Shown here: piece after piece, positions 1 through 64,000 of the stretch
Layout: every line of letters begins with the position of its first letter
Numbering within the stretch: position 1 is the first letter of the stretch
Origin: Thermodesulfobacterium hydrogeniphilum
GTDB lineage: Bacteria > Desulfobacterota > Thermodesulfobacteria > Thermodesulfobacteriales > Thermodesulfobacteriaceae
Direction of reading: 5' to 3'
Assembly (NCBI RefSeq): GCF_000746255.1
Contig: NZ_JQKW01000010.1
Location: 62,001-126,000, forward strand
Length of the DNA stretch: 64,000 nt
The notes under the pieces: model-generated
Databases searched by the model: none
What the model was told of the DNA's origin: nothing
Seen by the model: only the letters and a program-made list of their open reading frames with translations
Made by a program: the position numbers and the translations under genes

Positions 1-1
1 T

Positions 2-124
2 CCTGATAGATTGGGACAGGCTTACAATAGAACTAAGTTCCTGGAGCATAGAAAAAAAATGATGCAGGATTGGGCTGATTATATTGATAACCTGAGAGAA
101 GGTAAAATAAAAAGGGGGGGATAA
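2..124 (+). CDS. Tyrosine recombinase (integrase), C-terminal fragment cut by window edge
   Basis: An open frame runs from the window edge to a TAA at 122-124 and encodes about 40 residues. The reading includes AYNRTKFLEHRKKMMQDWAD followed by YIDNLR. This closely matches the extreme C-terminus of P4-type phage integrases, which end just after the catalytic tyrosine with a Y-R-x-x-x-L-E-x-R-x-x-M-M-x-x-W-A-D-Y pattern. The catalytic residues themselves lie outside the window, so identification rests on this tail alone. The gene is on the + strand, pointing into the element, which fits an integrase placed just downstream of the RNA gene used as attachment site. It is followed after one base by the small HTH gene, so the two are probably co-transcribed. 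Confidence 0.75.
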   Translation, partial: PDRLGQAYNRTKFLEHRKKMMQDWADYIDNLREGKIKRGG

Positions 125-125
125 A

Positions 126-299
126 ATGAAAATATTATCTACCTGGAAAGAAATTGCTTCTTATTTAGGAATTTCGGTTTCTACACTTAGGAAGAATTGG
201 AAAAACTGGGGAATTCCTATAAAACTTCTTCCTACTTCCAAATATAAAAAACCAATGATAACCGAGGAAAAATTAAGAAACTGGATGATGTCTAATTAG
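126..299 (+). CDS. Small helix-turn-helix protein, possible excisionase or regulator (57 aa)
   Basis: The ATG lies one base after the integrase stop, preceded by a G-run (AAAGGGGGGG) that can serve as ribosome binding site. The 57-residue product reads as one winged HTH unit: W-K-E-I-A-S-Y-L-G-I-S-V-S-T-L-R-K followed by a short basic wing and the ending KLRNWMMSN. The 'KEIASYLGIS' pattern is typical of Xis/MerR-like DNA-binding proteins and of HTH domains of integrated elements. Position directly behind an integrase suggests a recombination directionality factor or a repressor; that role is inferred from context. No catalytic domain is present. Confidence 0.65.
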   Translation: MKILSTWKEIASYLGISVSTLRKNWKNWGIPIKLLPTSKYKKPMITEEKLRNWMMSN

Positions 300-319
300 A
301 AAATTTTTTAAGCTAAAAA

Positions 320-1579
320 TCAGGTTATATTAAAAGTTGTTATTAACTTTCTAAGAATTTCCTCACCAAACCAACTTTTAACATCTTTTTCTACCCAGCC
401 TCTTTTCAGGTTAAGTTTAATTCTTTTTGTCAATAATTTGTAAGGATCATATCTTCCAATTTTTTTCTTAATGTTAGCCAGTTCTTCTTTGCTTAAACTT
501 CTATTTAAAAATTTTTCAAAAAATTCAGGATCTTTTAACATGATTGAAAGGTTTTTTATATAAGTTTTTTCTTTGGAGCAGGTCCCACAGTATTTACCCT
601 TTCGACTTACCTTAGAAAGGTCTTCCCCGCAGAGAAGACATCTTCCCACCTTAGGAGCTTGCCTCTTCCTCCTCTTTTGTCTGAAATAATCCCTAACAAT
701 ACTCCGAACAGTTTGCTTTATCTCTCCAATTGTAGCATTTTCTAAAAGACCTTTTTCCTTGACCCTCTGGGTGATCATTTCCCTTAGAAGGTCCCTTTCC
801 TCATCAGTTAGGCTTTTCCTTTTCAAAAACCCATCCTCTATGATACCATTTAAGAAGGCTGTCTTATCGTGGAAAAAATTGTTGACTGCCTCTCTGATCT
901 CTTTAAGAACTATATTATTCCTCGTGATTAGATAACTATGCTTGTCTATTTCAAACTTGTCCGAACACATAAAAACTTGAATTTGTATGGGAGTAAAATA
1001 TGCCTCATAATCAGGAACATGTTTCGTCTCTCCTGTATCAAACTTAAAGGCTACAAAGTAGTTACCTTTGAAGTAGATCGGTAGGGCATTAGGTGCTTTT
1101 AGTCTGTCGTTTACGATGTTAAGCCAAGTCTTTTCTGAGTATTCATCAAAGGGCCTAACAATTGACCAAGTTTCTATCTCTTCTAAAGGGTTAAGAACGG
1201 CTGGTTCTTTGCCATAGAAGAGGAGAGAGAGGGCTCTTAGTAGCTTGGCGAGCCATTTGTTTAACTTAAAGGGAAGAGGCATAACAGGTTTGTTCCAAAT
1301 CTTGCCAACCCAATCGTAAAAAAGAAAAAACCCATAGTTTAAAAGTAAGCCGTTAAGCAGAGGGGCAGGGATGTCCAAAGGCTTTTGCAAGGTATTAAAA
1401 GGAAAGGCAGAAATGGCAGTTCCGAGGTATGTGGTCCATCCTTTTAAAAGTCTCAAGTAAATCCATCTTCTCTTCTCGGCGGGAAGTTTATCCCATGCAT
1501 AAATATGTCCGACTACATAATCATATTCAAAGGTACTGTCATTAAACTTTGGAATAGTAGAATTTTTTTCTCCATCCAT
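320..1579 (-). CDS. Unknown 419-aa element cargo protein with C-terminal zinc ribbon
   Basis: I do not recognise this protein. A strong ribosome site (GAGGAGGT) precedes the ATG at 1579, so the start is firm. The N-terminal 120 residues are rich in Trp, Tyr, Leu and Pro and contain two hydrophobic stretches (around 46-62 and 70-90) that could be buried helices or membrane contacts. Residues about 250-320 are charged and helical, ending in a very basic patch (RQKRRKRQ). A four-cysteine zinc ribbon (CLLCG, then CGTC 12 residues on) follows, then a basic C-terminal helical tail. It is transcribed opposite to the rest of the element, which is typical of cargo, immunity or repressor genes. Nucleic-acid binding is likely from the ribbon and basic patch; function is unknown. 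Confidence 0.7.
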   Translation of the reverse strand: MDGEKNSTIPKFNDSTFEYDYVVGHIYAWDKLPAEKRRWIYLRLLKGWTTYLGTAISAFPFNTLQKPLDIPAPLLNGLLLNYGFFLFYDWVGKIWNKPVMPLPFKLNKWLAKLLRALSLLFYGKEPAVLNPLEEIETWSIVRPFDEYSEKTWLNIVNDRLKAPNALPIYFKGNYFVAFKFDTGETKHVPDYEAYFTPIQIQVFMCSDKFEIDKHSYLITRNNIVLKEIREAVNNFFHDKTAFLNGIIEDGFLKRKSLTDEERDLLREMITQRVKEKGLLENATIGEIKQTVRSIVRDYFRQKRRKRQAPKVGRCLLCGEDLSKVSRKGKYCGTCSKEKTYIKNLSIMLKDPEFFEKFLNRSLSKEELANIKKKIGRYDPYKLLTKRIKLNLKRGWVEKDVKSWFGEEILRKLITTFNIT

Positions 1580-1597
1580 TTATAGACCTCCTCAATC

Positions 1598-1610
1598 CTT
1601 TCTACGAAAG
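1598..1610. promoter_or_regulatory. Small palindrome in the divergent intergenic gap (possible operator)
   Basis: CTTTC-TAC-GAAAG is a perfect 5-bp palindrome in the 70-bp gap between the 419-aa gene and the AlpA-like gene. A TATAAA at 1621-1626 could be the -10 box of the + strand gene. The placement suits an operator for one of the element's HTH proteins. The arms are short, so chance is a real alternative. Confidence 0.25.
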
Positions 1611-1649
1611 TTAAACTGAATATAAAAAAAGTCAAGGAGGTGTAAAGTT

Positions 1650-1874
1650 ATGCAAAAAGAAAAACTTGAACATCACGGGAAGTTTGGTCTTTACAGGATT
1701 GATGATCTTGTAGAGCTTCTCAGGGTCGGGCGGTCCACAATTTACCTTTGGGTGAAGGAGGGCCGGTTCCCCAAGCCTGTGAAGTTGAGCCGTCGAGTTT
1801 CAGGCTGGCTAAGGTCTGATGTTCATGCTTGGCTCGAGGCAAGGAAAGAAGAAATAAAAGAGGAAAATGCGTAG
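1650..1874 (+). CDS. AlpA-like helix-turn-helix regulator (74 aa)
   Basis: The 74-residue product has the AlpA/excisionase arrangement: a short lead, then YRIDDLVELLRVGRSTIYLW, a basic linker with 'GRFPKPVKLS', then R-V-S-G-W-L-R-S-D-V-H-A-W-L. In the AlpA family this fold binds operator DNA and, in phage P4-type elements, controls integrase/excision genes. An AAGGAGGTG ribosome site sits upstream of the ATG. The gene stands first in the + strand block that continues into the primase. Its G+C content is clearly higher than that of the chromosomal genes in the window, a sign of recent arrival. The family call is firm; the target operator is unknown. Confidence 0.85.
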   Translation: MQKEKLEHHGKFGLYRIDDLVELLRVGRSTIYLWVKEGRFPKPVKLSRRVSGWLRSDVHAWLEARKEEIKEENA

Positions 1875-1913
1875 TTCCTCACTTTCCTGTGTTTAAACAG
1901 AAGGAGGGATAGG

Positions 1914-3674
1914 GTGGAAATTAATGCCTTGGTTGAAAGGATTAAACGATCTTTAGATTATCGAAGTTTTTATGAAAAATATTTAAATTTTGAAATTTTT
2001 TACAATGGAGGAAATCAAGGTTTAGCAAAATGTCCTTTCCATGATGATACTAATCCAAGTCTATCTGTAGATTTTAAAGAAGGGGTTTGGCATTGCTTTG
2101 GGTGTGATAAATCAGGAGATGTTTTTTCTTTTATTCAGGAATTAGAAAAGCTCTCTTTTAACGAGGCTGTAGAAAAGCTGGCAGAAGAGGTTGGAATAAG
2201 GTTAAACGATAAAAAAGAAAATAAGCAAAGCAAAGAAACGAAAAAGTTCAAACAAAGTGAAAAACCAAAGAATTTACAAGAAGATATAAAAGACCTTTCA
2301 AAGAAATTTTCCAAATCAGGCTTTTATGTTTATAAAACCATTGAAAGAAAAGCTGCATATCGGAAGTGGTGGTTTCGAGAGGTTAAAGAAGAATTTAAAG
2401 AGAAAATAGGAAGAAATAAAACTTTTCTAAAAGAACCACTCACCATAGATTTTGCAGGGAGCGGTAAGTCTCTTCTTTTCAATCTTCCCGAACTTACCAA
2501 GCCTAATCTTCGTTTTATCTTTTTAACTGAAGGAGAAAAGGATTGCCTGAATTTACAAAAAGATTTGAAAGAATCCTATAATCAAGGAATTAGTGCAGAG
2601 TTTACTCCAGATAATACAGCTGTTATTGGATATAATAACTTTGAGGTAGAGTTTCAGAATTCAGAATGTTCTGAATTTTTCTTAGACAAAATCGTTTATA
2701 TTTTTGTGGATGCTGATGAACCAGGGAGAAAAAAAGCTTTTAAGGCTGTTGAAGTTCTACAAGATTATGCCAAGGAAATTTATTTAGTTGAACCTGGTGA
2801 AGGAAAGAATGATGGTTATGATATTTCAGACTTTTTGGCTGAAGGACATCCATTCTTAGCAGCTATTACCTTTTTCAGTAAGAGAGTCTATTATAGGCGC
2901 TGGGTTGAAATTTCAGATTTATTAGAGCTTGAAAATTTAGACATTCCTGAATCTCAATATATTTCTTTTTTAAAAATTCCTGAATCAAACTTAGCTCTTC
3001 TTGTCGGACAAGGAGGTGTTGGAAAATCTCTGTTTTTACTTTTCTTAGCTCTTGAGTTAGCTCAAAACGGATATTTCGTGGCGTATCTCTCTTTAGAAGA
3101 TTCTCTTAATACCTTACTTAGGCGAGTAAAGTATTTGAAAAGAAGAAAAAAGTTTAAAATCCAAGGAAAACTCCGTTTAGAAGAAGTAACAGCTGTAGAA
3201 AATTTGAAAGGATACCTTATGCAAAAATTAGAAAAATTAAATAATACATATCAAATTTTTATAATAGACCCTATTGGAAGCGTTTTCGAGGATGAAAATT
3301 CTAATCCAGAAATTCAAAAATTTTTAAGACAACTTCAGCTTTTTTGCTCTTTAAATGAGAAAAATATTATTCTTTCTCATCATCTAAGAAAGCAGAAAGT
3401 TGAGGGAAAAGAGAACAGATTTGACCTTTATCACAAAGTGCGGGGTGCCTCTTCTTTTGTGAATAACTGTAGGGCGGTTTACCTTGCAATCAAAGAAGGA
3501 GAATATGATCTTAAAGTTAGGACTCTAAAAAATAATTACGGTTCTGTAAATAATGATTTTTTAATCACTAATCTGTTTAGCTTTGAAGAACCATTACCTA
3601 TTGAAATTAAAAAAATATCCCAGGAGGTAGAAGATGTTTCCTCAAATAAAGGAAGAGACAAATCACTTGCATGA
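1914..3674 (+). CDS. Primase-ATPase fusion: CHC2 zinc finger, TOPRIM, RepA-type ATPase
   Basis: The start is GTG at 1914, behind an AAGGAGGGA site. The N-terminus carries a CHC2 primase zinc finger: C40-x2-H43 and C61-x2-C64, with 'WHCFGCDKSGD'. A TOPRIM core follows, with its acidic residues in TEGEKD (205-210) and DADEPG (266-271). The C-terminal half is a RecA-fold ATPase like plasmid RepA helicases: Walker A GQGGVGKS at 365-372, Walker B in FIIDP near 450, and a SHH motif soon after. Such fusions prime and unwind DNA for autonomous replication of satellites and plasmids. The ribosome site and start of the next gene lie inside the last 41 bases of this one, so the two are translationally coupled. 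A charged Lys/Glu-rich linker (about 95-130) separates zinc finger and TOPRIM domains. Confidence 0.9.
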   Translation: MEINALVERIKRSLDYRSFYEKYLNFEIFYNGGNQGLAKCPFHDDTNPSLSVDFKEGVWHCFGCDKSGDVFSFIQELEKLSFNEAVEKLAEEVGIRLNDKKENKQSKETKKFKQSEKPKNLQEDIKDLSKKFSKSGFYVYKTIERKAAYRKWWFREVKEEFKEKIGRNKTFLKEPLTIDFAGSGKSLLFNLPELTKPNLRFIFLTEGEKDCLNLQKDLKESYNQGISAEFTPDNTAVIGYNNFEVEFQNSECSEFFLDKIVYIFVDADEPGRKKAFKAVEVLQDYAKEIYLVEPGEGKNDGYDISDFLAEGHPFLAAITFFSKRVYYRRWVEISDLLELENLDIPESQYISFLKIPESNLALLVGQGGVGKSLFLLFLALELAQNGYFVAYLSLEDSLNTLLRRVKYLKRRKKFKIQGKLRLEEVTAVENLKGYLMQKLEKLNNTYQIFIIDPIGSVFEDENSNPEIQKFLRQLQLFCSLNEKNIILSHHLRKQKVEGKENRFDLYHKVRGASSFVNNCRAVYLAIKEGEYDLKVRTLKNNYGSVNNDFLITNLFSFEEPLPIEIKKISQEVEDVSSNKGRDKSLA

Positions 3675-4383
3675 TGGTGAAATTTTTGTTTATCACAGGG
3701 TGTTAAAGTTTCCTCCCTTTCCAGCTAAGAAAGTTACTTTTTATGAACATCTTTTAAAAGACGGTAAAGCAATCATGGAATCTTTAATCCCAGTAAATGT
3801 AAAGGATTGGGAAAAATTTCTTGCTGTTCTCTATCTCCAACAGAAAAATCCTCATAAAGTGATAATGAAGGAAATGAGGACACAAATAGGAGATGGTTGG
3901 GAAGAAGTAGTAGTTTTAGGTTTTTGGCTTAAAGATGTGGCCCAAATTTTAAATTCTCACGATTATCCAAATATAGTCAAGGCTTTTGAAAATCTTTGTA
4001 AAATAACCTTAAAATATGTCTTTTATAAGAAAAATAAAGAGCTGCTTACTCATCCTTTATTATCTGTAAAAAAGACTGAAAAAGGCTTTATTATTCTACT
4101 GATTGAGAAATTCTTTTGGGAAATATCTTGTGAACACAGTTTAAAAATTAATTTTGAAGTTTTTAAATCTTTAAAAGGGGTTGCTAAGAATCTTTATTGC
4201 TACTTAACAAGTAATCCAGCTTCTGAATTTAAAGTAAAAACCCTCATCCAGCGAACAGGAATTCTCGCTAAAGATCCTTATAAAGCCAAACAGCAATTAA
4301 AAGAGACCCTTTCCGTGTTGGTAGAAAAGGGTATTCTCTGCTCTTTTGAGTTTATTGAAGATAAGGTGAAGATATGGAGATAG
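3634..4383 (+). CDS. Putative winged-helix replication protein of the element (249 aa)
   Basis: ATG 3634 has a strong AGGAGGT site and overlaps the primase gene by 41 bases. No family is recognised with certainty. The C-terminal 80 residues look like a winged helix of plasmid Rep proteins: 'KNLYCYLTSNP' (a helix often written as xxLYxYLxSxP in Rep proteins), then a recognition-helix region with 'IQRTGILAKDPYKAKQQL', then 'LSVLVEKGIL'. The N-terminal half is mixed alpha/beta. Two 22-bp-spaced direct repeats lie immediately downstream (4395-4430), where a Rep protein's iterons are often found. Replication initiator is therefore the favoured role, by context and weak motif; a regulator of replication is the alternative. 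Confidence 0.6.
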   Translation: MFPQIKEETNHLHDGEIFVYHRVLKFPPFPAKKVTFYEHLLKDGKAIMESLIPVNVKDWEKFLAVLYLQQKNPHKVIMKEMRTQIGDGWEEVVVLGFWLKDVAQILNSHDYPNIVKAFENLCKITLKYVFYKKNKELLTHPLLSVKKTEKGFIILLIEKFFWEISCEHSLKINFEVFKSLKGVAKNLYCYLTSNPASEFKVKTLIQRTGILAKDPYKAKQQLKETLSVLVEKGILCSFEFIEDKVKIWR

Positions 4384-4394
4384 ATAAAAAATTT

Positions 4395-4430
4395 CCGAAG
4401 CGGGTAGAAAATTCATCCGAGACGGGTAGA
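4395..4430 (+). repeat. Two iteron-like direct repeats
   Basis: CCGAAGCGGGTAGA at 4395-4408 and CCGAGACGGGTAGA at 4417-4430 match at 12 of 14 positions and start 22 bp apart, about two helical turns. They lie just after the putative Rep gene and before a very A+T-rich stretch (4490-4520, TATATATATGCATA-like). Direct repeats beside an A+T-rich tract are typical of plasmid-type origins. Only two copies are seen. Confidence 0.4.
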
Positions 4431-4522
4431 TAAGGAAAAATTAAAAATGAGAAATAATGCGAGTTTCAGGACATTCAGCAAGGTAGGCATAGATATATAT
4501 ATGCATAGAGCATATATAAGAA

Positions 4523-4543
4523 AACAGTCTTTAAAAGACTGTT
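4523..4543 (+). terminator. Hairpin between the Rep-like and ImmA-like genes
   Basis: AACAGTCTT-TAA-AAGACTGTT forms a perfect 9-bp stem followed by CCTTTT. It could terminate the replication-gene transcript. It could also be an operator, because it lies only about 20 bases before the ImmA-like start; the T-run is short. Confidence 0.4.
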
Positions 4544-4564
4544 CCTTTTAAAAGGGAGAAAGAG

Positions 4565-5167
4565 ATGGATAGAAAAACAGAGCTTCTGCTAAAGTGCTTT
4601 CAAAAATATCAGGATAACCCAGGAGATCACGAAGCCTTTCTTAATTGGTTAGCTTGTCTATTTCTCATCTATCCAGAGCTTAACAAAATGCCTTTGTCTT
4701 GGCAAGGATTAAAAAAAATCTGTAAAAAACTAAAAGTAAAAATAATTGAAGAAGTTGGATTTTCTTCTTTTAAGGGCCTTTGTGTTTCTTCTAATATAAA
4801 TATTTCTTTAGGCCAAAAAAATAATATTTTAGCTGAAGGAGATAAAGCTAAACTTATTTCCGATTCTTTATGGAAATCTCTTTCTAAAAGTGTAAAGGAA
4901 AGTGGATATGCCATTGTCTTAGAAAAAGGGTTACCCAGGCTTTATAAAGTTTTTACTTTGGCGCATGAAGTTGGACACATGCTGCTTGATCATCACTTAT
5001 TTAGTGATAGCAGCTTTTACAACATCAAGGAATTTCAAGCTGACTTTTTTGCGTATGTAGTAACGGATATTTTCCCAGAATATTTGGATTGTCAAGGAAA
5101 AAGCGTTTTTTCAAGACTTAAAGAACTTTGGCTTCAAAATTTCTATTTACCAATAAAAAAACTCTAA
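4565..5167 (+). CDS. ImmA/IrrE-type metallopeptidase (200 aa)
   Basis: The zinc-binding HExxH is H134-E-V-G-H138 in 'LAHEVGHMLLDHH', followed by the third ligand region 'EFQADFFAYVV', as in ImmA/IrrE (COG2856) peptidases. In phages and integrative elements these proteins usually cleave a neighbouring XRE-family repressor during the DNA-damage response. Here no XRE-type repressor gene is adjacent: the only HTH proteins visible are the 57-aa and AlpA-like proteins. The N-terminal 90 residues are not a recognisable HTH. GGGAGAAAGAG provides a ribosome site. The gene is followed 12 bases later by an unknown gene. Family call is strong; substrate unknown. Confidence 0.85.
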   Translation: MDRKTELLLKCFQKYQDNPGDHEAFLNWLACLFLIYPELNKMPLSWQGLKKICKKLKVKIIEEVGFSSFKGLCVSSNINISLGQKNNILAEGDKAKLISDSLWKSLSKSVKESGYAIVLEKGLPRLYKVFTLAHEVGHMLLDHHLFSDSSFYNIKEFQADFFAYVVTDIFPEYLDCQGKSVFSRLKELWLQNFYLPIKKL

Positions 5168-5179
5168 AGGAGGTGTGTT

Positions 5180-5791
5180 ATGTTTAACTTCAACCATGCT
5201 GAGGTTTTGAAGGAGTATGCTAACGAGAAGGTTATTCTTGAGTTCATGCGGTTAGTTAGTGGATTCAATTATCACAAGGCACAATGGAAGAAGGATCCTC
5301 GTTTCTTTGATACGCTTGGGAGAATTGATGTGAACGCTTTTTACAAAGCTAAGAGGATAGGATATAAGGACTTTACCTATAACGGAACCCCTACCGATCC
5401 TTTTTATTTTGAAGTGGAAGAGAGTAGGGGTTTACTTCTTTACCTTCCAGCCTTGAAGGTGTATCAGGATGGTAAGAAGAGGGGTAGAGATGTTTTTGTG
5501 AGGATCAGGTGGATAAATAGACGGTTTTCGGTTGAACGGGTAAGGCAGGTGCCTAATTATATTTCAGACAACACTTTAATTCCCATCAAAAAAGTTCTTA
5601 AAAAAGGAAGTCTCCAAGAGTCTTTTTCCCTTTTAAGTGATGAGGAAAAGGTTGAGGGTGACTTGAGGGAAGCCCACTTTTCTTTAATGATTCATTATTT
5701 ATTCAATAATTCAAACCTTAAATTGGATCAAAAGATTAAGCTTGCGGCCCTTATCATGAACGAACAGGACCCTTACGAAGTCCTCGCTTAA
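5180..5791 (+). CDS. Unknown element protein (203 aa)
   Basis: Not recognised. It starts at ATG 5180 behind a strong AAAGGAGGTG site, 12 bases after the ImmA-like gene, so the two are probably one transcript. The N-terminal 130 residues are rich in aromatic and basic residues and read as a compact alpha/beta fold. A repeated 'R' pattern (VFVRIRWINRRFSVERVRQV) suggests beta strands with a nucleic-acid-binding face. The C-terminal part is helical. No signal peptide, membrane segment or catalytic motif is seen. Base composition is richer in G+C than the chromosomal genes to the right. A role as partner or substrate of the peptidase is only a guess from adjacency. Confidence 0.65.
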   Translation: MFNFNHAEVLKEYANEKVILEFMRLVSGFNYHKAQWKKDPRFFDTLGRIDVNAFYKAKRIGYKDFTYNGTPTDPFYFEVEESRGLLLYLPALKVYQDGKKRGRDVFVRIRWINRRFSVERVRQVPNYISDNTLIPIKKVLKKGSLQESFSLLSDEEKVEGDLREAHFSLMIHYLFNNSNLKLDQKIKLAALIMNEQDPYEVLA

Positions 5792-5846
5792 AAGGGTGAG
5801 TTGTGAAGTAAGATTAATTAAAAACTTTTAAGGAGGAGGTAGAGCT

Positions 5847-6182
5847 ATGCAAGTTAAGAAAACAGAAGTAAATCCTTTAACTGCTACTCTTTGGTTCCGT
5901 GTAGGAGAGCTTCAAGAGGAACACTTAAAAATTGAAAGTGGCGCTTTAGCTATGGAGTGTTTACACTGGATAAGTATCCTTTTATATGAAACCGAAGAGA
6001 TATCCGAAATAGAAGAAGCACGGAAAAATATCTACTACCTTTTGCCGTCTCTTTTTAACCTATTATCGGAATACCTATGGGATAGAAAAGCGAAAATACA
6101 AACCCTTACTGATGAAATAAGAAGTGCGCTTCATAGAATTGATGAGTTTTCTGAAGCTAAAGAGAAAAAAGAAAATTTATAA
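5847..6182 (+). CDS. Unknown small acidic helical protein of the element (111 aa)
   Basis: Not recognised. ATG 5847 is preceded by AAGGAGGAGG, a very good ribosome site, which supports translation. The protein is almost entirely helical and acidic in the middle (YETEEISEIEEARKN), without cysteines in motif spacing, signal peptide or membrane helix. It is the last convincing gene of the element; the DNA after it is non-coding up to the attachment remnant. Small helical proteins at this position are often regulators or anti-defence factors, but nothing in the sequence decides this. Confidence 0.6.
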   Translation: MQVKKTEVNPLTATLWFRVGELQEEHLKIESGALAMECLHWISILLYETEEISEIEEARKNIYYLLPSLFNLLSEYLWDRKAKIQTLTDEIRSALHRIDEFSEAKEKKENL

Positions 6183-6239
6183 AAATTTGAATGTTTTAAA
6201 AATTGGACGGGTTCTTCCTGGAGTGGAGGTGCACGGGTC

Positions 6240-6259
6240 GGCGCCCGGCGGCGGGCGTC
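6240..6259. repeat. G+C-rich hairpin in A+T-rich non-coding DNA
   Basis: CGCCCG-GCGG-CGGGCG with flanking G/C and G/T pairs gives an 8-bp stem and a 4-base loop. The surrounding 35 bases are more than 70% G+C by eye, against roughly 30% for the region. No T-run follows, so it is not a standard terminator. Confidence 0.5.
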
Positions 6260-6304
6260 CGAGTTTGAACTTGCCAAAATTCATTGCGGCTGCACTCGAA
6301 GTCG

Positions 6305-6365
6305 TGTCAAAGCTGGTTAAAACTCTGTCAAAGTTTTGTCAAACAAAAAAGAACAGAGTTTGACA
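6305..6365. repeat. Phased TGTCAAA repeats
   Basis: TGTCAAA occurs at 6305-6311, 6326-6332 and 6337-6343, and inverted (TTTGACA) at 6359-6365. The direct copies start 21 and 11 bp apart, close to whole helical turns, so a protein would meet them on one DNA face. This is the pattern of integrase arm sites, excisionase sites or replication iterons. Confidence 0.5.
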
Positions 6366-6536
6366 ATTTAGTTTTTTGGAGTAAACATTTTTAATATGTT
6401 ACTCTACCCAATAGGTAATCATTTTTGCCGGGAGTTGAATTCCCCAGTTGTAGAGAGAGGGATTGAGTTATCAATGGAGTTATCCAAAAAATTGACATAT
6501 TCCAAAGCCTTAAAAATTAACGGTTTTAAGTTTTAA

Positions 6537-6556
6537 TTCGACTCCCCTCATCTCCA
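6537..6556 (+). other. Probable attachment site: 3' end remnant of a tRNA or tmRNA gene
   Basis: The 20 bases read TTCGACTCCC then CTCATCTCCA. They match a T-loop (TTCGACT), the 3' half of a T-stem and the 3' strand of an acceptor stem ending in discriminator A. The bases to the left do not complete the T-stem, so this is not a functional RNA gene. A + strand 3' copy here, with an integrase at the other end, is what integration into an RNA gene leaves. The TTCGACTCCC...CTCCA ending is common in tmRNA (ssrA), which I favour, but a tRNA is possible. The bases after it are AAA rather than CCA. Confidence 0.6.
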
Positions 6557-6601
6557 AAATCTAAAGTTCTAATAAACTTATCAATAAAATCAAGTTAAAT
6601 C

Positions 6602-6630
6602 TTGTCTAATAAAAAAGATATTATTATAAT
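6602..6630 (+). promoter_or_regulatory. Sigma-70-type promoter for the GGDEF-EAL gene
   Basis: TTGTCT (6602-6607), 17-base spacer, TATAAT (6625-6630). It lies just outside the element, about 40 bases before the start at 6679, so the downstream gene keeps its own promoter. Confidence 0.55.
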
Positions 6631-6678
6631 TTTATTAAATTTTAAAGTTTATTTTTAGAAATATTAGGAGAAGATAAT

Positions 6679-9600
6679 ATGGCTTTAAAGTGTGCTATTT
6701 ATGATGTTAAAAAAGATTTAAAAGTATGGGAAAAATTTGTTAAAAGATTTGAAGAAGTTTTTAAAGATAAAATTATTTTAAAATTTTTCACAAAAGAAGA
6801 TAAAAAAAAGTTAACTGCTGAAAATTTTGATATATATTATATTTCTCCAGATTTTTTAATTGATTTAAATCTAAAAAATTATATACCTATTGCTAGGTTT
6901 ACTGAAGAAAAAAGAAGCTTTTTGTTAATAAAAAAGAAAAAAAGAGAGCTTCCATTTTTAATTAAAGCGATTTTACTTAAAAATTCTTTTTTTTTGCTTC
7001 CTTTAATAAAATTTTTTAGAAATATTACCCATATTGAATTCTGGTATGTAGATAACTGTGAAAGTGTTTTAAATCTTGTTTATGAAGAAAAAGCTGATAT
7101 CGGAGTTGTTTGTGATGAGGTTTTTCAAAATTACAAAGATAACAGCAATTTTGAAGTTTTAGAAAAGTTTGAAGTTCCCTATAATAGACTTTTAATAGTT
7201 CCCTTTCAATATGAGGAGAAATTAAAAAAAATCATAAAAGATATTCCAGAATTGATTTTTATAGACAAGAAAGAGGCAGAATTTATAACCACAATTTATA
7301 CTTTGATTAGCTATTTTTCAGCTCTCAAAGAATTACACAATATTTCCTTGGCTGTTTTAAATGCACCTTCTATTGGTGTAATTATTTATAGAGAAAAAAT
7401 TTTATATGCTAATAAATTTGTGCAAGAGGTTACAGGGTATACAGGGGATGAATTAAAGAATATGTCCATTCTTGAACTTATACATGAAAGCGAAAATTTA
7501 GAAGAAATGAAGAAAGTAATTGAGAAAAGACTTTCAGGAGAGCAGTTAGAAAGACTTTATGTAGAATTAAAAGCTAAAAGAAAAGACAGTTCATTTTTTT
7601 ATATTCTTGCTTTTTCAAAAACTATCCTTTATGAAGGAAATTATGCAGATTTGGTGATATTTATAGATATAACAAGAAGAAAAAAAATTGAAAGGCTTTA
7701 TGAGGTTTTAAGAGAAATCAATCAGTTAATTATAACGTCTTTGGTGGAGGAGGAACTTTATCAAAAGATTTGTTACACATTGGTTGAAAAATTAGGATTA
7801 AGATTTGTTTGGATAGGTATTACTGACAAAAAAGACAAATTTTTAAGACCCATTTTCAAATATGGATATGAAAACGGATTTTTGGATAAAGTAAAAAGTT
7901 CAATTTTTGAAGAATTACCAGAAGGTAGAAGCTGTGTAGGTATAGCATATAGAGAAAAAAGAGTAGTAATTTTTGAAGATACAAGAGTTCATCCTCTTGT
8001 AGAACCATGGAGAAAAGAAATGTTAAAAAGAGGCTATCTTTCTACAGCAGCCATACCTGTTATTAAAGATAATGAAGTTGTAGCTGTTATTACAATGTAT
8101 GCAAATGAACCTAACTTCTTTGAAGAAGAAGTAAAATTTTTACTTGAAGAGCTTCAAAAAGATCTAAATTTTGCTCTTCAGAAAATGGAGGAATTTAGAA
8201 ATAGTATAATAATAAAAACGGCTTTAGAAAGTTCGGATGAGTGGGTGTTAGTAACTGATATTGATGGAACTATACTTTATGCCAATCAGGCAGTTTTACA
8301 AATAAGTGGTTATTCAAAAGATGAGCTTATAGGTAAAAATGTAAAAATTTTCTATTCAGATTATCATTCAGAGGAATTTTACAAAAAAGTTTGGGAAACT
8401 ATTCTATCAGGTAAATCTTTTAGCAATATTTTTGTAAATAAAAATAAAAGAGGAGAATATTTTTATCTTGAGCAAAAAATTATTCCTGTGGAACTTCCTG
8501 GTGGAATAAAAAGATTTGTTAGTGTAGCAAAGGATGTAACTAAGGAGATGATACTTTCAAAGGAACTTGAAAAATTAAAATTTAAAGATATGATGACAGG
8601 TCTTTATAATTTCAATGGTTTTTCCTTAGCAATACAAGATCTTCTTAAAATAGAAAAAGATTCTTCTCTTCTTGTATTAATAGACATTTACGGTCTTACT
8701 TATTTAAACCAGACTTATGGACTTGAGTTCGGAAATAAAGTATTAAAAGAGGTTGCTAATAGACTTAGAAATTTTTTTAGAAAAGAGGACATTATAGGAA
8801 GAGTAGGAGGGGATGAATTTGGTATATATATAAAAGGATTGAAAAGAAAAGAAGATGCTATCTTTATTAAGAAAAAACTTGAAATGATTTTTGAAAAACC
8901 CTTTGTAATTGATGATCTTGAGTTGAATATTAAGATAAACGGAGGAGTTGCAATATTCCCTGAGGATGGTAAAGATTTTAGAGTTCTTTACGAACACGCG
9001 AGTGTAGCTCTTTCAGAAGCAAAAATAGAAGGAGCTAATGTGATTAAATTTTTTAACCCTGCTATGGAAAAAAAAGCCAAGAGCTTTATATGGGTTGCTA
9101 ATCTTGTTGAAAAAGCATTGAAGGAAAATCTCTTTGTATTTTTTTATCAACCTTATTTTTATACTAATACTTTGAAACTGGCAGGATTTGAGGCTCTTGT
9201 AAGGATAAAAGATAAAGAAGGAAATATTTATAAACCAGCTGAATTTATAAATTATTTAGAAAGAAGCCCTTACCTTAAAGATTTTGAAGCTTGGGCTTTA
9301 CAAGAAGTTGTAAATAAGATAAAAAAATGGAATATTCCTATATCTTTAAATATATCTGCTAACAGTTTAAAAAGTGAAGATTTTATTGAAAGATATTTAG
9401 AAAAATGTAAATATTTAAAAGTTCCTTTAACTCTTGAACTAACAGAAAGAGCAATTATTGAGAATATGGAACAGGTAAAAAATATATTTAATGAATTAAA
9501 AAATTATAAAATAGAAATCAAAATTGCTATAGATGATTTTGGAACAGGTTATTCAGCTCTTATTTATTTAAAAGATATTCCTGCAGATTATCTAAAAATA

Positions 9601-9834
9601 GATATGTCATTTATAAAAGAATTGTCTAAAGGACCTAAGGAGAGAGCTATAGTTGAAACTATAATTTATCTTGCTCATTCCTTGGGAATGAAAACCATAG
9701 CAGAAGGGGTGGAAACTCAAGAACAATTAAAAATCTTAAAAGAACTCAATTGTGACCTTGTTCAAGGTTTTCTCTTAGCAAAACCTATGACAGAAGAAGA
9801 AGTGGAAAAAATTTATATTTTTAAAAAAGCATAA
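6679..9834 (+). CDS. Sensor protein PBP-like / PAS / GAF / PAS / GGDEF / EAL (1051 aa)
   Basis: This is a c-di-GMP turnover protein. Residues 1 to about 210 resemble a PhnD-like periplasmic-binding fold but have no signal peptide, so this sensor seems cytoplasmic. A PAS domain follows (about 220-340), then GAF (about 345-510) and a second PAS (about 512-640). The GGDEF active-site loop is intact at 710-714 (VGGDEFG), so cyclase activity is possible. The EAL motif at 838-840 and the DDFGTGYS and AEGVET motifs are intact, so phosphodiesterase activity is also plausible. No transmembrane helix is seen. The ATG has a modest AGGAGA site. It is followed by another GGDEF gene five to ten bases on, suggesting a paired signalling unit. 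Which activity dominates cannot be told from sequence. Confidence 0.9.
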   Translation: MALKCAIYDVKKDLKVWEKFVKRFEEVFKDKIILKFFTKEDKKKLTAENFDIYYISPDFLIDLNLKNYIPIARFTEEKRSFLLIKKKKRELPFLIKAILLKNSFFLLPLIKFFRNITHIEFWYVDNCESVLNLVYEEKADIGVVCDEVFQNYKDNSNFEVLEKFEVPYNRLLIVPFQYEEKLKKIIKDIPELIFIDKKEAEFITTIYTLISYFSALKELHNISLAVLNAPSIGVIIYREKILYANKFVQEVTGYTGDELKNMSILELIHESENLEEMKKVIEKRLSGEQLERLYVELKAKRKDSSFFYILAFSKTILYEGNYADLVIFIDITRRKKIERLYEVLREINQLIITSLVEEELYQKICYTLVEKLGLRFVWIGITDKKDKFLRPIFKYGYENGFLDKVKSSIFEELPEGRSCVGIAYREKRVVIFEDTRVHPLVEPWRKEMLKRGYLSTAAIPVIKDNEVVAVITMYANEPNFFEEEVKFLLEELQKDLNFALQKMEEFRNSIIIKTALESSDEWVLVTDIDGTILYANQAVLQISGYSKDELIGKNVKIFYSDYHSEEFYKKVWETILSGKSFSNIFVNKNKRGEYFYLEQKIIPVELPGGIKRFVSVAKDVTKEMILSKELEKLKFKDMMTGLYNFNGFSLAIQDLLKIEKDSSLLVLIDIYGLTYLNQTYGLEFGNKVLKEVANRLRNFFRKEDIIGRVGGDEFGIYIKGLKRKEDAIFIKKKLEMIFEKPFVIDDLELNIKINGGVAIFPEDGKDFRVLYEHASVALSEAKIEGANVIKFFNPAMEKKAKSFIWVANLVEKALKENLFVFFYQPYFYTNTLKLAGFEALVRIKDKEGNIYKPAEFINYLERSPYLKDFEAWALQEVVNKIKKWNIPISLNISANSLKSEDFIERYLEKCKYLKVPLTLELTERAIIENMEQVKNIFNELKNYKIEIKIAIDDFGTGYSALIYLKDIPADYLKIDMSFIKELSKGPKERAIVETIIYLAHSLGMKTIAEGVETQEQLKILKELNCDLVQGFLLAKPMTEEEVEKIYIFKKA

Positions 9835-9844
9835 AAATTTGAAA

Positions 9845-11809
9845 ATGGTTAAAGAAAAGGTAGAAAAATTTTTAAGAAAAAAGCATTATTTATATTTATT
9901 TGTTACAATTTTTTTTCTTTTTTATTACATAGTGTTTTTAATTTTTATAAACACAACTAAAAAAAATGCAATAAAAGCGGTATTGTCTGCAAAGTTAATG
10001 GAAGAAAAAATCCATGTAGACGTTTCTATTAAAAATATGGAATATATAATGTTCCATTATATAGAACATCATCTATTAAAAGAAAATAAAGAAGCTATAA
10101 ATTTTTTTGCAAAGGCAATAAAAACTTCAAATAAGAAAAAAAGAAATAGAATTAGAAAAGAGTTATATTATAAACTTTTACCTCTTTATAACGAGCTTAA
10201 AAAAATAGGAATTACTCAAATACATTTCCATACCAAGGATTTTAAAAGTTTTTTAAGAATGGACAAACCTGAAAAATATGGGGATGATCTCCGAAAAGTG
10301 AGAGCTTCTGTAGTTTATGTGAATACTTATAAAAAGCCTTGGTTCGGCTTTGAAATAGGTAAATCTTTACCTGGATTTAGGTACATTGTTCCAATTGTAA
10401 TAAATGGAGAGCATATAGGAAGTGTTGAACTGGTCTGGAGGGTTAAAGATTTTTATAGATTTTTATTAGAAACTCACGAGAATGAGTATCCTATTTTTCT
10501 CTTAAAAGTATTTGAAATTAAAGAAAAACTTTTTACGGAATTTAAAAAATATTATGCAATTTCACCTTTTGGAAGAAACTGGCTTTTAAAAAAAGATTGG
10601 ATAACTAAGAAACAAGTTTATCAAATAATTCAAAAATTATCAAAAGATAAAAAATTTTTAAAATTTTTAAATTCAGATAAGAAAATTGGTTATTATTTAA
10701 ATTTAAATAATAAAATTTATTCTGTTGTGAAAATCCCTTTTAAAAATATTAAAGGAGAATTATGTGCTACTCTTATGTTTTTGGCTGAGGATAATAATAT
10801 AAAATTAACCTTAAATATTTACAAAAGAGAATTAATATTTGGTTCTTTTGGTTTAATACTTTCATATTTGCTTATTTTAATAATTTATCATATGTATTTA
10901 AAAATAAAAAAAGAAAGAAATCTTTTTAAAACTTTAACTGACACATTAGAAGCAGGTATATATATAGTGAAGGAAAAAGAGGGAATAATTTTTGTCAATC
11001 CCATGGCTTTAAAACTTTTAGGATATTCTTTTGAAGAAATAAGAAGAAAAGAACCTCATTATATTTTCCATGCTGATGCTTTAGGCGGTGTGCCTTTAGA
11101 AGAATGTCCTGTTATTAAAACATTAAAAAAAGGAGAAACATTCAAAGCAGATATAGAGCTTATAAGAAAGGATGGAACAAAATTTTGGGCTTATATGATA
11201 GCTACTCCTTTATTTGAAAATAGAAAATTTATAGGAAGAATGACTATTTTTATTAATATAACTGAAAGAAAACAGCTTGAAGAGAAGCTTCGTAGTATGG
11301 CTATTACCGATCCACTTACAGGATTATTTAATAGAAGACATGTTTTTAATATATTAAAAAAAGAAAAATCCAAGGCTGATAGAGGAATTAGCAGCTTTTG
11401 TATAGTATTAATAGACATAGATAATTTTAAAAATATAAATGATACCTATGGGCATGATATAGGTGATGAAGTTCTTATAAATATAGCTTCATTTTTAAAG
11501 AAAAATTTGAGAGCTTATGATGTGGTTGCCAGGTGGGGTGGAGAGGAATTCTTAGTTATTCTACCTAATATAAATATCAAAGGTGCTGCTATTTCAGCAG
11601 AAAGAATAAGAAAAGCCATTGAAAAGATGGATATCAGTGGTATCAAAACGACAGTAAGTTTGGGAGTAACATGTTATAAACCTGTAGAAAGTTTAAATAA
11701 AACTATAAAAAGAGCAGATGAAGCACTTTATGAAGCCAAAAAACAAGGTAAAAACAAAATTATAATAAAAATGAAAGAAATTTTTTATGACGTTAATGAA
11801 TTGTTATAA
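9845..11809 (+). CDS. Membrane sensor diguanylate cyclase with PAS-GGDEF (654 aa)
   Basis: A transmembrane helix near residues 17-37 and a second near 330-350 bracket an extracytoplasmic sensor of about 290 residues. The sensor contains a Cache-like pattern (KPWFGFEIGKSLPG, then 'RYIVPIVINGEHIGSVEL'). A PAS domain and a GGDEF domain follow. The signature is GGEEF (about residue 565, in RWGGEEFLVILP), with 'DIDNFKNINDTYGHDIGD' upstream, so it should synthesise c-di-GMP. There is no EAL domain. The start is uncertain: ATG 9845 is used here, and TTG 9839 is the alternative; neither has a clear ribosome site. It lies just after the GGDEF-EAL gene and is probably co-transcribed with it. Confidence 0.9.
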   Translation: MVKEKVEKFLRKKHYLYLFVTIFFLFYYIVFLIFINTTKKNAIKAVLSAKLMEEKIHVDVSIKNMEYIMFHYIEHHLLKENKEAINFFAKAIKTSNKKKRNRIRKELYYKLLPLYNELKKIGITQIHFHTKDFKSFLRMDKPEKYGDDLRKVRASVVYVNTYKKPWFGFEIGKSLPGFRYIVPIVINGEHIGSVELVWRVKDFYRFLLETHENEYPIFLLKVFEIKEKLFTEFKKYYAISPFGRNWLLKKDWITKKQVYQIIQKLSKDKKFLKFLNSDKKIGYYLNLNNKIYSVVKIPFKNIKGELCATLMFLAEDNNIKLTLNIYKRELIFGSFGLILSYLLILIIYHMYLKIKKERNLFKTLTDTLEAGIYIVKEKEGIIFVNPMALKLLGYSFEEIRRKEPHYIFHADALGGVPLEECPVIKTLKKGETFKADIELIRKDGTKFWAYMIATPLFENRKFIGRMTIFINITERKQLEEKLRSMAITDPLTGLFNRRHVFNILKKEKSKADRGISSFCIVLIDIDNFKNINDTYGHDIGDEVLINIASFLKKNLRAYDVVARWGGEEFLVILPNINIKGAAISAERIRKAIEKMDISGIKTTVSLGVTCYKPVESLNKTIKRADEALYEAKKQGKNKIIIKMKEIFYDVNELL

Positions 11810-11860
11810 AAATATTTTATTAATAAAACAATTTTATATGTATAAGTATTAAAATTTATA

Positions 11861-11889
11861 TTGCTTAAAACAGGCTTTGGTGCTATTAT
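11861..11889 (+). promoter_or_regulatory. Promoter for the M18 aminopeptidase operon
   Basis: TTGCTT (11861-11866), 17-base spacer, TATTAT (11884-11889), about 30 bases before ATG 11921, which has its own AGAGGAG site. Confidence 0.45.
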
Positions 11890-11920
11890 ATATTGCTAAT
11901 ATCAAAAAGAGGAGTAAAAG

Positions 11921-13309
11921 ATGAGTACAAAAGAACTGGAAAAGGACTTAGTTTATAAGGCTAAACACGTTTATGAGATTATAGATAAAGAAGAAAAAGA
12001 AATTTTAGAAAATTTGTCCAAAGAATATATAAATTTTCTTTCTGAAGCTAAAACAGAAAGAGAGACGATAGAGATAGCCAGAAAATATTTAGAAAAAGCA
12101 GGTTTTAAAGAAAATAATTCTGAAAGAGGATATTTTATTTATAAAAATAAAATGCTTGCTGCCTGGAGGCAAGGTAAGAAGCCTATCACAGAGGGATTGA
12201 GGATTGTAGTAAGTCATATAGATACTCCAAGGCTTGATTTAAAGCTCCATCCCCTTTTTGAAGATGTCCATTTAGCTTTTTTAAAAACTCATTACTATGG
12301 TGGAATAAAGAAATATCATTGGGTTGCTCAGCCTTTGGCGTTGCATGGCATAGTTGCCAAAAAGGACGGGGGAGTAATCAAAGTGGTTATAGGAGAAAAT
12401 GATGAAGATCCTGTTTTTACTATATGTGATCTCCTCCCTCATCTTGCAAGAAAAATTCAATCCGAGAAAAAGCTTTCAGAAGCTATTGTGGGAGAAAAAC
12501 TTAATGTTTTAGTAGCAGGTATTCCTATAGAGGATGAAGAAGAGGTAAAAGAAAAAGTAAAACTTCATTTTTTAAAACTACTTTATGAAAAATATGGAAT
12601 AAAAGAAGAAGATTTTGTTTGTGCAGAAATTTATGTGGTGCCAGCAGGAAAAGCAAGGGAAGTAGGGCTTGACAGGGCTTTTATTGGAGGATATGGACAA
12701 GATGATAGGATCTGTGCTTTTACCTCTTTAAAAGCCTTTTTAGAAGTAGAAGATCCTGAATATTTTAATTTACTTCTGTTTATGGATAAAGAAGAAATTG
12801 GATCAGAAGGTAATACTTCTGCCAAAAGTAGAATTTTTGAAGGTGTAATTTATAATCTTATCAAGCAGGCTGATCTTCCTGCTACTGCAGATGTGTTTTT
12901 TAGCCTTATGATGAAAACCAAAACCCTTTCTGCTGATGTTACTGCAGGTATAGATCCTAATTATATAGAAGTGCATGATAAATTAAATGATGCTAAAATG
13001 GGATTTGGCGTAGCTGTTAGTAGATATACAGGACATGGTGGAAAATATATGGCAAATGAGGCTCATGCTGAATTTTTAGCCTGGCTTCTTAATAACTGGG
13101 ATAAAAATAAGGTAGTTTATCAGGTTTGTTCTATGGGAAAAGTGGATGAAGGAGGTGGAGGAACTGTAGCTAAATATTTTGCATCTTATGGAATGGATGT
13201 AGTTGATGTAGGTACACCTTTACTTTCCATGCATTCTCCTTTTGAAATAGCCCATAAGGGTGATTTTTATATGACTTATAAAGCCTTTAAAGTATTTTTT
13301 AAAGTATAA
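11921..13309 (+). CDS. M18 family aminopeptidase (aspartyl aminopeptidase type, 462 aa)
   Basis: A co-catalytic zinc peptidase that removes N-terminal, usually acidic, residues from peptides in the cytoplasm. M18 landmarks are present in order: SHIDTPRLDLK with the first zinc histidine, YGQDDRICAF with the bridging aspartate, MDKEEIGSEG with the general-base and zinc glutamates, and a C-terminal 'SMHSPFE' histidine. The length is normal for bacterial M18 enzymes, and the variant lacks obvious insertions. ATG 11921 follows a GAGGAG site. It is the first gene of a three-gene unit with trmI (2 bases later) and the ybeY-pdxJ fusion. Confidence 0.9.
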   Translation: MSTKELEKDLVYKAKHVYEIIDKEEKEILENLSKEYINFLSEAKTERETIEIARKYLEKAGFKENNSERGYFIYKNKMLAAWRQGKKPITEGLRIVVSHIDTPRLDLKLHPLFEDVHLAFLKTHYYGGIKKYHWVAQPLALHGIVAKKDGGVIKVVIGENDEDPVFTICDLLPHLARKIQSEKKLSEAIVGEKLNVLVAGIPIEDEEEVKEKVKLHFLKLLYEKYGIKEEDFVCAEIYVVPAGKAREVGLDRAFIGGYGQDDRICAFTSLKAFLEVEDPEYFNLLLFMDKEEIGSEGNTSAKSRIFEGVIYNLIKQADLPATADVFFSLMMKTKTLSADVTAGIDPNYIEVHDKLNDAKMGFGVAVSRYTGHGGKYMANEAHAEFLAWLLNNWDKNKVVYQVCSMGKVDEGGGGTVAKYFASYGMDVVDVGTPLLSMHSPFEIAHKGDFYMTYKAFKVFFKV

Positions 13310-13311
13310 AT

Positions 13312-14079
13312 ATGCCTGTTGCTGAGGGAAATTATGTTTTACTTTTAACCTCTGATGGACGGTCTTATCTTGTAGAGGTTAAGGATACCTATTTTCATAC
13401 TCATAAAGATTCAGTTTATCTAAAAGAGCTTATAGGTAAAGAATTTGGAGAAATAATCCTGGGTAAGAATGGAACCAAGTTTTATCTTGTAAAGCCATCT
13501 CTTTATGATTTTTTAATGAAAGTAGAAAGAGCTACTCAGGTTATTTATCCTAAGGATATAGGCTATATTTTACAAAAACTTGATGTAGGACCTGGAAAAG
13601 TTGTTCTTGAGTGTGGAGGAGGATCTGGTGCTTTAACTACAGCTTTTGCTTTTATGGTAGGAGAGGATGGAAAAGTAATTTCCTATGAAAAAGAAGAGAA
13701 ATTCCAAAAAATTGCTCAAAAAAATTTAAAAAAAATAGGGCTTTTAAACAGAGTTATTTTTAAGAATAAAGAGGTTAAAGAGGCTTTTGAAGAAAAAGAA
13801 GTTGAAGCGGTATTTTTAGATTTAAAAGAACCCTGGGTTCTTTTAAAAGCAGCTTGGGAAGCTTTAAAAGGTGGACATTTCCTTGGAATTTTGGTTCCTA
13901 CCACCAATCAGGTTTCCAGATGTTTAACAGAGCTTGAAAAATACCCTTTTGTAGATATAGAAGTGGTAGAAATTTTACTTAGAAAATATAAAACCAATCC
14001 TGAAAGACTCAGGCCAGAAGATAGAATGGTTGCTCATACAGGGTTCTTAATTTTTGCTAAAAAAGTCTGGGAAAAATAA
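13312..14079 (+). CDS. trmI: tRNA (adenine-58-N1) methyltransferase TrmI
   Basis: A SAM-dependent Rossmann methyltransferase that makes m1A58 in the T-loop of tRNA, a modification linked to tRNA stability in thermophiles. The N-terminal beta domain is followed by 'RATQVIYPKDIGYIL', then the SAM-binding loop in 'LECGGGSGALTTAF' and an acidic motif in 'YEKEEKFQ'. The catalytic-domain ending 'ERLRPEDRMVAHTGFL' matches the TrmI/Gcd14 C-terminus. Length (255 aa) is normal. It starts two bases after the aminopeptidase stop and ends two bases before the next gene, so it is clearly in an operon. Confidence 0.9.
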   Translation: MPVAEGNYVLLLTSDGRSYLVEVKDTYFHTHKDSVYLKELIGKEFGEIILGKNGTKFYLVKPSLYDFLMKVERATQVIYPKDIGYILQKLDVGPGKVVLECGGGSGALTTAFAFMVGEDGKVISYEKEEKFQKIAQKNLKKIGLLNRVIFKNKEVKEAFEEKEVEAVFLDLKEPWVLLKAAWEALKGGHFLGILVPTTNQVSRCLTELEKYPFVDIEVVEILLRKYKTNPERLRPEDRMVAHTGFLIFAKKVWEK

Positions 14080-14081
14080 AA

Positions 14082-15293
14082 ATGCCTGTAGATATATATT
14101 TAACTACGGAAGATTTGATTTCAGAGGATTTGCTTAAGGATTTAGAAAAAAAAATAAAAAAAGCTTTAAGAATATTAAAACTTCCTAAAAAAGAGATCTC
14201 TTTAACTTTTGTAGATAATAAACATATCTGGAAATTGAATAAGCAATATCTGGGAAGAGATTATCCTACTAATGTTTTATCTTTTCCTTTTGCTAAGGAG
14301 AGGATTTTAGTTTCTGATCTTTTAGGAGAAATTATTATTTCTGTAGAAAAGGCTAAAGAAGAAGCGGAATTTTATGGATTGAATTTTGAAAACTATCTTT
14401 TGGCTTTAATAATACATGGATTACTTCATCTCCTTGACTATGACCATGAAAAAGGAGTTTATTCACCTTGGCTTATGTTAAAAAATGAATTAAATTTGTT
14501 AAATAAATTGGGTTTTAAAGAAGGTAAAAAGGAGATTATAAATTTTACAAAAAGGAGGGAATATATGCCTGCCAAATTAGCTGTTAATGTAGATCATGTG
14601 GCTACAGTGAGAGAAGCAAGAAAGGTACCTTATCCTGATCCTGTTCATGCAGCTGTATTAGCAGAGCTTGGAGGAGCAGATGGCATAGTGGTTCATTTGC
14701 GTTTAGATAGAAGACATATTAAAGAAAGAGATGTGAGAATTATTAAAGATATTATAAAAACCAAGCTTATTTTAGAAATGGCTATAGATGAAGAATTGAT
14801 AAAATTTGCTAAAGAAATTAAACCTTATCAGGTTACTTTAGTTCCTGAAAGAGTAGAGGAAATAACTACAGAAGGTGGGATGATTTTAGAGGGTAGGGTA
14901 GATGAGGTAAAAAAAGCTGTAAAAGAACTGAATAAGGCTGGTATAAAAGTAAGTCTATTTATAAATCCTGATGAAAAGACTGTTAAACTTGCCAAAAAAA
15001 CCGGAGCTCAGATTGTAGAAATTCACACTGGAATTTATGCAGATGCTGAAACTGAAGAAGAAAGAGAAAAAGAGTTTTCTAAAATAGAAATATCAGCAAG
15101 ACTTGCTAAAGATTCAGGTTTAATAGTGCATGCAGGTCATGGCTTGAGCTATGAAAATATAGGACCAGTTGCTGCTATTCCTGAAATTGAAGAATTTAGC
15201 ATAGGACATAGCATTGTTTCAAGGGCTATAATGGTTGGAATGGAAAAGGCTGTTAGAGAAATGAAGGAACTAATTCTTAGAGCAAGAGGCTAA
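14082..15293 (+). CDS. ybeY-pdxJ: In-frame fusion YbeY endoribonuclease - PdxJ pyridoxine 5'-phosphate synthase
   Basis: Residues 1 to about 150 are YbeY, the metal-dependent RNase of 16S rRNA maturation and ribosome quality control: H112-x3-H116-x5-H122 in HGLLHLLDYDH. Residues 162-403 are a full PdxJ, which condenses 1-deoxyxylulose 5-phosphate with 3-amino-1-hydroxyacetone phosphate to give pyridoxine 5'-phosphate: 'KLAVNVDHVATVREAR', 'HLRLDRRHI' and 'VHAGHGL' are visible. No stop separates them. A ribosome site (AAAGGAGGG, 14551-14559) and ATG 14565 lie in frame at the junction, and the site is read as K-R-R. PdxJ may therefore be made both as a fusion and alone. Genuine fusion, leaky double product and a lost stop through sequencing error are all possible. 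Confidence 0.88.
   Translation: MPVDIYLTTEDLISEDLLKDLEKKIKKALRILKLPKKEISLTFVDNKHIWKLNKQYLGRDYPTNVLSFPFAKERILVSDLLGEIIISVEKAKEEAEFYGLNFENYLLALIIHGLLHLLDYDHEKGVYSPWLMLKNELNLLNKLGFKEGKKEIINFTKRREYMPAKLAVNVDHVATVREARKVPYPDPVHAAVLAELGGADGIVVHLRLDRRHIKERDVRIIKDIIKTKLILEMAIDEELIKFAKEIKPYQVTLVPERVEEITTEGGMILEGRVDEVKKAVKELNKAGIKVSLFINPDEKTVKLAKKTGAQIVEIHTGIYADAETEEEREKEFSKIEISARLAKDSGLIVHAGHGLSYENIGPVAAIPEIEEFSIGHSIVSRAIMVGMEKAVREMKELILRARG
14551..14567 (+). promoter_or_regulatory. Internal ribosome binding site and start codon for PdxJ
   Basis: AAAGGAGGG followed by ATG at 14565-14567 sits at the YbeY/PdxJ junction, exactly where free-standing PdxJ proteins begin (MPAKLAVNVDHVATVR). It would give a 242-residue PdxJ from 14565 to 15293. 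The site is stronger than most in this window. Confidence 0.6.
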
Positions 15294-15304
15294 AAGGATT
15301 TAAA

Positions 15305-16594
15305 TTATTTTAAAGATTTTACTTTTAAAGTCAGTCCTTCTTTTGCTATTATTATAACTTTTGAGCCCTTTGGTATATATTCATCGGATATAGCTTTCCA
15401 TATTTCACCTTCTACAAAAATTTTTCCTTTTTCAGAATCTATATCTTCAAGAACTTTTCCTATTTTACCTATTAAAGCTTCGCTTCCTGAAACAGGTTTT
15501 TTTCTTAAAGTTTTTACTGCTAAATAAGTAATACCAGCTAAAAGAGCAGAAAAAGTTAAAACAACAGTATATAAAAAGGGTTGATAAACTCTTAAAGCAG
15601 GTGGATTTTTTCCAAAAAGCATAATAGAACCTAAAAACAAACAAATTGTTCCTCCTAAGGCTAAAAGACCATGAGAGGTTATTTGTATTTCTAAAAAGAA
15701 AAGAATTCCTGCTAAGATAATAAGTGAAAGACCTGCATAATTAATAGGTAAGATACTTAAACCCACAAATGCTAAAATAAGGCAAATTGCTCCAATAACC
15801 CCAGGAAAAATAGCTCCGGGATGAGCGAATTCAAAATATATTCCTACAAGACCAAGCATTAAAAGAAAATAAACCAAATTGGGATTAGTGAGAATTTTAA
15901 GAAGTTTAGTTTTAAAATCTTCTTTTATTTCTATAATTTCGCAATTTTTAAGATTAAGAGTTATTTTTTGATTATTTATCCAGATTATCCTTCCTGTTGC
16001 CTGATTAATAAGATCATTTAAATCTTTAGCAATAATTTCTATTACCTTCATTTTTAAAGCCTCTTTTTCAGTAATGCTTTTACTTTCTTTAATAGCTTTT
16101 TCTGCAAATTTTATATTTCTGTGTCTCATTTGAGCCAAATTTTTAGCCCAGGCTACCAAGTCATTTATAATTTTTTTCATAACTTCTTTATCAGTTTTCC
16201 CTGTAAGTTCTATAGGATGAGCTGCTCCTACATGAGTTCCTGGAGCCATAGCAGCAAGATGAGAAGCAAGGAGAATAAAAGTTCCAGCCGAAGCTGCTCT
16301 TGCTCCAGAAGGACTTACATAGACAATTATAGGGACTTTGCTTTGTAACATATCTTTAACAATTTTTCTGGTTGATTCTACCAGACCACCAGGTGTGTCT
16401 AGTTCAATAATAAGAGCTTTAGCATTTTTTTGATTGGCAAGATCAATGCTATAACTTAGAAAATTTGCAATAACAGGAGTAATAGGTGCATCTATTTTTA
16501 CAAGATAGATTTTATTTTCTGCAGCTAAAAGTTTGATATAAGAAATTAAAAGAAAAATTAACGTAATTTTAAGAAGTTTTAAATAATTCTTCAT
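15305..16594 (-). CDS. NfeD-type membrane serine protease (ClpP-class, 429 aa)
   Basis: A signal or anchor segment is followed by a ClpP/SppA-like protease domain. The nucleophile region is 'SPSGARAASAGTFIL' and the downstream 'GTHVGAAHPI' is typical of the long NfeD family (archaeal 1510-N/STOPP-like), which uses a Ser-Lys dyad. Four or so transmembrane helices follow (about 235-365), then a cytoplasmic OB-fold NfeD domain (about 370-429, 'GKIGKVLEDI... GEIWKAIS'). Members are thought to act with stomatin-like proteins in membrane protein quality control; no stomatin gene is adjacent here. Its start overlaps the upstream glycosylase gene by 26 bases, so the pair is coupled. Confidence 0.88.
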   Translation of the reverse strand: MKNYLKLLKITLIFLLISYIKLLAAENKIYLVKIDAPITPVIANFLSYSIDLANQKNAKALIIELDTPGGLVESTRKIVKDMLQSKVPIIVYVSPSGARAASAGTFILLASHLAAMAPGTHVGAAHPIELTGKTDKEVMKKIINDLVAWAKNLAQMRHRNIKFAEKAIKESKSITEKEALKMKVIEIIAKDLNDLINQATGRIIWINNQKITLNLKNCEIIEIKEDFKTKLLKILTNPNLVYFLLMLGLVGIYFEFAHPGAIFPGVIGAICLILAFVGLSILPINYAGLSLIILAGILFFLEIQITSHGLLALGGTICLFLGSIMLFGKNPPALRVYQPFLYTVVLTFSALLAGITYLAVKTLRKKPVSGSEALIGKIGKVLEDIDSEKGKIFVEGEIWKAISDEYIPKGSKVIIIAKEGLTLKVKSLK

Positions 16595-17252
16595 AAAGCT
16601 TCCTGAATTTTTGTAAATCTTCCCAAACCATGCGTTTTACTGCAGGATTTTTTAAAATATAATTAGGATGATAGGTAAAAATGATAGAAATATTTCTTTT
16701 TATTTTAAATACTTTACCTCTTATAGAGGAAAAGGTAGGATTGTTTTCTAAAAAGATTTTTGGAGGTGTGAAACCAAGAGCAAGTATTAATTTAGGTTTA
16801 ATATATTTTATTTGCTTTAATAAATAGGATTTACAGGCTTCTATTTCTTCTTTTTCAGGGGGTCTTCCTCCTGGAGTTTTACATTTTACAGCATGTGTAA
16901 TAAAAAAGTCTTCTTTTTTTAACTTAATTGCTTGAAGCATTCGTTTTAATAAATCTTCAATTTGTCCTACAAAAGGTCTACCATAAAAATCTTCATCTTT
17001 ATCTGGATATTCAGAAATAATCATAAGTTGTGAATTAATATTTCCTTCTCCCCAAATAGCCTGTTTTCTAACTCTATGAAGAGGGCACTTTTCACAGGTT
17101 AAAATAGAATTTTTAAGATTATCTAAGCCATTTTCTGAAATAAAATTTTCACTTTGCAAAAATTTTATTAGATTATTTGTGGTAGGGATTACTTCAAGCC
17201 CAATTTCATTAAAATAGATCAGATATTTTTTAATTTCTTCTAACAAATTCAT
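16569..17252 (-). CDS. Family-4 uracil-DNA glycosylase homologue with altered motif 1 (227 aa)
   Basis: The iron-sulfur type uracil-DNA glycosylase fold is clear: C-E-K-C-P-L-H, then 'GRPFVGQ', 'KCKTPGGRPPEKEEIEAC' (second cysteine pair, 15 apart), 'ILALGFTPPK' and the C-terminal H-P motif 'TYHPNYIL'. Family-4 enzymes excise uracil from deaminated DNA in thermophiles. Motif 1, usually G-E-x-P-G-x-x-E-D, reads S-E-Y-P-D-K-D-E-D here, so two glycines of the catalytic loop are changed. About 40 additional N-terminal residues precede the first cysteines. Activity or substrate could differ from the standard enzyme. It overlaps the nfeD-like gene downstream. Confidence 0.82.
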   Translation of the reverse strand: MNLLEEIKKYLIYFNEIGLEVIPTTNNLIKFLQSENFISENGLDNLKNSILTCEKCPLHRVRKQAIWGEGNINSQLMIISEYPDKDEDFYGRPFVGQIEDLLKRMLQAIKLKKEDFFITHAVKCKTPGGRPPEKEEIEACKSYLLKQIKYIKPKLILALGFTPPKIFLENNPTFSSIRGKVFKIKRNISIIFTYHPNYILKNPAVKRMVWEDLQKFRKLYEELFKTS

Positions 17253-17301
17253 ATTTTTGAAATTATATGCTAAAAAATATAAATTGTCAAAACTAACTTA
17301 C

Positions 17302-17326
17302 TTTTACACCTCGCACAGGTGTAAAA
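17302..17326. repeat. 10-bp-stem hairpin in the divergent gap
   Basis: TTTTACACCT-CGCAC-AGGTGTAAAA is a perfect 10-bp inverted repeat, then a T-poor AATTGG on the + strand. It lies between the divergent glycosylase and HAD genes. It is built like the ACCACTT palindromes elsewhere in the window (A/T-rich outer arms, G+C core) but has a different core. It might be an operator. Confidence 0.5.
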
Positions 17327-17374
17327 AATTGGTAGCTTTGTAATTTTTAAAAATGGTATTAAATTTATAAAAAT

Positions 17375-17845
17375 ATGATAGAGCTGGAAATTCCAGGGAA
17401 AGGGAAAATAAATTTGAAATATCTGGTTAGTGATTTCACAGGAACTTTATCTGTTGATGGAATTTTAATCTCAGAAGTAAAAGATCTTCTTAATAACCTT
17501 TCTAAATATCTAAAAATTTATATTCTTACTGCGGATACTTTTGGCAAAGCAAAAGAGGCTTTAAAAGATGTGAATGCTGAAGTAATAATTTTACAACCAG
17601 GAAATGAGGCAGAACAAAAAGAAAAATTTATAGAAAAATTAGGAAGTGAATTTGTAATAACCTTTGGAAATGGAAGAAATGACAAAAAAATGCTTAAAAA
17701 ATCTAAAATAGGTGTAGCTATTATGTTAGAAGAAGGATGTGCAGTAGAAAGCTTATTAAATGCAAATATAGTTGTTAAATCCCCTATAGATGCTCTTAAT
17801 CTTTTATTAAATCCTAAAAGACTTATAGCGGTATTGAGAAGTTAA
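17375..17845 (+). CDS. HAD-superfamily hydrolase-like protein (156 aa)
   Basis: A small HAD domain without a cap: motif I is D-F-T-G-T-L-S (residues 19-25), motif II 'YILTADT', motif III lysine in 'KEKFIEK', and motif IV 'GNGRNDKKML'. Motif I resembles P-type ATPase (D-K-T-G-T-L-T) more than classical phosphatases (D-x-D-G-T). This cytosolic group is sometimes annotated as 'ATPase P' although it has no transport domain. Substrate is unknown. A -10-like TAAATT lies 10 bases before the ATG and no ribosome site is visible, so the transcript could be leaderless. The next gene begins directly after its stop. Confidence 0.75.
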   Translation: MIELEIPGKGKINLKYLVSDFTGTLSVDGILISEVKDLLNNLSKYLKIYILTADTFGKAKEALKDVNAEVIILQPGNEAEQKEKFIEKLGSEFVITFGNGRNDKKMLKKSKIGVAIMLEEGCAVESLLNANIVVKSPIDALNLLLNPKRLIAVLRS

Positions 17846-18277
17846 ATGAATAAAACCACTTTTATACTTTGGCTTTTAACTATTTCTTTTTGGGGTGTAA
17901 GTCCTATTATTGAAAAATTAGGACTTAAAAATGTAGATCCTTTGCCAGCTTTATTTATAAGAACTTTTACAGCTTTAATTTTTATTTTTATAGTTTTACT
18001 TTTTACTTCTTCTTTTAACTTCTCTAACTTATCTTTAAAGGATATAAGTATTATTTCTTTAAGTGGAATTGTGGGTGGTTTTTTAGGAATGTTTACCTAT
18101 TTTATTTTATTAAAGTCTCAAAATGCTTCACAAATAGTTCCTCTTACTTCTACTTATCCTTTAGTAGCTACTTTTTTAGCAGTTCTTATTCTAAAAGAAG
18201 ACTTATCTTTAGCTAAATTTTTAGGAACTTTATTTGTAGTTATCGGTATTTATCTTTTGTTTAAAAGTTCTAATTGA
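17846..18277 (+). CDS. Half-size EamA/DMT family membrane transporter (143 aa)
   Basis: One EamA repeat of about 140 residues with five transmembrane helices: 'ILWLLTISFWGVSPIIEKLG' at the N-terminus, 'IRTFTALIFIFIVLLF', the 'GGFLGMFTYFILLKSQNAS' helix, 'VPLTSTYPLVATFLAVLIL', and the final 'GTLFVVIGIYLLF'. Half-size members work as dimers or as regulators and export metabolites or small molecules across the inner membrane; the substrate is not predictable. Its ATG touches the HAD stop (TAA-ATG), so the two genes are co-translated. Confidence 0.85.
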   Translation: MNKTTFILWLLTISFWGVSPIIEKLGLKNVDPLPALFIRTFTALIFIFIVLLFTSSFNFSNLSLKDISIISLSGIVGGFLGMFTYFILLKSQNASQIVPLTSTYPLVATFLAVLILKEDLSLAKFLGTLFVVIGIYLLFKSSN

Positions 18278-18318
18278 GTATAATACAATAATAAAATTAC
18301 TGATAAATAAAATTTCTA

Positions 18319-18347
18319 TTGTAAAAACACAAATTTTATTCTATAAT
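18319..18347 (+). promoter_or_regulatory. Promoter for ndk
   Basis: TTGTAA (18319-18324), 17-base spacer, TATAAT (18342-18347). ndk starts 30 bases on, behind AAAGGGGG. Confidence 0.6.
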
Positions 18348-18377
18348 TTAAAGCAAATTTTTAAAAAGGGGGTTTTT

Positions 18378-18800
18378 ATGGAAAGAACTTTGGTTATGAT
18401 CAAGCCTGATGGTGTTCAGAGGAATCTTATAGGAAAAATCATTAATATTTTTGAAGAAAAAGGTTTAAAGGTAATTGCTTTGAAAAAGGTAAGACTTTCT
18501 AAGGAACAAGCAAAAGCTTTTTATATAGTGCATAAAGATAGACCATTTTATGAAGAACTTACAGACTATATGAGTTCTGGACCAGTTGTGGCTATGGTAT
18601 TAGAAGGAGAAGATGCTATCAAAAGAGTTAGAGAAATTATGGGAGCTACTGACCCTGCAGAAGCTGCAGAAGGTACAATTAGAAAGCTTTTTGGGCTTGA
18701 TAAAGGGAGAAATACTGTTCACGGGTCTGATAGCCCAGAATCAGCTTCTAAAGAAATACCTTTCTTTTTTAGTGAATTTGAATTAATAGGAGCTGAATAA
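18378..18800 (+). CDS. ndk: Nucleoside diphosphate kinase
   Basis: Transfers the gamma phosphate of ATP to nucleoside diphosphates through a phosphohistidine. The 140-residue length is normal. 'ERTLVMIKPDGVQRNLIGKI' at the N-terminus and the active-site block 'GRNTVHGSDSPESA' with the catalytic histidine are intact. It has its own promoter and ribosome site and appears monocistronic; thiL follows 71 bases later, beyond a pair of palindromic repeats that could reduce read-through. Confidence 0.95.
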   Translation: MERTLVMIKPDGVQRNLIGKIINIFEEKGLKVIALKKVRLSKEQAKAFYIVHKDRPFYEELTDYMSSGPVVAMVLEGEDAIKRVREIMGATDPAEAAEGTIRKLFGLDKGRNTVHGSDSPESASKEIPFFFSEFELIGAE

Positions 18801-18803
18801 CCC

Positions 18804-18857
18804 AAAAATTACCACTTCGTAAGTGGTAATTTTTTACCACTTCGTAAGTGGTAAAAA
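18804..18857. repeat. Double palindrome, dispersed repeat copy 1
   Basis: Two perfect hairpins share one T-run. The first (18804-18834) has a 14-bp stem with core ACCACTT-CGT-AAGTGGT; the second (18831-18857) has a 12-bp stem with the same core. A nearly identical 54-bp arrangement occurs at 38743-38796, and weaker single relatives at 28598 and 23101. It lies between ndk and thiL and could act as a terminator in either direction. Confidence 0.75.
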
Positions 18858-18871
18858 AAATGGTTAGGTAG

Positions 18872-19816
18872 ATGAATGAAAAAGAATGGATAAAATATCT
18901 TAAAAAATATTTATATGAAAAAAAACCTGTTTTTAAAAGCACTAATGAAGACTGTGGTGTTATAAAAATTTCTAAAACTAAATACCTTTTATTAACTACT
19001 GATGCTTTAGTAGAAAATATTCATTTTAAGTTTGATTATACTTCTTATTTTGATTTAGGAGCAAAATTAGCAGCTTCTAATTTAAGTGATATAGCAGCTA
19101 TGGGAGGAGAGCCTAAATGGGCTCTCCTTACTCTTGGTTCTCCCTCTCCTATAAATCCTTATTGGATAGATCCTCTCATGGAAGGGCTTGTTTCAACTTT
19201 AAAAAAATATGGTGCTTATTTAATTGGAGGAGATACTGTAAAAAGCTCAACCTTTTTTATAAATTTAACTCTGATAGGAGAAACTAAAAATCCTATTTTA
19301 AGAAAAGGAGCTATACCTGGAGATTTAATTTTTGTATCAAAACCTTTGGGTGAAAGTGCTGCATTTTTAAGATTAATTAAAACCTTTAATTTAAAAGAAA
19401 TTCCTCAAAATATAAAAAAAGCCCATTTAACTCCTGAGCCTGAAATAATTTTAGGAAAAGAGCTTTCTAAAAAAAAATTAGCAACCTCTATGATTGATAT
19501 TTCTGATGGATTGCTGCTTGATCTTTGGAGAATTTGTGAAGAGAATGAAGTAGGTGCAGAATTATACCAGGAAAAAATTCCTATAGGTAAAGGAGCTACT
19601 TTTGAGGAAGCTCTGAGTGGTGGAGAGGATTATGCTTTACTTTTTACTGTAAGTTCTCAAAATTTATATGAAATCCCAAAATTAACTAAAAAACTTAAAA
19701 AAGAAATTTTTAATATAGGCAAAATTATTACAGAGAAAAAACTTTTTTTGATAGATAAAAATCAAAAAAAAGAAATAAAACCCTTAGGATTTGATCACTT
19801 TAAGAAGGGGGCTTAA
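18872..19816 (+). CDS. thiL: Thiamine-monophosphate kinase
   Basis: Phosphorylates thiamine monophosphate to thiamine pyrophosphate. The AIR-synthase-like fold is clear: 'DALVENIHFKFDY', 'KLAASNLSDIAAMGGEP', 'LIGGDTVKSS', 'SMIDISDGLLLDL' and 'LSGGEDYALLFT'. The acidic metal-binding residues in DISDG and GGDT are intact. Length (314 aa) is normal. No TPP riboswitch is visible upstream; only the double palindrome precedes it, and the ribosome site is weak (GGTTAGGTAG). A strong terminator overlaps its stop. Confidence 0.93.
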   Translation: MNEKEWIKYLKKYLYEKKPVFKSTNEDCGVIKISKTKYLLLTTDALVENIHFKFDYTSYFDLGAKLAASNLSDIAAMGGEPKWALLTLGSPSPINPYWIDPLMEGLVSTLKKYGAYLIGGDTVKSSTFFINLTLIGETKNPILRKGAIPGDLIFVSKPLGESAAFLRLIKTFNLKEIPQNIKKAHLTPEPEIILGKELSKKKLATSMIDISDGLLLDLWRICEENEVGAELYQEKIPIGKGATFEEALSGGEDYALLFTVSSQNLYEIPKLTKKLKKEIFNIGKIITEKKLFLIDKNQKKEIKPLGFDHFKKGA

Positions 19817-19836
19817 AGCCCCCTTTATTATTTTTC
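19805..19836 (+). terminator. Intrinsic terminator after thiL
   Basis: AAGGGGGCT-TAA-AGCCCCCTT forms a 9-bp stem whose loop is the thiL stop codon, followed by TATTATTTTT. It also ends just inside the 3' end of the convergent hsp20 gene. Confidence 0.75.
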
Positions 19837-20271
19837 TACATTAATTTTAATGACCTTTTTCTTTTCCTCGGGTTTTTTAGGTAAAACAACTTTTAATACC
19901 CCGTCTTTATAAGAGGCTTCAATTTTATCTTCATCTACTTCACAAGGCAGTTGAATAGATCTCATAAAACTACCATAATATCTTTCCATTCTATAATAAT
20001 TTTCTTTTTTTTCCTCTTCTTCTTTCTTTTTTTCACCTTTAATTACTAAAACATTATCTATTAAGCTGATTTCCATGTCCTCAGGTTTTACACCTGGTAC
20101 ATCTACTTTTACAATAACTGCATCATTAGTTTCTGAAACATCTACAGCTGGTATCCATTCTATACTTTCCCACTTTTCTGGTAGATAACTTTTACCAAAA
20201 AATTCTTGCCATATACGATCCATTTCTTTTTTTAATTCTTGAATTGGACGCCAAACAGCTAAATCTGTCAT
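19828..20271 (-). CDS. Hsp20-family small heat shock protein
   Basis: An alpha-crystallin domain chaperone that holds unfolding proteins. 'VDVSETNDAVIVKVDVPGVKPEDMEISLIDN' style strands lead to 'YGSFMRSIQLPCEVDEDKIEASYKDGVLKVVLPK', the family's G-V-L-x-x-x-L-P end motif being present. The C-terminal tail 'KKVIKINV' supplies the I-x-I/V contact motif. I place the start at ATG 20271, because the upstream GTG at 20280 overlaps the AGGAGG ribosome site itself. It is divergent from clpB across a 190-bp A+T-rich gap, which suggests joint heat-shock control; no clear CIRCE or sigma-32 site was seen. Confidence 0.92.
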   Translation of the reverse strand: MTDLAVWRPIQELKKEMDRIWQEFFGKSYLPEKWESIEWIPAVDVSETNDAVIVKVDVPGVKPEDMEISLIDNVLVIKGEKKKEEEEKKENYYRMERYYGSFMRSIQLPCEVDEDKIEASYKDGVLKVVLPKKPEEKKKVIKINVEK

Positions 20272-20461
20272 ATCTCTCACCTCCTTTCGTTTATTTTTTT
20301 CAAAGTTCTGTATAAAAAAGTAAGAATAAAAAAATTTTTTTCAAGAGCATTTATATGATAAAAACTTCTATACTTTTTAAAATTAAATATATTGAAACTT
20401 TGTTAATAGTATTTACTTTTTTATTTAAATAAATTTTTACTAAAATTTGAGGAGGTTAGAA

Positions 20462-23053
20462 ATGAAACTTGATAAATTTACTTTTAAAGCACAAGAAGCT
20501 TTACAAGAAGCTCAACGTATAGCAGAATCTTTCAATCATCCACAATTAGAGCCAGAACATTTATTAAAAGCTCTGGTTCAACAAGAGGGTGGTTTAATCC
20601 CTATAATTTTAGATCGTCTTGGAGTAAATTCTAAAATTGTAGCTTCAGATTTAGATGAAATTTTTGAAAAATTCCCTAAGGTTGCTCATGGAACTTATCA
20701 ATTATATGTTTCTGTAAATTTCAAACAGGTGCTTGATAAAGCTGAAGCTTTAGCAAAAGAAATGAGAGATGAATACATTTCAACAGAACATTTATTTTTG
20801 GCTATTATTGATAGCCCAACACCTGCTGGAGAGATTTTAAGAAGAAGAGGAATTACTTTTAGTAATACTAAAGAGGTTATTAATAAAATAAGAAAAGGAC
20901 AGAGAATTACTGATCAAAATCCAGAAGAAAAATATCAAGCTTTGGAAAAATATGGAAGAGATTTAACAGCTCTTGCTAAAGCTGGTAAACTTGATCCTGT
21001 AATTGGAAGAGACGAAGAAATTAGAAGGGTTATGCACATTCTTTCCAGAAGAACTAAAAATAATCCTGTTTTAGTAGGAGAGCCAGGTGTAGGTAAAACA
21101 GCTATAGTAGAAGGTCTGGCTCAAAGAATTGTAGCTGGAGATGTGCCTGAGATCTTAAAAAATAAAAGAATTATTCAGTTAGATTTAGGTGCTTTACTTG
21201 CAGGAACAAAATTTAGAGGAGAGTTTGAAGAAAGACTTAAGGCTGTCTTAAGAGAGGTGCAGGCAAGTGAAGGTGAAATAATTCTTTTTATTGATGAAAT
21301 TCATACTATTGTAGGAGCTGGTGCTGCTGAAGGAGCTATGGATGCTGCTAATATGCTTAAACCTGCTCTTGCAAGAGGTGAGCTCAGGTGTATCGGAGCT
21401 ACTACCATAGAAGAGTATCGTAAGCACATAGAAAAAGATCCTGCTTTAGAAAGAAGATTCCAGCCTGTCTATGTAGATGAACCATCTCCAGAGGAAGCTA
21501 TTGCTATTTTAAGAGGATTAAAAGAAAAATACGAAGTGCATCACGGAGTTAAGATTACAGACAATGCTATTGTTGCAGCAGTTATGTTATCTCACAGATA
21601 CATTACAGATAGATATTTGCCGGATAAAGCTATAGATTTAATAGATGAAGCTGCTGCTAAACTTCGCATAGAAATAGATTCTATGCCTACAGAAATAGAT
21701 GAAATAGAAAGAAAGATTAAACAGCTTGAAATTGAAAAAGTGGCTTTAGAAAAAGAAACAGATCCTAAAGCAAAAGAAAGACTTAAAAAAATTTTGGATC
21801 AACTTGAAGAATTAAGAGCAAAGGTTGAGGCTTTAAAGACTCAGTGGTTAAAAGAAAAAGAGGTTATTCAAAAGATAAGAAAACTAAAAGAAAGGATAGA
21901 TCAACTCAAAATTGAAGCTCAACAAGCAGAGAGAAAAGGTGATCTCAACAGAGTAGCAGAAATCATTTATGGAATTATCCCACAGTTAGAAAAAGAATTA
22001 GAGGAAGAGAACAAGAAGTTAGCTGAGATTCAAAAAGAGGGTAAATTCTTAAAAGAAGAAGTTGATGCAGAAGATATTGCACAAATTATATCCAAATGGA
22101 CAGGTATTCCTGTAAGCAGGCTTTTAGAGAGTGAAAGGGAAAAACTACTTAAAATTGAAGAGAGATTAAGACAAAGGGTAGTTGGACAGGATCATGCCAT
22201 TTCTGCTGTAGCCAATGCTTTAAGAAGAGCCCGTGCAGGACTTAAAGATCCAAATAGACCTATTGGTTCTTTCTTGTTTATTGGACCTACAGGAGTAGGA
22301 AAAACAGAGTTAGCCAAAGCCTTGGCAGAATTTATGTTTGATACTGAAGACGCTATGATAAGAATTGATATGACTGAATACATGGAAAAACACTCTGTAG
22401 CAAGGCTTATAGGTGCACCCCCTGGATATGTAGGTTATGAAGAAGGAGGACAGCTTACTGAAGCAGTTAGAAGGCGTCCTTATTCTGTAATTTTGTTTGA
22501 TGAAGTTGAAAAGGCTCATCCTGATGTATTTAATATTCTTTTGCAGGTACTTGATGATGGAAGACTTACAGATGGTAAAGGGCGTACAGTAGATTTTAGA
22601 AATACTATAATTATTATGACTTCTAATGTGGGTAGTTTCTATTTCCAAGATCCTTCACTTTCTCGTAATGAAATAGAAAATAAAATTCAGGATTTACTCA
22701 AAACCACTTTTAGACCTGAATTTTTAAATCGTATTGATGAGATTATAATTTTTAACAACCTTACCAGAGAAGACATAATCAAAATTGTGGATATTCAAAT
22801 AAAATATCTCAATGAAAGATTGGCAGAAAAGGGAATGATTTTAGAGCTTACAGAAAAAGCAAAAGAATTGTTAGCTACCTATGGATATGATCCTCTTTTT
22901 GGAGCAAGGCCTCTTAAGAGAGCTATACAGCGTTATATTGAGAATCCTTTAGCCTTAAAAATTTTAGAAGGGACTTTTAATGAAGGAGATAAAATAATAG
23001 TGGATGCTAATGAATTAGGTGAATTTGTTTTTAAAAAAGCAGAGATACATTAA
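20462..23053 (+). CDS. clpB: ClpB disaggregase (Hsp100)
   Basis: Hexameric AAA+ chaperone that extracts polypeptides from aggregates together with DnaK. The order is N-domain (Clp repeats), first AAA module with Walker A GEPGVGKT and Walker B 'LFIDEIHT', a long coiled-coil M domain (about 400-530, Lys/Glu-rich), and second AAA module with '[16 protein letters not shown]', '[12 protein letters not shown]' and sensor 'SNVGS'. The M domain and lack of a ClpP loop separate it from ClpA/ClpC. The start is ATG 20462 behind GAGGAGG; an in-frame TTG at 20447 would place the ribosome site inside the gene. The product is 863 residues. Confidence 0.96.
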
Positions 23054-23056
23054 TAA

Positions 23057-23082
23057 AAAGGGGGGATTTCCCCCCTTTCTTT
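23057..23082 (+). terminator. Intrinsic terminator after clpB
   Basis: AAAGGGGGG-ATTT-CCCCCCTTT forms a 9-bp stem followed by a T-rich CTTT tail. Confidence 0.75.
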
Positions 23083-23130
23083 AGAGCTATTATAATTCTT
23101 TCCACTTCGTAGTGCGAATTAGGTTTTATC

Positions 23131-23158
23131 TTGCTCTTTTTTCATAATTTAGTATAAT
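23131..23158 (+). promoter_or_regulatory. Promoter for the RNase P gene, probably leaderless
   Basis: TTGCTC (23131-23136), 16-base spacer, TATAAT (23153-23158). The ATG at 23166 is 8 bases after the -10 box, so transcription would start at or next to the start codon. No ribosome site is present. Confidence 0.55.
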
Positions 23159-23165
23159 CTGATCT

Positions 23166-23747
23166 ATGGAAAAAGAACGTTTTGTTCCTGATACAAGTAT
23201 TTTTACTAATCCAGATGTGTATGTTCAATTTGGGCAAAACCCCTCAGAAGCTTTTACTAATTTTCTTTTAATGGTAGCAGAATTAGAAGGAGAGGTAGCT
23301 GTATATATTCCTACCTCTGTTTTTGATGAATTAAAAAGAATGCTTTCTAACCTGAAAATTCCTCCCAAAGCAAGATCTATTTTAAAAATCAAATCTCCAA
23401 AAAAATATGAACTTTATATTCCTGCTTTTTTGATGTATGAATTTATAGAAGAGCTTCGTAATCGTATCAATAAAGGCTTAAGAGTAGCTGAAGAAGCTGT
23501 AAAAGCCTCGACTTATAAAAAACCGGAAGAAATTCTTAAATTTTTAAGAAGACGCTATAGAGAGGTTTTAAGAGAAGGAATAGTAGATAGTAAAGAAGAT
23601 TTGGAAATAATTTTACTTGCTCTGGAACTTGATGCTATTGTCCTTTCGGCAGATCGCGGTGTTTTGAATATGGCGGATAAATTAGGGCTCAGGTATTTAG
23701 AACCTAAGGATATAAAAGATACACTTGAAGGGTTTAAAATCTGGTGA
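23166..23747 (+). CDS. HARP-type protein-only RNase P (PIN-like nuclease, 193 aa)
   Basis: The protein matches the UPF0278 / 'RNA ligase partner' family, to which Aquifex Aq_880, the minimal RNA-free RNase P, belongs. It removes 5' leaders from pre-tRNA. The family's opening R-F-V-P-D-T-S-I-F-T-N-P is present, with the first catalytic aspartate at residue 9. The C-terminal PIN acidic cluster appears in 'DSKEDLEIILLALELDAIVLSADRGV'. The middle helical arm ('FIEELRNRINKGLRVAEEA') is the expected oligomer/tRNA-binding insertion. Length matches Aq_880 closely. Whether this genome also has the RNA-based RNase P is outside the window. Family recognition is strong; the biochemical role is by homology. 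Confidence 0.88.
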   Translation: MEKERFVPDTSIFTNPDVYVQFGQNPSEAFTNFLLMVAELEGEVAVYIPTSVFDELKRMLSNLKIPPKARSILKIKSPKKYELYIPAFLMYEFIEELRNRINKGLRVAEEAVKASTYKKPEEILKFLRRRYREVLREGIVDSKEDLEIILLALELDAIVLSADRGVLNMADKLGLRYLEPKDIKDTLEGFKIW

Positions 23748-24287
23748 TTATTTTATTTCTACATCCTTAAACATAATTTCCTGTAAAATAAGTTCTGAGA
23801 CATCCTTTGCCAGCATTTTTAGAGCTTCCTCTCTTCCTGGATCAAGAACATTTGCTGTTTCTAAAGGAACACGATAAATTTCATAACGACTTATAGCTCC
23901 TTTCAAAATAATCTTTCCTGTTTTTCTTTCTATTAATTGATAGCTTCCTTGGAAATTTATTTTTCTTTCTTTAGTCTGAATAAAATTTTGATAAGAAACT
24001 GGTTGTAAATAAATTCTTTTTACTTCACCTTTAAAAATCAGATCTGCCTGGTTTTTATTATAAACAGGGATTAAAAACTTTCCTTGAGAAATTTTATGAC
24101 GAAGTTCATAAGCTAATATTTCTCCTAAGTTAGTTTCAGAGGTATAATTTTTCCAAGGAGGAATATAAATAGTTTTCCATTCAGATTTAAAATAAGCTGG
24201 TTTTTTGTAAAATTTATATCCACAAGAAATTAAAAATGAACTAAGCAACCACAAAATTAATAAGTTTCTTAGGTACAAATACCACAT
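23748..24287 (-). CDS. lptE: LptE-like LPS-assembly lipoprotein
   Basis: A lipoprotein signal peptide (hydrophobic [11 protein letters not shown], then lipobox L-I-S-C) precedes a domain of about 155 residues. '[30 protein letters not shown]' and the ending '[17 protein letters not shown]' match LptE (RlpB), which plugs the LptD barrel in the outer membrane and receives lipopolysaccharide. Length is normal. Its 5' end overlaps the 3' end of leuS by 47 bases, the usual leuS-lptE order in many Gram-negative bacteria. It converges directly on the RNase P gene with no gap. Confidence 0.8.
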
Positions 24288-26838
24288 TTTTAATGATTTT
24301 TCCCTCCAAATATTTTTTTATTTTGGGACGTTCTTTGACTATTTCAATAATTTCTTCTTTAGAAGTTTCTACAGATACTTCCATTTGGTCTCTTACTTTT
24401 CCATTAACCTGAATTACAAGTGTAAAAACATCTTCTTCAATAAGATCTGAATCATACTCAGGAAAAGCTTCTAAAGAAATAAAGGTATCATGTCCAAGTT
24501 CTTTCCATAATTCTTCTGCAATATGAGGACAAACAGGAGAAAGAATAAGAAGAATTTTTTCAAAACACTCTTTTAATACCTTTTTAACTATTTCCTTTTC
24601 TAAAGAAACTTCTTTTAAAGTATCCTGTAGAAGATTCAAAAATTCCATTATAGCTGCAATGCCAGTATTAAAATGGAGCCTTTTTTCAAAATCTTCTCCC
24701 ACTTTTTTTATTGTTTGATGTAATTTTCTGCGTAATTTCAATAAATTATTTGGCAAATTTTTGAAATCTTCTGAAATATAGGAAATCTTTTTAAGATTTT
24801 CTGAATAATCTATTATTAAATTATAAAGTCTTTTTAGAAATCTATAAGCTCCTTCTATTCCATGATCACTCCATTCAAGATCTCTCTCGGGAGGTGCTGC
24901 AAAGGCTATAAATAACCTTACAGTGTCTGCTCCGTATTTTTCTATCATCTTATCAGGATCAACTACATTGCATTTACTCTTGGACATCTTTTCAGATTTA
25001 CCTATTATTACTTGCTCTCCACACCCATCTTTAAGGCATTTACCTTCTGGTGAGACCTCTTCAGGATAAACCCAGCCATGCACAGGGCATTTATAAGTTT
25101 CTTTAATTACCATTCCTTGAGTTAATAGATTAGTAAAAGGTTCATCAATTTTAAAGTATCCAAGATCTCTTAAAACTTTGGTAAAAAATCTGGCATAAAG
25201 AAGATGTAAAATAGCATGTTCTATACCACCGATATATTGATCTACCGGTAACCAATATTCTACCTCTTCTTTATTAAAAGGTTCTGTATAATCAGGACAG
25301 GTAAACCTGGCAAAATACCATGAAGATTCCATAAAAGTATCAAAGGTATCAGTTTCTCTTTTAGCAGGAGAGCCACATTTAGGACAGGTTGTATTTACAA
25401 ATTCTGGAAGATTAGGAAGTGGTGATCTTCCTGAAGCATCAATCTGAGCATCTAATGGTAAAACTACAGGAAGATTTTCAATCCTTTCCGGAACAATACC
25501 ACACTTTTCACAATAAATCATAGGAATAGGGCAACCCCAGTATCTTTGACGGGAGATTCCCCAGTCTCTAAGTCTATAAGTAATTTTCTTTTTACCAAGT
25601 CCTTTTTCTTCTAAATAAGCTGTAATTTTAGCTTTACCTTCTATACTATCAAGTCCTGTAAAAATATCAGAATTTACCATTATACCAGGATCTTCATAAG
25701 CCTCTGTCATCTCTTCAGGATTTAAATCTCTATCCTTGGGTTTAATAACTACTTTTATAGGAAGACCATATTTTTTAGCAAATTCAAAATCTCTTTGATC
25801 ATGGGCGGGAACACACATTATGGCACCAGTTCCATATTCCATAAGAACAAAATTAGCAGCAAAAAGAGGAAGTTTTTCTCCTGTTAAAGGATGTATAGTA
25901 TAGGTTTCTAAAAACAAACCTTCTTTTTCAGCAAGTCCTGCCTCTATCTCTCTTTTTTCTTTTCTAACTTTTTCTATAAAAGTTTGCAGTTTATTTAAAA
26001 AACCCTTTTTTTCTGCAATTTTTCTGGCTATAGGATGCTCTGGTGAGATACAGACAAAAGTAGCTCCGTAAAGAGTATCAGGACGGGTGGTGTAAACAAT
26101 AAGATTATCTTCTATATCAGAAATATAAAATTTTATTTCAGCACCTTCGCTTTTCCCGATCCAGTTTCTTTGCATGATAATTACTTTTTCAGGCCAATGA
26201 CCTTCAAGTTTTTTTAAATCTTCAAGAAGCTCTTCTGCATAAGCTGTAATTTTCAAGAACCAGCCATCCATTTCCTTAAAAGTAACCTCTGTTCCACATC
26301 TCCAGCATTTTCCGTCTTCAACTTGTTCATTGGCAAGTACAGTGTGACAAGTTGGACACCAGTTAACTAAAGTCTTTTTTCTATAAGCAAGCCCCTTTTC
26401 ATACATTTCTATAAAAAATCTTTGTTCATGTTTATAATATTCAGGATCACAGGTAGCTATTTCTCTGCTCCAGTCATAACTAAAACCAAGCTTTTTAAGT
26501 TGCTTTTTCATATAATCTATATTAGAATAAGTCCATTTTGCAGGATGAATACCATGTTTTAAAGCAGCATTTTCTGCGGGAAGACCAAAGGCATCCCAAC
26601 CCATAGGATGAAGAACATTATAACCTTTCATTCTTTTAATGCGAGCTAAAATATCTCCAAGAGTATAATTTCTTACATGTCCCATATGAATGCGTCCTGA
26701 AGGATAGGGAAACATTTCTAAAACATAATATTTAGGTTTAGAAGGATCAGCTTTTACCTGAAAAATTTTGTTTTCTTCCCAAAGTCTTTGCCATTTAGTT
26801 TCTATCTCAGAAAAATCATATCTTTTCATTGCTTTCAT
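24241..26838 (-). CDS. leuS: Leucyl-tRNA synthetase
   Basis: Class I synthetase charging tRNA-Leu. The HIGH motif is HMGH within '[13 protein letters not shown]', the KMSKS motif is intact in '[11 protein letters not shown]', and an editing CP1 domain is present ('[13 protein letters not shown]', '[19 protein letters not shown]'). Two zinc-like cysteine sets are visible: 'CPTCHT...CWRCG' and 'CEKCGI...CPKCG'. The 865-residue length is normal for a bacterial enzyme. The start has a GGGAGG site; the second methionine three codons on is the alternative. It is the first gene before lptE. Confidence 0.96.
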
Positions 26839-26878
26839 AACCTCCCGTAAGAATTAATTTCTGGAAAAAGCAATTTTA

Positions 26879-26906
26879 ATTTTAATAAGAGATAAAAAAA
26901 ATGCAA
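26879..26906 (-). promoter_or_regulatory. Candidate promoter for leuS
   Basis: On the minus strand TTGCAT (26906-26901), 16-base spacer, TAAAAT (26884-26879), about 40 bases before the leuS start. Confidence 0.35.
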
Positions 26907-27292
26907 ATTAAGAAAAAAGATTTTTTTATTTCTTCTTCTGTAAGAGGTTTGCTTAAATAAAAACTTTATCCGTATTTAATATTTAATTGTTTACAATGTT
27001 TAAAATTTTTTCATTTTCTATACATTTAGCAATAAGTTTTATATCTGTTTTTTACAAAAAATATTAATAGCTTCAATAAAAGCCAAATTTGAAAGCAGTG
27101 TCTACCCAAGTGTGTAAAAATAAAAAAGTGGTAAAATGAATAAATTACAAAAAGGGATGGATATATGGCTAAATCTACTAAAATGTTAAACTCTAAAGAA
27201 GTACAAACTGCTATGGGAGTTTTCACAATTTTATTTGCTCTTAATATCCACAACCTATGCAAAGTTCTTGATCTACTTCTAATTTTATTATA
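26907..27292. other. Gene-poor A+T-rich spacer between leuS and icd, possible transposon debris
   Basis: No convincing gene. A + strand frame from ATG 27165 to about 27305 (MAKSTKMLNSKEVQTAMGVF...) starts normally and then degenerates. Just before it, GTGTCTACCCAAGTGTGTAA (27100-27119 approximately) resembles an insertion-sequence end. These could be remains of a transposase gene and its terminal repeat. I could not match the frame to a named IS family. Confidence 0.3.
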
Positions 27293-28516
27293 TTATTCAC
27301 TTTTATAAATATTTTCTACTATAGCTTCTGCAAACTCGGAGCATTTAACTTCTTTAGCTCCTTCAAGATTTCTGGCAAGATCATAAGTAACAATTTTTTG
27401 TTGAATTGTTTTAGATAGAGCCTCCCATATAAGTTCAGCAGCTTCTTTCCAGCCAATATATTCCAACATCATTTTTCCGGATAAGATAAGAGAAGAAGGA
27501 TTCACCTTATCAAGACCTGCATATTTAGGAGCAGAACCATGAGTTGCTTCAAATATAGCATAACCGTCTCCTATATTAGCTCCTGGAGCCATCCCAAGAC
27601 CACCAACTTGAGCTGCTAAAGCATCAGACAAATAATCTCCATTTAAATTAGGAGTTGCAAGCACACTATATTCCTCTGGTCTTAAAAGAGCCCATTGAAA
27701 CATAGCATCTGCTATTCTATCTTTTATAACCACTATTCCTTCAGGAACACCATTGGGATATTTTTCAGATATTTCAGCTTCAGCTACAGTTTTATCTGGG
27801 AATTCAACTTTTGCTAATTCATATCCCCAGTTTCTAAAAGCACCCTCGGTGTATTTCATAATATTACCTTTATGAACCAAAGTAACACTGGGAAGACCGT
27901 TTTCCAAAGCATATTTTATAGCTTTTCTAACAAGCCTATAAGTTCCAAATTTACTTATAGGTTTTATTCCGATACCAGAATCTTCTCTGATTTCCTTTCC
28001 AAAATTTTCTTTTATAAATTCTATAAGTTTTTTAGCCTCAGTAGAGCCTTCAGGATATTCTATACCAGCATATACATCTTCTGTATTTTCTCTAAAAATC
28101 ACCATATTAACCTTTTCAGGATGTTTTACAGGGGACGGTGTTCCAGGAATCCATCTTACAGGTCTTACACAGGCATAAAGATCTAATACCTGCCTTAAGG
28201 TAACATTTAAGCTTCTAAATCCTCCTCCAACAGGTGTTGTAAGAGGACCTTTTAAAGCTACAACGCATTCTTTTATGGTATTTAAAGTTTCTTCTGGTAA
28301 ATAATTACCTGTTTCTTTATAAGCCTTTTCTCCTGCTAAAATCTCTTTCCAAATGATCTTTCTTTTTCCACCATAAGCCTTATCTACTGCTGCATTAAGA
28401 ACTTTGAGAGTAGCTTTCATTATATCAGGTCCTATTCCATCACCTTCTATATAAGGAATTTCTGGATCATCAGGAACTATAAGTGAAAAATTTTCAGTTA
28501 ATTTAATTTTACTCAT
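27293..28516 (-). CDS. icd: NADP-dependent isocitrate dehydrogenase
   Basis: Oxidative decarboxylation of isocitrate to 2-oxoglutarate. The 407-residue protein has the bacterial type-I layout: '[14 protein letters not shown]', the phosphorylatable-loop region '[15 protein letters not shown]', '[11 protein letters not shown]', '[25 protein letters not shown]' and '[10 protein letters not shown]'. The K-Y pair in the last motif corresponds to the NADP-specificity residues Lys344 and Tyr345 of the E. coli enzyme. A good GGAGG site precedes the ATG. It appears monocistronic. In a sulfate-reducer-like cell it would feed glutamate synthesis or a full TCA cycle. Confidence 0.95.
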
Positions 28517-28547
28517 AAAAACCTCCTAAAAATAATAATTCTTTTGA

Positions 28548-28576
28548 AATCTACCACAAATTTAAATTTTTGACAA
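28548..28576 (-). promoter_or_regulatory. Candidate promoter for icd
   Basis: On the minus strand TTGTCA (28576-28571), 17-base spacer, TAGATT (28553-28548), about 30 bases before the icd start. Confidence 0.4.
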
Positions 28577-28590
28577 TATATATAAAACCA

Positions 28591-28616
28591 AAAAATTCCA
28601 CTTACGAAGTGGTAAT
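28591..28616. repeat. Degenerate single copy of the ACCACTT palindrome
   Basis: CCACTT-ACG-AAGTGG (28598-28612) keeps the core of the double palindromes at 18804 and 38743, with A/T-rich outer arms broken by a mismatch. The icd and methyltransferase genes diverge around it. Confidence 0.5.
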
Positions 28617-28696
28617 ATGGAGGTAGCATAGGATCTAAGTTTTATAAAAATTTGACTTAATTCAAAACTGTTATATTTTTAAATGAGAGGTTAACT

Positions 28697-29317
28697 ATGA
28701 GAAAATGGAGAAGGAAATATTACGATATATTTTCTAAATTTTATGATTGGATTATAAAGCTGCATTCTCAGGATAAAAGTGAAGCTTTAAGAGAATTTCT
28801 TATTAAAAAGGCAGAAATAAACTCTGGATTTAAAGTGCTTGATATATGTACAGGAACTGGTTCTGTAGCTATAAAAGCTAAACAGATGTGTTCTGAATGT
28901 AAAGTATATGGCTTGGATTTTTCCAAAGGAATGCTGGAAAAGGCTAAAGCAAAAGATAAAAGAATAGGCTGGATTCTTGCTTCAGTAACTAATATGCCTT
29001 TTAAAAGTGAAACTTTTGATGTGGTTCTTTGTTCTCATGCCTTTTATGAATTAAAAGGTCTGGAAAAATTTCAGGCTCTGGAAGAAATAAGAAGAATTCT
29101 TAAGCCTAAAGGAAAGTTTTTGATGATGGAACATGAAGTTCCTAAAAATAAATTTATTAAATTATTGTATTATATAAGACTCGCTTCTATGGGGTCTGCT
29201 GATGGCTTTCAATTTGTTAAAAAAGAGTTAGAAATTTTTGCTAAATATTTTAAAAAAATTAAAAAAGATCACTCTCCTACTGGAAGGTCTAAGGTAATAA
29301 TTGGAATAAAAGAATAA
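28697..29317 (+). CDS. Class I SAM-dependent methyltransferase (UbiE-like, 206 aa)
   Basis: Motif I is 'VLDICTGTGSVAIKA', the acidic second-strand end is 'VYGLDFSKGML', motif II/post-I is 'WILASVTNMPFKSETFDVVLC', and 'LEEIRRILKPKGKFLMMEHE' matches the UbiE/MenG-type C-terminal strand. The N-terminal 'YDIFSKFYDWI' start is common to this group, which methylates quinones or small lipids. The substrate is not determinable here, since no quinone genes flank it. It has a weak ribosome site (GAGAGG). Confidence 0.8.
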   Translation: MRKWRRKYYDIFSKFYDWIIKLHSQDKSEALREFLIKKAEINSGFKVLDICTGTGSVAIKAKQMCSECKVYGLDFSKGMLEKAKAKDKRIGWILASVTNMPFKSETFDVVLCSHAFYELKGLEKFQALEEIRRILKPKGKFLMMEHEVPKNKFIKLLYYIRLASMGSADGFQFVKKELEIFAKYFKKIKKDHSPTGRSKVIIGIKE

Positions 29318-29329
29318 AAAATTTTTTAT

Positions 29330-29357
29330 TTGCAATTTTATTAAATTATGCTATATT
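29330..29357 (+). promoter_or_regulatory. Promoter for the rplS operon
   Basis: TTGCAA (29330-29335), 16-base spacer, TATATT (29352-29357). rplS starts 31 bases on with AAGGAGGGA. Confidence 0.5.
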
Positions 29358-29388
29358 AGGCATAGTTTTATTTTAAGGAGGGATATTT

Positions 29389-29754
29389 ATGTTACCTGTA
29401 ATAAAAGAAGTTGAAAGACGTTATCTCCGTGATGATCTTCCTAAATTTAATCCAGGAGATACAATAAGAGTCCATTTTAGATTAAAAGAAGGGGAAGAAA
29501 AAGAAAGAGTTCAAATTTTTGAAGGTGTGGTAATTAGAAGAAGAGGGTCCGGGGTTAATGCCACTTTTACAGTAAGAAAAATTTCCTTTGGAGTAGGAGT
29601 AGAAAGAACTTTTCCTTTCCATTCCCCTCGTATTGAAAAGATAGAAATTGTTAGAAGAGGAAGAGTTAGAAGGGCAAGGCTTTATTATCTTAGAGAACGT
29701 TTTGGAAAAGCTGCTCGTATTAAAGAAAGATTTAATGATAAAATTATGGAATAA
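29389..29754 (+). CDS. rplS: Ribosomal protein L19
   Basis: A 121-residue 50S protein at the 30S-50S interface. '[61 protein letters not shown]' is the family core and is complete, followed by the basic '[25 protein letters not shown]' tail. Strong ribosome site. It begins a long operon; trmD and rimM, the usual upstream partners, are absent here, replaced by the unrelated methyltransferase gene. Confidence 0.96.
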
Positions 29755-29766
29755 TTATTAAAAATT

Positions 29767-30387
29767 TTGGAAATTAACTTATTTAAAATAAAAGAAAAAA
29801 TAGATTTAGAGAAAACTTTTTATTCTCAAGGTTATGTTTTAATTGCAGGAGTAGATGAAGCAGGAAGAGGAGCTATTGCAGGTCCTGTCTTTGCTTCAGC
29901 AGTTATTTTACCTCCGGATTTCAAATCTTCAAAAATAAAAGATTCAAAACTTTTATCTCCCAAAAAAAGAGAAAGGCTTTTTCAGTTTATTCAAGAAGTA
30001 GCTATAGATTACAGTATAGCTTATGCAGAAGTAGAAGAGATCAATAAAAAAGGAATTTCTAAAGCCACTTTTAAAGCCATGCAAAGGGCTTTAGAAAATT
30101 TAAAAATAAAACCTCAATTGGTTTTAATAGATGGTCCTCAAATAATTTCTGGATACAAAAATTTGCAAAAAGCTATTGTAGATGGAGATAACTTTTGTCT
30201 CTCTATTTCTGCAGCTTCAATTTTAGCTAAAGTAGCAAGGGACAAATATATGGAAAAAATATCAGAACTTTATCCCCAATATGAGTTCTGGCGTCATAAA
30301 GGTTATGCTACCAAATTTCATCTTGAAATTATTAAAAAATTTGGCCCTTGTCCTATTCATAGAATATATTATAAATGTTTTAAATGA
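29767..30387 (+). CDS. rnhB: Ribonuclease HII
   Basis: Cleaves the RNA strand of RNA-DNA hybrids and nicks at single ribonucleotides. 'VLIAGVDEAGRGAIAGPVFASAVIL' supplies the D-E pair, and 'LVLIDGP' plus 'SISAASILAKVARDKYM' supply the other acidic residues. The ending 'RHKGYATKFHLEIIKKFGPCPIHRIYYK' is typical. Start is a TTG at 29767, 12 bases after rplS; there is no good ribosome site, so coupling to rplS translation is likely. The rplS-rnhB-yraN order is widely conserved. Confidence 0.95.
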   Translation: MEINLFKIKEKIDLEKTFYSQGYVLIAGVDEAGRGAIAGPVFASAVILPPDFKSSKIKDSKLLSPKKRERLFQFIQEVAIDYSIAYAEVEEINKKGISKATFKAMQRALENLKIKPQLVLIDGPQIISGYKNLQKAIVDGDNFCLSISAASILAKVARDKYMEKISELYPQYEFWRHKGYATKFHLEIIKKFGPCPIHRIYYKCFK

Positions 30388-30797
30388 TCTTGAAAAATCT
30401 TTTTAAAAAACTATCTTCTAAAGAAAAAGGTCAAAAATCAGAAAATATTGCAGAAAAATATCTAAAATCAAAGGGATTTAAAATTTTAGCCAAAAATTAC
30501 AGAACTAAGGCAGGAGAGATAGATATTATAGCAATTAAAAATAAAACTTTAGTTTTTGTGGAAGTAAAAAGTGAAATAGAAAAAATTAATTTTAGTGCAG
30601 AAGAAAAAGTAGATTTTAAGAAAAAAAATAAAATTTTTAAAGTAGCAGAGCATTTTTTGGTTAAAAATTTAAAAAAGTTAAGAAAAATAGAGGATATAAG
30701 ATTTGATGTTATTGTAGTTAGATTTGATAATACCAAAGAGGAGGTAATTCATTATGAAGGAGCTTTCTATAAGGAAGGAGATCTTACCTGGGGTTGA
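30384..30797 (+). CDS. YraN/UPF0102 family endonuclease-like protein
   Basis: A small restriction-endonuclease-fold protein. 'KSENIAEKYLKSKGFKILAKNYRTKAGEIDIIAIKNKTLVFVEVK' contains the expected G-E-I-D and V-E-V-K nuclease residues. The C-terminus 'IRFDVIVV' is also typical. Length (137 aa) is slightly longer than the usual 115-125. The ATG overlaps the rnhB stop (ATGA), and the end overlaps the next gene by 44 bases. The physiological substrate of this family is unknown; Holliday-junction or DNA-repair roles are suggested only by fold. Confidence 0.88.
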   Translation: MILKNLFKKLSSKEKGQKSENIAEKYLKSKGFKILAKNYRTKAGEIDIIAIKNKTLVFVEVKSEIEKINFSAEEKVDFKKKNKIFKVAEHFLVKNLKKLRKIEDIRFDVIVVRFDNTKEEVIHYEGAFYKEGDLTWG

Positions 30798-32562
30798 TTT
30801 AGACACATTTTTAAGGATGTCTGATCAGGAGGTTGAAAAGGTTTTAGCGCCTTTAAAGTTTCACGAGATCTATAATATTGTATTAAATGCACCTTGGGAG
30901 GTAAAAGCTAAATTAATTATCAATTCTCCTTATCCAGAGGGTTTGGTAAAAAATTTGCCACCTCAAGAATTATTTTTAACTTTAAAAGCTTCTTCTCTTG
31001 ATTTAGCAGTAGAACTTTTTTCTTATGCTAAAGGAACTCAGATTCAGTTTCTTTTTGATATAGATACTTGGTATAAGGATAGAATTAAAGCAGATCGTGT
31101 AGCCTCCTGGATAATTTTGCTTTTTGAAGCTGGGGAAGATAAAGTTTTAGAATGGTTAAGAATAGCAGATTGGGATTATTTAATTACTATTTTTCAGAAA
31201 TTTGTGAGAGTTTATAAAAGACCTGATGATATAGAACTCATTGAAGCTATAGATTTTTTACCTCCTTATACCTTGGATGATTTTTATTATGTAGATTTTA
31301 AAAATGACTCTCTGGAATTTTATTTTAGAAGAATGTTAGAAATTATAAAATCAGAATTACCAGACATTTATTTTGCTTTAATGGAATCTATTATTTGGGA
31401 AATCCCAGCAGAAGTAGAAGAAAGGGCTTATAGATGGAGAAATGGAAGATTAGCAGATGAAGGGATACCAGAATATTTTGAAGCTTTAGATGTTTATACT
31501 CCTATTCATCCTAAAGGTTTGAGAAAAATTGATTCAAAGTATTTATCTTTAGAAGGAGAGGTTCAGCCTTCTATAAATATTATGATTTATGGTGGTCCTG
31601 AAGAATTGTTTATTTTTAAAGTTTTAGAGCTTATTAATAACCCTGATCAGACAAATAGATTAAAAAAAGAACTGGCTTGGGTTGCTAATAAAGTTATTAT
31701 AGTAGATAATATAGTAATAGATGATATAGAACAAGTTAAAAAAAGCTTAGATAAAGTCTGGGGTTTTTTAAGTATAGGTTTAGAATATCTCTCTTCCGGA
31801 AATTTAGAGGTAGCGAAGAAATTTTTAGAAGAGCATTTTTTAGAAGATATTTTTAGAGTAGCACAGACAGTTTTGAAAGATTTAAGAAGATTTGCTTTAC
31901 GTATGATAAAGAGTAAAGATTTTGATCCAGCTATCCTTAGATATTTGGATCAACCTTACAAGGGCTATTTGCAGGGTATTTTGGTAAATAAAATAAATAA
32001 AATAAAGCTTTTCCAGCCACATAAAATAGGAACTTCAGAAGAATACACCATTTTTAGACGAATAAATGAGATAAATACTGTTAGAAGATATATAGAAGAA
32101 ATTAATTATATAGCACCTGTAATTGCAAAGGTTTTTGGTTCTCCTTTAGTTTGGATAAATGAAGTAAATCAGCCTGGGAGAAATTTTGATGCTAAATTTC
32201 TTACCTGGAGCAGTTTAATACTTACAGCTCTTGCTAACTGGATTTATAGAAAAGAGTTTGTTTTTAAAGCTTTACCTAAGAATGTCTGGAAAGAAGTTTT
32301 ACAAGAATTGTTAGAAAATAAAGAAGGTAAGTGTTTTATGAAAGAAGATATTAAAAAGATTTTGTTTGAAAATTTTGAAAAATTTGTTAAATCAGAGTGG
32401 TATTATGAACCAGAATTGATGAGTTCTTTTTTAAACTTTGTAATTAACAAATTTGAAAATGAATTTAAACTTGTAGATCTTGATGATCCACCAGATCCTA
32501 AATATCAGACACTAATTCTTATTGATTTAGGATTAAAAGATGAAGAAGAAAAAAAAGATTAA
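30754..32562 (+). CDS. DUF6178 family protein (602 aa)
   Basis: The opening 'LPGVDLDTFLRMSDQEVEKVLAPLKFHEIYNIVLNAPWEVKAKLI' and the block 'PEGLVKNLPPQELFLTLK' match a conserved uncharacterised family of Desulfobacterota-like bacteria. The protein is mostly helical, soluble, without signal peptide, cysteine motifs or nucleotide-binding loops. Start ATG 30754 has a GAGGAGGT site inside yraN, so the genes are translationally linked. It overlaps the ribonucleotide reductase gene by 23 bases. Functional link to DNA precursor supply or repair is suggested only by these overlaps. Confidence 0.75.
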   Translation: MKELSIRKEILPGVDLDTFLRMSDQEVEKVLAPLKFHEIYNIVLNAPWEVKAKLIINSPYPEGLVKNLPPQELFLTLKASSLDLAVELFSYAKGTQIQFLFDIDTWYKDRIKADRVASWIILLFEAGEDKVLEWLRIADWDYLITIFQKFVRVYKRPDDIELIEAIDFLPPYTLDDFYYVDFKNDSLEFYFRRMLEIIKSELPDIYFALMESIIWEIPAEVEERAYRWRNGRLADEGIPEYFEALDVYTPIHPKGLRKIDSKYLSLEGEVQPSINIMIYGGPEELFIFKVLELINNPDQTNRLKKELAWVANKVIIVDNIVIDDIEQVKKSLDKVWGFLSIGLEYLSSGNLEVAKKFLEEHFLEDIFRVAQTVLKDLRRFALRMIKSKDFDPAILRYLDQPYKGYLQGILVNKINKIKLFQPHKIGTSEEYTIFRRINEINTVRRYIEEINYIAPVIAKVFGSPLVWINEVNQPGRNFDAKFLTWSSLILTALANWIYRKEFVFKALPKNVWKEVLQELLENKEGKCFMKEDIKKILFENFEKFVKSEWYYEPELMSSFLNFVINKFENEFKLVDLDDPPDPKYQTLILIDLGLKDEEEKKD

Positions 32563-34315
32563 TTTGAAAGAATCTGGATTTGTTATCTTAAAACAAAGAT
32601 ATTTAGTTAAAAATGAAAATAATGAAATTATTGAAACACCAGAGCAGCTCTTTGAAAGAGTTGCAAGGTCAGTAGCAGAAGCTGAAAAGAGATTTTCGCA
32701 AAGAAAGGATAGGGTAGAGTATTATACTGAAAAATTTTATGAATTAATGGCTAATTTTGATTTTTTGCCTAATTCTCCTACTTTAATGAATGCAGGTCGT
32801 CCTTTAGGTCAGCTTTCAGCTTGTTTTGTTTTACCTATAGAGGACTCCTTAGATTCTATTTTTGAAACATTAAAATATGCTGCTTTGATTCATAAATCTG
32901 GAGGAGGGACAGGTTTTTCTTTTTCTAATTTAAGGCCTAAAGGAGATATAGTTGCTTCCACTCAAGGAGTAGCAAGTGGCCCGTTATCCTTTATAAAAGT
33001 TTTTGATAGTGCTACAGAAGCGATAAAACAAGGTGGCAAAAGACGCGGTGCTAATATGGGAATTTTAAGAGTAGATCATCCTGATATAGAAGAATTTATA
33101 CTGGCAAAAAGAGATTCTAATCAACTTAACAATTTTAATCTTTCTGTAGCTATAACAGATAAATTTATGGAAGCTTTAAGAAAGAAAGAAAAATTTCCTT
33201 TAATAAATCCTCGCAATAAATCTATAGTTAAACATGTGGATCCAGAAAAACTTTTTGATTTAATTGTAGAATCTGCTTGGGCTTGCGGGGATCCAGGAGT
33301 AATATTTATTGATACTATAAATAAATACAATCCCACTCTTCATATAGGAAAAATAGAGGCTACCAATCCCTGTGGAGAGCAACCTTTGCTACCTTTTGAG
33401 TCCTGTAACTTGGGGTCTATCAATTTAGCTAATTTTGTAGAAAACGGACAAATTAACTGGAAAAGATTAAAAGAAGTGATACATTTAGCAGTAAGATTTT
33501 TGGATAATGTAATAGAGATAAATAAATTTCCTTTACCTCAAATAGCTAAAATAACCAGACTTAACCGTAAAATAGGGCTTGGAGTAATGGGATTTGCTGA
33601 TATGCTTATCAAACTTAATATTTCTTATGCAGATAAAAAGGCTTTAGAAATAGCAGAAGATGTTATGAAATTTATAAATAAAGAATCAGTAAAAGCTTCC
33701 CAGGAACTTGGTAAAGAAAGAGGTAATTTCCCAGCTTATCCTGGAAGTATATGGGATAAACCAGGGAGTCCTTATATGAGAAATGCCACCACTACTACTA
33801 TAGCTCCTACTGGGAGTATTTCACTTATTGCAGGAGTATCTTCTGGTATAGAACCACTTTTTGGTATTTATTATGAAAGAAAAACCTTGGACAATACGGT
33901 TTTAAAAGAAATTCATCCTTTATTTATAGAAAAACTAAAAGAAGAGGGATATTCAGATAAAGAGATTGATAACATAATAGAAAAGGTTAAAGAAAAAGGA
34001 ATATTAAAAAATCTTAATTTACCAGAAAGTATAAAAAAGATTTTTGTTACTACTTATGAAATTAGTCCAGAACAACATTTATTAATCCAAAAGGCTTTTC
34101 AAAAATATACTCATAATGCAGTTTCTAAAACCATTAATTTACCTTCTTATATTTCTGTAGAAGATGTTAAAAAAATTTATTTAAAAGCCTATGAATTAGA
34201 GTTAAAAGGTGTTACAATTTACAGATACGGTTCTAAACCTAATCAAGTTATTTTTATTGGGGGAGCAAAAGAAATAGAATTATCCTGTCCTATTTGTAGT
34301 TTCTCTTTAATGTAA
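32540..34315 (+). CDS. nrdJ: Adenosylcobalamin-dependent (class II) ribonucleotide reductase
   Basis: Reduces ribonucleotides to deoxyribonucleotides using B12, without oxygen or a glycyl radical. 'NSPTLMNAGRPLGQLSACFVLPIEDSLDSIF' includes the first redox cysteine; 'KSGGGTGFSFSNLRP', 'GGKRRGANMGIL', the active-site 'NPCGEQPLLPFESCNLGSINLA' and 'APTGSISLIAGVSSGIEP' are intact. The C-terminal 'CPICSF' pair can act as the external redox cysteines. At 591 residues it is a short form without an obvious ATP-cone. It overlaps the DUF6178 gene. B12 dependence fits an anaerobe. Confidence 0.92.
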   Translation: MKKKKKINLKESGFVILKQRYLVKNENNEIIETPEQLFERVARSVAEAEKRFSQRKDRVEYYTEKFYELMANFDFLPNSPTLMNAGRPLGQLSACFVLPIEDSLDSIFETLKYAALIHKSGGGTGFSFSNLRPKGDIVASTQGVASGPLSFIKVFDSATEAIKQGGKRRGANMGILRVDHPDIEEFILAKRDSNQLNNFNLSVAITDKFMEALRKKEKFPLINPRNKSIVKHVDPEKLFDLIVESAWACGDPGVIFIDTINKYNPTLHIGKIEATNPCGEQPLLPFESCNLGSINLANFVENGQINWKRLKEVIHLAVRFLDNVIEINKFPLPQIAKITRLNRKIGLGVMGFADMLIKLNISYADKKALEIAEDVMKFINKESVKASQELGKERGNFPAYPGSIWDKPGSPYMRNATTTTIAPTGSISLIAGVSSGIEPLFGIYYERKTLDNTVLKEIHPLFIEKLKEEGYSDKEIDNIIEKVKEKGILKNLNLPESIKKIFVTTYEISPEQHLLIQKAFQKYTHNAVSKTINLPSYISVEDVKKIYLKAYELELKGVTIYRYGSKPNQVIFIGGAKEIELSCPICSFSLM

Positions 34316-34331
34316 AAGCAGGGAGGATAAA

Positions 34332-35627
34332 ATGGAAGAAGTTAAGATAGGATTGCTTGGTTTTGGAACAGTAGGTTCTGGAGTTTATGAATTACTTCAA
34401 AAAAATGCAGATCTTATTAAAGAAAGGATAGGGATTAAACCTGTTGTTAAGAAAATTTTAGTAAAAGATTTAAAAAAAGAAAGAAAGATCAATAATTCTA
34501 AATTATTTACTACCAACATAGAAGATATTTTAAATGATCCAGAAATAAGTATCATTTGTGAACTAATAGGAGGTATTCAACCTGCTAAAGATTTTATTAT
34601 AAAAGCTTTTAAAAAAGGTAAAGAGGTTATAACAGCAAATAAAGCCATATTAGCTCAATATGGAGATGAAGTCTGGAAAGAAGCATATAAAAATAAAAGA
34701 TTTTTAGGATTTGAGGCAGCTGTAGGAGGAGGTATACCTATCATTAAGACTTTAAAAGAAGCTTTAATAGGAAATAAAATTCAATCTATAATAGGAATAA
34801 TTAATGGAACCACTAATTATATTTTAACAAAGATGTTAGAGGATAATATAAGCTTTGAAGAAGCATTAAAAGAAGCTAAAAAGAAAGGATACGCTGAAGC
34901 AGATCCAACACTTGATATTAATGGAATGGATTCAGCTCATAAGATTTCTATTTTAGCATCCTTAGCTTTTGGTGTATTTATTCATGTTTCTAAAGTTTAT
35001 ATAGAAGGTATAGAGGATATAGATCTTATGGATTTAAAGTTTGCAAAAGATTTCGGGTATGTAATAAAATTATTAGCCTTTGCTAAAAAGAAAAATAATC
35101 AAATTGAAATAAGGGTGCATCCAACTTTAATACCAGAAAATCATGTCTTGACTTCAGTTAGACTTAATTATAATGCTTTATATATTACAGGAGATTTTGT
35201 GGGAGACATTTTATTATATGGCTTAGGTGCTGGGAAAGAACCTACTGCAAGTGCTGTAGTGAGTGATATAGTATCTGCTATAGAATATTCTTATTTTAGA
35301 AAAGAACCTTTTATTAAATATCCCTTGACCGAGAGGAAGAAAATTATTAAAATAAAACCAATGGAAGAAGTAGAATTCCAATATTATTTCAGATTTTCAG
35401 CTATAGATAAACCTGGAGTTTTATCCAAAATTTCAGGAATTTTAGGAAATTATAATATTAGTATAGCTTCTGTGGTTCAAATTGGAAGACAGAAACAAAA
35501 AGGTTCTGTTCCTATTGTAATGTTAACCCATGAAACTAAAGAAAAAAATGTAATAAAAGCTTTAAAAGAGATAGATAAATTAGATGTAGTTACTTCTCCT
35601 ACTAAAAGGTTAAGAATTATGGAATAA
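34332..35627 (+). CDS. hom: Homoserine dehydrogenase with C-terminal ACT domain
   Basis: NAD(P)-dependent reduction of aspartate semialdehyde to homoserine for threonine and methionine synthesis. The Rossmann start is 'KIGLLGFGTVGSGVYELL'; the catalytic core shows 'GFEAAVGGGIPIIKTLKEAL', 'GIINGTTNYILTKM' and 'KGYAEADPTLDINGMDSAHK'. Residues from about 355 form an ACT domain ('YYFRFSAIDKPGVLSKISGIL'), which in this family binds threonine for feedback control. Length is normal. It starts 16 bases after nrdJ with an AGGGAGG site. Confidence 0.95.
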   Translation: MEEVKIGLLGFGTVGSGVYELLQKNADLIKERIGIKPVVKKILVKDLKKERKINNSKLFTTNIEDILNDPEISIICELIGGIQPAKDFIIKAFKKGKEVITANKAILAQYGDEVWKEAYKNKRFLGFEAAVGGGIPIIKTLKEALIGNKIQSIIGIINGTTNYILTKMLEDNISFEEALKEAKKKGYAEADPTLDINGMDSAHKISILASLAFGVFIHVSKVYIEGIEDIDLMDLKFAKDFGYVIKLLAFAKKKNNQIEIRVHPTLIPENHVLTSVRLNYNALYITGDFVGDILLYGLGAGKEPTASAVVSDIVSAIEYSYFRKEPFIKYPLTERKKIIKIKPMEEVEFQYYFRFSAIDKPGVLSKISGILGNYNISIASVVQIGRQKQKGSVPIVMLTHETKEKNVIKALKEIDKLDVVTSPTKRLRIME

Positions 35628-35643
35628 AAAATAGAGGATAGAA

Positions 35644-36126
35644 ATGGTAATAAAGGTTCCAAAGGGGTTTTATCAAATAATAAAAGGAAAAGAGGTAATT
35701 TTAAAAACAGAATTTTTAGGAAGTGGAGTTGCTATTGGAGTGTTAGATAAAATTAATGAAATAGGTGGTTTATGTTATTATGTGCTTCCTTATAAAGAAC
35801 ATGATATAGAAATAGAAGATGGAGAATTGGTGTTATCTGGAGAAAGTTTAATACCTCTGTTTTTTGAAGAGTTAGAAAAATCAGGAGCAGATTTTCAGAT
35901 AGCAAAAGTGGTAGTAGTAGGTGCAAGTGTTTATAAAAACAATCCCAAAGATTTAGAACTTCCTGAAACAAACTTAAAGGTAGCTAAAAGTTTAATAAAA
36001 AAGAAGATAGCTTTTGAAAACAATGTTACTTTTAAAATAAATTTCAATTGTCAAGTTTATGCAGAGGTAAATTTAAAAGAGAAAAGCATAAAAATTAACT
36101 TAAATGGTAAGGAAGAAATATTATGA
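35644..36126 (+). CDS. CheD-like protein lacking the catalytic Cys and His (160 aa)
   Basis: The protein aligns with the chemoreceptor glutamine deamidase CheD: 'VILKTEFLGSGVAIGVLD' matches the CheD L-G-S-C-V-A-V block, 'GGLCYYVLP' matches G-x-x-A-H-x-x-L-P, and 'VVVVGASVY' matches the K-I-x-G-G-A block. The nucleophile cysteine is glycine (G28) and the catalytic histidine is tyrosine (Y45); the nearby threonine (T22) is kept. It should therefore be inactive as a deamidase but may still bind a receptor-like or CheC-like partner. No chemotaxis gene is near. Its stop overlaps the ATG of the HDOD gene (ATGA), so the two are made together. Confidence 0.75.
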   Translation: MVIKVPKGFYQIIKGKEVILKTEFLGSGVAIGVLDKINEIGGLCYYVLPYKEHDIEIEDGELVLSGESLIPLFFEELEKSGADFQIAKVVVVGASVYKNNPKDLELPETNLKVAKSLIKKKIAFENNVTFKINFNCQVYAEVNLKEKSIKINLNGKEEIL

Positions 36127-36980
36127 AAAAAGATGATAAAATTTTAGAAAAAATTTTTGATAAAGTTGATACTATACCTACCTTTCCTAAGGTAGCTTAT
36201 CAAGCTTTATATCTTCTTAGAGAAGAAGATATAGATTTTAAAAAATTAGAAAAAATTATTAAAAGCGATCCAGGAATTACTGCTAATTTTTTAAAAATGG
36301 TGAATTCTCCTGCATTTGGTTTACCTCAAAAAATAGATTCTTTATTTAAAGCCTTTATGTTTTTAGGTATTAATCAAATTAAATTTATTATTATTGCATC
36401 TGTAGCCAAAAATTATTTTGAAAAAGATTTAATAGGATATGGAATGAAAGCTGAGGAAATTTGGCTTCATTCTATTGCATGTGGATTTATAGCTGAAGAA
36501 ATAGCTTTTGATCTTGGTTTATCGCCTTTAAAAATAGAAGCAGTATATGTGGCTTCAGTTTTACATGATATAGGTAAAATTGTTTTAGATTTATATACTA
36601 AATTAGAAATTGAAGATTTTCGTAAAATCATAATGGAAAATCCTCAATGGGATTTTATTCAAGTAGAATGGTTGGTTTTGGGGGTAGATCATGGATTAGT
36701 AGGAGCCCATTTATTGGAAAGATGGAGATTTCCTAAAACAATATGCTTTGCTATAAGAGCTCATCATGATCCTGATCTGATGATCCAAGATGAAATAGCA
36801 AGTATTACAGGATTAGCAAATATATTAGCTAATATGATAGGAATTGGAGGGGGTGTAGATGTTTTTAATTACAGAATCCCAGATAATCTTTTGAAGGAAT
36901 TAAATATAGATGTTAAGAAAGTTTATAAATACCTTAAATCTGGATTATATAAAACCCTTGTTTTCCAAAGAGGATTTTAA
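36123..36980 (+). CDS. HDOD domain signalling protein (285 aa)
   Basis: 'LEKIFDKVDTIPTFPKVAYQAL' and 'IIKSDPGITANFLKMVNSPAFGLPQKIDSLFKAFMFLGINQI' are the hallmark of HDOD domains, a non-standard relative of HD phosphohydrolases found in c-di-GMP and chemotaxis signalling. An HD-like pair occurs in 'VLHDIGKIVLDLY', so metal binding at that position is possible. There is no output domain; the rest is helical. Translational coupling to the dead CheD-like protein suggests a common complex, perhaps connected with the GGDEF proteins encoded at 6.7-11.8 kb. That connection is speculation. Confidence 0.85.
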   Translation: MKKDDKILEKIFDKVDTIPTFPKVAYQALYLLREEDIDFKKLEKIIKSDPGITANFLKMVNSPAFGLPQKIDSLFKAFMFLGINQIKFIIIASVAKNYFEKDLIGYGMKAEEIWLHSIACGFIAEEIAFDLGLSPLKIEAVYVASVLHDIGKIVLDLYTKLEIEDFRKIIMENPQWDFIQVEWLVLGVDHGLVGAHLLERWRFPKTICFAIRAHHDPDLMIQDEIASITGLANILANMIGIGGGVDVFNYRIPDNLLKELNIDVKKVYKYLKSGLYKTLVFQRGF

Positions 36981-37008
36981 AATGTTATAAGAAATCTTAA
37001 GTAAACCC

Positions 37009-37035
37009 TTGACAAAAAAATAAAAGGACTAATAT
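37009..37035 (+). promoter_or_regulatory. Promoter for the small lipoprotein gene
   Basis: A perfect TTGACA (37009-37014) is followed by TAATAT (37030-37035); the spacer is a short 15 bases, and overlapping choices (AATATT) give 16. The start codon follows 40 bases later behind AAGGAGGG. Confidence 0.45.
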
Positions 37036-37073
37036 TTTTAAGAAAATTTAAATTTATATAAGGAGGGTAAGCC

Positions 37074-37283
37074 ATGAAAAAAGTAGTTTCTTTCATGTTA
37101 AGTTTAGCTTTGGCTGGTTTAATTGGATTAACTGCTGGATGTAAAAAGAAAGAAAAAGCTCCTGCTCCAGAGACTCCCAAAAAGGAAGTTACTGCTCCTG
37201 AAAAAGAAGCTCCAGCTAAAGCTACTCCTGAAAAAAAAGCTGAAGAACAAAAAGCTGCTCCTGAAAAAACTGAGCATAAATAA
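37074..37283 (+). CDS. Small lipoprotein with Lys/Ala/Pro/Glu-rich tail (69 aa)
   Basis: A clean lipoprotein signal (MKKVVSFMLSLALAGLIG, lipobox L-T-A-G-C at about 20-24) is followed by a 45-residue low-complexity tail of lysine, alanine, proline and glutamate (repeats of the type A-P-E-K and T-P-E-K). The tail should be extended and disordered and could span part of the periplasm or contact peptidoglycan. A strong promoter, a strong ribosome site and a terminator suggest high expression as a single gene. No enzymatic role is predicted. Confidence 0.8.
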   Translation: MKKVVSFMLSLALAGLIGLTAGCKKKEKAPAPETPKKEVTAPEKEAPAKATPEKKAEEQKAAPEKTEHK

Positions 37284-37305
37284 TATAAAAACAAATTATT
37301 TATTT

Positions 37306-37333
37306 AAAGGGGGATATTTCCCCCTTTATTTTA
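37306..37333 (+). terminator. Intrinsic terminator after the lipoprotein gene
   Basis: AAAGGGGGA-TATT-TCCCCCTTT is a 9-bp stem followed by ATTTT. Confidence 0.75.
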
Positions 37334-37394
37334 ATAATTGTTTTGAAGTATTTTTATAAAAATTTTTTTACAGAGAATGTAGAAATTGAGAAAA

Positions 37395-38693
37395 TTATAA
37401 AGAAAATAAACTTTGTTGTTTAAGACCTGTAGAAATTTCCTTTTCTGAAGGTTCAAATATTTTAACTACTCCATATTCTCCATCATACCCAGGTTTAACA
37501 AAAACGTTACCTTTTCTTACCTTTTCAATTGCTTCTAAAAGTTTTTCAGGAAAAGTCTTTTCTAAATCTTTAAGATCTAATTTTAACAGAATCTCAAATT
37601 CTGTTCCTACTAAGGAGATATATTGCTCATAAAGCTTGTTTATGGTTTTGCTATTTTTAGAAATATTATAAACTTCAGCTAAAATTTCTATAAAAGGTAC
37701 TAAATGTACTGATAAGGGCTTATTTTCAGGGATATAACCTTCTTCTCTATCAGCAAAAAGTTCTATTCTATGAGAAACTCCTATAGTTAAAGGTTTACCA
37801 CATTTAGGGCATTTATATCCTAAGGATCTTGTTTCCTTAGGAGATAAGCATACTTTGCAATGTCTGTGTCCATCATAATGATATTTTCCTTCTTCAGGAT
37901 AAAATTCTATAGTAAAGGCCAAGTTTCCAGTTTTTATAGAATTATAGATATTTTCATAAGTAAGAGGATAAAAAAAGGCTGTAGCTTCTCGTCCTAATTT
38001 AGCTGGAGAATGAGAATCTGAGCAAGATATAAGAGTGATATGATCAAGTTTAGAGATTCTCCAATTCATTTCAGGATCAGAGGATAATCCAGTTTCTATA
38101 GCATATATGAATGGGGTAGCATCTCTAAAAGCTTCTTCCAATGAATCAAAGCCTGAAAAAGCTCCAAAAACTCCATACCATGGGGTCCATGCATGAGCTG
38201 GGATTATTAAAATTTTATCAGAAATTTTTAATAAATCTAAGGTTAATTTTTCGCAGGAAATACCAAAAGTTGGTCTTCCGTCTATAAGAAGATTTCCTAA
38301 TTTAGACAAATATAAATTTATTTCTTCTACTGTTTCAAAATCGGGAGCTATGATTAGAATATGGACTCTTCTGTTAGATTTATTGTTTTGTGAAAAAATA
38401 AGAGACACTTCAGAGGTCAGGATGAACTTAGGACCTTCTGGTAGATCTTTATATATGAACAAATCAGAATCAGGATCATATTCTAAAAATTCTTTTAATT
38501 CTTTATACCATAAAGGATGTGTAAAATCCCCTGTTCCTATTAAATCCAGTCCTTTCATTTTTCCGATCTTGGCAATAAAAGGAATTTCCATTAATTTGCT
38601 ACAAGCCCGACTATACTTAGAATGAATATGAAGATCCGCTAAAAAACTCTTGTTTAACAAATCTTGAGAAGGTAGTTTTTGATTTTTTTTCAT
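37395..38693 (-). CDS. Endonuclease Q family protein (PHP domain, 432 aa)
   Basis: A PHP-type metallo-phosphoesterase: 'FLADLHIHSKYSRACSKLM' gives the first H-x-H, 'DLIGTGDFTHP' the second metal-site motif, and 'LISCSDSHSP' the final D-x-H. A zinc finger follows ('CKVCLSPKE' with 'CPKCGKPL'), then 'GVSHRIELFADR'. This matches the EndoQ family, which nicks DNA 5' of deaminated bases such as uracil and hypoxanthine and is known from Thermococcales and a few bacteria. Length and domain order agree. It stands alone, transcribed opposite to its neighbours. The lesion-repair role is by homology. Confidence 0.85.
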   Translation of the reverse strand: MKKNQKLPSQDLLNKSFLADLHIHSKYSRACSKLMEIPFIAKIGKMKGLDLIGTGDFTHPLWYKELKEFLEYDPDSDLFIYKDLPEGPKFILTSEVSLIFSQNNKSNRRVHILIIAPDFETVEEINLYLSKLGNLLIDGRPTFGISCEKLTLDLLKISDKILIIPAHAWTPWYGVFGAFSGFDSLEEAFRDATPFIYAIETGLSSDPEMNWRISKLDHITLISCSDSHSPAKLGREATAFFYPLTYENIYNSIKTGNLAFTIEFYPEEGKYHYDGHRHCKVCLSPKETRSLGYKCPKCGKPLTIGVSHRIELFADREEGYIPENKPLSVHLVPFIEILAEVYNISKNSKTINKLYEQYISLVGTEFEILLKLDLKDLEKTFPEKLLEAIEKVRKGNVFVKPGYDGEYGVVKIFEPSEKEISTGLKQQSLFSL

Positions 38694-38742
38694 AGCTTCT
38701 AAAAATTAAATCACATCTTTAAGAATTATCAACTTCTTAACC

Positions 38743-38796
38743 AAAAATTACCACTTACGAAGTGGTAATTTTTTACCACTTGCGAAGTGGTAAAAA
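38743..38796. repeat. Double palindrome, dispersed repeat copy 2
   Basis: Same architecture as 18804-18857: hairpin one (38743-38773, 14-bp stem, loop ACG) and hairpin two (38770-38796, 12-bp stem, loop GCG) share a T-run and the core ACCACTT / AAGTGGT. The two 54-bp copies differ only in the loop triplets. It lies in the divergent gap between the EndoQ gene and hpf, so it is not at the 3' end of any gene here and cannot be serving simply as a terminator. Confidence 0.75.
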
Positions 38797-38879
38797 GAAA
38801 ATAAGATTGAAAATTTTGGTAAAATTGTTAAAGTTTAAAATATAAAGAGCAAAAATTAAAATTTTTAGGAGGGTATTTT

Positions 38880-39389
38880 ATGTTAGAATTTACTTTTACT
38901 TTTAAAGGCTTTGATTCTTCAGAAGCTATTAAACAATATGCAGAAAAGAAATTTAAAAGATTTGAAAAGTATTTTGAAGGCCCTGTTAATGTTCAAGTTG
39001 TTTTTAAAAGAGAAAAGTTTAGAGAAATAGTAGAAGTTCTTATAACTGGTGATGGTGAACAAATTATAGCTAAGGAAGAAACCTTAGATATTTATGAAGC
39101 TATAGATTTAGCTTATGAAACTCTGGAAAAGCAAATAAAAAAACTAAAAGAAAAAAAGAAAAATTTTAGAAAAGGAAGAGGAGTTGAAATTTCTATTAGT
39201 CAACCAGAACCAAAATATGAAATTCAAAATGTAGAAGTAACTCCTATGTCTACAGAAGAGGCTATAGAATGGTTTACTAAAAATCAAAAAAAGCCTTTTA
39301 TGTTATTTTATAATATAGATTATGACAAAATTTGTTTAATATATTCAAAAGGAGAAAAACCAATAATAGTAATTCCTGAAATGTCTTAA
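38880..39389 (+). CDS. hpf: Ribosome hibernation promoting factor, long form
   Basis: Residues 1-100 are the HPF/RaiA ribosome-binding domain ('FKGFDSSEAIKQYAEKKFKRFEKYF', with 'YEAIDLAYETLEKQIKKLKEK' at its end). A linker of about 20 residues leads to the C-terminal dimerisation domain, 'EVTPMSTEEAIEWFTKNQKKPFMLFYN', which in long HPF makes 100S ribosome dimers. 169 residues is within the long-form range. A good GGAGGG site precedes the ATG. It starts a long operon with rapZ and rimI; rpoN, often upstream, is not here. Confidence 0.93.
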   Translation: MLEFTFTFKGFDSSEAIKQYAEKKFKRFEKYFEGPVNVQVVFKREKFREIVEVLITGDGEQIIAKEETLDIYEAIDLAYETLEKQIKKLKEKKKNFRKGRGVEISISQPEPKYEIQNVEVTPMSTEEAIEWFTKNQKKPFMLFYNIDYDKICLIYSKGEKPIIVIPEMS

Positions 39390-39394
39390 CTCCC

Positions 39395-40270
39395 ATGATA
39401 AATTTAGTTATTATTACAGGTATTTCTGGATCAGGTAAAAGCACTACTTTAAAAGCTTTTGAAGATATGGGATATTTAGCTATTGATAATTTTCCGATTC
39501 GGCTTTTATCTCTATTTCTAAAAGAAGTGAAAGAAAGCTTAGATAATAGAGATATAGCTTTGGTAATGGACTTAAGAGATAAATATTTTTTAAAAGATTA
39601 TCCCAAGATTTTTCAAGAACTCAAAAATAAAGGATATAATTATGAAATAATATTTCTGGATGCAAAAACTGACATCCTTATTACAAGGTTTAATCAAACC
39701 CGTAGGATACACCCTTTAATGAAAGAAGGGATAAGGAGTTTAGAAGAAGCTATAGAAAAAGAAAAAAAACTTTTGGCAGATTTAAAAGAATTGGCAACTT
39801 TATTTTTAGATACCTCTAATTTTAATATTCATCAACTCAGAAATGAAATTTTTAAATTTTATAGAAATAGAAATTTACAAAAATTGGTATTACATTTAAT
39901 AGCCTTTGGTTACAAATATGGAATTCCCAATGAAGCTAATTTTCTTTTTGATGTAAGAGTCTTACCAAATCCTTATTTTGTACCTGAATTAAAAACTCTA
40001 AGCGGAAGGGATAAGGAAATAAAAAAGTATTTATTAAGTTTTTCCGAAACAACGCAATTATTAAATTATTTAGAAGAATTTCTAAATTGGTTAATACCTT
40101 TTTATTATAAAGAAGATAAACATTGTTTGACCATTGGAATAGGTTGCACAGGTGGACGACATAGATCTCCAGCTGTTATAGATTTCTTAACTGAAAAATT
40201 GCAATTGAAATATCCTGATATAGATATAGTAGTTACTTATAGAGATATAGAAAAGGATGTTAAGAATTAA
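39395..40270 (+). CDS. rapZ: RapZ-family nucleotide-binding RNase adapter
   Basis: The N-terminus has a Walker A loop G-I-S-G-S-G-K-S (about 9-16) in 'VIITGISGSGKSTTLKAFEDMGYLAIDNFP'. The C-terminus carries the RapZ sensor domain with 'GIGCTGGRHRSPAV'. In E. coli RapZ directs RNase E to the GlmZ small RNA and so adjusts glmS expression; glmS is nine genes downstream in this same apparent operon, though GlmZ-type control is not expected outside Enterobacteria. Length (291 aa) is normal. It starts 5 bases after hpf. Confidence 0.93.
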   Translation: MINLVIITGISGSGKSTTLKAFEDMGYLAIDNFPIRLLSLFLKEVKESLDNRDIALVMDLRDKYFLKDYPKIFQELKNKGYNYEIIFLDAKTDILITRFNQTRRIHPLMKEGIRSLEEAIEKEKKLLADLKELATLFLDTSNFNIHQLRNEIFKFYRNRNLQKLVLHLIAFGYKYGIPNEANFLFDVRVLPNPYFVPELKTLSGRDKEIKKYLLSFSETTQLLNYLEEFLNWLIPFYYKEDKHCLTIGIGCTGGRHRSPAVIDFLTEKLQLKYPDIDIVVTYRDIEKDVKN

Positions 40271-40691
40271 AGAAGCTAAAGAGGAGGATTTAAAAGAAAT
40301 TGTTAAAATAGAAAGGGAACTTTTTTTAGAAGAAGCTTGGAATTATAAGCAGATTTATCAGGAATTTAAAAATCTATTTTCCAAAATTTATCTTTTAAAA
40401 GAAAATGACAAGATTTTAGGATATTTAATTTTTAGAATTATATTTCCAGAGACTGAATTGCTTAGAATAGGTGTAAAAAAAGAATTCCAAAAAAAGGGTT
40501 TGGGGACTTTTTTAATGAACAGCTTTTTGAAAGAACAACAAAAGGAAGGAATAAAAAAGATTTTTTTAGAGGTTAATAATTCCAATAATTTAGCTTATAA
40601 ATTCTATAGAAAATTCGGTTTTCAGGACTTATATTTTAGAAAAAGATATTATAAAAATGGAGATGCAGTGATAATGCAAAAATCTCTGTAA
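40257..40691 (+). CDS. rimI: RimI-like GNAT N-acetyltransferase (144 aa)
   Basis: A GNAT acetyltransferase. 'LRIGVKKEFQKKGLGTFLMNSFL' is the acetyl-CoA pyrophosphate-binding motif A (Q-x-x-G-L-G), and 'IFLEVNNSNNLAYKFYRKFGFQDLYFRKRYY' is the RimI-type motif B with the aromatic end. RimI acetylates the N-terminus of ribosomal protein S18; close relatives have other targets, so the exact substrate is uncertain. It overlaps rapZ by 14 bases. Confidence 0.85.
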   Translation: MLRIKEAKEEDLKEIVKIERELFLEEAWNYKQIYQEFKNLFSKIYLLKENDKILGYLIFRIIFPETELLRIGVKKEFQKKGLGTFLMNSFLKEQQKEGIKKIFLEVNNSNNLAYKFYRKFGFQDLYFRKRYYKNGDAVIMQKSL

Positions 40692-40707
40692 TAAGGAGGA
40701 AATAGAT

Positions 40708-41712
40708 ATGATAAGAGTTGGAATAAATGGATTTGGAAGAATCGGGAGATGTATCTTGAGGGCAAGATTTAAGTATCCAGAGTTTAATAATATTGAAATA
40801 GTAGCTATAAATGATCTTTCTTCTCCAGAGATGTTGGCTCACCTATTTAAATATGATACTATTTTTGGTAGATTACCCTATGAGGTAGAAATACAGGGAG
40901 ATTATCTTATTATTAATAAAAAGAAAATAAGAATCTTTAAAGAACCTGATCCAGAAAAAATTCCCTGGAAAGAAGAAGGGATTGTTTATGTAATAGAATC
41001 TACGGGGAGATTTAGAGAAGGAGATTTGGCTCGTAAGCATATTTTAGCAGGAGCTAAAAGAGTGATTATATCCGCGCCTGCCAAAAATGAAGATATAACT
41101 ATTGTGATGGGAGTAAATGAAGAAAAATATGATCCTACTAAGCATTTTATTATTTCTAATGCCTCCTGTACAACTAATTGCTTAGCACCTATTTTGGCAA
41201 CTTTAATCAAGTATTATGAAATAGAAAAAGGTTTTATGACAACAGTTCATTCTTACACAAATGATCAGAGATTGTTAGATATGATTCATCCTAAGGATTT
41301 CAGAAGAGCAAGAGCTGCTGCCCAAAATATTATTCCTACTTCTACTGGAGCAGCTAAAGCTATAGGAAAAGTTATACCAGAGCTTGCAGGAAAAATAGAT
41401 GGCATGTCTATAAGAGTTCCCACTCCTAATGTTTCCTTAGTGGATTTAAATATTTTAATTAAAGGAGAAACTACTCCTACAGAAATTAATAGAATTTTTA
41501 AAGAAAATCAAAATAGATATATTAGATATATAGAGGAACCTTTGGTTTCTTCTGATTTAATAGGAGATCCTCATAGTGCTATAATAGATGGTTTATCTAC
41601 TAAAGTAATTGATAAAAATTTGATAAAACTCTTAGCTTGGTATGATAATGAGTGGGGTTATTCTGTAAGAATGCTTGATCTTTTAAACTATATGATACAA
41701 AAAGAAATATAA
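40708..41712 (+). CDS. gap: Glyceraldehyde-3-phosphate dehydrogenase, type I
   Basis: NAD-binding start 'IRVGINGFGRIGRCILRA', catalytic cysteine block 'SNASCTTNCLAPIL', 'HSYTNDQRLLD', 'RRARAAAQNIIPTSTGAAKAIG' and 'WYDNEWGYSVRMLDL' are all standard. 334 residues is the normal length. It converts glyceraldehyde 3-phosphate to 1,3-bisphosphoglycerate and back. A strong AAGGAGG site is present. Unusually, a second, longer gap paralogue lies 4.2 kb downstream in the same operon, separated by the half-dikinase gene. Confidence 0.96.
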   Translation: MIRVGINGFGRIGRCILRARFKYPEFNNIEIVAINDLSSPEMLAHLFKYDTIFGRLPYEVEIQGDYLIINKKKIRIFKEPDPEKIPWKEEGIVYVIESTGRFREGDLARKHILAGAKRVIISAPAKNEDITIVMGVNEEKYDPTKHFIISNASCTTNCLAPILATLIKYYEIEKGFMTTVHSYTNDQRLLDMIHPKDFRRARAAAQNIIPTSTGAAKAIGKVIPELAGKIDGMSIRVPTPNVSLVDLNILIKGETTPTEINRIFKENQNRYIRYIEEPLVSSDLIGDPHSAIIDGLSTKVIDKNLIKLLAWYDNEWGYSVRMLDLLNYMIQKEI

Positions 41713-41721
41713 AAAAATTTT

Positions 41722-44700
41722 ATGGAACAATTTACCTCCAAGGCTTTATTAGCAAATTTAGCCTGTACTTTTGTAAAAGAAGTCCATTATGATCCTAAAT
41801 ATAATATTTTTCTGGAAATATTTTCTAAATACCCAGCTTTAAAAAAACAGATAAAAATACTTTTAAAAGAAGCCTTTCATCCTTACAAAAATAGTTATTT
41901 AGTTTTAGAAGAATTCAGAAGTTTTTTTTTAAAAAATCTTTCTATACTTTTTAAACATCCTTATAAATCTCAAGGTTATTGGCTTATTTTTGATATTCTT
42001 TTCAAATTTTTTGAAGAAGATAAAAACCTAAATATAAAAACTGCTGAAACTATATTTTCAATTTTAGATAAAACCGCAAATATTTTAGATCCTGATACTT
42101 TTTATGAGATAATTCCTATTTTTAAAGAGGTTCTTAAAGCTATCATAAGCCTTCCTGATGAATATTTTTTGAACTTTTTAGAAAATTATTATTCTTTCAA
42201 GAAACTAATTCTTAAATTAATAAAATTATCTCCTTCACAGGAGTTAAAGGGAATATATATAGAACTTTTAAAGAGATCTTACATTTTAACTTATAATCTT
42301 TGGAAAAAACTCGGGGAAAAATATGCTAAAAATTTGCCAAAAAATTTGTTCTATTTAAAAATTGATAAATCAATATTTGATGTTTCTTATTTTGAAAAAT
42401 TAATAAATTTGCTAAATCAGGATAAAATAAATTTACAAAATTTATTAACTTTACCAGATCATTTGGATTTATTGAAAAAACTCAAAGATTTTATTTATTT
42501 TATCAATACTTCTGATTCTCCAAACATTTCAGATGAAATTAAAATTGAGTTTTTATTTGAACTAATAGAGACACCTATTTTAAGATTAATTCATGAAGAA
42601 TTGATTAGAGAAGTTAACAATAATTTAATATTTTTAATTAATTCTAAACCTTCTCAAAATTTAGATGAATTTATTATAAAATTTTTCAGGATATTAAAAG
42701 AAAAGTTGCATTTGTATCCTTGGACAGCTTTGGAGTGTATCAAAAATATAGGAATATGTGTTTTAAATAAAAAAGATGTTTATTTAATAGAAATTTTAAT
42801 TAATGAAATCATAAAATTTGGTTTTCAGCCTCCTCAGATAAAAGGAATAGATGCCAATTGGAGGATTAAACAGAATCCTAATCATCTCCTAAATATAAAA
42901 GTTTGGTTAGACATATTTAAAGCAAATCCAGAATGGTGTAGTAGCTTATTAGCAGGTTTAATATTAAATTTAAAGTTATACGGAGTTTCTATAAAAGATA
43001 CTGATCTTTTTCAAAAAGATATTACTAATTTGCTTAATTCTCCTATAAAGCCTGTTTATAATCTTATTAAACAATTCTGTAAAATTTTACCTATTTACTA
43101 TAACGAAATAGGAGCTGAGGGACTTATAAGAGATATTTCCACAGAAATAGATGAGATATTTCAGAGAAAGGATTCGCTCATTTACTTTTTAAGAAAATTC
43201 GTTCATATAGAAAATTCAAGTTTAGCAGTAGATTTTATAAAAAATATATTAAATTACTGGCTTACTTTAAATGAAGATTTTATAAAGAAATATTTACCTG
43301 AAGAATTATTTTATAGAATTACTCAAGAAGAAAAAGAATATCATATAAAAATGCAAACTTTGTTAAAACAATTATGCAATATTTTTAATTATAAAGATAT
43401 CAACGATATTTTAAATCAGGATGTAAAAATTATTGAAGAACAAGTTGAAAGTATAGAGTTTGATAAAAATTACAGAAAGAAACTTGTTTTACTCATTAAA
43501 TTATATCATTTAGAATATCAAAAGTATTTTGGAGTATTAAAAGATATAGATATTTTGACTACACAATATTCTCCTAAGGATTTTCCTTTTGTTTTGAAAA
43601 TAAAAGAAATTTTGGAAAGTAAAGAATTAGATATTTACAAAAAAGTAGAAATAATTTTAGATTGGCTGAATGAGCTAAAAGAGATAATTCTTTCTAAACA
43701 AAAATTTACTCCTGTAGAAGAAATTTTGCTTAAAAGACATGTGGCTGTGGATATACCTTCTATGTATGGAAGATACAAAGAAAAAAAATTTGATGCCTTG
43801 GGTCTTTCTTTTAGATTAGAATATTTAGTTAATTGCCTTTTAGAAAAACTGGTAGAAGACCTTGATTTGCAGTTTATTACCAGAGCTTTCTTTTTTAAAA
43901 TTTTCAAAATATTAAAACTATTTAAAAAAGCTTTAGAGATTGATGGAATTTTTTCCCAAAAATTTGATCTTTATTTAAATCTTCTTGAAAGCTCGTTGAA
44001 GAGTTATCCTTTAACTTATACTCAATATTTAGATATATTTAAAGGTTTAATAGATGGAGTTCAACATATCGTAAAAGTTTATTATGTAAATCCTTATCTA
44101 AAGGTTTTTCCCTTAGTATTTGAAGTTCTTAATATGGAAGAAGTACAGGATAAATATAAAAATTGTTTATACGGATTAAATAAGGAACAAAGTTATTTTT
44201 GCATCAGTGAAATGGTTATAAAAGATGCTATTGAGTCTGCTTTTGCTTTAAAATATTTGGATAGATTTTTAAGAAAATTATACCAGATATTAACTTCTTA
44301 TTTTGAAAAAATTGATAAAAAAGATTTGAATTTGTTAATGAGCTATGATCCAGGAAGAACAATTTCTTTCATACAAAATCCCAATAATTTAGTTATAGAT
44401 CTTTTGTATTTAGGAAACAAAGGTTACAACTTAATAATTGTTTCTAAAGAAAATAATGATTTTAAGATAAAAATTCCTTATGGTTTTATTTTAACTACAG
44501 AGGTATTTAGATGTTATAAACTTATTTCAAAGTATTCAGAGCTTTGGAATGATTATGAAAACCGAATAAAAGAAAATATCAGTTTATTAGAGCAATTAAC
44601 CAAAAAAAGATATGGAGATAAAGAAAATCCTCTGCTTTTAAGTGTAAGGAGTGGAGCTCCTATTTCCATGCCTGGTATGATGAATTCTATTTTGAATGTA

Positions 44701-45879
44701 GGTATTAATTTAGAAACAGTAGAAGGTTTATTTAAGCAAACTAAAAATTTGTGGTTTGCCTGGGATACTTATAGAAGATTTATTCAGAGTTGGGCTATGG
44801 CTTTTGGTGTTTCAAGGGATTTTTTTAATAATTTAATGAGGGAACACAAAAGGAAATACAAAGTAAAAAAGAAAAAGGAATTTACAGGAGAACAGATGCA
44901 GGAATTAGCTCTTATTTATAGAAAATCTGTAGAAAAGTTGGGTATTCCTGTTATAGATGATCCTTGGGAACAATTGTTTAAAAGCATAGAACTTACTATG
45001 AATTCCTGGTATAACCAAAAGTCTATGGCTTATAGAGAAATTATGCAGATAGCAGAGGAATGGGGAACAGCAGTAATAGTTCAGCAAATGGTTTTTGGAA
45101 ATAAAAATCCTTCTTCAGGTACAGGAGTTACTTTAACCACTTCACCTGTAGGAAAATTTCCAAGGATTATTCTTTGGGGTGATTATACTCCATATAATCA
45201 AGGAGAAGACATTGTTTCAGGACTTGTAAATACATATCCTATATCTTTAGAACAGAGAAAAATAGAGGGAAGAGAAGGACCTTCTTTACAAGAGGCTTTT
45301 CCTGAAATTTATCAAAAGCTTTTAGATTTTGCTTATTATCTGGTTTACGAAAAAGGCTGGGGACATCAGGAAATAGAATTTACTTTTGAAAGTGAAAAAG
45401 CTGAAGATCTTTATGTTTTACAAATAAGAGATATTATTTTAAGAGAGGAAAGAGAAATTCCATTTTTTAACAAAAAGTTATTAAAAACCTTAGAGTGTAT
45501 AGGAAAAGGTATAGGAGTTTGTGGAGGACTCATTTCTGGAAGAATAGTTTTTACTTTAGAAGATATTTTAAAATTTAAAGAAAGAAAAGAGCCTTTGATT
45601 TTACTTAGATATGATACCGTGCCTGATAACATTAAAGAGATTTCTTTAGTAGATGGCATCTTAACAGCCAGAGGAGGACAAACTTCTCATGCAGCTATTG
45701 TTGCTTCAAGACTTGGAAAAATATGTGTAGTAGGGTGTGAGAATTTAAGCATAGATGAGATTAAAAAAGAAGTAAAAATAAATGGATATACTTTAAAATT
45801 AGGTGATTGGATTACTTTAAATGGAACAAATGGTCAAGTTTTTAAAGGAAAAATAGAAGCTTTGGTTAAAATAAATTAA
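41722..45879 (+). CDS. Half dikinase: ATP-grasp and phosphohistidine domains with ~890-aa unknown N-terminus (1385 aa)
   Basis: The C-terminal 490 residues match the nucleotide-binding and swivelling domains of pyruvate phosphate dikinase. Seen are G-N-K-G (898-901), 'SVRSGAPISMPGMMN' (from 974), 'AVIVQQMVFGNKNPSSGTGV', 'YNQGEDIVSG', and 'GILTARGGQTSHAAIVASRLGKICVVGC' with the phosphorylated histidine at 1323. The protein ends right after this domain; the PEP/pyruvate-binding TIM barrel is missing. Residues 1 to about 890 are helical-repeat-like and not recognised. It can plausibly phosphorylate its own histidine from ATP, but the acceptor is unknown. No ribosome site is clear; the ATG is 10 bases after gap. 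Flanking gap genes suggest a place in lower glycolysis or gluconeogenesis, by context only. Confidence 0.85.
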   Translation: MEQFTSKALLANLACTFVKEVHYDPKYNIFLEIFSKYPALKKQIKILLKEAFHPYKNSYLVLEEFRSFFLKNLSILFKHPYKSQGYWLIFDILFKFFEEDKNLNIKTAETIFSILDKTANILDPDTFYEIIPIFKEVLKAIISLPDEYFLNFLENYYSFKKLILKLIKLSPSQELKGIYIELLKRSYILTYNLWKKLGEKYAKNLPKNLFYLKIDKSIFDVSYFEKLINLLNQDKINLQNLLTLPDHLDLLKKLKDFIYFINTSDSPNISDEIKIEFLFELIETPILRLIHEELIREVNNNLIFLINSKPSQNLDEFIIKFFRILKEKLHLYPWTALECIKNIGICVLNKKDVYLIEILINEIIKFGFQPPQIKGIDANWRIKQNPNHLLNIKVWLDIFKANPEWCSSLLAGLILNLKLYGVSIKDTDLFQKDITNLLNSPIKPVYNLIKQFCKILPIYYNEIGAEGLIRDISTEIDEIFQRKDSLIYFLRKFVHIENSSLAVDFIKNILNYWLTLNEDFIKKYLPEELFYRITQEEKEYHIKMQTLLKQLCNIFNYKDINDILNQDVKIIEEQVESIEFDKNYRKKLVLLIKLYHLEYQKYFGVLKDIDILTTQYSPKDFPFVLKIKEILESKELDIYKKVEIILDWLNELKEIILSKQKFTPVEEILLKRHVAVDIPSMYGRYKEKKFDALGLSFRLEYLVNCLLEKLVEDLDLQFITRAFFFKIFKILKLFKKALEIDGIFSQKFDLYLNLLESSLKSYPLTYTQYLDIFKGLIDGVQHIVKVYYVNPYLKVFPLVFEVLNMEEVQDKYKNCLYGLNKEQSYFCISEMVIKDAIESAFALKYLDRFLRKLYQILTSYFEKIDKKDLNLLMSYDPGRTISFIQNPNNLVIDLLYLGNKGYNLIIVSKENNDFKIKIPYGFILTTEVFRCYKLISKYSELWNDYENRIKENISLLEQLTKKRYGDKENPLLLSVRSGAPISMPGMMNSILNVGINLETVEGLFKQTKNLWFAWDTYRRFIQSWAMAFGVSRDFFNNLMREHKRKYKVKKKKEFTGEQMQELALIYRKSVEKLGIPVIDDPWEQLFKSIELTMNSWYNQKSMAYREIMQIAEEWGTAVIVQQMVFGNKNPSSGTGVTLTTSPVGKFPRIILWGDYTPYNQGEDIVSGLVNTYPISLEQRKIEGREGPSLQEAFPEIYQKLLDFAYYLVYEKGWGHQEIEFTFESEKAEDLYVLQIRDIILREEREIPFFNKKLLKTLECIGKGIGVCGGLISGRIVFTLEDILKFKERKEPLILLRYDTVPDNIKEISLVDGILTARGGQTSHAAIVASRLGKICVVGCENLSIDEIKKEVKINGYTLKLGDWITLNGTNGQVFKGKIEALVKIN

Positions 45880-45892
45880 AAGGAGGTTAGCC

Positions 45893-47116
45893 ATGAAATT
45901 AGGTATTAATGGTTTTGGAAGAATAGGTAAACTTACTCTTTGGCATCATGTAGCAAGAAAGTATTTTGATGAAATAGTAGTAAATATAGGAAGAGAAGTA
46001 GGAACTTCTTTTTCAGATATAGCAAGTTATATAGAAAAAGATAGTACCTATGGATGGTTACCTGTTTATCTTTACGGACATAAAGCTAAAAGAGTTATAG
46101 AAAATCTGAATGAAAAAGAAGGCACTATGTATGTAGATGGTATAAAAGTTAAATTTTTAAGAAAAACAAGAAACCCTAAGGAGATTAATTGGAGAGAAGA
46201 GGGGGTAAGATTGGTTGTAGAGTGTTCTGGGAAGTTTAGGGATCCTAATATAGATCCAGATAATCCTAAAGGATCTGTGAGAGGTCATTTAACAGCAGGA
46301 GCAGAAAAAGTAATAGTTTCTGCACCCTTTAAAATAAAAGATAAAGAAAAGGGAATACCGGAAGATGCAGTTACAGTAGTATATGGAATTAATGAAGACG
46401 TGTATCAACCTAATAAGCATAATATTATTTCAGCAGCTTCTTGCACCACTACTTGTTTATCTTACATGGTAAAACCACTTTTGGATTACTTTGGAGCAGA
46501 TAGAATTTTATCTGCTTCTATGGTTACAGTTCATGCTGCTACAAGTTCTCAGGTAGTTTTGGATAGACTTCCTAAGGAAGGAAAAAAGGATTTAAGAAGA
46601 ATGAGAAGTGTGTTTAATAATATTATTTTAACCACTACAGGAGCTGCAGAGGCTTTAGCTCTTGTTATTCCAGAAATGAAAAGAATAGGATTTATGGCAG
46701 AAAGTGTAAGAGTGCCTTTGACTACAGGAAGTTTAATTATTCTCACAGTAAATATTCAGGATGAAAGTGTAGAAAATCATATCAACCGTGAGCTTATAAA
46801 TAATATTTATAAAGAAGCAGCAAGCACAAAATATAAAGACTATTTAATTTTTACTATGGAACAAAATGTATCTTCTGATATAATAGGATATCCAAAAGCT
46901 GCAGCTATAATTGAAGGAGCAGAAACACATACAAGAACAGCTCTGGCAAAGGTAGATATCTGCAAAGTTTTACCTGAGATAGGAAAAGAAGTTTGCACCC
47001 ATGTTGAAATACCTGTTACACAGGTGGTTGTTTATGGATGGTATGATAATGAGCTTGGATCCTATACTAATATGTTAGGAGATCTTACAGTATTTATTGC
47101 TGAAAAGATGATTTAA
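45893..47116 (+). CDS. Second, longer glyceraldehyde-3-phosphate dehydrogenase paralogue (407 aa)
   Basis: The GAPDH fold is clear: 'KLGINGFGRIGKLTLW', catalytic 'AASCTTTCLSYMV', 'TVHAATSSQVVLDRLP', 'NIILTTTGAAEALA' and 'YGWYDNELGSYTNMLGDL'. It is about 70 residues longer than the upstream gap product, with insertions around residues 30-50 and 95-135 ('PNIDPDNPKGSVRG', 'KDKEKGIPEDA'). The conserved C-T-T-N-C reads C-T-T-T-C. Two divergent GAPDHs often split into glycolytic and gluconeogenic or NAD and NADP forms; the direction here cannot be told. It has an AAAGGAGG site and lies 13 bases after the half dikinase. Confidence 0.88.
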   Translation: MKLGINGFGRIGKLTLWHHVARKYFDEIVVNIGREVGTSFSDIASYIEKDSTYGWLPVYLYGHKAKRVIENLNEKEGTMYVDGIKVKFLRKTRNPKEINWREEGVRLVVECSGKFRDPNIDPDNPKGSVRGHLTAGAEKVIVSAPFKIKDKEKGIPEDAVTVVYGINEDVYQPNKHNIISAASCTTTCLSYMVKPLLDYFGADRILSASMVTVHAATSSQVVLDRLPKEGKKDLRRMRSVFNNIILTTTGAAEALALVIPEMKRIGFMAESVRVPLTTGSLIILTVNIQDESVENHINRELINNIYKEAASTKYKDYLIFTMEQNVSSDIIGYPKAAAIIEGAETHTRTALAKVDICKVLPEIGKEVCTHVEIPVTQVVVYGWYDNELGSYTNMLGDLTVFIAEKMI

Positions 47117-47119
47117 ACT

Positions 47120-47539
47120 ATGATGAGGAGAAAAGGTAGGGAAATAGCTTTACAGATTCTTTATCAAAAAGATATAGCTGATCTTTCTATAGAAGAAGCT
47201 ATAGAAAATTATAAAAGATATTTAAATATAAATAATATACAAGCTCTAAAGTTTGGAGAAGAGCTGGTGAGGGGGGTATTAGATAATTTGGATTTTATAG
47301 ATAAAATTATTCAAAAATACACCCCCTCTTGGCCTTTAGAAAGAATGAATATAACAGATAAAAATATTCTTAGATTGGCAGTATATGAAATGTTTTTTAG
47401 ACCTGATATTCCTGAAGTTGTTTCTATTAATGAGGCTGTAGAACTTGCTAAATTATACGGAACAGATGATTCTCCAGCATTTATAAATGGAGTTTTAGAT
47501 AGTATCTTTAAAAAAGAAATTAAGTCTAAGAAACTATGA
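47120..47539 (+). CDS. nusB: Transcription antitermination factor NusB
   Basis: A small all-helical RNA-binding protein of rRNA transcription complexes: 'RRKGREIALQILYQKDI' at the start, 'ELVRGVLDNLDFIDKIIQKYTPSWPLERMNITDKNILRLAVYEM' in the middle, and 'PEVVSINEAVELAKLYGTDDSPAFINGVLDSI' at the end are the family signature. Length (139 aa) is normal. It starts 3 bases after the second gap gene and overlaps cmk (ATGA-type). Confidence 0.95.
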   Translation: MMRRKGREIALQILYQKDIADLSIEEAIENYKRYLNINNIQALKFGEELVRGVLDNLDFIDKIIQKYTPSWPLERMNITDKNILRLAVYEMFFRPDIPEVVSINEAVELAKLYGTDDSPAFINGVLDSIFKKEIKSKKL

Positions 47540-48216
47540 GAATTTTTAAAATTATTACTATTGATGGACCTGCTTCTTCTGGTAAGACTACCATTTCAAG
47601 ATTACTGGCTAAAAAATTGAATTACTTACTTTTGGAATCGGGAAGTTTGTATAGATTGGTAACTTATTTATTACTTTCCACTTCTGATTTAAAAAATTAT
47701 CTAAAAGATTCACAAAAATTGTTGAAATTTTTAGAAGATATGTTTAAAGAAATAGAAATAAAGCTTTTATCAGAAGGAACTTTTATTTATTGGAAAGAAA
47801 GATTGATAAAGGAAGAGCTCAGATCCAAAGATGTTGAGAATGTCGTTTCTAAGGTAGCAGCTTTAAAAGAAGTAAGAGATTTCTTAACAAATTTTATGAG
47901 AAAATTGGCAGAAAACAAATCTATAGTTGCTGAAGGAAGAGATATGGGAAGTGTTGTTTTTCCCTATGCAGATTTAAAAATTTTTCTTACAGCAAGTGAT
48001 GAAGTGAGGGCAAGAAGAAGATTTAAAGAAAAACTAAATAAAGAATCAAATTGTAAGTATGAGGAAGTGTTAGAAAATATTAAATTTAGAGATGAGCTTG
48101 ACAGTAAACGAGCTGTGGCTCCTTTAACTGTTCCAGATAGTGCTTATGTTATAGATACCTCTTATTTAACTCCTGAACAGGTATTAAATGAAATTTTAAA
48201 GTTAATAGAAAAATGA
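47536..48216 (+). CDS. cmk: Cytidylate kinase
   Basis: Phosphorylates CMP and dCMP. The P-loop is 'ITIDGPASSGKTTISRLLAKKLN' and the substrate block is 'IVAEGRDMGSVVFPYADLKIFLTASDEVRARRRFKE', both typical; 'FRDELDSKRAVAPLTVPDSAYVIDTS' is the C-terminal signature. Length (226 aa) is normal. It overlaps nusB and the HNH gene by 4 bases each, so the three are translationally coupled. Confidence 0.95.
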   Translation: MRIFKIITIDGPASSGKTTISRLLAKKLNYLLLESGSLYRLVTYLLLSTSDLKNYLKDSQKLLKFLEDMFKEIEIKLLSEGTFIYWKERLIKEELRSKDVENVVSKVAALKEVRDFLTNFMRKLAENKSIVAEGRDMGSVVFPYADLKIFLTASDEVRARRRFKEKLNKESNCKYEEVLENIKFRDELDSKRAVAPLTVPDSAYVIDTSYLTPEQVLNEILKLIEK

Positions 48217-48530
48217 GAAAAAAAGAAAAATTGAGTTTACAGGAATTTATAAAAAAAGAGAAGGCAAAAGCAAGGAAACTTAAAAATACAAGATGGTGGA
48301 GGAGACAGATAGAAAGGGGGATTTGTTATTATTGTGGAAAAAAAGTTAAGCCAGAAGAGCTTACTATGGATCACAAAATTCCTCTTTCTCGTGGTGGCAC
48401 CTCTGATAGATCTAATATAGTTCCTGCCTGTAAAGAGTGTAATAACAAAAAGAAATATTTACTTCCTTGGGAATGGGAGGAATATCTAAGAAGACTTAGA
48501 GAAGGAAAAGAGAAATTATGTGTGGAATAA
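48213..48530 (+). CDS. HNH endonuclease (105 aa)
   Basis: A stand-alone HNH nuclease domain: 'CYYCGKKVKPEELTMDHKIPLSRGGTSDRSNIVPACKECNNKKKYLLPWEW'. Both zinc C-x-x-C pairs, the D-H, the N and the final N-x-K are intact, so metal-dependent DNA cleavage is plausible. A Lys/Arg-rich N-terminus could bind DNA. Such small housekeeping HNH proteins sit in conserved operons of deep-branching bacteria with unknown duty. It is embedded between cmk and glmS with 4- and 13-base overlaps, so it looks like a resident gene and not an intron or restriction fragment. Confidence 0.9.
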   Translation: MRKKEKLSLQEFIKKEKAKARKLKNTRWWRRQIERGICYYCGKKVKPEELTMDHKIPLSRGGTSDRSNIVPACKECNNKKKYLLPWEWEEYLRRLREGKEKLCVE

Positions 48531-50362
48531 TAGGATATATTGGGAAAAGACAAATTATTCCTGTACTTTTAGAGGGACTCAGAAGATTAGAATATAGAGG
48601 ATATGATTCTGCAGGTATAGTATTTTTAGAAAAAAATAAGATAAAGGTTATTAAAACTAAAGGCAGAATTTTCAATTTAGAAGAAAAGATATTTAAAAAG
48701 CCACCTTTAGAGGCTAAAGCTCCAGGGCTTGGGCATACTCGTTGGGCAACTCATGGAGAACCCTCTGATGAAAATGCTCATCCTCATATGGATTGTAAAG
48801 AAGAATTGTCCTTGGTTCACAACGGAATTATAGAAAATTACTATGAATTAAAACAAAAACTATTAAAAAAAGGTCATAGATTTTGCTCTGCCACGGATAC
48901 AGAAGTTATTGTTCATTTGGTAGAAGACTATTTAAATGAGGGACTAAATATTAAAGAAGCTTTTTTTAGAACTTTAAAAGATTTAAAAGGCTCTTTTGCT
49001 ATAGCTTTAATCTATAAAAAGCATCCTGAATTTATTTTAGTTGCCAGGAACCAGAGTCCTGTTGTGCTGGGTGTAGGAGAAGAAGAAAATTTCGTAGCTT
49101 CAGATATTCCTGCCTTGCTTCCTTTTACTAAAAAAGTAGTTTTTTTAAATGATGGAGAAGTAGCGATTTTATATAAGGATAAAATAGAGGTTTATGATTC
49201 TAAAAAGAATAAAATTGAAAAAGAACCAGTTCTTATTTCTTGGGATCTTGCTTCTGCGGAAAAAGGTGGTTATGCCCATTTTATGCTTAAAGAGATTTGT
49301 GAGCAACCAGAGGCTATTAAACATACTTTACTTGGAAGGATAAATCTTGATAACAAGGAAATAGATTTTTCAAAGGAAGGGCTTGTTAAGGAATTTTTAG
49401 AAGATGTTCAAAAAGTATTTATAGTTGCTTGTGGAACTTCTTATCATGCAGGATTAGTAGCTAAATATCTCATAGAAAGGCATTTGGAAATTCCTGTTGA
49501 AGTAGATCTTGCTTCGGAATTTAGATATAGAAATCCTTTAATTAATTCCAAAACTTTATTTATTGGAGTTTCTCAATCAGGAGAAACTGCTGATACCTTA
49601 GCAAGCTTGCGTTTGGCTAAGGAAAAAGGAGCTAAAATTTTATCTATTTGTAATGTTTTAGGAAGCACCATTGCCAGAGAGAGTGGTGTAGTTTTATATA
49701 CCCAGGCAGGTCCTGAAATAAGTGTAGCCTCTACCAAAGCTTTTACTACTCAGGTCTTAGTTTTTATTTTGCTTGCTTTTTATTTAAAAAAAATGCTTTA
49801 TGGAAAAGATGAAGATAAGGAAAAAGTAGATGCTTTAATAAAGATTTCTAATCAGTTGGATAATTTTATAGAAAAGATAAGACCGAAGATTAAAGAAATT
49901 TCAGAAAAATGGCATAATATAAGTAATTGTCTTTATTTAGGAAGGAACATACTTTTTCCAATTGCTTTAGAGGGTGCTTTAAAATTGAAAGAGATAGCTT
50001 ATATTCATGCTGAAGGGTATGCAGCAGGGGAAATGAAACATGGTCCAATTGCCTTGATTGAAGAAAATGTTCCTTCTATAATTTTAGCAGCTAAGGAAAC
50101 AGGTATTGTTTATGAAAAAACCTTATCCAATGCAGAGGAAGTGAAATCAAGAAGAGGTCCTATTATTTCCATAATTTCTGAAAATTCAGAAGAATTTAAA
50201 AAGATTTCTTATGATTATATAGAAGTTCCCTTGACTTTCTATGAATTTTTACCTATATTTTATGTAGTTCCTTTACAGCTTCTTGCTTATGAAATAGCAG
50301 CGCTTAGAGGCTGTGATATTGATAAACCAAGAAATTTGGCAAAAAGTGTAACAGTAGAATAG
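48518..50362 (+). CDS. glmS: Glutamine-fructose-6-phosphate aminotransferase (isomerising)
   Basis: Makes glucosamine 6-phosphate for cell wall and LPS. After the start the protein reads M-C-G-I-I-G, so Cys2 becomes the N-terminal nucleophile of the glutaminase domain; 'GHTRWATHGEPSDENAHPH' is present. Two SIS domains follow ('VACGTSYHAG', 'GVSQSGETADT', 'EGALKLKEIAYIHAEGYAAGEMKHGPIALI'), ending with the invariant 'NLAKSVTVE'. Length (614 aa) is normal. No glmS ribozyme is visible; the upstream gene overlaps the start. Confidence 0.96.
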   Translation: MCGIIGYIGKRQIIPVLLEGLRRLEYRGYDSAGIVFLEKNKIKVIKTKGRIFNLEEKIFKKPPLEAKAPGLGHTRWATHGEPSDENAHPHMDCKEELSLVHNGIIENYYELKQKLLKKGHRFCSATDTEVIVHLVEDYLNEGLNIKEAFFRTLKDLKGSFAIALIYKKHPEFILVARNQSPVVLGVGEEENFVASDIPALLPFTKKVVFLNDGEVAILYKDKIEVYDSKKNKIEKEPVLISWDLASAEKGGYAHFMLKEICEQPEAIKHTLLGRINLDNKEIDFSKEGLVKEFLEDVQKVFIVACGTSYHAGLVAKYLIERHLEIPVEVDLASEFRYRNPLINSKTLFIGVSQSGETADTLASLRLAKEKGAKILSICNVLGSTIARESGVVLYTQAGPEISVASTKAFTTQVLVFILLAFYLKKMLYGKDEDKEKVDALIKISNQLDNFIEKIRPKIKEISEKWHNISNCLYLGRNILFPIALEGALKLKEIAYIHAEGYAAGEMKHGPIALIEENVPSIILAAKETGIVYEKTLSNAEEVKSRRGPIISIISENSEEFKKISYDYIEVPLTFYEFLPIFYVVPLQLLAYEIAALRGCDIDKPRNLAKSVTVE

Positions 50363-50371
50363 GAGGAAAAA

Positions 50372-50575
50372 ATGGAATGCAAAAAAGAACAAAATTTGAA
50401 AAGATGTAATTGCACCTATGAACCCTGTCCTAAAAAAGGAATGTGTTGTGAGTGTTTGCGTTATCATTTAAGCATGAGACAACTTCCAGCCTGTTGTTTC
50501 CCACCAGAGTATGAAAAAACCTATGACAGGAGTTTTGAATTGTTTGCGAAATTAGTGCAGGAAGGTAAAGTGTAA
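50372..50575 (+). CDS. Small cysteine-rich DUF6485 protein (67 aa)
   Basis: A 67-residue protein with eight cysteines: '[21 protein letters not shown]' followed by '[19 protein letters not shown]'. The pattern matches the DUF6485 family of anaerobes. The cysteine spacing suggests zinc or an iron-sulfur centre; no catalytic function is known. A good AGGAGG site precedes ATG 50372, and rsfS follows 2 bases later. Confidence 0.82.
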
Positions 50576-50577
50576 TT

Positions 50578-50958
50578 ATGGAAAGTAAAGTCCTGGCAGA
50601 GGAAATCTTAAAGCTTTTAGAATCCAAAAAAGCAGAAGATATAGTTTTAATAGATATAAGAGATAAAGTTGATTATGCAGATTATTTAATCATTTGTAGT
50701 GCCCATTCTACAAAACATACCCAAGGTCTTACAGATTTTGTAATTTTTGAATTAGAAAAATTTGGTATAAAGCCTTTAAACATAGAAGGATTTGAATTAG
50801 GGCAATGGATTGTAATTGATTTTGATTCAGTTATAGTTCATATCTTTTATGAGCCTATTAGAAAAGTTTATGCTCTTGAAGAATTATGGATGGATTATCC
50901 TCCTTCAAAAAAGAATTTTCAAAATGAGGCTCAAAAGATTCTTCAAGAGCAAAAATAG
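50578..50958 (+). CDS. rsfS: Ribosomal silencing factor RsfS
   Basis: Binds ribosomal protein L14 and blocks subunit joining in starvation. 'ILKLLESKKAEDIVLIDIRDKVDYADYLIICSAHSTKHTQGLTDFV' and 'EGFELGQWIVIDFDSVIVHIFYEPIRKVYALEELW' are the family core. The last 15 residues (PSKKNFQNEAQKILQEQK region) exceed the usual end, and this tail is coded antisense to the 3' end of hflX (101-bp overlap). It ends the long + strand operon that began at hpf. Confidence 0.92.
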   Translation: MESKVLAEEILKLLESKKAEDIVLIDIRDKVDYADYLIICSAHSTKHTQGLTDFVIFELEKFGIKPLNIEGFELGQWIVIDFDSVIVHIFYEPIRKVYALEELWMDYPPSKKNFQNEAQKILQEQK

Positions 50959-52636
50959 TTAATTTATTTTCTATAGTTTCAATGAGTAAGTCCAGGTTTT
51001 TTCCTGTTTTAGCAGAAATAGGAATGGCTTTATATTTAAAGCATAAATTTTTCAGGAAGTTAGGGGAAAATTCCCCATTTTTTTCTAATAGGTCTATCTT
51101 ATTAAAAACCACCAATCTGGGGTAATTCAAAAGATCCATTTCTTCTAAAAGATTTTCTACTGTTTCTATATGATTTTCAAAATCAGGATGAGATATATCT
51201 ACTATATGTAAAAGCAAATCTGCAGAATAAAGTTCTTCCAAAGTAGCTTTAAAAGCTTTTTTAAGGTCTTCAGGCAAATCTCTTATAAAACCCACTGTAT
51301 CGGTCATTAAGAAAACTCCACCAGATTTTGTTCTAACAGCTTTTGTAACAGGATCAAGGGTTGCAAAAAGTTTATCCTCTGCTAAATATTCACTTTTGGA
51401 AAGGGTATTAAGGAGAGTTGTTTTCCCAGCGTTAGTATATCCAATAATAGCTACAACTTTAAAATTAAGTTTTTTTCGTCTTTTTCTTCTTAATTCTCTT
51501 TCTTGAGAAATTTTTTTCAATTCCTTTTCAAGCTTAGCAATACGATCTTTTATTCTTCTTCTATCTATTTCAAGTTTAGTTTCTCCAGGACCTCTTCCGC
51601 CTATACCACCTGTTAAACGAGAGAAGGCATCATCTTTAGCTCTTAAACGGGGTAAAGTATATTTTAATTGAGCTATTTCAACCTGTATTTTACCTTCCTT
51701 AGAACGAGCTCTCTGAGCAAAAATATCAAGTATTAATTGAGTGCGGTCTATAACTCTTAAATCTGTAGCTTCATTTAAGGCTCTAACCTGGGAAGGGGTA
51801 AGTTCTCTATCAAAAATCAATAAATTTGCTCTCTTACGAAGAGCTAAAATCATGACTTCCAGAAGTTTTCCTTTTCCTATGACATAACGGGGATCAGGAG
51901 AATTTCTTTTTTGGATAATCTCTCCTACTACAGTAACTCCTGCAGTTCTGGCGAGTTCTTTAAGTTCAGCTATTCTTTCTTCTAAATAAAAATCTTTTGG
52001 CTCTTTTAGAAATATAAGAATAGCTCTGTCTTTATTTTCATCTATTTCTTTTAAAGGTCTGACCCGATCTAATTCATCTTCTAAGTTTTTAATTAGTTCT
52101 AAGAAGTTTTCTTTTAATTCCCAGACATAGCAAGGTTTTAAGAAATAAAAATAATTATTTTCTTGATCAGAAAACTTTTTGGAAAAAAAATCTGGATCAG
52201 GTAAAATATGAGCTATATGAATTTTTCCAGGCTCTCCTGTATTTTTTGCTTCTAAAGCACCTATTAAATCAAGTCTTAATAAACCTAAATCCAGAAGATC
52301 ATCTTGATCAAGACCAGATTCAGTATGTTTATGAGAGAGAATATGTGTATGAATGAATCTTAAGCCTTTGAGTCTGGCAATATGATCGCGATATCCTTTC
52401 AGTTCAGGGATTACTATTCTATTAAAAGTTCCCACTATTACATAATCTATTTCACCTTTGCGATTTATAAGAATACCTATTTGACGATTTAAATCCGCTG
52501 AAATTTGTGCTAATTCCTTAGCAAGTTCATGAGTTATAATAGAAGCTGGAGGAACTCTACGTCTGTAAAGACGCTCTAATCTTTTTAGCTCACTTGGTTT
52601 TAATCCTATAGTATTTCCATAAACTGTGTAACTCAT
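50858..52636 (-). CDS. hflX: Ribosome-associated GTPase HflX
   Basis: A heat-shock GTPase that splits stalled 70S ribosomes. The N-terminal HflX domain ('RRVPPASIITHELAKELAQISADLNRQIGILI') and the family block 'RNSPDPRYVIGKGKLLE' precede the G domain: G1 GYTNAGKT, G3 'DTVGFIRDLP', G4 N-K-I-D. 'RDRIAKLEKELKKISQERELRRKRRKK' forms the basic coiled coil between them. At 592 residues it is longer than the usual 420-450, because of an N-terminal extension of about 170 residues before the canonical HflX domain. Its last 34 codons overlap rsfS on the other strand. Confidence 0.92.
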   Translation of the reverse strand: MSYTVYGNTIGLKPSELKRLERLYRRRVPPASIITHELAKELAQISADLNRQIGILINRKGEIDYVIVGTFNRIVIPELKGYRDHIARLKGLRFIHTHILSHKHTESGLDQDDLLDLGLLRLDLIGALEAKNTGEPGKIHIAHILPDPDFFSKKFSDQENNYFYFLKPCYVWELKENFLELIKNLEDELDRVRPLKEIDENKDRAILIFLKEPKDFYLEERIAELKELARTAGVTVVGEIIQKRNSPDPRYVIGKGKLLEVMILALRKRANLLIFDRELTPSQVRALNEATDLRVIDRTQLILDIFAQRARSKEGKIQVEIAQLKYTLPRLRAKDDAFSRLTGGIGGRGPGETKLEIDRRRIKDRIAKLEKELKKISQERELRRKRRKKLNFKVVAIIGYTNAGKTTLLNTLSKSEYLAEDKLFATLDPVTKAVRTKSGGVFLMTDTVGFIRDLPEDLKKAFKATLEELYSADLLLHIVDISHPDFENHIETVENLLEEMDLLNYPRLVVFNKIDLLEKNGEFSPNFLKNLCFKYKAIPISAKTGKNLDLLIETIENKLTIFALEESFEPHFENSFLKEDNPSIILQEHKLF

Positions 52637-52669
52637 TTACCTCCTTAAAGATAGTTTAAATTTTTTAGT

Positions 52670-53227
52670 TTAAATATAAGATTTTATTTTATTATTGCAA
52701 GTATCATTTTTAATTTTTTCCAATAGAAGAAAAAGAGCAACTCCAAAAGCAACTGCTACATTTAAAGATTCTTTTTCTCCATAAAGAGGAATTTCTACAA
52801 TAAAATCAGCATTTAATAAAATTTTATCATCTATACCTGTTACTTCATTTCCAATAATTAGAGCTAAAGGAAAATCTTCAGCATTTATATTTTGAATAGG
52901 AATGCTATTCTTAGTTATTTCCAAAGCTACAATTTTAAAGCCCTCTTTTTTAAGAGTTTTTATTGCTTCAAGAGTATCAGAAAAATAAATCCATGGTATA
53001 AGTTCAGTAGTTCCAAGAGCAGTTTTTTCTATTTTAGGATGAGGAGGATAAGCAGTTATTCCGCATAAAATTAGTTTTGAAATATAAGCACATTCAGCAG
53101 TGCGAAACATAGACCCTACATTATAGGCACTTCTTATATTATCAAGGACCGCTACAATAGGAAAACGCTGAGGTGGACGGTTTTTTCTCCATTTTTTAAG
53201 AATTTCCTCGCCTTCTAATTTAGACAT
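52670..53227 (-). CDS. SpoU/TrmH-family RNA 2'-O-methyltransferase (185 aa)
   Basis: A SPOUT (trefoil-knot) methyltransferase: motif 1 'VLDNIRSAYNVGSMFRTAE', motif 2 'PLALIIGNEVTGIDDKIL', motif 3 'DFIVEIPLYGEKESLNVAVAFGVALF'. It lacks an N-terminal substrate-binding domain, so tRNA or rRNA target is open. I start at ATG 53227 (MSKLEGEEIL); an upstream TTG at 53263 would add 12 unlikely residues and would place the TATAAT box (53246-53241) inside the gene. That box lies only 13 bases before the chosen start, so the mRNA is probably nearly leaderless. Confidence 0.88.
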   Translation of the reverse strand: MSKLEGEEILKKWRKNRPPQRFPIVAVLDNIRSAYNVGSMFRTAECAYISKLILCGITAYPPHPKIEKTALGTTELIPWIYFSDTLEAIKTLKKEGFKIVALEITKNSIPIQNINAEDFPLALIIGNEVTGIDDKILLNADFIVEIPLYGEKESLNVAVAFGVALFLLLEKIKNDTCNNKIKSYI

Positions 53228-53308
53228 AATGCTATATTTTATTATAAGACTATAAAACTTCAACTTTACCCTTCCGAAAGTAGCAAAAGTTGATTAAAAT
53301 AAAAAGTT

Positions 53309-54457
53309 ATGTTGGATTATCCTTTTAATTTCCCTAAAATAAAAGCAATTTTTTTAGAACGATTAAATAGATTTGTAATAAAAGCCAAGATAAAAGATAA
53401 AGAAGTTTTAGCCTATTTACCTAATCCAGGAAGACTCTGGGAGTTATTATTAAAAGACACAGAACTTCTTTTAGTAAAAAATAAAAAACCTGTTAAGCTT
53501 TCTTATACAGTTTTAGCCTGTAAAAAGGCTGATACCTATGTTTTGCTTCATACCCATCTTACTAATAAAATAATAAAAAATCTTATAATGGAAAAAAAAT
53601 TAAATATTTTTAAAGATTATAGAATTATAAAAGAAGAACCTAAATATGGCCATAGCAGATTCGATCTTCTTTTAGAAAATGAAAAAACACATGAAAAGAA
53701 GTACTTAGAAATAAAAAGTTGCACCCTTTTTGGAAAGGAAATTGCCATGTTTCCTGATGCAGAAACCAAAAGAGGAACTAAGCACCTTTTAGAATTAAAA
53801 GAACTTTCTTTGAATAAAGAGAGAACAGGAATTTTGTTTGTAATTATGAATCCAAATGTAAGGTTTTTCTTACCAGCTTATCATATAGATATAGAATTTG
53901 CTCAAACTTTTTTAAAAGTAAGAGATTTAATAGACATAAAAGCTATTTCTTTAAAATGGGACAAAACTTTTAGCTATGTAACAGAAATAAAAGAGGTTAA
54001 AATTCCCTTTGATATTTTAGAAAAAGAAGCCTTGAATAAAGGGGCATATTTATTGATTTTGAAGTTGAAAAAATTTGAAAAAATAAATTTGTCTAATAAA
54101 AATTGGGAACTTAAACCTGGGTTTTACATATATGTAGGTTCTGCCAAAAGAAATCTAAAACAAAGGATAAATAGACATTTGAGAAAAAAGAAAAATAAAA
54201 AATGGCATATAGATTATTTAATAGAAAAGACTGACTGGATAAAAGTTATTCCGATAAGGACTTCAGAAGATTTAGAATGCAGGTTAGCAGAAGATTTGAG
54301 TCTATTGGCTGAGGATAAAGTTTTAGATTTTGGTTGCTCTGATTGTAAGTGCCCGAGTCATTTGTTTTATTTTTCTGAAAATCCTGTTAATAATTCAAAA
54401 TTTCAGAATTTTTTAATTTATTATAGGATAAATAGATTATGTTCTTACCTAAATTAG
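53309..54457 (+). CDS. sfsA: Fusion of SfsA nuclease and GIY-YIG/DUF123 domain (382 aa)
   Basis: Residues 1 to about 230 are SfsA: 'YLPNPGRLWELL', 'GHSRFDLLLEN', 'YLEIKSCTLF' and 'AMFPDAETKRGTKHLLEL' carry the acidic and lysine residues of a restriction-endonuclease-like DNase. Residues from about 240 to 375 form a DUF123-type GIY-YIG domain: 'GAYLLILKL', 'PGFYIYVGSAKRNLKQRINRHLRKKKNKKWHIDYLIEK', 'CRLAEDLS' and 'VLDFGCSDCKCPSHLFYF'. The cysteine-rich end is typical of DUF123. Joining two nucleases in one chain suggests DNA or RNA processing at branched or abasic structures; the exact role is unknown. No ribosome site is visible; TAAAAT lies 9 bases before the ATG. Confidence 0.88.
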   Translation: MLDYPFNFPKIKAIFLERLNRFVIKAKIKDKEVLAYLPNPGRLWELLLKDTELLLVKNKKPVKLSYTVLACKKADTYVLLHTHLTNKIIKNLIMEKKLNIFKDYRIIKEEPKYGHSRFDLLLENEKTHEKKYLEIKSCTLFGKEIAMFPDAETKRGTKHLLELKELSLNKERTGILFVIMNPNVRFFLPAYHIDIEFAQTFLKVRDLIDIKAISLKWDKTFSYVTEIKEVKIPFDILEKEALNKGAYLLILKLKKFEKINLSNKNWELKPGFYIYVGSAKRNLKQRINRHLRKKKNKKWHIDYLIEKTDWIKVIPIRTSEDLECRLAEDLSLLAEDKVLDFGCSDCKCPSHLFYFSENPVNNSKFQNFLIYYRINRLCSYLN

Positions 54458-55128
54458 ACTTGAAAACTGGTAGCAGAGCTATTATTTTTTTTACAATGCC
54501 TGAGTGGAATTTTGCTAAAACCTTTTTAAACTTTAAAAATTCTTATACTTTTCTAAATATAAATCTAAAATATGATGAAAAGTCTTTAATAGCAGGACCT
54601 ATAATAGGAGCTCCACTTTTAAGTATATTTTTAGAAATTTTAAAAAATTTAGGTATAAAAGAAATCATTGCTATGGGGTGGGCAGGGAAATTCAAAAGTT
54701 CTTCTCTTAAAATAGGGGATCTTTTTTTGCCAATTAAAGCCTATTCTTTAGAAGGAACAAGTAAATTTTATTTTACTAATAAAAAAGTTTTTCTTCCTGA
54801 TAAAGAGATTACAGAAAAATTAAAAAAAGAGCTTAAAAATATAGAATTGTGTTTTAAGAAAGGATCTATAATTTCGGTTGATGCGCCTGTAAGATTTGAA
54901 AAAAATAGAGATTTAATACAAAAATGGGATCAAAAAGTTGAAGCTATGGATATGGAAACTTCAGCTTTATTTTCTATAGGTTCGTCTTTACAAATAAAGA
55001 TATGTGTTCTACATTTTATTATTGATGAAATAGGAAAATTTTTAAATCTAAGATCTGAAAAAATGATAAAAGAGAAAAGAGAAAAACTTTTAAAAATTTG
55101 GAGAAGATTTTTAAATTATGAATTCTAA
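54439..55128 (+). CDS. Nucleoside phosphorylase family protein (229 aa)
   Basis: PNP/UDP phosphorylase superfamily: 'AGPIIGAPLLSIFLEIL', 'IIAMGWAGKF' (the phosphate/ribose-binding Gly-rich strand), 'KIGDLFLPIKAYSLEGTSKFYF', and the purine-site block 'VEAMDMETSALFSIGSSLQIK' with the M-D-M-E-T-S-A motif. This would cleave nucleosides to base and ribose 1-phosphate, possibly in salvage of futalosine, methylthioadenosine or other nucleosides; substrate choice is not visible. It overlaps the SfsA fusion by 19 bases and the J-domain gene by 11. Confidence 0.8.
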   Translation: MFLPKLDLKTGSRAIIFFTMPEWNFAKTFLNFKNSYTFLNINLKYDEKSLIAGPIIGAPLLSIFLEILKNLGIKEIIAMGWAGKFKSSSLKIGDLFLPIKAYSLEGTSKFYFTNKKVFLPDKEITEKLKKELKNIELCFKKGSIISVDAPVRFEKNRDLIQKWDQKVEAMDMETSALFSIGSSLQIKICVLHFIIDEIGKFLNLRSEKMIKEKREKLLKIWRRFLNYEF

Positions 55129-56020
55129 TATAAAAAAAAGAAAAACAAATCCTTTTGAAATTTTGGGTTTATCTCCCAAGATTGTTAAGGAACTGGATGA
55201 GGAATCTTTATATAAATTAGTAAGAGCTATTTATAGGGTTCTTCAAATGATTTATCATCCAGATAGGGGAGGGGATCCTAATAAAGCTTTAGAAATAAAT
55301 CTTGCTTTTGAATTGTTAAATTTAGAAAAGAACCCAGAATCTTTTAAAGAATATAGAAAAAAATATATAGAACGACTTTCAAGAAAAACTCTACAGACAA
55401 AAATAGAGAACTTAGAAATCCAGAATAGAAAATTAAATTTTTATAATCAACTTCTTAAAGAAAAATTTTGGCAGTTTTTAAAAAATGATTTTGAGGCTTT
55501 AAAAGACCTTTTTAAACAAAATAAAGGCTTTAGACTAAAAATATTTGATGTAGTCTCTTATTTTAATTTTTCTCATTTAAGAAGAATAAAAAAACAAATG
55601 TTTTTTAAAGATTTGATATTATATGAAGATTTTGTCTTAATAAGAGGTAGTTATGAAAAGTTTTTTAAAAAAATTCTCAATTATAAATATATAGGAACTA
55701 TAAAAAGAGAGTATATAGAACCTTGGGTTCTTTTAGAAAGAAGTTTAAGGGAAGAGGCTCCATATTTAAAGAATTTTATTAAAGAAAATATTTTTATAAA
55801 AGAATGTTTAATTTTTTTAAATTTTAATATAGAACCTAATTCTTACATTTTCTTTTATGATTTTAAAAATACCCAGAAAATTGTTTTAGAAGGGGTGGTT
55901 ATAAAATTGGAAGAAATACCTTATCCAGAAATACTTGAAATTCTTAAAAAGGAAACTGTCAAATCTAAGGATAAAAAAGATACTGATAATATTTTAAATC
56001 AAGAATTATTAGAAATTTAA
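55118..56020 (+). CDS. J-domain protein (300 aa)
   Basis: The N-terminal 80 residues are a J domain: 'NPFEILGLSP', then 'LYKLVRAIYRVLQMIYHPDRGGDPNKALEINLAFELLN' with an intact H-P-D. It should stimulate a DnaK partner. The remaining 220 residues are Lys/Phe-rich and helical, with no zinc finger or G/F region, so it is a type-III (specialised) co-chaperone. There is no membrane segment. The client is unknown. It overlaps the phosphorylase gene by 11 bases. Confidence 0.82.
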   Translation: MNSNIKKRKTNPFEILGLSPKIVKELDEESLYKLVRAIYRVLQMIYHPDRGGDPNKALEINLAFELLNLEKNPESFKEYRKKYIERLSRKTLQTKIENLEIQNRKLNFYNQLLKEKFWQFLKNDFEALKDLFKQNKGFRLKIFDVVSYFNFSHLRRIKKQMFFKDLILYEDFVLIRGSYEKFFKKILNYKYIGTIKREYIEPWVLLERSLREEAPYLKNFIKENIFIKECLIFLNFNIEPNSYIFFYDFKNTQKIVLEGVVIKLEEIPYPEILEILKKETVKSKDKKDTDNILNQELLEI

Positions 56021-56105
56021 ATTTAAAAATTTTTTAAAATAATTTATTTTTAGCAAGATTTATTTTGGAATAAATTTGAATTTTTTCAAAAATTTTGTTA
56101 AAACT

Positions 56106-56133
56106 TTGAAATTTCAAAAAAAATTCTTATATT
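56106..56133 (+). promoter_or_regulatory. Promoter for the Usp gene
   Basis: TTGAAA (56106-56111), 16-base spacer, TATATT (56128-56133), then AGGAGGAGG before ATG 56168. The -35 box lies in a TTTGAAATTTCAAA palindrome that might be an operator. Confidence 0.45.
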
Positions 56134-56167
56134 TTTTATGAAATAAAATCATAGGAGGAGGTAAGAA

Positions 56168-56968
56168 ATGGTTAAATTTAAACTTGAAAGGATTTTAATT
56201 GCTACAGATGGAACACCAGCTTCTCAGACAGCTATAAAAGCTGGTATTTATCTTGCTAAGAATTTCGGTAGCAAAATTTATGGAATTTGTGTAGGAGAGC
56301 TCCCTCTTCCAGGATTACCTGTAATAGAGGCAATGGAAAAAAGAGCCAAAGAGATAGTAGATCAATTAAAATCTGAGGTAGAAAAGGAAGGTATAGACTG
56401 TGAAGTGATTCCAGAGCTGGCTGATGAAGTTGCAGATTGCATAATAGAAGAAGCTAAAAAGAGAAATGTAGATCTTGTTATTGTAGGTAAAAAGAAAAAA
56501 AGACCAATTTTAACAAGTGTTGCTATACCAGTAACTGCACATTGTCCTTTGGATGTATTGGTTGTTCCAGAGGGTATTAAACCAGATTTTAGTAAAATTT
56601 TAATTGCAGTAGATGGAACTGTTTATAGTGAATTAGCTGCTAAAAAAGGATTTGAAATGGTTAAAAAGCTTGGAAGTGAGGTATTAGTAATCTCTGTAGC
56701 TGAAAACGATGAAGATGTTCCCTATGCTGAAGAAGCTGTAAATTTAACTCAATATGTAGCAGAAAAAGAAGGAGTTTCAATTAAACCAGTAATTGAAAAA
56801 GGTAAACCTACAGAAAAAATAATAGAAACTGCTAAAAATAATTCTATAGGTTTAATCATAATGGGATCTCATGGGAAATCAAGTGAAGATTATGCTATAG
56901 GGGATATAATTAGAAAGGTTTTAGAAGTCACCACAATTCCTGTAATGGTAGTAAAAAGACCAAAATAA
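56168..56968 (+). CDS. Tandem universal stress protein (two Usp domains, 266 aa)
   Basis: Two UspA domains in one chain. The first runs from 'FKLERILIATDGTPASQTAIKAGIYLAKNF' to 'VIPVTAHCPLDVLVVPEG' style end (about 1-138). The second runs from 'FSKILIAVDGTVYSELAAKKGFEM' to 'IMGSHGKSSEDYAIGDIIRKVLEVTTIPVMVVKRP'. The second domain has an ATP-binding-like G-S-H-G-K loop; the first has 'IVGKKKKRPILTSVAIPV' instead, so only one site may bind nucleotide. A promoter and strong ribosome site support expression. It ends exactly one base before the convergent rlmI-like stop. Confidence 0.9.
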   Translation: MVKFKLERILIATDGTPASQTAIKAGIYLAKNFGSKIYGICVGELPLPGLPVIEAMEKRAKEIVDQLKSEVEKEGIDCEVIPELADEVADCIIEEAKKRNVDLVIVGKKKKRPILTSVAIPVTAHCPLDVLVVPEGIKPDFSKILIAVDGTVYSELAAKKGFEMVKKLGSEVLVISVAENDEDVPYAEEAVNLTQYVAEKEGVSIKPVIEKGKPTEKIIETAKNNSIGLIIMGSHGKSSEDYAIGDIIRKVLEVTTIPVMVVKRPK

Positions 56969-58141
56969 TTAGCTGATATATAAACCTAATCCTTTTAAAT
57001 AAGAAGTTTCCTCAACAAAAGGATTTATTGGGTGGTCAGGAGCCTGACCACCTTGGTAAATTACTTTTCCCTTTTTATTTAGTTTACTTAAATTTATTTT
57101 TATTAAGCTCCATAACATTTCCATTTTTAAAAAATAAGAACAAGAAAAAGCAAAGAAAAATCCTTTTTCTATAGCTTTTAATCCTAAAAAATAAAGAAAT
57201 TTATATTTCTTTTCTCCTTCAGAAAAATTTTTTTGAGATTTTATAAAAGCTGGAGGATCTAAAATAATTAGATCACTTTTAGGAGGATTCTTCAGTATTT
57301 GAAAGGCATCACCATGCAAAGTTATTATTTTATCTTTGCAATTATTTATTTTTGCTATTTCTTCTGCTATATCTAAAGCCAAAGAAGATCTGTCTATTAA
57401 AAAAACCTTTTTAGCTCCTCCTTTTAGAGCATAAAAAGAAAATCCTCCTATATAAGAAAACACATCTATTAAAGTTTGTTTTTCTGCTATTTTTACAATA
57501 AATCTTCTATTTTCTCTCTGATCCAAGAAAAAACCAGTTTTTTGCCCTTGCTTAATAGGGATTAAAAATTTAATTCCATCTATATTAACTAAAATCGGAT
57601 CTTCTATTTTTCCATAAACAATTTTCACATATAAATCAAGCCTTTCTTCTTTTCTTTTTGCTGAATCATTTTTTAATATAATAGCTTCGGGGTTAAAAAG
57701 TTCTATCAAAGCTGATATTATGTAACTTTTTAATTTTTCCATTCCAAGGGTTTGAATCTGGACAATTATTACTTTTTCATAAATATCTATAATTAAGCCA
57801 GGAAGAAAATCACCTTCGGAAAAGATAAGTCTAAAACATTTTTCATAAGGATAAAAAATTTTACGCAATCTCAAAGCTTTATTAAAAGAATTTAAGAAAA
57901 AATCTTTATTGATAGGTTCTTCATGTTTAGTAAGGATTTTTAAAGAGAAATAACTTTCAGGATTAAAATATCCAATTCCTAAAAAATAATTTTCTTTAGT
58001 AACAATTTTTACTAAACTACCTGGTTCTAAATTTTTAGAAATTTTGCGAAAATCTATAATATCCTTGGATGTGAACCAGAGATGTTGATTTAAATAGTTT
58101 TTAAATCCTTTATCATTTAATTTTATTACAGGATAATTCAT
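56969..58141 (-). CDS. RlmI-like 23S rRNA cytosine methyltransferase (390 aa)
   Basis: An N-terminal PUA domain ('NQHLWFTSKDIIDFRKISKNLEPGSLVKI'), a middle beta domain, and a C-terminal SAM-binding domain with 'LIDVFSYIGGFSFYALKGGAKKVFLIDRSSLALDIAEEIA' (motif I), 'HGDAFQIL' and 'LIILDPPAFIKSQKNFSEG' (the D-P-P-A-F motif). This matches RlmI, which makes m5C1962 in 23S rRNA. The 'FSCSYFL' C-terminal block normally holds the catalytic cysteine. It overlaps the ferredoxin gene by 29 bases and ends the minus-strand operon that begins with ftsH. Confidence 0.87.
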   Translation of the reverse strand: MNYPVIKLNDKGFKNYLNQHLWFTSKDIIDFRKISKNLEPGSLVKIVTKENYFLGIGYFNPESYFSLKILTKHEEPINKDFFLNSFNKALRLRKIFYPYEKCFRLIFSEGDFLPGLIIDIYEKVIIVQIQTLGMEKLKSYIISALIELFNPEAIILKNDSAKRKEERLDLYVKIVYGKIEDPILVNIDGIKFLIPIKQGQKTGFFLDQRENRRFIVKIAEKQTLIDVFSYIGGFSFYALKGGAKKVFLIDRSSLALDIAEEIAKINNCKDKIITLHGDAFQILKNPPKSDLIILDPPAFIKSQKNFSEGEKKYKFLYFLGLKAIEKGFFFAFSCSYFLKMEMLWSLIKINLSKLNKKGKVIYQGGQAPDHPINPFVEETSYLKGLGLYIS

Positions 58142-58991
58142 TGATTTTACCTATATTTAAATTAATAGCTTGGGTAGGGCATATTTGCATACAATTTAGA
58201 CATCTAAAGCAATCTACAGAATTGAGTTGATCCGGAATGGATAAATTGGAAGGGCAAATATTTTCACAAATTTTACAAGAGGTGCATCTATCAGGATTAA
58301 AAGAAAGTTTTAAAAAACAAAAGCGATTAAAAAAACCATAAATTAATCCTAAAGGACATAAATTTTTACAAAAAAATCTCAAATCAATAATACATAATAA
58401 AAAAATAGAAACTAAAATCAGACTTTTTAAATAAAAGATAGTGCCTACCAATGTTCTGAGGTTCTTGTGCAAAAGAAGATTTAAATATCCACCTTCAAGG
58501 GTTCCTGCAGGACATAAATATTTACAAAATCCTAAGATCCCATATCCCAGATCAGTTATTACAAACAGAGGGATTATAAAAATAAATATAATTAAAATTA
58601 TATATTTAAAATACCGTTGTATTTGAAAAGGCAAAATGATATTTTTTTTAAAAAAAGGGATTTTATAAATCAAGTCTTGCAAAAAACCAAAAGGACACAA
58701 CCATCCACATATAAATCTTCCTAAGGCAAATCCAAAAAGAAAAAAAAATCCGGTAATATAAAATAAAGCTCCTAAAAATACCTGCAAAGATAAGACTCTA
58801 ATAGAGATTAAAAAATTTTGCAAAATCCCTAAGGGACAACCGAAAAAACTGGCAGGGCAGGAATGGCAATTTAATCCAGGAGCACAAAATTTTTTTAAAA
58901 ATCCAGTATAAATGTTATAAGTAAAAATAGAATTTATATACCCATTGTGTAAAATGGTGGAAAGAATCTGGATAAATCTTCTTTTATTCAT
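58113..58991 (-). CDS. NapH-like membrane ferredoxin, 4Fe-4S protein (292 aa)
   Basis: Four to five membrane helices and cysteine motifs on both sides: 'CHSCPASFFGCPLGIL' near the N-terminus, 'CGWLCPFGFLQDLIYK' (C-x3-C-P), 'CKYLCPAGTLEGGYL', and a soluble dicluster domain 'CTSCKICENICPSNLSIPDQLNSVDCFRCLNCMQICPTQAI'. The family (NapH/RdxA-like) passes electrons from the quinone pool to periplasmic or cytoplasmic acceptors. No partner reductase gene is adjacent. The gene overlaps both neighbours, including a coupled start with the 44-aa CxxC protein, which may be its partner. Confidence 0.88.
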   Translation of the reverse strand: MNKRRFIQILSTILHNGYINSIFTYNIYTGFLKKFCAPGLNCHSCPASFFGCPLGILQNFLISIRVLSLQVFLGALFYITGFFFLFGFALGRFICGWLCPFGFLQDLIYKIPFFKKNIILPFQIQRYFKYIILIIFIFIIPLFVITDLGYGILGFCKYLCPAGTLEGGYLNLLLHKNLRTLVGTIFYLKSLILVSIFLLCIIDLRFFCKNLCPLGLIYGFFNRFCFLKLSFNPDRCTSCKICENICPSNLSIPDQLNSVDCFRCLNCMQICPTQAINLNIGKINELSCNKIK

Positions 58992-59118
58992 CTCCTAAAC
59001 CCATACAGGACAAACAAATAGTAGAAGCTCTGGAATGAACAAAATCATATCCATGAAATTTAATCCCTATGGTAAATAAAAAAAATAAAAGAATTAAAAA
59101 AATTAAAAGTTTTTTCAT
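58984..59118 (-). CDS. Small CxxC membrane protein (44 aa), coupled to glmM and the ferredoxin gene
   Basis: The reading is M-K-K-L-L-I-F-L-I-L-L-F-F-L-F (one membrane helix), then I-G-I-K-F-H-G-Y-D-F-V-H-S-R-A-S, then C-L-S-C-M-G-L-G-D-E. The start overlaps the glmM stop (ATGA, 59118-59115) and its stop overlaps the start of the ferredoxin gene, so it is firmly in the operon. A single helix followed by a C-x-x-C suggests a membrane-bound redox or metal-binding partner of the NapH-like protein. It is shorter than 60 aa and so easily missed. Family unknown to me. Confidence 0.8.
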   Translation of the reverse strand: MKKLLIFLILLFFLFTIGIKFHGYDFVHSRASTICLSCMGLGDE

Positions 59119-60470
59119 TGTAGTTTAGATTTAATAAAATCTGCTAAATCCTGAGCTATCTCTTCTATTAAATCAGCAGATTCTCCCTCTACCATTACCC
59201 TGTATTTAGGTTCAGTTCCTGATGGTCTAACAATAACTCTTCCTTTTTTATTTAATCTTTTTTTTGCTTTTTCAATTTTTTCTTTCAGACCCTCTACTTT
59301 TTCTACAGGTAATTTTTCTTTTACTTTAACATTTTTAATTACTTGAGGATACTTATCAAATAAGTTTGTTAATTCTGAAAGAGGTTTTTCTTTCTCTTTC
59401 ATCAAAGCTATTAGTCTAATAGCTGTTAACAATCCATCTCCTGTAGTGGCTTTATCTAAGAAGATGATATGTCCTGAAGTTTCTCCACCCAAGATACTAC
59501 CTTTTTCTTTCATTTCCATAACTACATATCTATCACCTACAGGTGTTCTTATAAAATCAATACCTTTGCTTTTTAAATATTTCTCCAGTCCTAAATTACT
59601 CATAATAGTTCCTACCACAGTATTTTTCCATAGCATATTTTTTTCTTTAAACTCAATAGCAAACAAGGCAAGCAAATCATCTCCATCAATTAAATTTCCT
59701 TTTTCATCTATTATTACAATCCTATCTGCATCCCCATCCAGAGCTATACCAAGATGGGCTTTACTTTCCAAAACTTTTTGTCTCAATTTTTCAGGATATA
59801 AAGCTCCGCAATTTTCATTAATATTTATACCATCAGGATTGCACCCTATTGTAATCACTTTTGCTCCCAGTTCCTCTAAGGTTTGAGGGCCTACTTGATA
59901 GGCTGCACCATTAGCACAATCTATAACAACTTTTATGTCTTCAAAATCAAGATAAGGAGGAACTACAGATTTTAAATGAACTGCATATCTTCCTATAGCG
60001 TCTTTTATTCTGAAAGCTCTGCCTAAGTCATTTTTAAATTTTCTGATATTTCTAAAATTTTCGTCAAAAATGAGATCTTCAATTTTTTTTTCCAATTCAT
60101 CTGACAATTTATATCCATTTTTATCAAAAATTTTTATTCCATTATCATAATAAAGATTATGAGAAGCAGAGATCATAATTCCAGCATCAGCTCTCATATC
60201 CTTAGTTAAAAAGGCTATAGCAGGAGTAGGTAAGGGACCAATGAGCCAAGTTGAAATTCCCATAGAACAAAGCCCTGAGACTAAAGCAGATTCAAAAATA
60301 TATCCTGAAAGTCTGGTATCTTTACCTATTATTACTTTACTAAGATGGCTATTGGAATTTTTAAAAAGATAACCTATAGCTCTACCAACCTGTAAAACTA
60401 TTTCAGGAAGCATGGGAAAAGTATTGGCTTCGCCTCTTATACCATCTGTTCCAAAAAGTTTTTTTCCCAT
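59115..60470 (-). CDS. glmM: Phosphoglucosamine mutase
   Basis: Converts glucosamine 6-phosphate to glucosamine 1-phosphate. 'KLFGTDGIRGEAN' at the start, the phosphoserine site in 'GIMISASHNLYYDNGIKIF', the metal loop 'GIALDGDADRIVIID', 'GGETSGHIIF' and the phosphate-binding 'RPSGTEPKYRVMVEG' are all intact. 451 residues is normal. It lies immediately downstream of cdaA-cdaR; in Firmicutes GlmM binds and inhibits CdaA, and the same arrangement here suggests a similar link between c-di-AMP and wall precursor supply. It works after GlmS, encoded 10 kb to the left. Confidence 0.96.
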   Translation of the reverse strand: MGKKLFGTDGIRGEANTFPMLPEIVLQVGRAIGYLFKNSNSHLSKVIIGKDTRLSGYIFESALVSGLCSMGISTWLIGPLPTPAIAFLTKDMRADAGIMISASHNLYYDNGIKIFDKNGYKLSDELEKKIEDLIFDENFRNIRKFKNDLGRAFRIKDAIGRYAVHLKSVVPPYLDFEDIKVVIDCANGAAYQVGPQTLEELGAKVITIGCNPDGININENCGALYPEKLRQKVLESKAHLGIALDGDADRIVIIDEKGNLIDGDDLLALFAIEFKEKNMLWKNTVVGTIMSNLGLEKYLKSKGIDFIRTPVGDRYVVMEMKEKGSILGGETSGHIIFLDKATTGDGLLTAIRLIALMKEKEKPLSELTNLFDKYPQVIKNVKVKEKLPVEKVEGLKEKIEKAKKRLNKKGRVIVRPSGTEPKYRVMVEGESADLIEEIAQDLADFIKSKLQ

Positions 60471-60472
60471 AT

Positions 60473-61105
60473 TTATTTCTCCTTTTCTTTGTAGATTACT
60501 TTTACCTTTTCAGGATTAATAGAAATAGTTCCTAAAGGAGGTACAATTTCCACTTCCATTTTTTTTATCAATTTTAACTTCAAAAAATTAATAGGCTTGG
60601 TATAAATTGCCTTAGTATGAGAAAGAATATCAATGGGAGCTTTAATAATAGCATAAGATGGGATAATATTTATCTTAAACTTAGTTGAATTTAAAAGTTC
60701 AGAATCTTCAAAAGAAACCTTTATCGGAACTTTTTTAGTAGATATTTTTTTAACAACTATGGTTATAAAATTAGGATTTACTTCTTTTATTTTTACATTT
60801 TGAGGTAAATTAATTTTTTCAATAGGAACTCTTATTTGGTAAATGCCAGGAGCATATTTTGAAACATCTATTTCTATTTTTAAATTTTTTTTAGATAAAT
60901 TGATCAGAATTCTTCTTATAGCTACGACCCTTAATATTACAGAAGAAGGGCTAATTTCTATCAGATATTTGGAATTTATAGGTTTATAAGTTATAGGAAT
61001 TTCTATGTTTTTTTCAATGGGTTTTCCCCATACTACAAAATACCACAAGGTGGTAGCAATTAAAAAAGCCACAACTTTTAACTTATGTTCCCTTTTGAAT
61101 TTCAT
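60473..61105 (-). CDS. cdaR: CdaR/YbbR-domain regulator of diadenylate cyclase
   Basis: One N-terminal membrane helix ('KVVAFLIATTLWYFVVWG') precedes two YbbR-like repeats of about 80 residues each (from 'KNIEIPITYKPINSKYLIEISPSSVILRV' and 'KKVPIKVSFEDSELLNSTKFKINIIPSYAIIKAPIDIL'). CdaR lies on the outside of the membrane and modulates CdaA. It has two repeats; the Bacillus protein has four. It overlaps cdaA by 23 bases and glmM follows 2 bases later, which is the standard cdaA-cdaR-glmM unit. Confidence 0.88.
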   Translation of the reverse strand: MKFKREHKLKVVAFLIATTLWYFVVWGKPIEKNIEIPITYKPINSKYLIEISPSSVILRVVAIRRILINLSKKNLKIEIDVSKYAPGIYQIRVPIEKINLPQNVKIKEVNPNFITIVVKKISTKKVPIKVSFEDSELLNSTKFKINIIPSYAIIKAPIDILSHTKAIYTKPINFLKLKLIKKMEVEIVPPLGTISINPEKVKVIYKEKEK

Positions 61106-61904
61106 GGCTTAATCTTGTCCACCAAGGAGCTTTGGATTTAAAACCCAATAACTGAGAAAGCATTTTTCTTAAAGTTGCAGGGGTTATATCTCTGGTTATT
61201 TTTCCACTTACTGCTAAAGAAATATAACCGGTCTCTTCTGAAACTACAATAGCCACGGCATCAGTAATTTCTGTAATTCCTATAGCAGCTCTATGTCTGG
61301 TTCCTAAATCCTTAGCAATATCAGGGTTAGTAGATAAAGGTAAAATAACTCCAGCTGCTAAAACTTTTCCTTTACTGATAACTACCGCACCATCATGTAA
61401 AGGACTTTTTGGATAAAATATACTTATTAAAAGTTCCTTGGTTATTTTAGAATCTAAAATAGTTGCCCCCTCTAAAAAATCTTTTAGACTTATCTCTCTT
61501 TCAAATACAATAAGAGCGCCTATCTTCTTTTCAGCTAAATTAGTAACAGCTTTTACTACTTCCTCTATACTATAAGAATACTCAGTTTGAATTTTAGTAA
61601 AAGGTGGTTTACCAATTTGAGCTAAAGCTTTTTTAATATCGTCCTGAAATAAAATGATAATTAATATAAAAATAGAAGACATAAAAGTATTTAAGAGCCA
61701 GTTTAAAGTAAGAAGCTGTAAAACATCTGAGATAAAGTATAGTAAAACAATTACAATTAAACCTGCTGCTATTTGTAAAGCTCTTCCTCCTTGAAGTAAC
61801 AAAAGAATTCTGTAAATGATATAAGTCACTATAAGAATATCTATTATATCTCTAAGAGTAATAGAGTAAAAAATTTCTAAAATTTTTAAAAAATATATTT
61901 TCAA
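61083..61904 (-). CDS. cdaA: Diadenylate cyclase CdaA (c-di-AMP synthase)
   Basis: Three N-terminal membrane helices (residues about 15-95) and a DAC (DisA_N) domain: 'KIGALIVFEREISLKDFLEGA', 'YPKSPLHDGAVVISKGKVLAAGVILPLS' with the D-G-A motif, and 'GTRHRAAIGITEITDAVAIVVSEETG' with the R-H-R motif. Both nucleotide-binding motifs are intact, so c-di-AMP synthesis from two ATP is expected. c-di-AMP controls potassium transport and wall turnover. Together with the GGDEF proteins this shows two cyclic dinucleotide systems in the window. Confidence 0.95.
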   Translation of the reverse strand: MKIYFLKILEIFYSITLRDIIDILIVTYIIYRILLLLQGGRALQIAAGLIVIVLLYFISDVLQLLTLNWLLNTFMSSIFILIIILFQDDIKKALAQIGKPPFTKIQTEYSYSIEEVVKAVTNLAEKKIGALIVFEREISLKDFLEGATILDSKITKELLISIFYPKSPLHDGAVVISKGKVLAAGVILPLSTNPDIAKDLGTRHRAAIGITEITDAVAIVVSEETGYISLAVSGKITRDITPATLRKMLSQLLGFKSKAPWWTRLSHEIQKGT

Positions 61905-61918
61905 ATCAAAACTCCTGA

Positions 61919-62758
61919 TCAGTTTATTAGAATTTTAAAAACTTTAATAGCGTCTTTATTAAAGTCAACTTTATGAACTCTTAGAAAATGAACTTTTTTA
62001 AGATAAGTAAAAATAGAAACTCCTATAGTTCCTCCTTCTCTTTGTTGAGGAGGTTTGTTTATTATTTTTCCTATAAAGCTTTTCCGAGAATGGCCAATAA
62101 GTACAGGACGATTTAATTCATAAAAACTTTCTAAATTTTTTAGAATTTCTATATTGTGTTCAAAAGTCTTTCCAAATCCTATGCCTGGGTCAATAATAAT
62201 TTTCTCAAAAGATATACCTTGTTCTACTAAAAATTCTATTCTATTTTTAAAAAATTTTTTAATATCTTCAATTACATTATCATAAACAGGATTAATTTGC
62301 ATGGTCTTGGGAGTTCCTTGCATATGCATAATTATTACAGGACAATTATAATCCTTTATTACATTCAGCATATTTTTATCAAACCTAAGAGCACTAATAT
62401 CATTAACTATATCTGCTCCAACTTTTAAAGCTTCTGCAGCTACTTTACTTTTATAAGTATCTACAGAGATTATAGCAGAAGGAAATTCTTCTTTTATAGC
62501 TTTAATTACAGGTATTACTCTTTGGAGTTCCTCTTCTTCAGAAACAGAGTTAGAAAAAGGTCTGGTAGATTCTCCACCAACATCTATAATATCAGCTCCC
62601 TCTTCCAATAATTCCTTTGCCCTAAGAATAGCGTTTTTTAGATTAAAATATCTTCCTCCATCTGAAAAGGAATCAGGAGTAACATTTAAAATCCCTACGA
62701 AATAAGGAATTTCTTTCCAATCAAATACTTTAGATCCTATACTTAAAGGAGATAGCAT
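61919..62758 (-). CDS. folP: Dihydropteroate synthase
   Basis: Joins p-aminobenzoate to dihydropterin pyrophosphate in folate synthesis. 'VGILNVTPDSFSDGGRYF', 'GADIIDVGGESTRPFSNSVSEEEELQRVIPVI', 'NDISALRFDKNM', 'HMQGTPKTMQ', 'IIDPGIGFGKT' and 'LIGHSRKSFIG' are all present. Length (279 aa) is normal. It lies between ftsH and cdaA with 7- and 14-base gaps. The next folate gene is not in the window. Confidence 0.95.
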   Translation of the reverse strand: MLSPLSIGSKVFDWKEIPYFVGILNVTPDSFSDGGRYFNLKNAILRAKELLEEGADIIDVGGESTRPFSNSVSEEEELQRVIPVIKAIKEEFPSAIISVDTYKSKVAAEALKVGADIVNDISALRFDKNMLNVIKDYNCPVIIMHMQGTPKTMQINPVYDNVIEDIKKFFKNRIEFLVEQGISFEKIIIDPGIGFGKTFEHNIEILKNLESFYELNRPVLIGHSRKSFIGKIINKPPQQREGGTIGVSIFTYLKKVHFLRVHKVDFNKDAIKVFKILIN

Positions 62759-62765
62759 TCTAAAT

Positions 62766-64000
62766 TTAATATCCTTCTAAAATTACCTTAAATCTATCAG
62801 CATCAATAGTCTCTTCTTCTAAAAGAGCTTCAGCTACTTGATGAAGTTTATGTAAATATTGATTTATAATATTTTTTGCTTTTTCATAACAATTTTGTAC
62901 AATTGTTTTAGTTTCTTCATCTATTATACGGGCTGTTTCTTCTGAATAATCTCTTAGTTGAAACAATTCTTTTCCTAAGAAAATGTGTTCATCACCTTTA
63001 CCATAAGCAAGAGGCCCTAATTTTTTACTCATACCCCAATCACAAACCATTTTTCTGGCAATTTGAGTAGCTTTTTTAAGATCATCCTGAGCACCAGTAC
63101 TTAATTTATTAAAAATAATCTCTTCACTTACTCTTCCTCCTAAAAGAACTGTTATCTTTTTTAATAAATAATCTTCTGTATAAATATGTCTATCATCTAA
63201 AGGTAATTGTTGAGTTACTCCTAAAGCTTGTCCCCTTGGTATTATACTGATTTTATGAACTGGGTCAGGGTCAGGAAGATAATAAGCTACCAGAGCATGC
63301 CCTGCTTCGTGATAAGCTATTATCTTTTTCTCTTCATCATTAAGAACCATTCCCTTTCTTTCTTTTCCCATAAGTATTTTATCCTTAGCTTCTTCTATAT
63401 CCTCCAATTCTATCTTTTCTTTTCCCTTTTTAGCAGCAATTAAAGCAGCTTCATTTAACATATTTTCAAGATTAGCACCTGTAAATCCTGGTGTCCCTTT
63501 AGCTATAGTTCTAAAATCTATAGATTCGTCAATCTTAAATTTTTTAGCATAAAGTTTTAAAATAGCTTCTCTACCTTTTACATCAGGAGGTGGAACAACC
63601 ACCTGTCTATCAAATCTACCAGGGCGTAAAAGAGCAGGATCTAAAATATCTGGTCTATTTGTAGCTGCTATTACTACAATCCCTTCTGCAGTATCAAATC
63701 CGTCCATTTCTACAAGTAGTTGATTAAGAGTTTGCTCTCTTTCATCATGGCCTCCTCCAAGACCAGCTCCTCTTTGTCTTCCTACAGCATCTATTTCATC
63801 TATAAAAATAATACAAGGAGCATGAGATTTAGCTTGGGCAAATAGATCTCTTACGCGTGCAGCTCCAACTCCTACAAACATTTCTACAAAATCAGATCCA
63901 CTTATGCTAAAAAAAGGAACTCCTGCTTCTCCTGCAATAGCCTTTGCAAGTAAAGTTTTTCCTGTTCCTGGAGGACCTACTAATAAAATTCCTTTAGGAA
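62766..64000 (-). CDS. ftsH: FtsH membrane AAA+ zinc metalloprotease, cut by window edge
   Basis: Only the C-terminal 411 or so residues are in the window; the frame runs open to base 64000, where '[22 protein letters not shown]' (Walker A) is readable. Walker B/SRH regions '[16 protein letters not shown]' and '[24 protein letters not shown]' follow, then the zinc protease motif H-E-A-G-H in '[15 protein letters not shown]' and the third ligand region '[12 protein letters not shown]'. It degrades membrane and regulatory proteins, including LpxC in other bacteria. The membrane-bound N-terminus is to the right of the window. It leads the long minus-strand operon. Confidence 0.97.

Follow-up and report, generated by a model that had tools for sequence, protein, structure and literature searches.

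A pyruvate phosphate dikinase-like protein without a PEP/pyruvate barrel and its co-occurrence with a long glyceraldehyde 3-phosphate dehydrogenase variant in Thermodesulfobacterium hydrogeniphilum and its relatives

Pyruvate phosphate dikinase (PPDK; family model TIGR01828, Clostridium structure 1KBL) combines an ATP-grasp domain and a phosphohistidine domain with a PEP/pyruvate barrel, and its reaction is reversible. Plant glucan, water dikinase (GWD) is a barrel-less dikinase with a long N-terminal region, in which the histidine domain precedes the ATP-grasp domain and carbohydrate-binding domains are carried as well. An acceptor module instead of the barrel, together with a catalytic histidine near the C-terminus and a PEP synthase-like ATP-grasp domain, is found in rifampin phosphotransferase (RPH) and in the two-component phenolic dikinases HpeHI, CreHI and PpsAB (PMC4844700, PMC12167813). 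The domains of RPH are ordered ATP-grasp, acceptor, histidine, and its acceptor domain holds the product phosphate via Arg666, Glu667 and Lys670 (PMC4844700). In the two-component phenolic kinases, whose ATP-grasp component is PEP synthase-like, the histidine component alone moves phosphate between small molecules (PMC12167813).

The stretch of DNA analysed here (the window; 64,000 nucleotides of contig NZ_JQKW01000010.1 from Thermodesulfobacterium hydrogeniphilum) encodes a half-dikinase, HALF, a variant of the dikinase superfamily that has an obligate partner, a glyceraldehyde 3-phosphate dehydrogenase (GAPDH), and carries a module for which no structural match was found. No description of the HALF family or its operon was found in the open-access papers searched. 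In window coordinates the locus comprises:

40708..41712, + strand: gap1, canonical type I GAPDH, 334 aa, a frequent but dispensable neighbour of HALF
41722..45879, + strand: HALF coding sequence, 1385 aa (open reading frame and Pfam)
41722..44391, + strand: N-terminal helical module of HALF, aa 1-890, unmatched in Pfam and among PDB sequences
42709..44379, + strand: conserved core of the N-terminal module, aa 330-886, pLDDT 87.6, pTM 0.86
43714..43779, + strand: conserved beta-hairpin in the N-terminal module, aa 665-686, candidate acceptor or substrate loop
44410..45429, + strand: PPDK-type ATP-grasp domain, aa 897-1236, with K900, R976, E1219, Q1234 and R1236 invariant
45508..45861, + strand: phosphohistidine (swivel) domain, aa 1263-1380
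45688..45690, + strand: codon of H1323, counterpart of the PPDK catalytic histidine, His in 102/102 relatives
45881..45886, + strand: AGGAGG, Shine-Dalgarno-like sequence of gap2, within the 13-base gap after HALF
45893..47116, + strand: gap2, long variant GAPDH (GAP2), 407 aa, obligate co-occurring partner of HALF

The C-terminal third of HALF aligns with Clostridium PPDK (1KBL, among PDB sequences) over the ATP-grasp and histidine domains, sharing the catalytic residues and the GNxxxxSGTGV loop without large gaps. Pfam places PPDK_N at residues 897-1178 (87 bits) and the mobile PEP-utilizers domain at 1290-1371 (65.6 bits); R976 lies in SVRSGA and H1323 in TSHAA, the histidine motif reading GGQTSHAA in HALF and GGMTSHAA in Clostridium PPDK. 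The score against the PPDK model TIGR01828 is 377 bits, as opposed to 85 and 74 bits for PEP synthase models, and the ATP-grasp domain is thus PPDK-type, unlike those of RPH and the phenolic dikinases. HALF nevertheless falls below the cut-off of every NCBIfam family tested, including 843 bits for TIGR01828, 740 for the PEP synthase model TIGR01418 (74 bits) and 999 for the RPH model NF041857 (27 bits, over the ATP-grasp stretch only). Where it departs from PPDK is in its extra 890-residue N-terminal module and in the lack of a barrel, for which Pfam gives no PF02896 match. Neither the HPr-binding N-domain of PTS enzyme I nor a carbohydrate-binding domain was matched by Pfam, and the order of ATP-grasp before histidine is opposite to that of GWD. 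HALF resembles RPH and the phenolic dikinases in having a putative acceptor module instead of a barrel and its histidine near the C-terminus, but this module precedes the ATP-grasp and histidine domains and has no match to the acceptor modules of those enzymes.

The original prediction, made from the window alone, described two conserved dikinase domains with R976 and H1323 in place and a chain that stops after the swivelling domain, and both points hold throughout the family. Among 102 aligned full-length relatives H1323, R976, K900, E1219, Q1234 and R1236 are invariant, and every chain ends 57-88 residues after the histidine (about 60 in HALF itself). The missing barrel could also mark a decayed or frameshifted PPDK, in which case close homologues might be expected to keep a barrel that is lost here through a frameshift. 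None of the 102 does so; their uniform ends, common architecture and invariant catalytic residues rule out local truncation, and with a single copy per genome in 104 of the 295 genomes sampled from the phylum, decay has practically no probability. From the same invariance, a functional half reaction from ATP to the histidine can be predicted. The census was made with a profile of the N-terminal module, split matches being taken as one gene, and rises to 107 of 295 genomes if three distant paralogues are counted. HALF is full length across the Thermodesulfobacteria, and the matches listed also include contigs named Desulfobulbales, Desulfobacterales and cable bacteria, with Thermodesulfobacterium, Thermosulfurimonas, Caldimicrobium, Desulfobulbus, Desulfurivibrio and Electrothrix among the names represented. 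A plasmid collection gave no match.

The N-terminal 890 residues had been called helical and unlike any dikinase, and the profile and structure searches then proposed bear this out, in that nothing scores above cut-off in Pfam and no PDB sequence matches. A structure model of residues 1-885 (pLDDT 85, pTM 0.78) finds its best fold matches in HEAT-type protein-binding solenoids (CAND1, SF3B, importins), at TM values of 0.1-0.2, and the confident model of the core, built on 49 sequences, has no match at E <= 0.001 among PDB and viral models. Conservation over the 102 relatives peaks at residues 335-520 (mean 0.75) and 641-705 (mean 0.77), and the invariant charged residues include R470, R482, R491-K492-x-x-H495 and K671-R672-H673. 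The last of these lies on the hairpin of residues 665-686, which also carries I678-P679-S680-x-Y682-G683-x-Y685 and is modelled with low confidence at its tip. These conserved basic segments resemble the kind of site that would take an anionic substrate or a docked phosphohistidine. The module as a whole would be an acceptor module new to the dikinase superfamily, with no match among solved structures.

The gene had been placed between two gap paralogues, and indeed gap1 ends 9 bases upstream and gap2 begins 13 bases downstream. GAP2 has the Gp_dh_N and Gp_dh_C domains (Pfam) and shares with type I GAPDH (GapA/GapB) the fold families and the catalytic residues, here Cys184, His214 and Arg273. 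It differs in being about 70 residues longer, with insertions, in a score just below the type I equivalog cut-off (TIGR01534, 345.2 bits against 367.2), and in having G33-R34 where the canonical N-D pair of the NAD site stands. In GAPDH engineering, change at this pair points to NADP use, and the substitution suggests that GAP2 may use NADP. Residues invariant only within the GAP2 family include H346-R348-T349. Five genomes of the same genus (G001, G002, G006, G010, G013) have neither gap1 nor a detectable type II GAPDH, so that gap1 is dispensable and GAP2, the sole GAPDH detected in them, is probably functional.

It is in the distribution of GAP2 that the strongest regularity appears. With the long GAPDH as query, GAP2 was found in 68/68 HALF-positive and 0/69 HALF-negative genomes (137 tested), of which a first set at E < 1e-130 gave 37/37 and 0/20 and a second at E < 1e-60 gave 31/31 and 0/49; where listed, the HALF-negative genomes still have an ordinary GAPDH, at much weaker scores. 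Relatedness among the tested genomes makes the nominal Fisher value too strong a measure; even so, there is no exception, and in three families that contain both states (f12, f32, f50) HALF and GAP2 change together. The two genes lie within 8 kb of each other in 53 of the 68 genomes and farther apart by coordinates in 15, one of which (G017) has them adjacent across the ends of a single contig, leaving 14 truly unlinked. The obligate partner of HALF is the long gap2, not gap1. Of gap, half-dikinase and long gap, whose staying together was to be checked, the long gene is present in every case if not always linked, and gap1 is frequent but dispensable. A comparison of distances among 23 genomes does not favour GAP2 over GAP1: HALF correlates with GAP1 at r 0.94 and with GAP2 at r 0.79, which counts against a coupling to GAP2.

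A conserved gap neighbourhood, the absence of which had been named as grounds for abandoning the idea, is found across the phylum, with gap1, gap2, phosphoglycerate kinase (PGK) and TIM beside HALF in varying combinations and with gap1-HALF-gap2 operons, several of which also include PGK and TIM. In several genomes, mostly of Desulfobulbales type, a GT5 glycogen synthase-like (GlgA) gene precedes gap1-HALF, as might be expected if HALF were a glucan (starch/glycogen) dikinase. GT5 genes, however, are present in 39/40 genomes regardless of HALF, and this lack of correlation led to rejection of the glucan dikinase; with the domain order opposite to that of plant GWD and no carbohydrate-binding domain matched, such a role is very unlikely.

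The PPDK-type halves could alternatively belong to a split PPDK or a PTS-like relay, in which a separate barrel protein or HPr would complete the reaction, and PTS genes do share the HALF operon at one locus (L034). A free-standing barrel, sought in the organism's own genome as had been proposed, was not found there, the only barrel sitting inside a complete PEP synthase of 819 aa; no barrel in trans is needed, given that the complete genome G054 carries HALF with no detected barrel. HPr was found in 19/26 HALF-positive and 13/14 HALF-negative genomes and went undetected in seven HALF-positive ones (the own genome plus six others: G000, G004, G010, G018, G054, G188, G205), which argues that it is not the general acceptor. 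A free-standing barrel or PTS relay was thus rejected for the own genome, which has neither a separate barrel nor HPr, and as a general account it is extremely unlikely. Of the undescribed phosphorelay or enzyme in central carbon metabolism that was first suggested, a PTS-like relay is unlikely, and the tie of a barrel-less dikinase to that metabolism is well supported by the gap1/gap2/PGK/TIM neighbourhoods and the co-occurrence over 137 genomes.

The best explanation, to which we give an even chance, is that HALF, as a PPDK-like enzyme, is coupled to GAP2 at the 3-phosphoglycerate (3PG)/triose-phosphate step. The large helical module would take the place of the PEP/pyruvate barrel; the ATP-grasp domain would split ATP into AMP and PPi, presumably with Pi as in PPDK, and leave a phosphate on H1323; and the swivel domain would ferry this phosphate to the basic loops and hairpin of the N-terminal module (R470, R482, R491-K492-x-x-H495, K671-R672-H673), from which it would pass to an acceptor belonging to the GAP2 reaction. 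The analogy also suggests that Pi may be a co-substrate and the reaction reversible. In favour of the coupling are the PPDK-type score and invariant PPDK residues, the strict co-occurrence even where the genes are unlinked, the gap/PGK/TIM operons, the intact catalytic residues of GAP2 and its place as sole detected GAPDH in five genomes, the many invariant basic residues in two segments of the module, and the exclusion of HPr and of a barrel in trans for the own genome. Given a GAPDH as the strict partner and an operon of lower glycolysis, the likeliest acceptor would be the carboxylate of 3PG. HALF and GAP2 would then convert 3PG through 1,3-bisphosphoglycerate to glyceraldehyde 3-phosphate alongside PGK, with the energetics of a dikinase. 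That 3PG alone is the acceptor is possible but should be held tentatively; the complete proposal, of a 3PG phosphohistidine dikinase (ATP to AMP and PPi) that hands 1,3-bisphosphoglycerate to a dedicated GAP2 and so forms a second gluconeogenic route over the PGK step, is more doubtful still. Against such a step are the core without a PDB match, in which no substrate site is recognised from structure, the solenoid-like N-terminal part, which may equally bind a protein, and the retention of PGK. PGK was present in 40/40 genomes of the first test and in almost all of the rest, with no HALF-linked pattern, so that HALF is not a replacement for PGK. Four f32 genomes have a divergent PGK-family gene as their only PGK, a weak hint of PGK replacement; the same divergent gene occurs elsewhere beside a canonical PGK, also in genomes without HALF.

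The main rival to 3PG as acceptor is direct phosphorylation of GAP2, in which HALF would be a protein phosphotransferase whose solenoid docks GAP2 and whose H1323 phosphorylates it, GAPDH activity being set by ATP, AMP, Pi and PPi. Obligate co-occurrence with one specific protein, the solenoid matches despite their low TM values, and the family-specific invariant residues of GAP2 all fit this regulatory role, as does one distant HALF paralogue that adjoins a sigma-54 activator gene, a position in which signalling proteins are often located. The two segments rich in conserved basic and histidine residues, on the other hand, are active-site-like rather than scaffold-like, and no phospho-acceptor on GAP2 was identified; regulation of GAP2 is accordingly a serious but rather doubtful alternative.

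The enzymatic coupling to GAP2 could also run towards ATP. The reversibility of PPDK would allow 1,3-bisphosphoglycerate made by GAP2 to phosphorylate H1323 and, with AMP and PPi, to regenerate ATP, so recycling the AMP and PPi of sulfate activation and APS reduction. A match to aprA is present in 32/39 HALF-positive and 15/41 HALF-negative genomes (Fisher p 4e-5, uncorrected for relatedness, which confounds the count). This is enrichment only, since seven HALF-positive genomes are without an aprA match, and a strict link of HALF to sulfate reduction was rejected. GAP2 moreover looks NADP-type and hence biosynthetic, and the ATP-forming direction is improbable.

Few segments of metabolism are as conserved as that between triose phosphate and 3PG, and the occurrence of HALF with GAP2 in every genome checked suggests that central carbon metabolism includes a step not yet described. 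A widespread single-copy dikinase confined to genomes with one GAPDH variant would imply that many sulfate-reducing bacteria and related lineages rely on a hitherto undescribed enzyme or point of control at this segment. The dikinase superfamily would gain a new acceptor module, and annotations of HALF relatives as PPDK or PEP synthase, which are likely to be numerous, would be corrected.

The long variant GAPDH encoded downstream of the half-dikinase, GAP2, is the sole GAPDH detected in five genomes of the same genus (G001, G002, G006, G010 and G013), none of which has gap1, the canonical type I enzyme. As for PGK, the sole PGK-family gene of four genomes of family f32 (G143, G181, G232 and G276) is of a divergent type (~440-485 aa, ~250 bits), and other genomes carry a gene of this type alongside canonical PGK.

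The PEP/pyruvate barrel that the half-dikinase lacks is found in the organism's own genome in a single PEP synthase, which lies ~1.3 kb from the PGK gene and apart from the gap operon. Neither HPr nor the enzyme I barrel was found in this genome, which carries a RapZ family gene; the corresponding operon of a relative (L034) still includes genes for EIIA-Man and PtsN.
G000:C8:92912-96718, PEP synthase region
window 39395-40270, RapZ family gene

In the complete genome G054 no PEP/pyruvate barrel protein was detected, whether PEP synthase, PPDK or enzyme I.

Two half-dikinase genes, at L042:7933-12100 (G013) and G266:C9:32217-34929, are broken by a frameshift or stop, through either sequencing error or a real split.

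Three genomes of family f52 encode a distant half-dikinase paralogue of 1485-1543 aa.
L125:5355-9830, minus strand, distant paralogue
L126:5740-10365, minus strand, distant paralogue
L127:7873-12327, plus strand, distant paralogue

The L127 protein is 25% identical to the half-dikinase over 335-1376. GAP2 is absent from these three genomes, and in each the paralogue is adjoined by a GAF/sigma-54 activator of 592 aa. The f52 paralogue is possibly a second half-dikinase, of signalling type.
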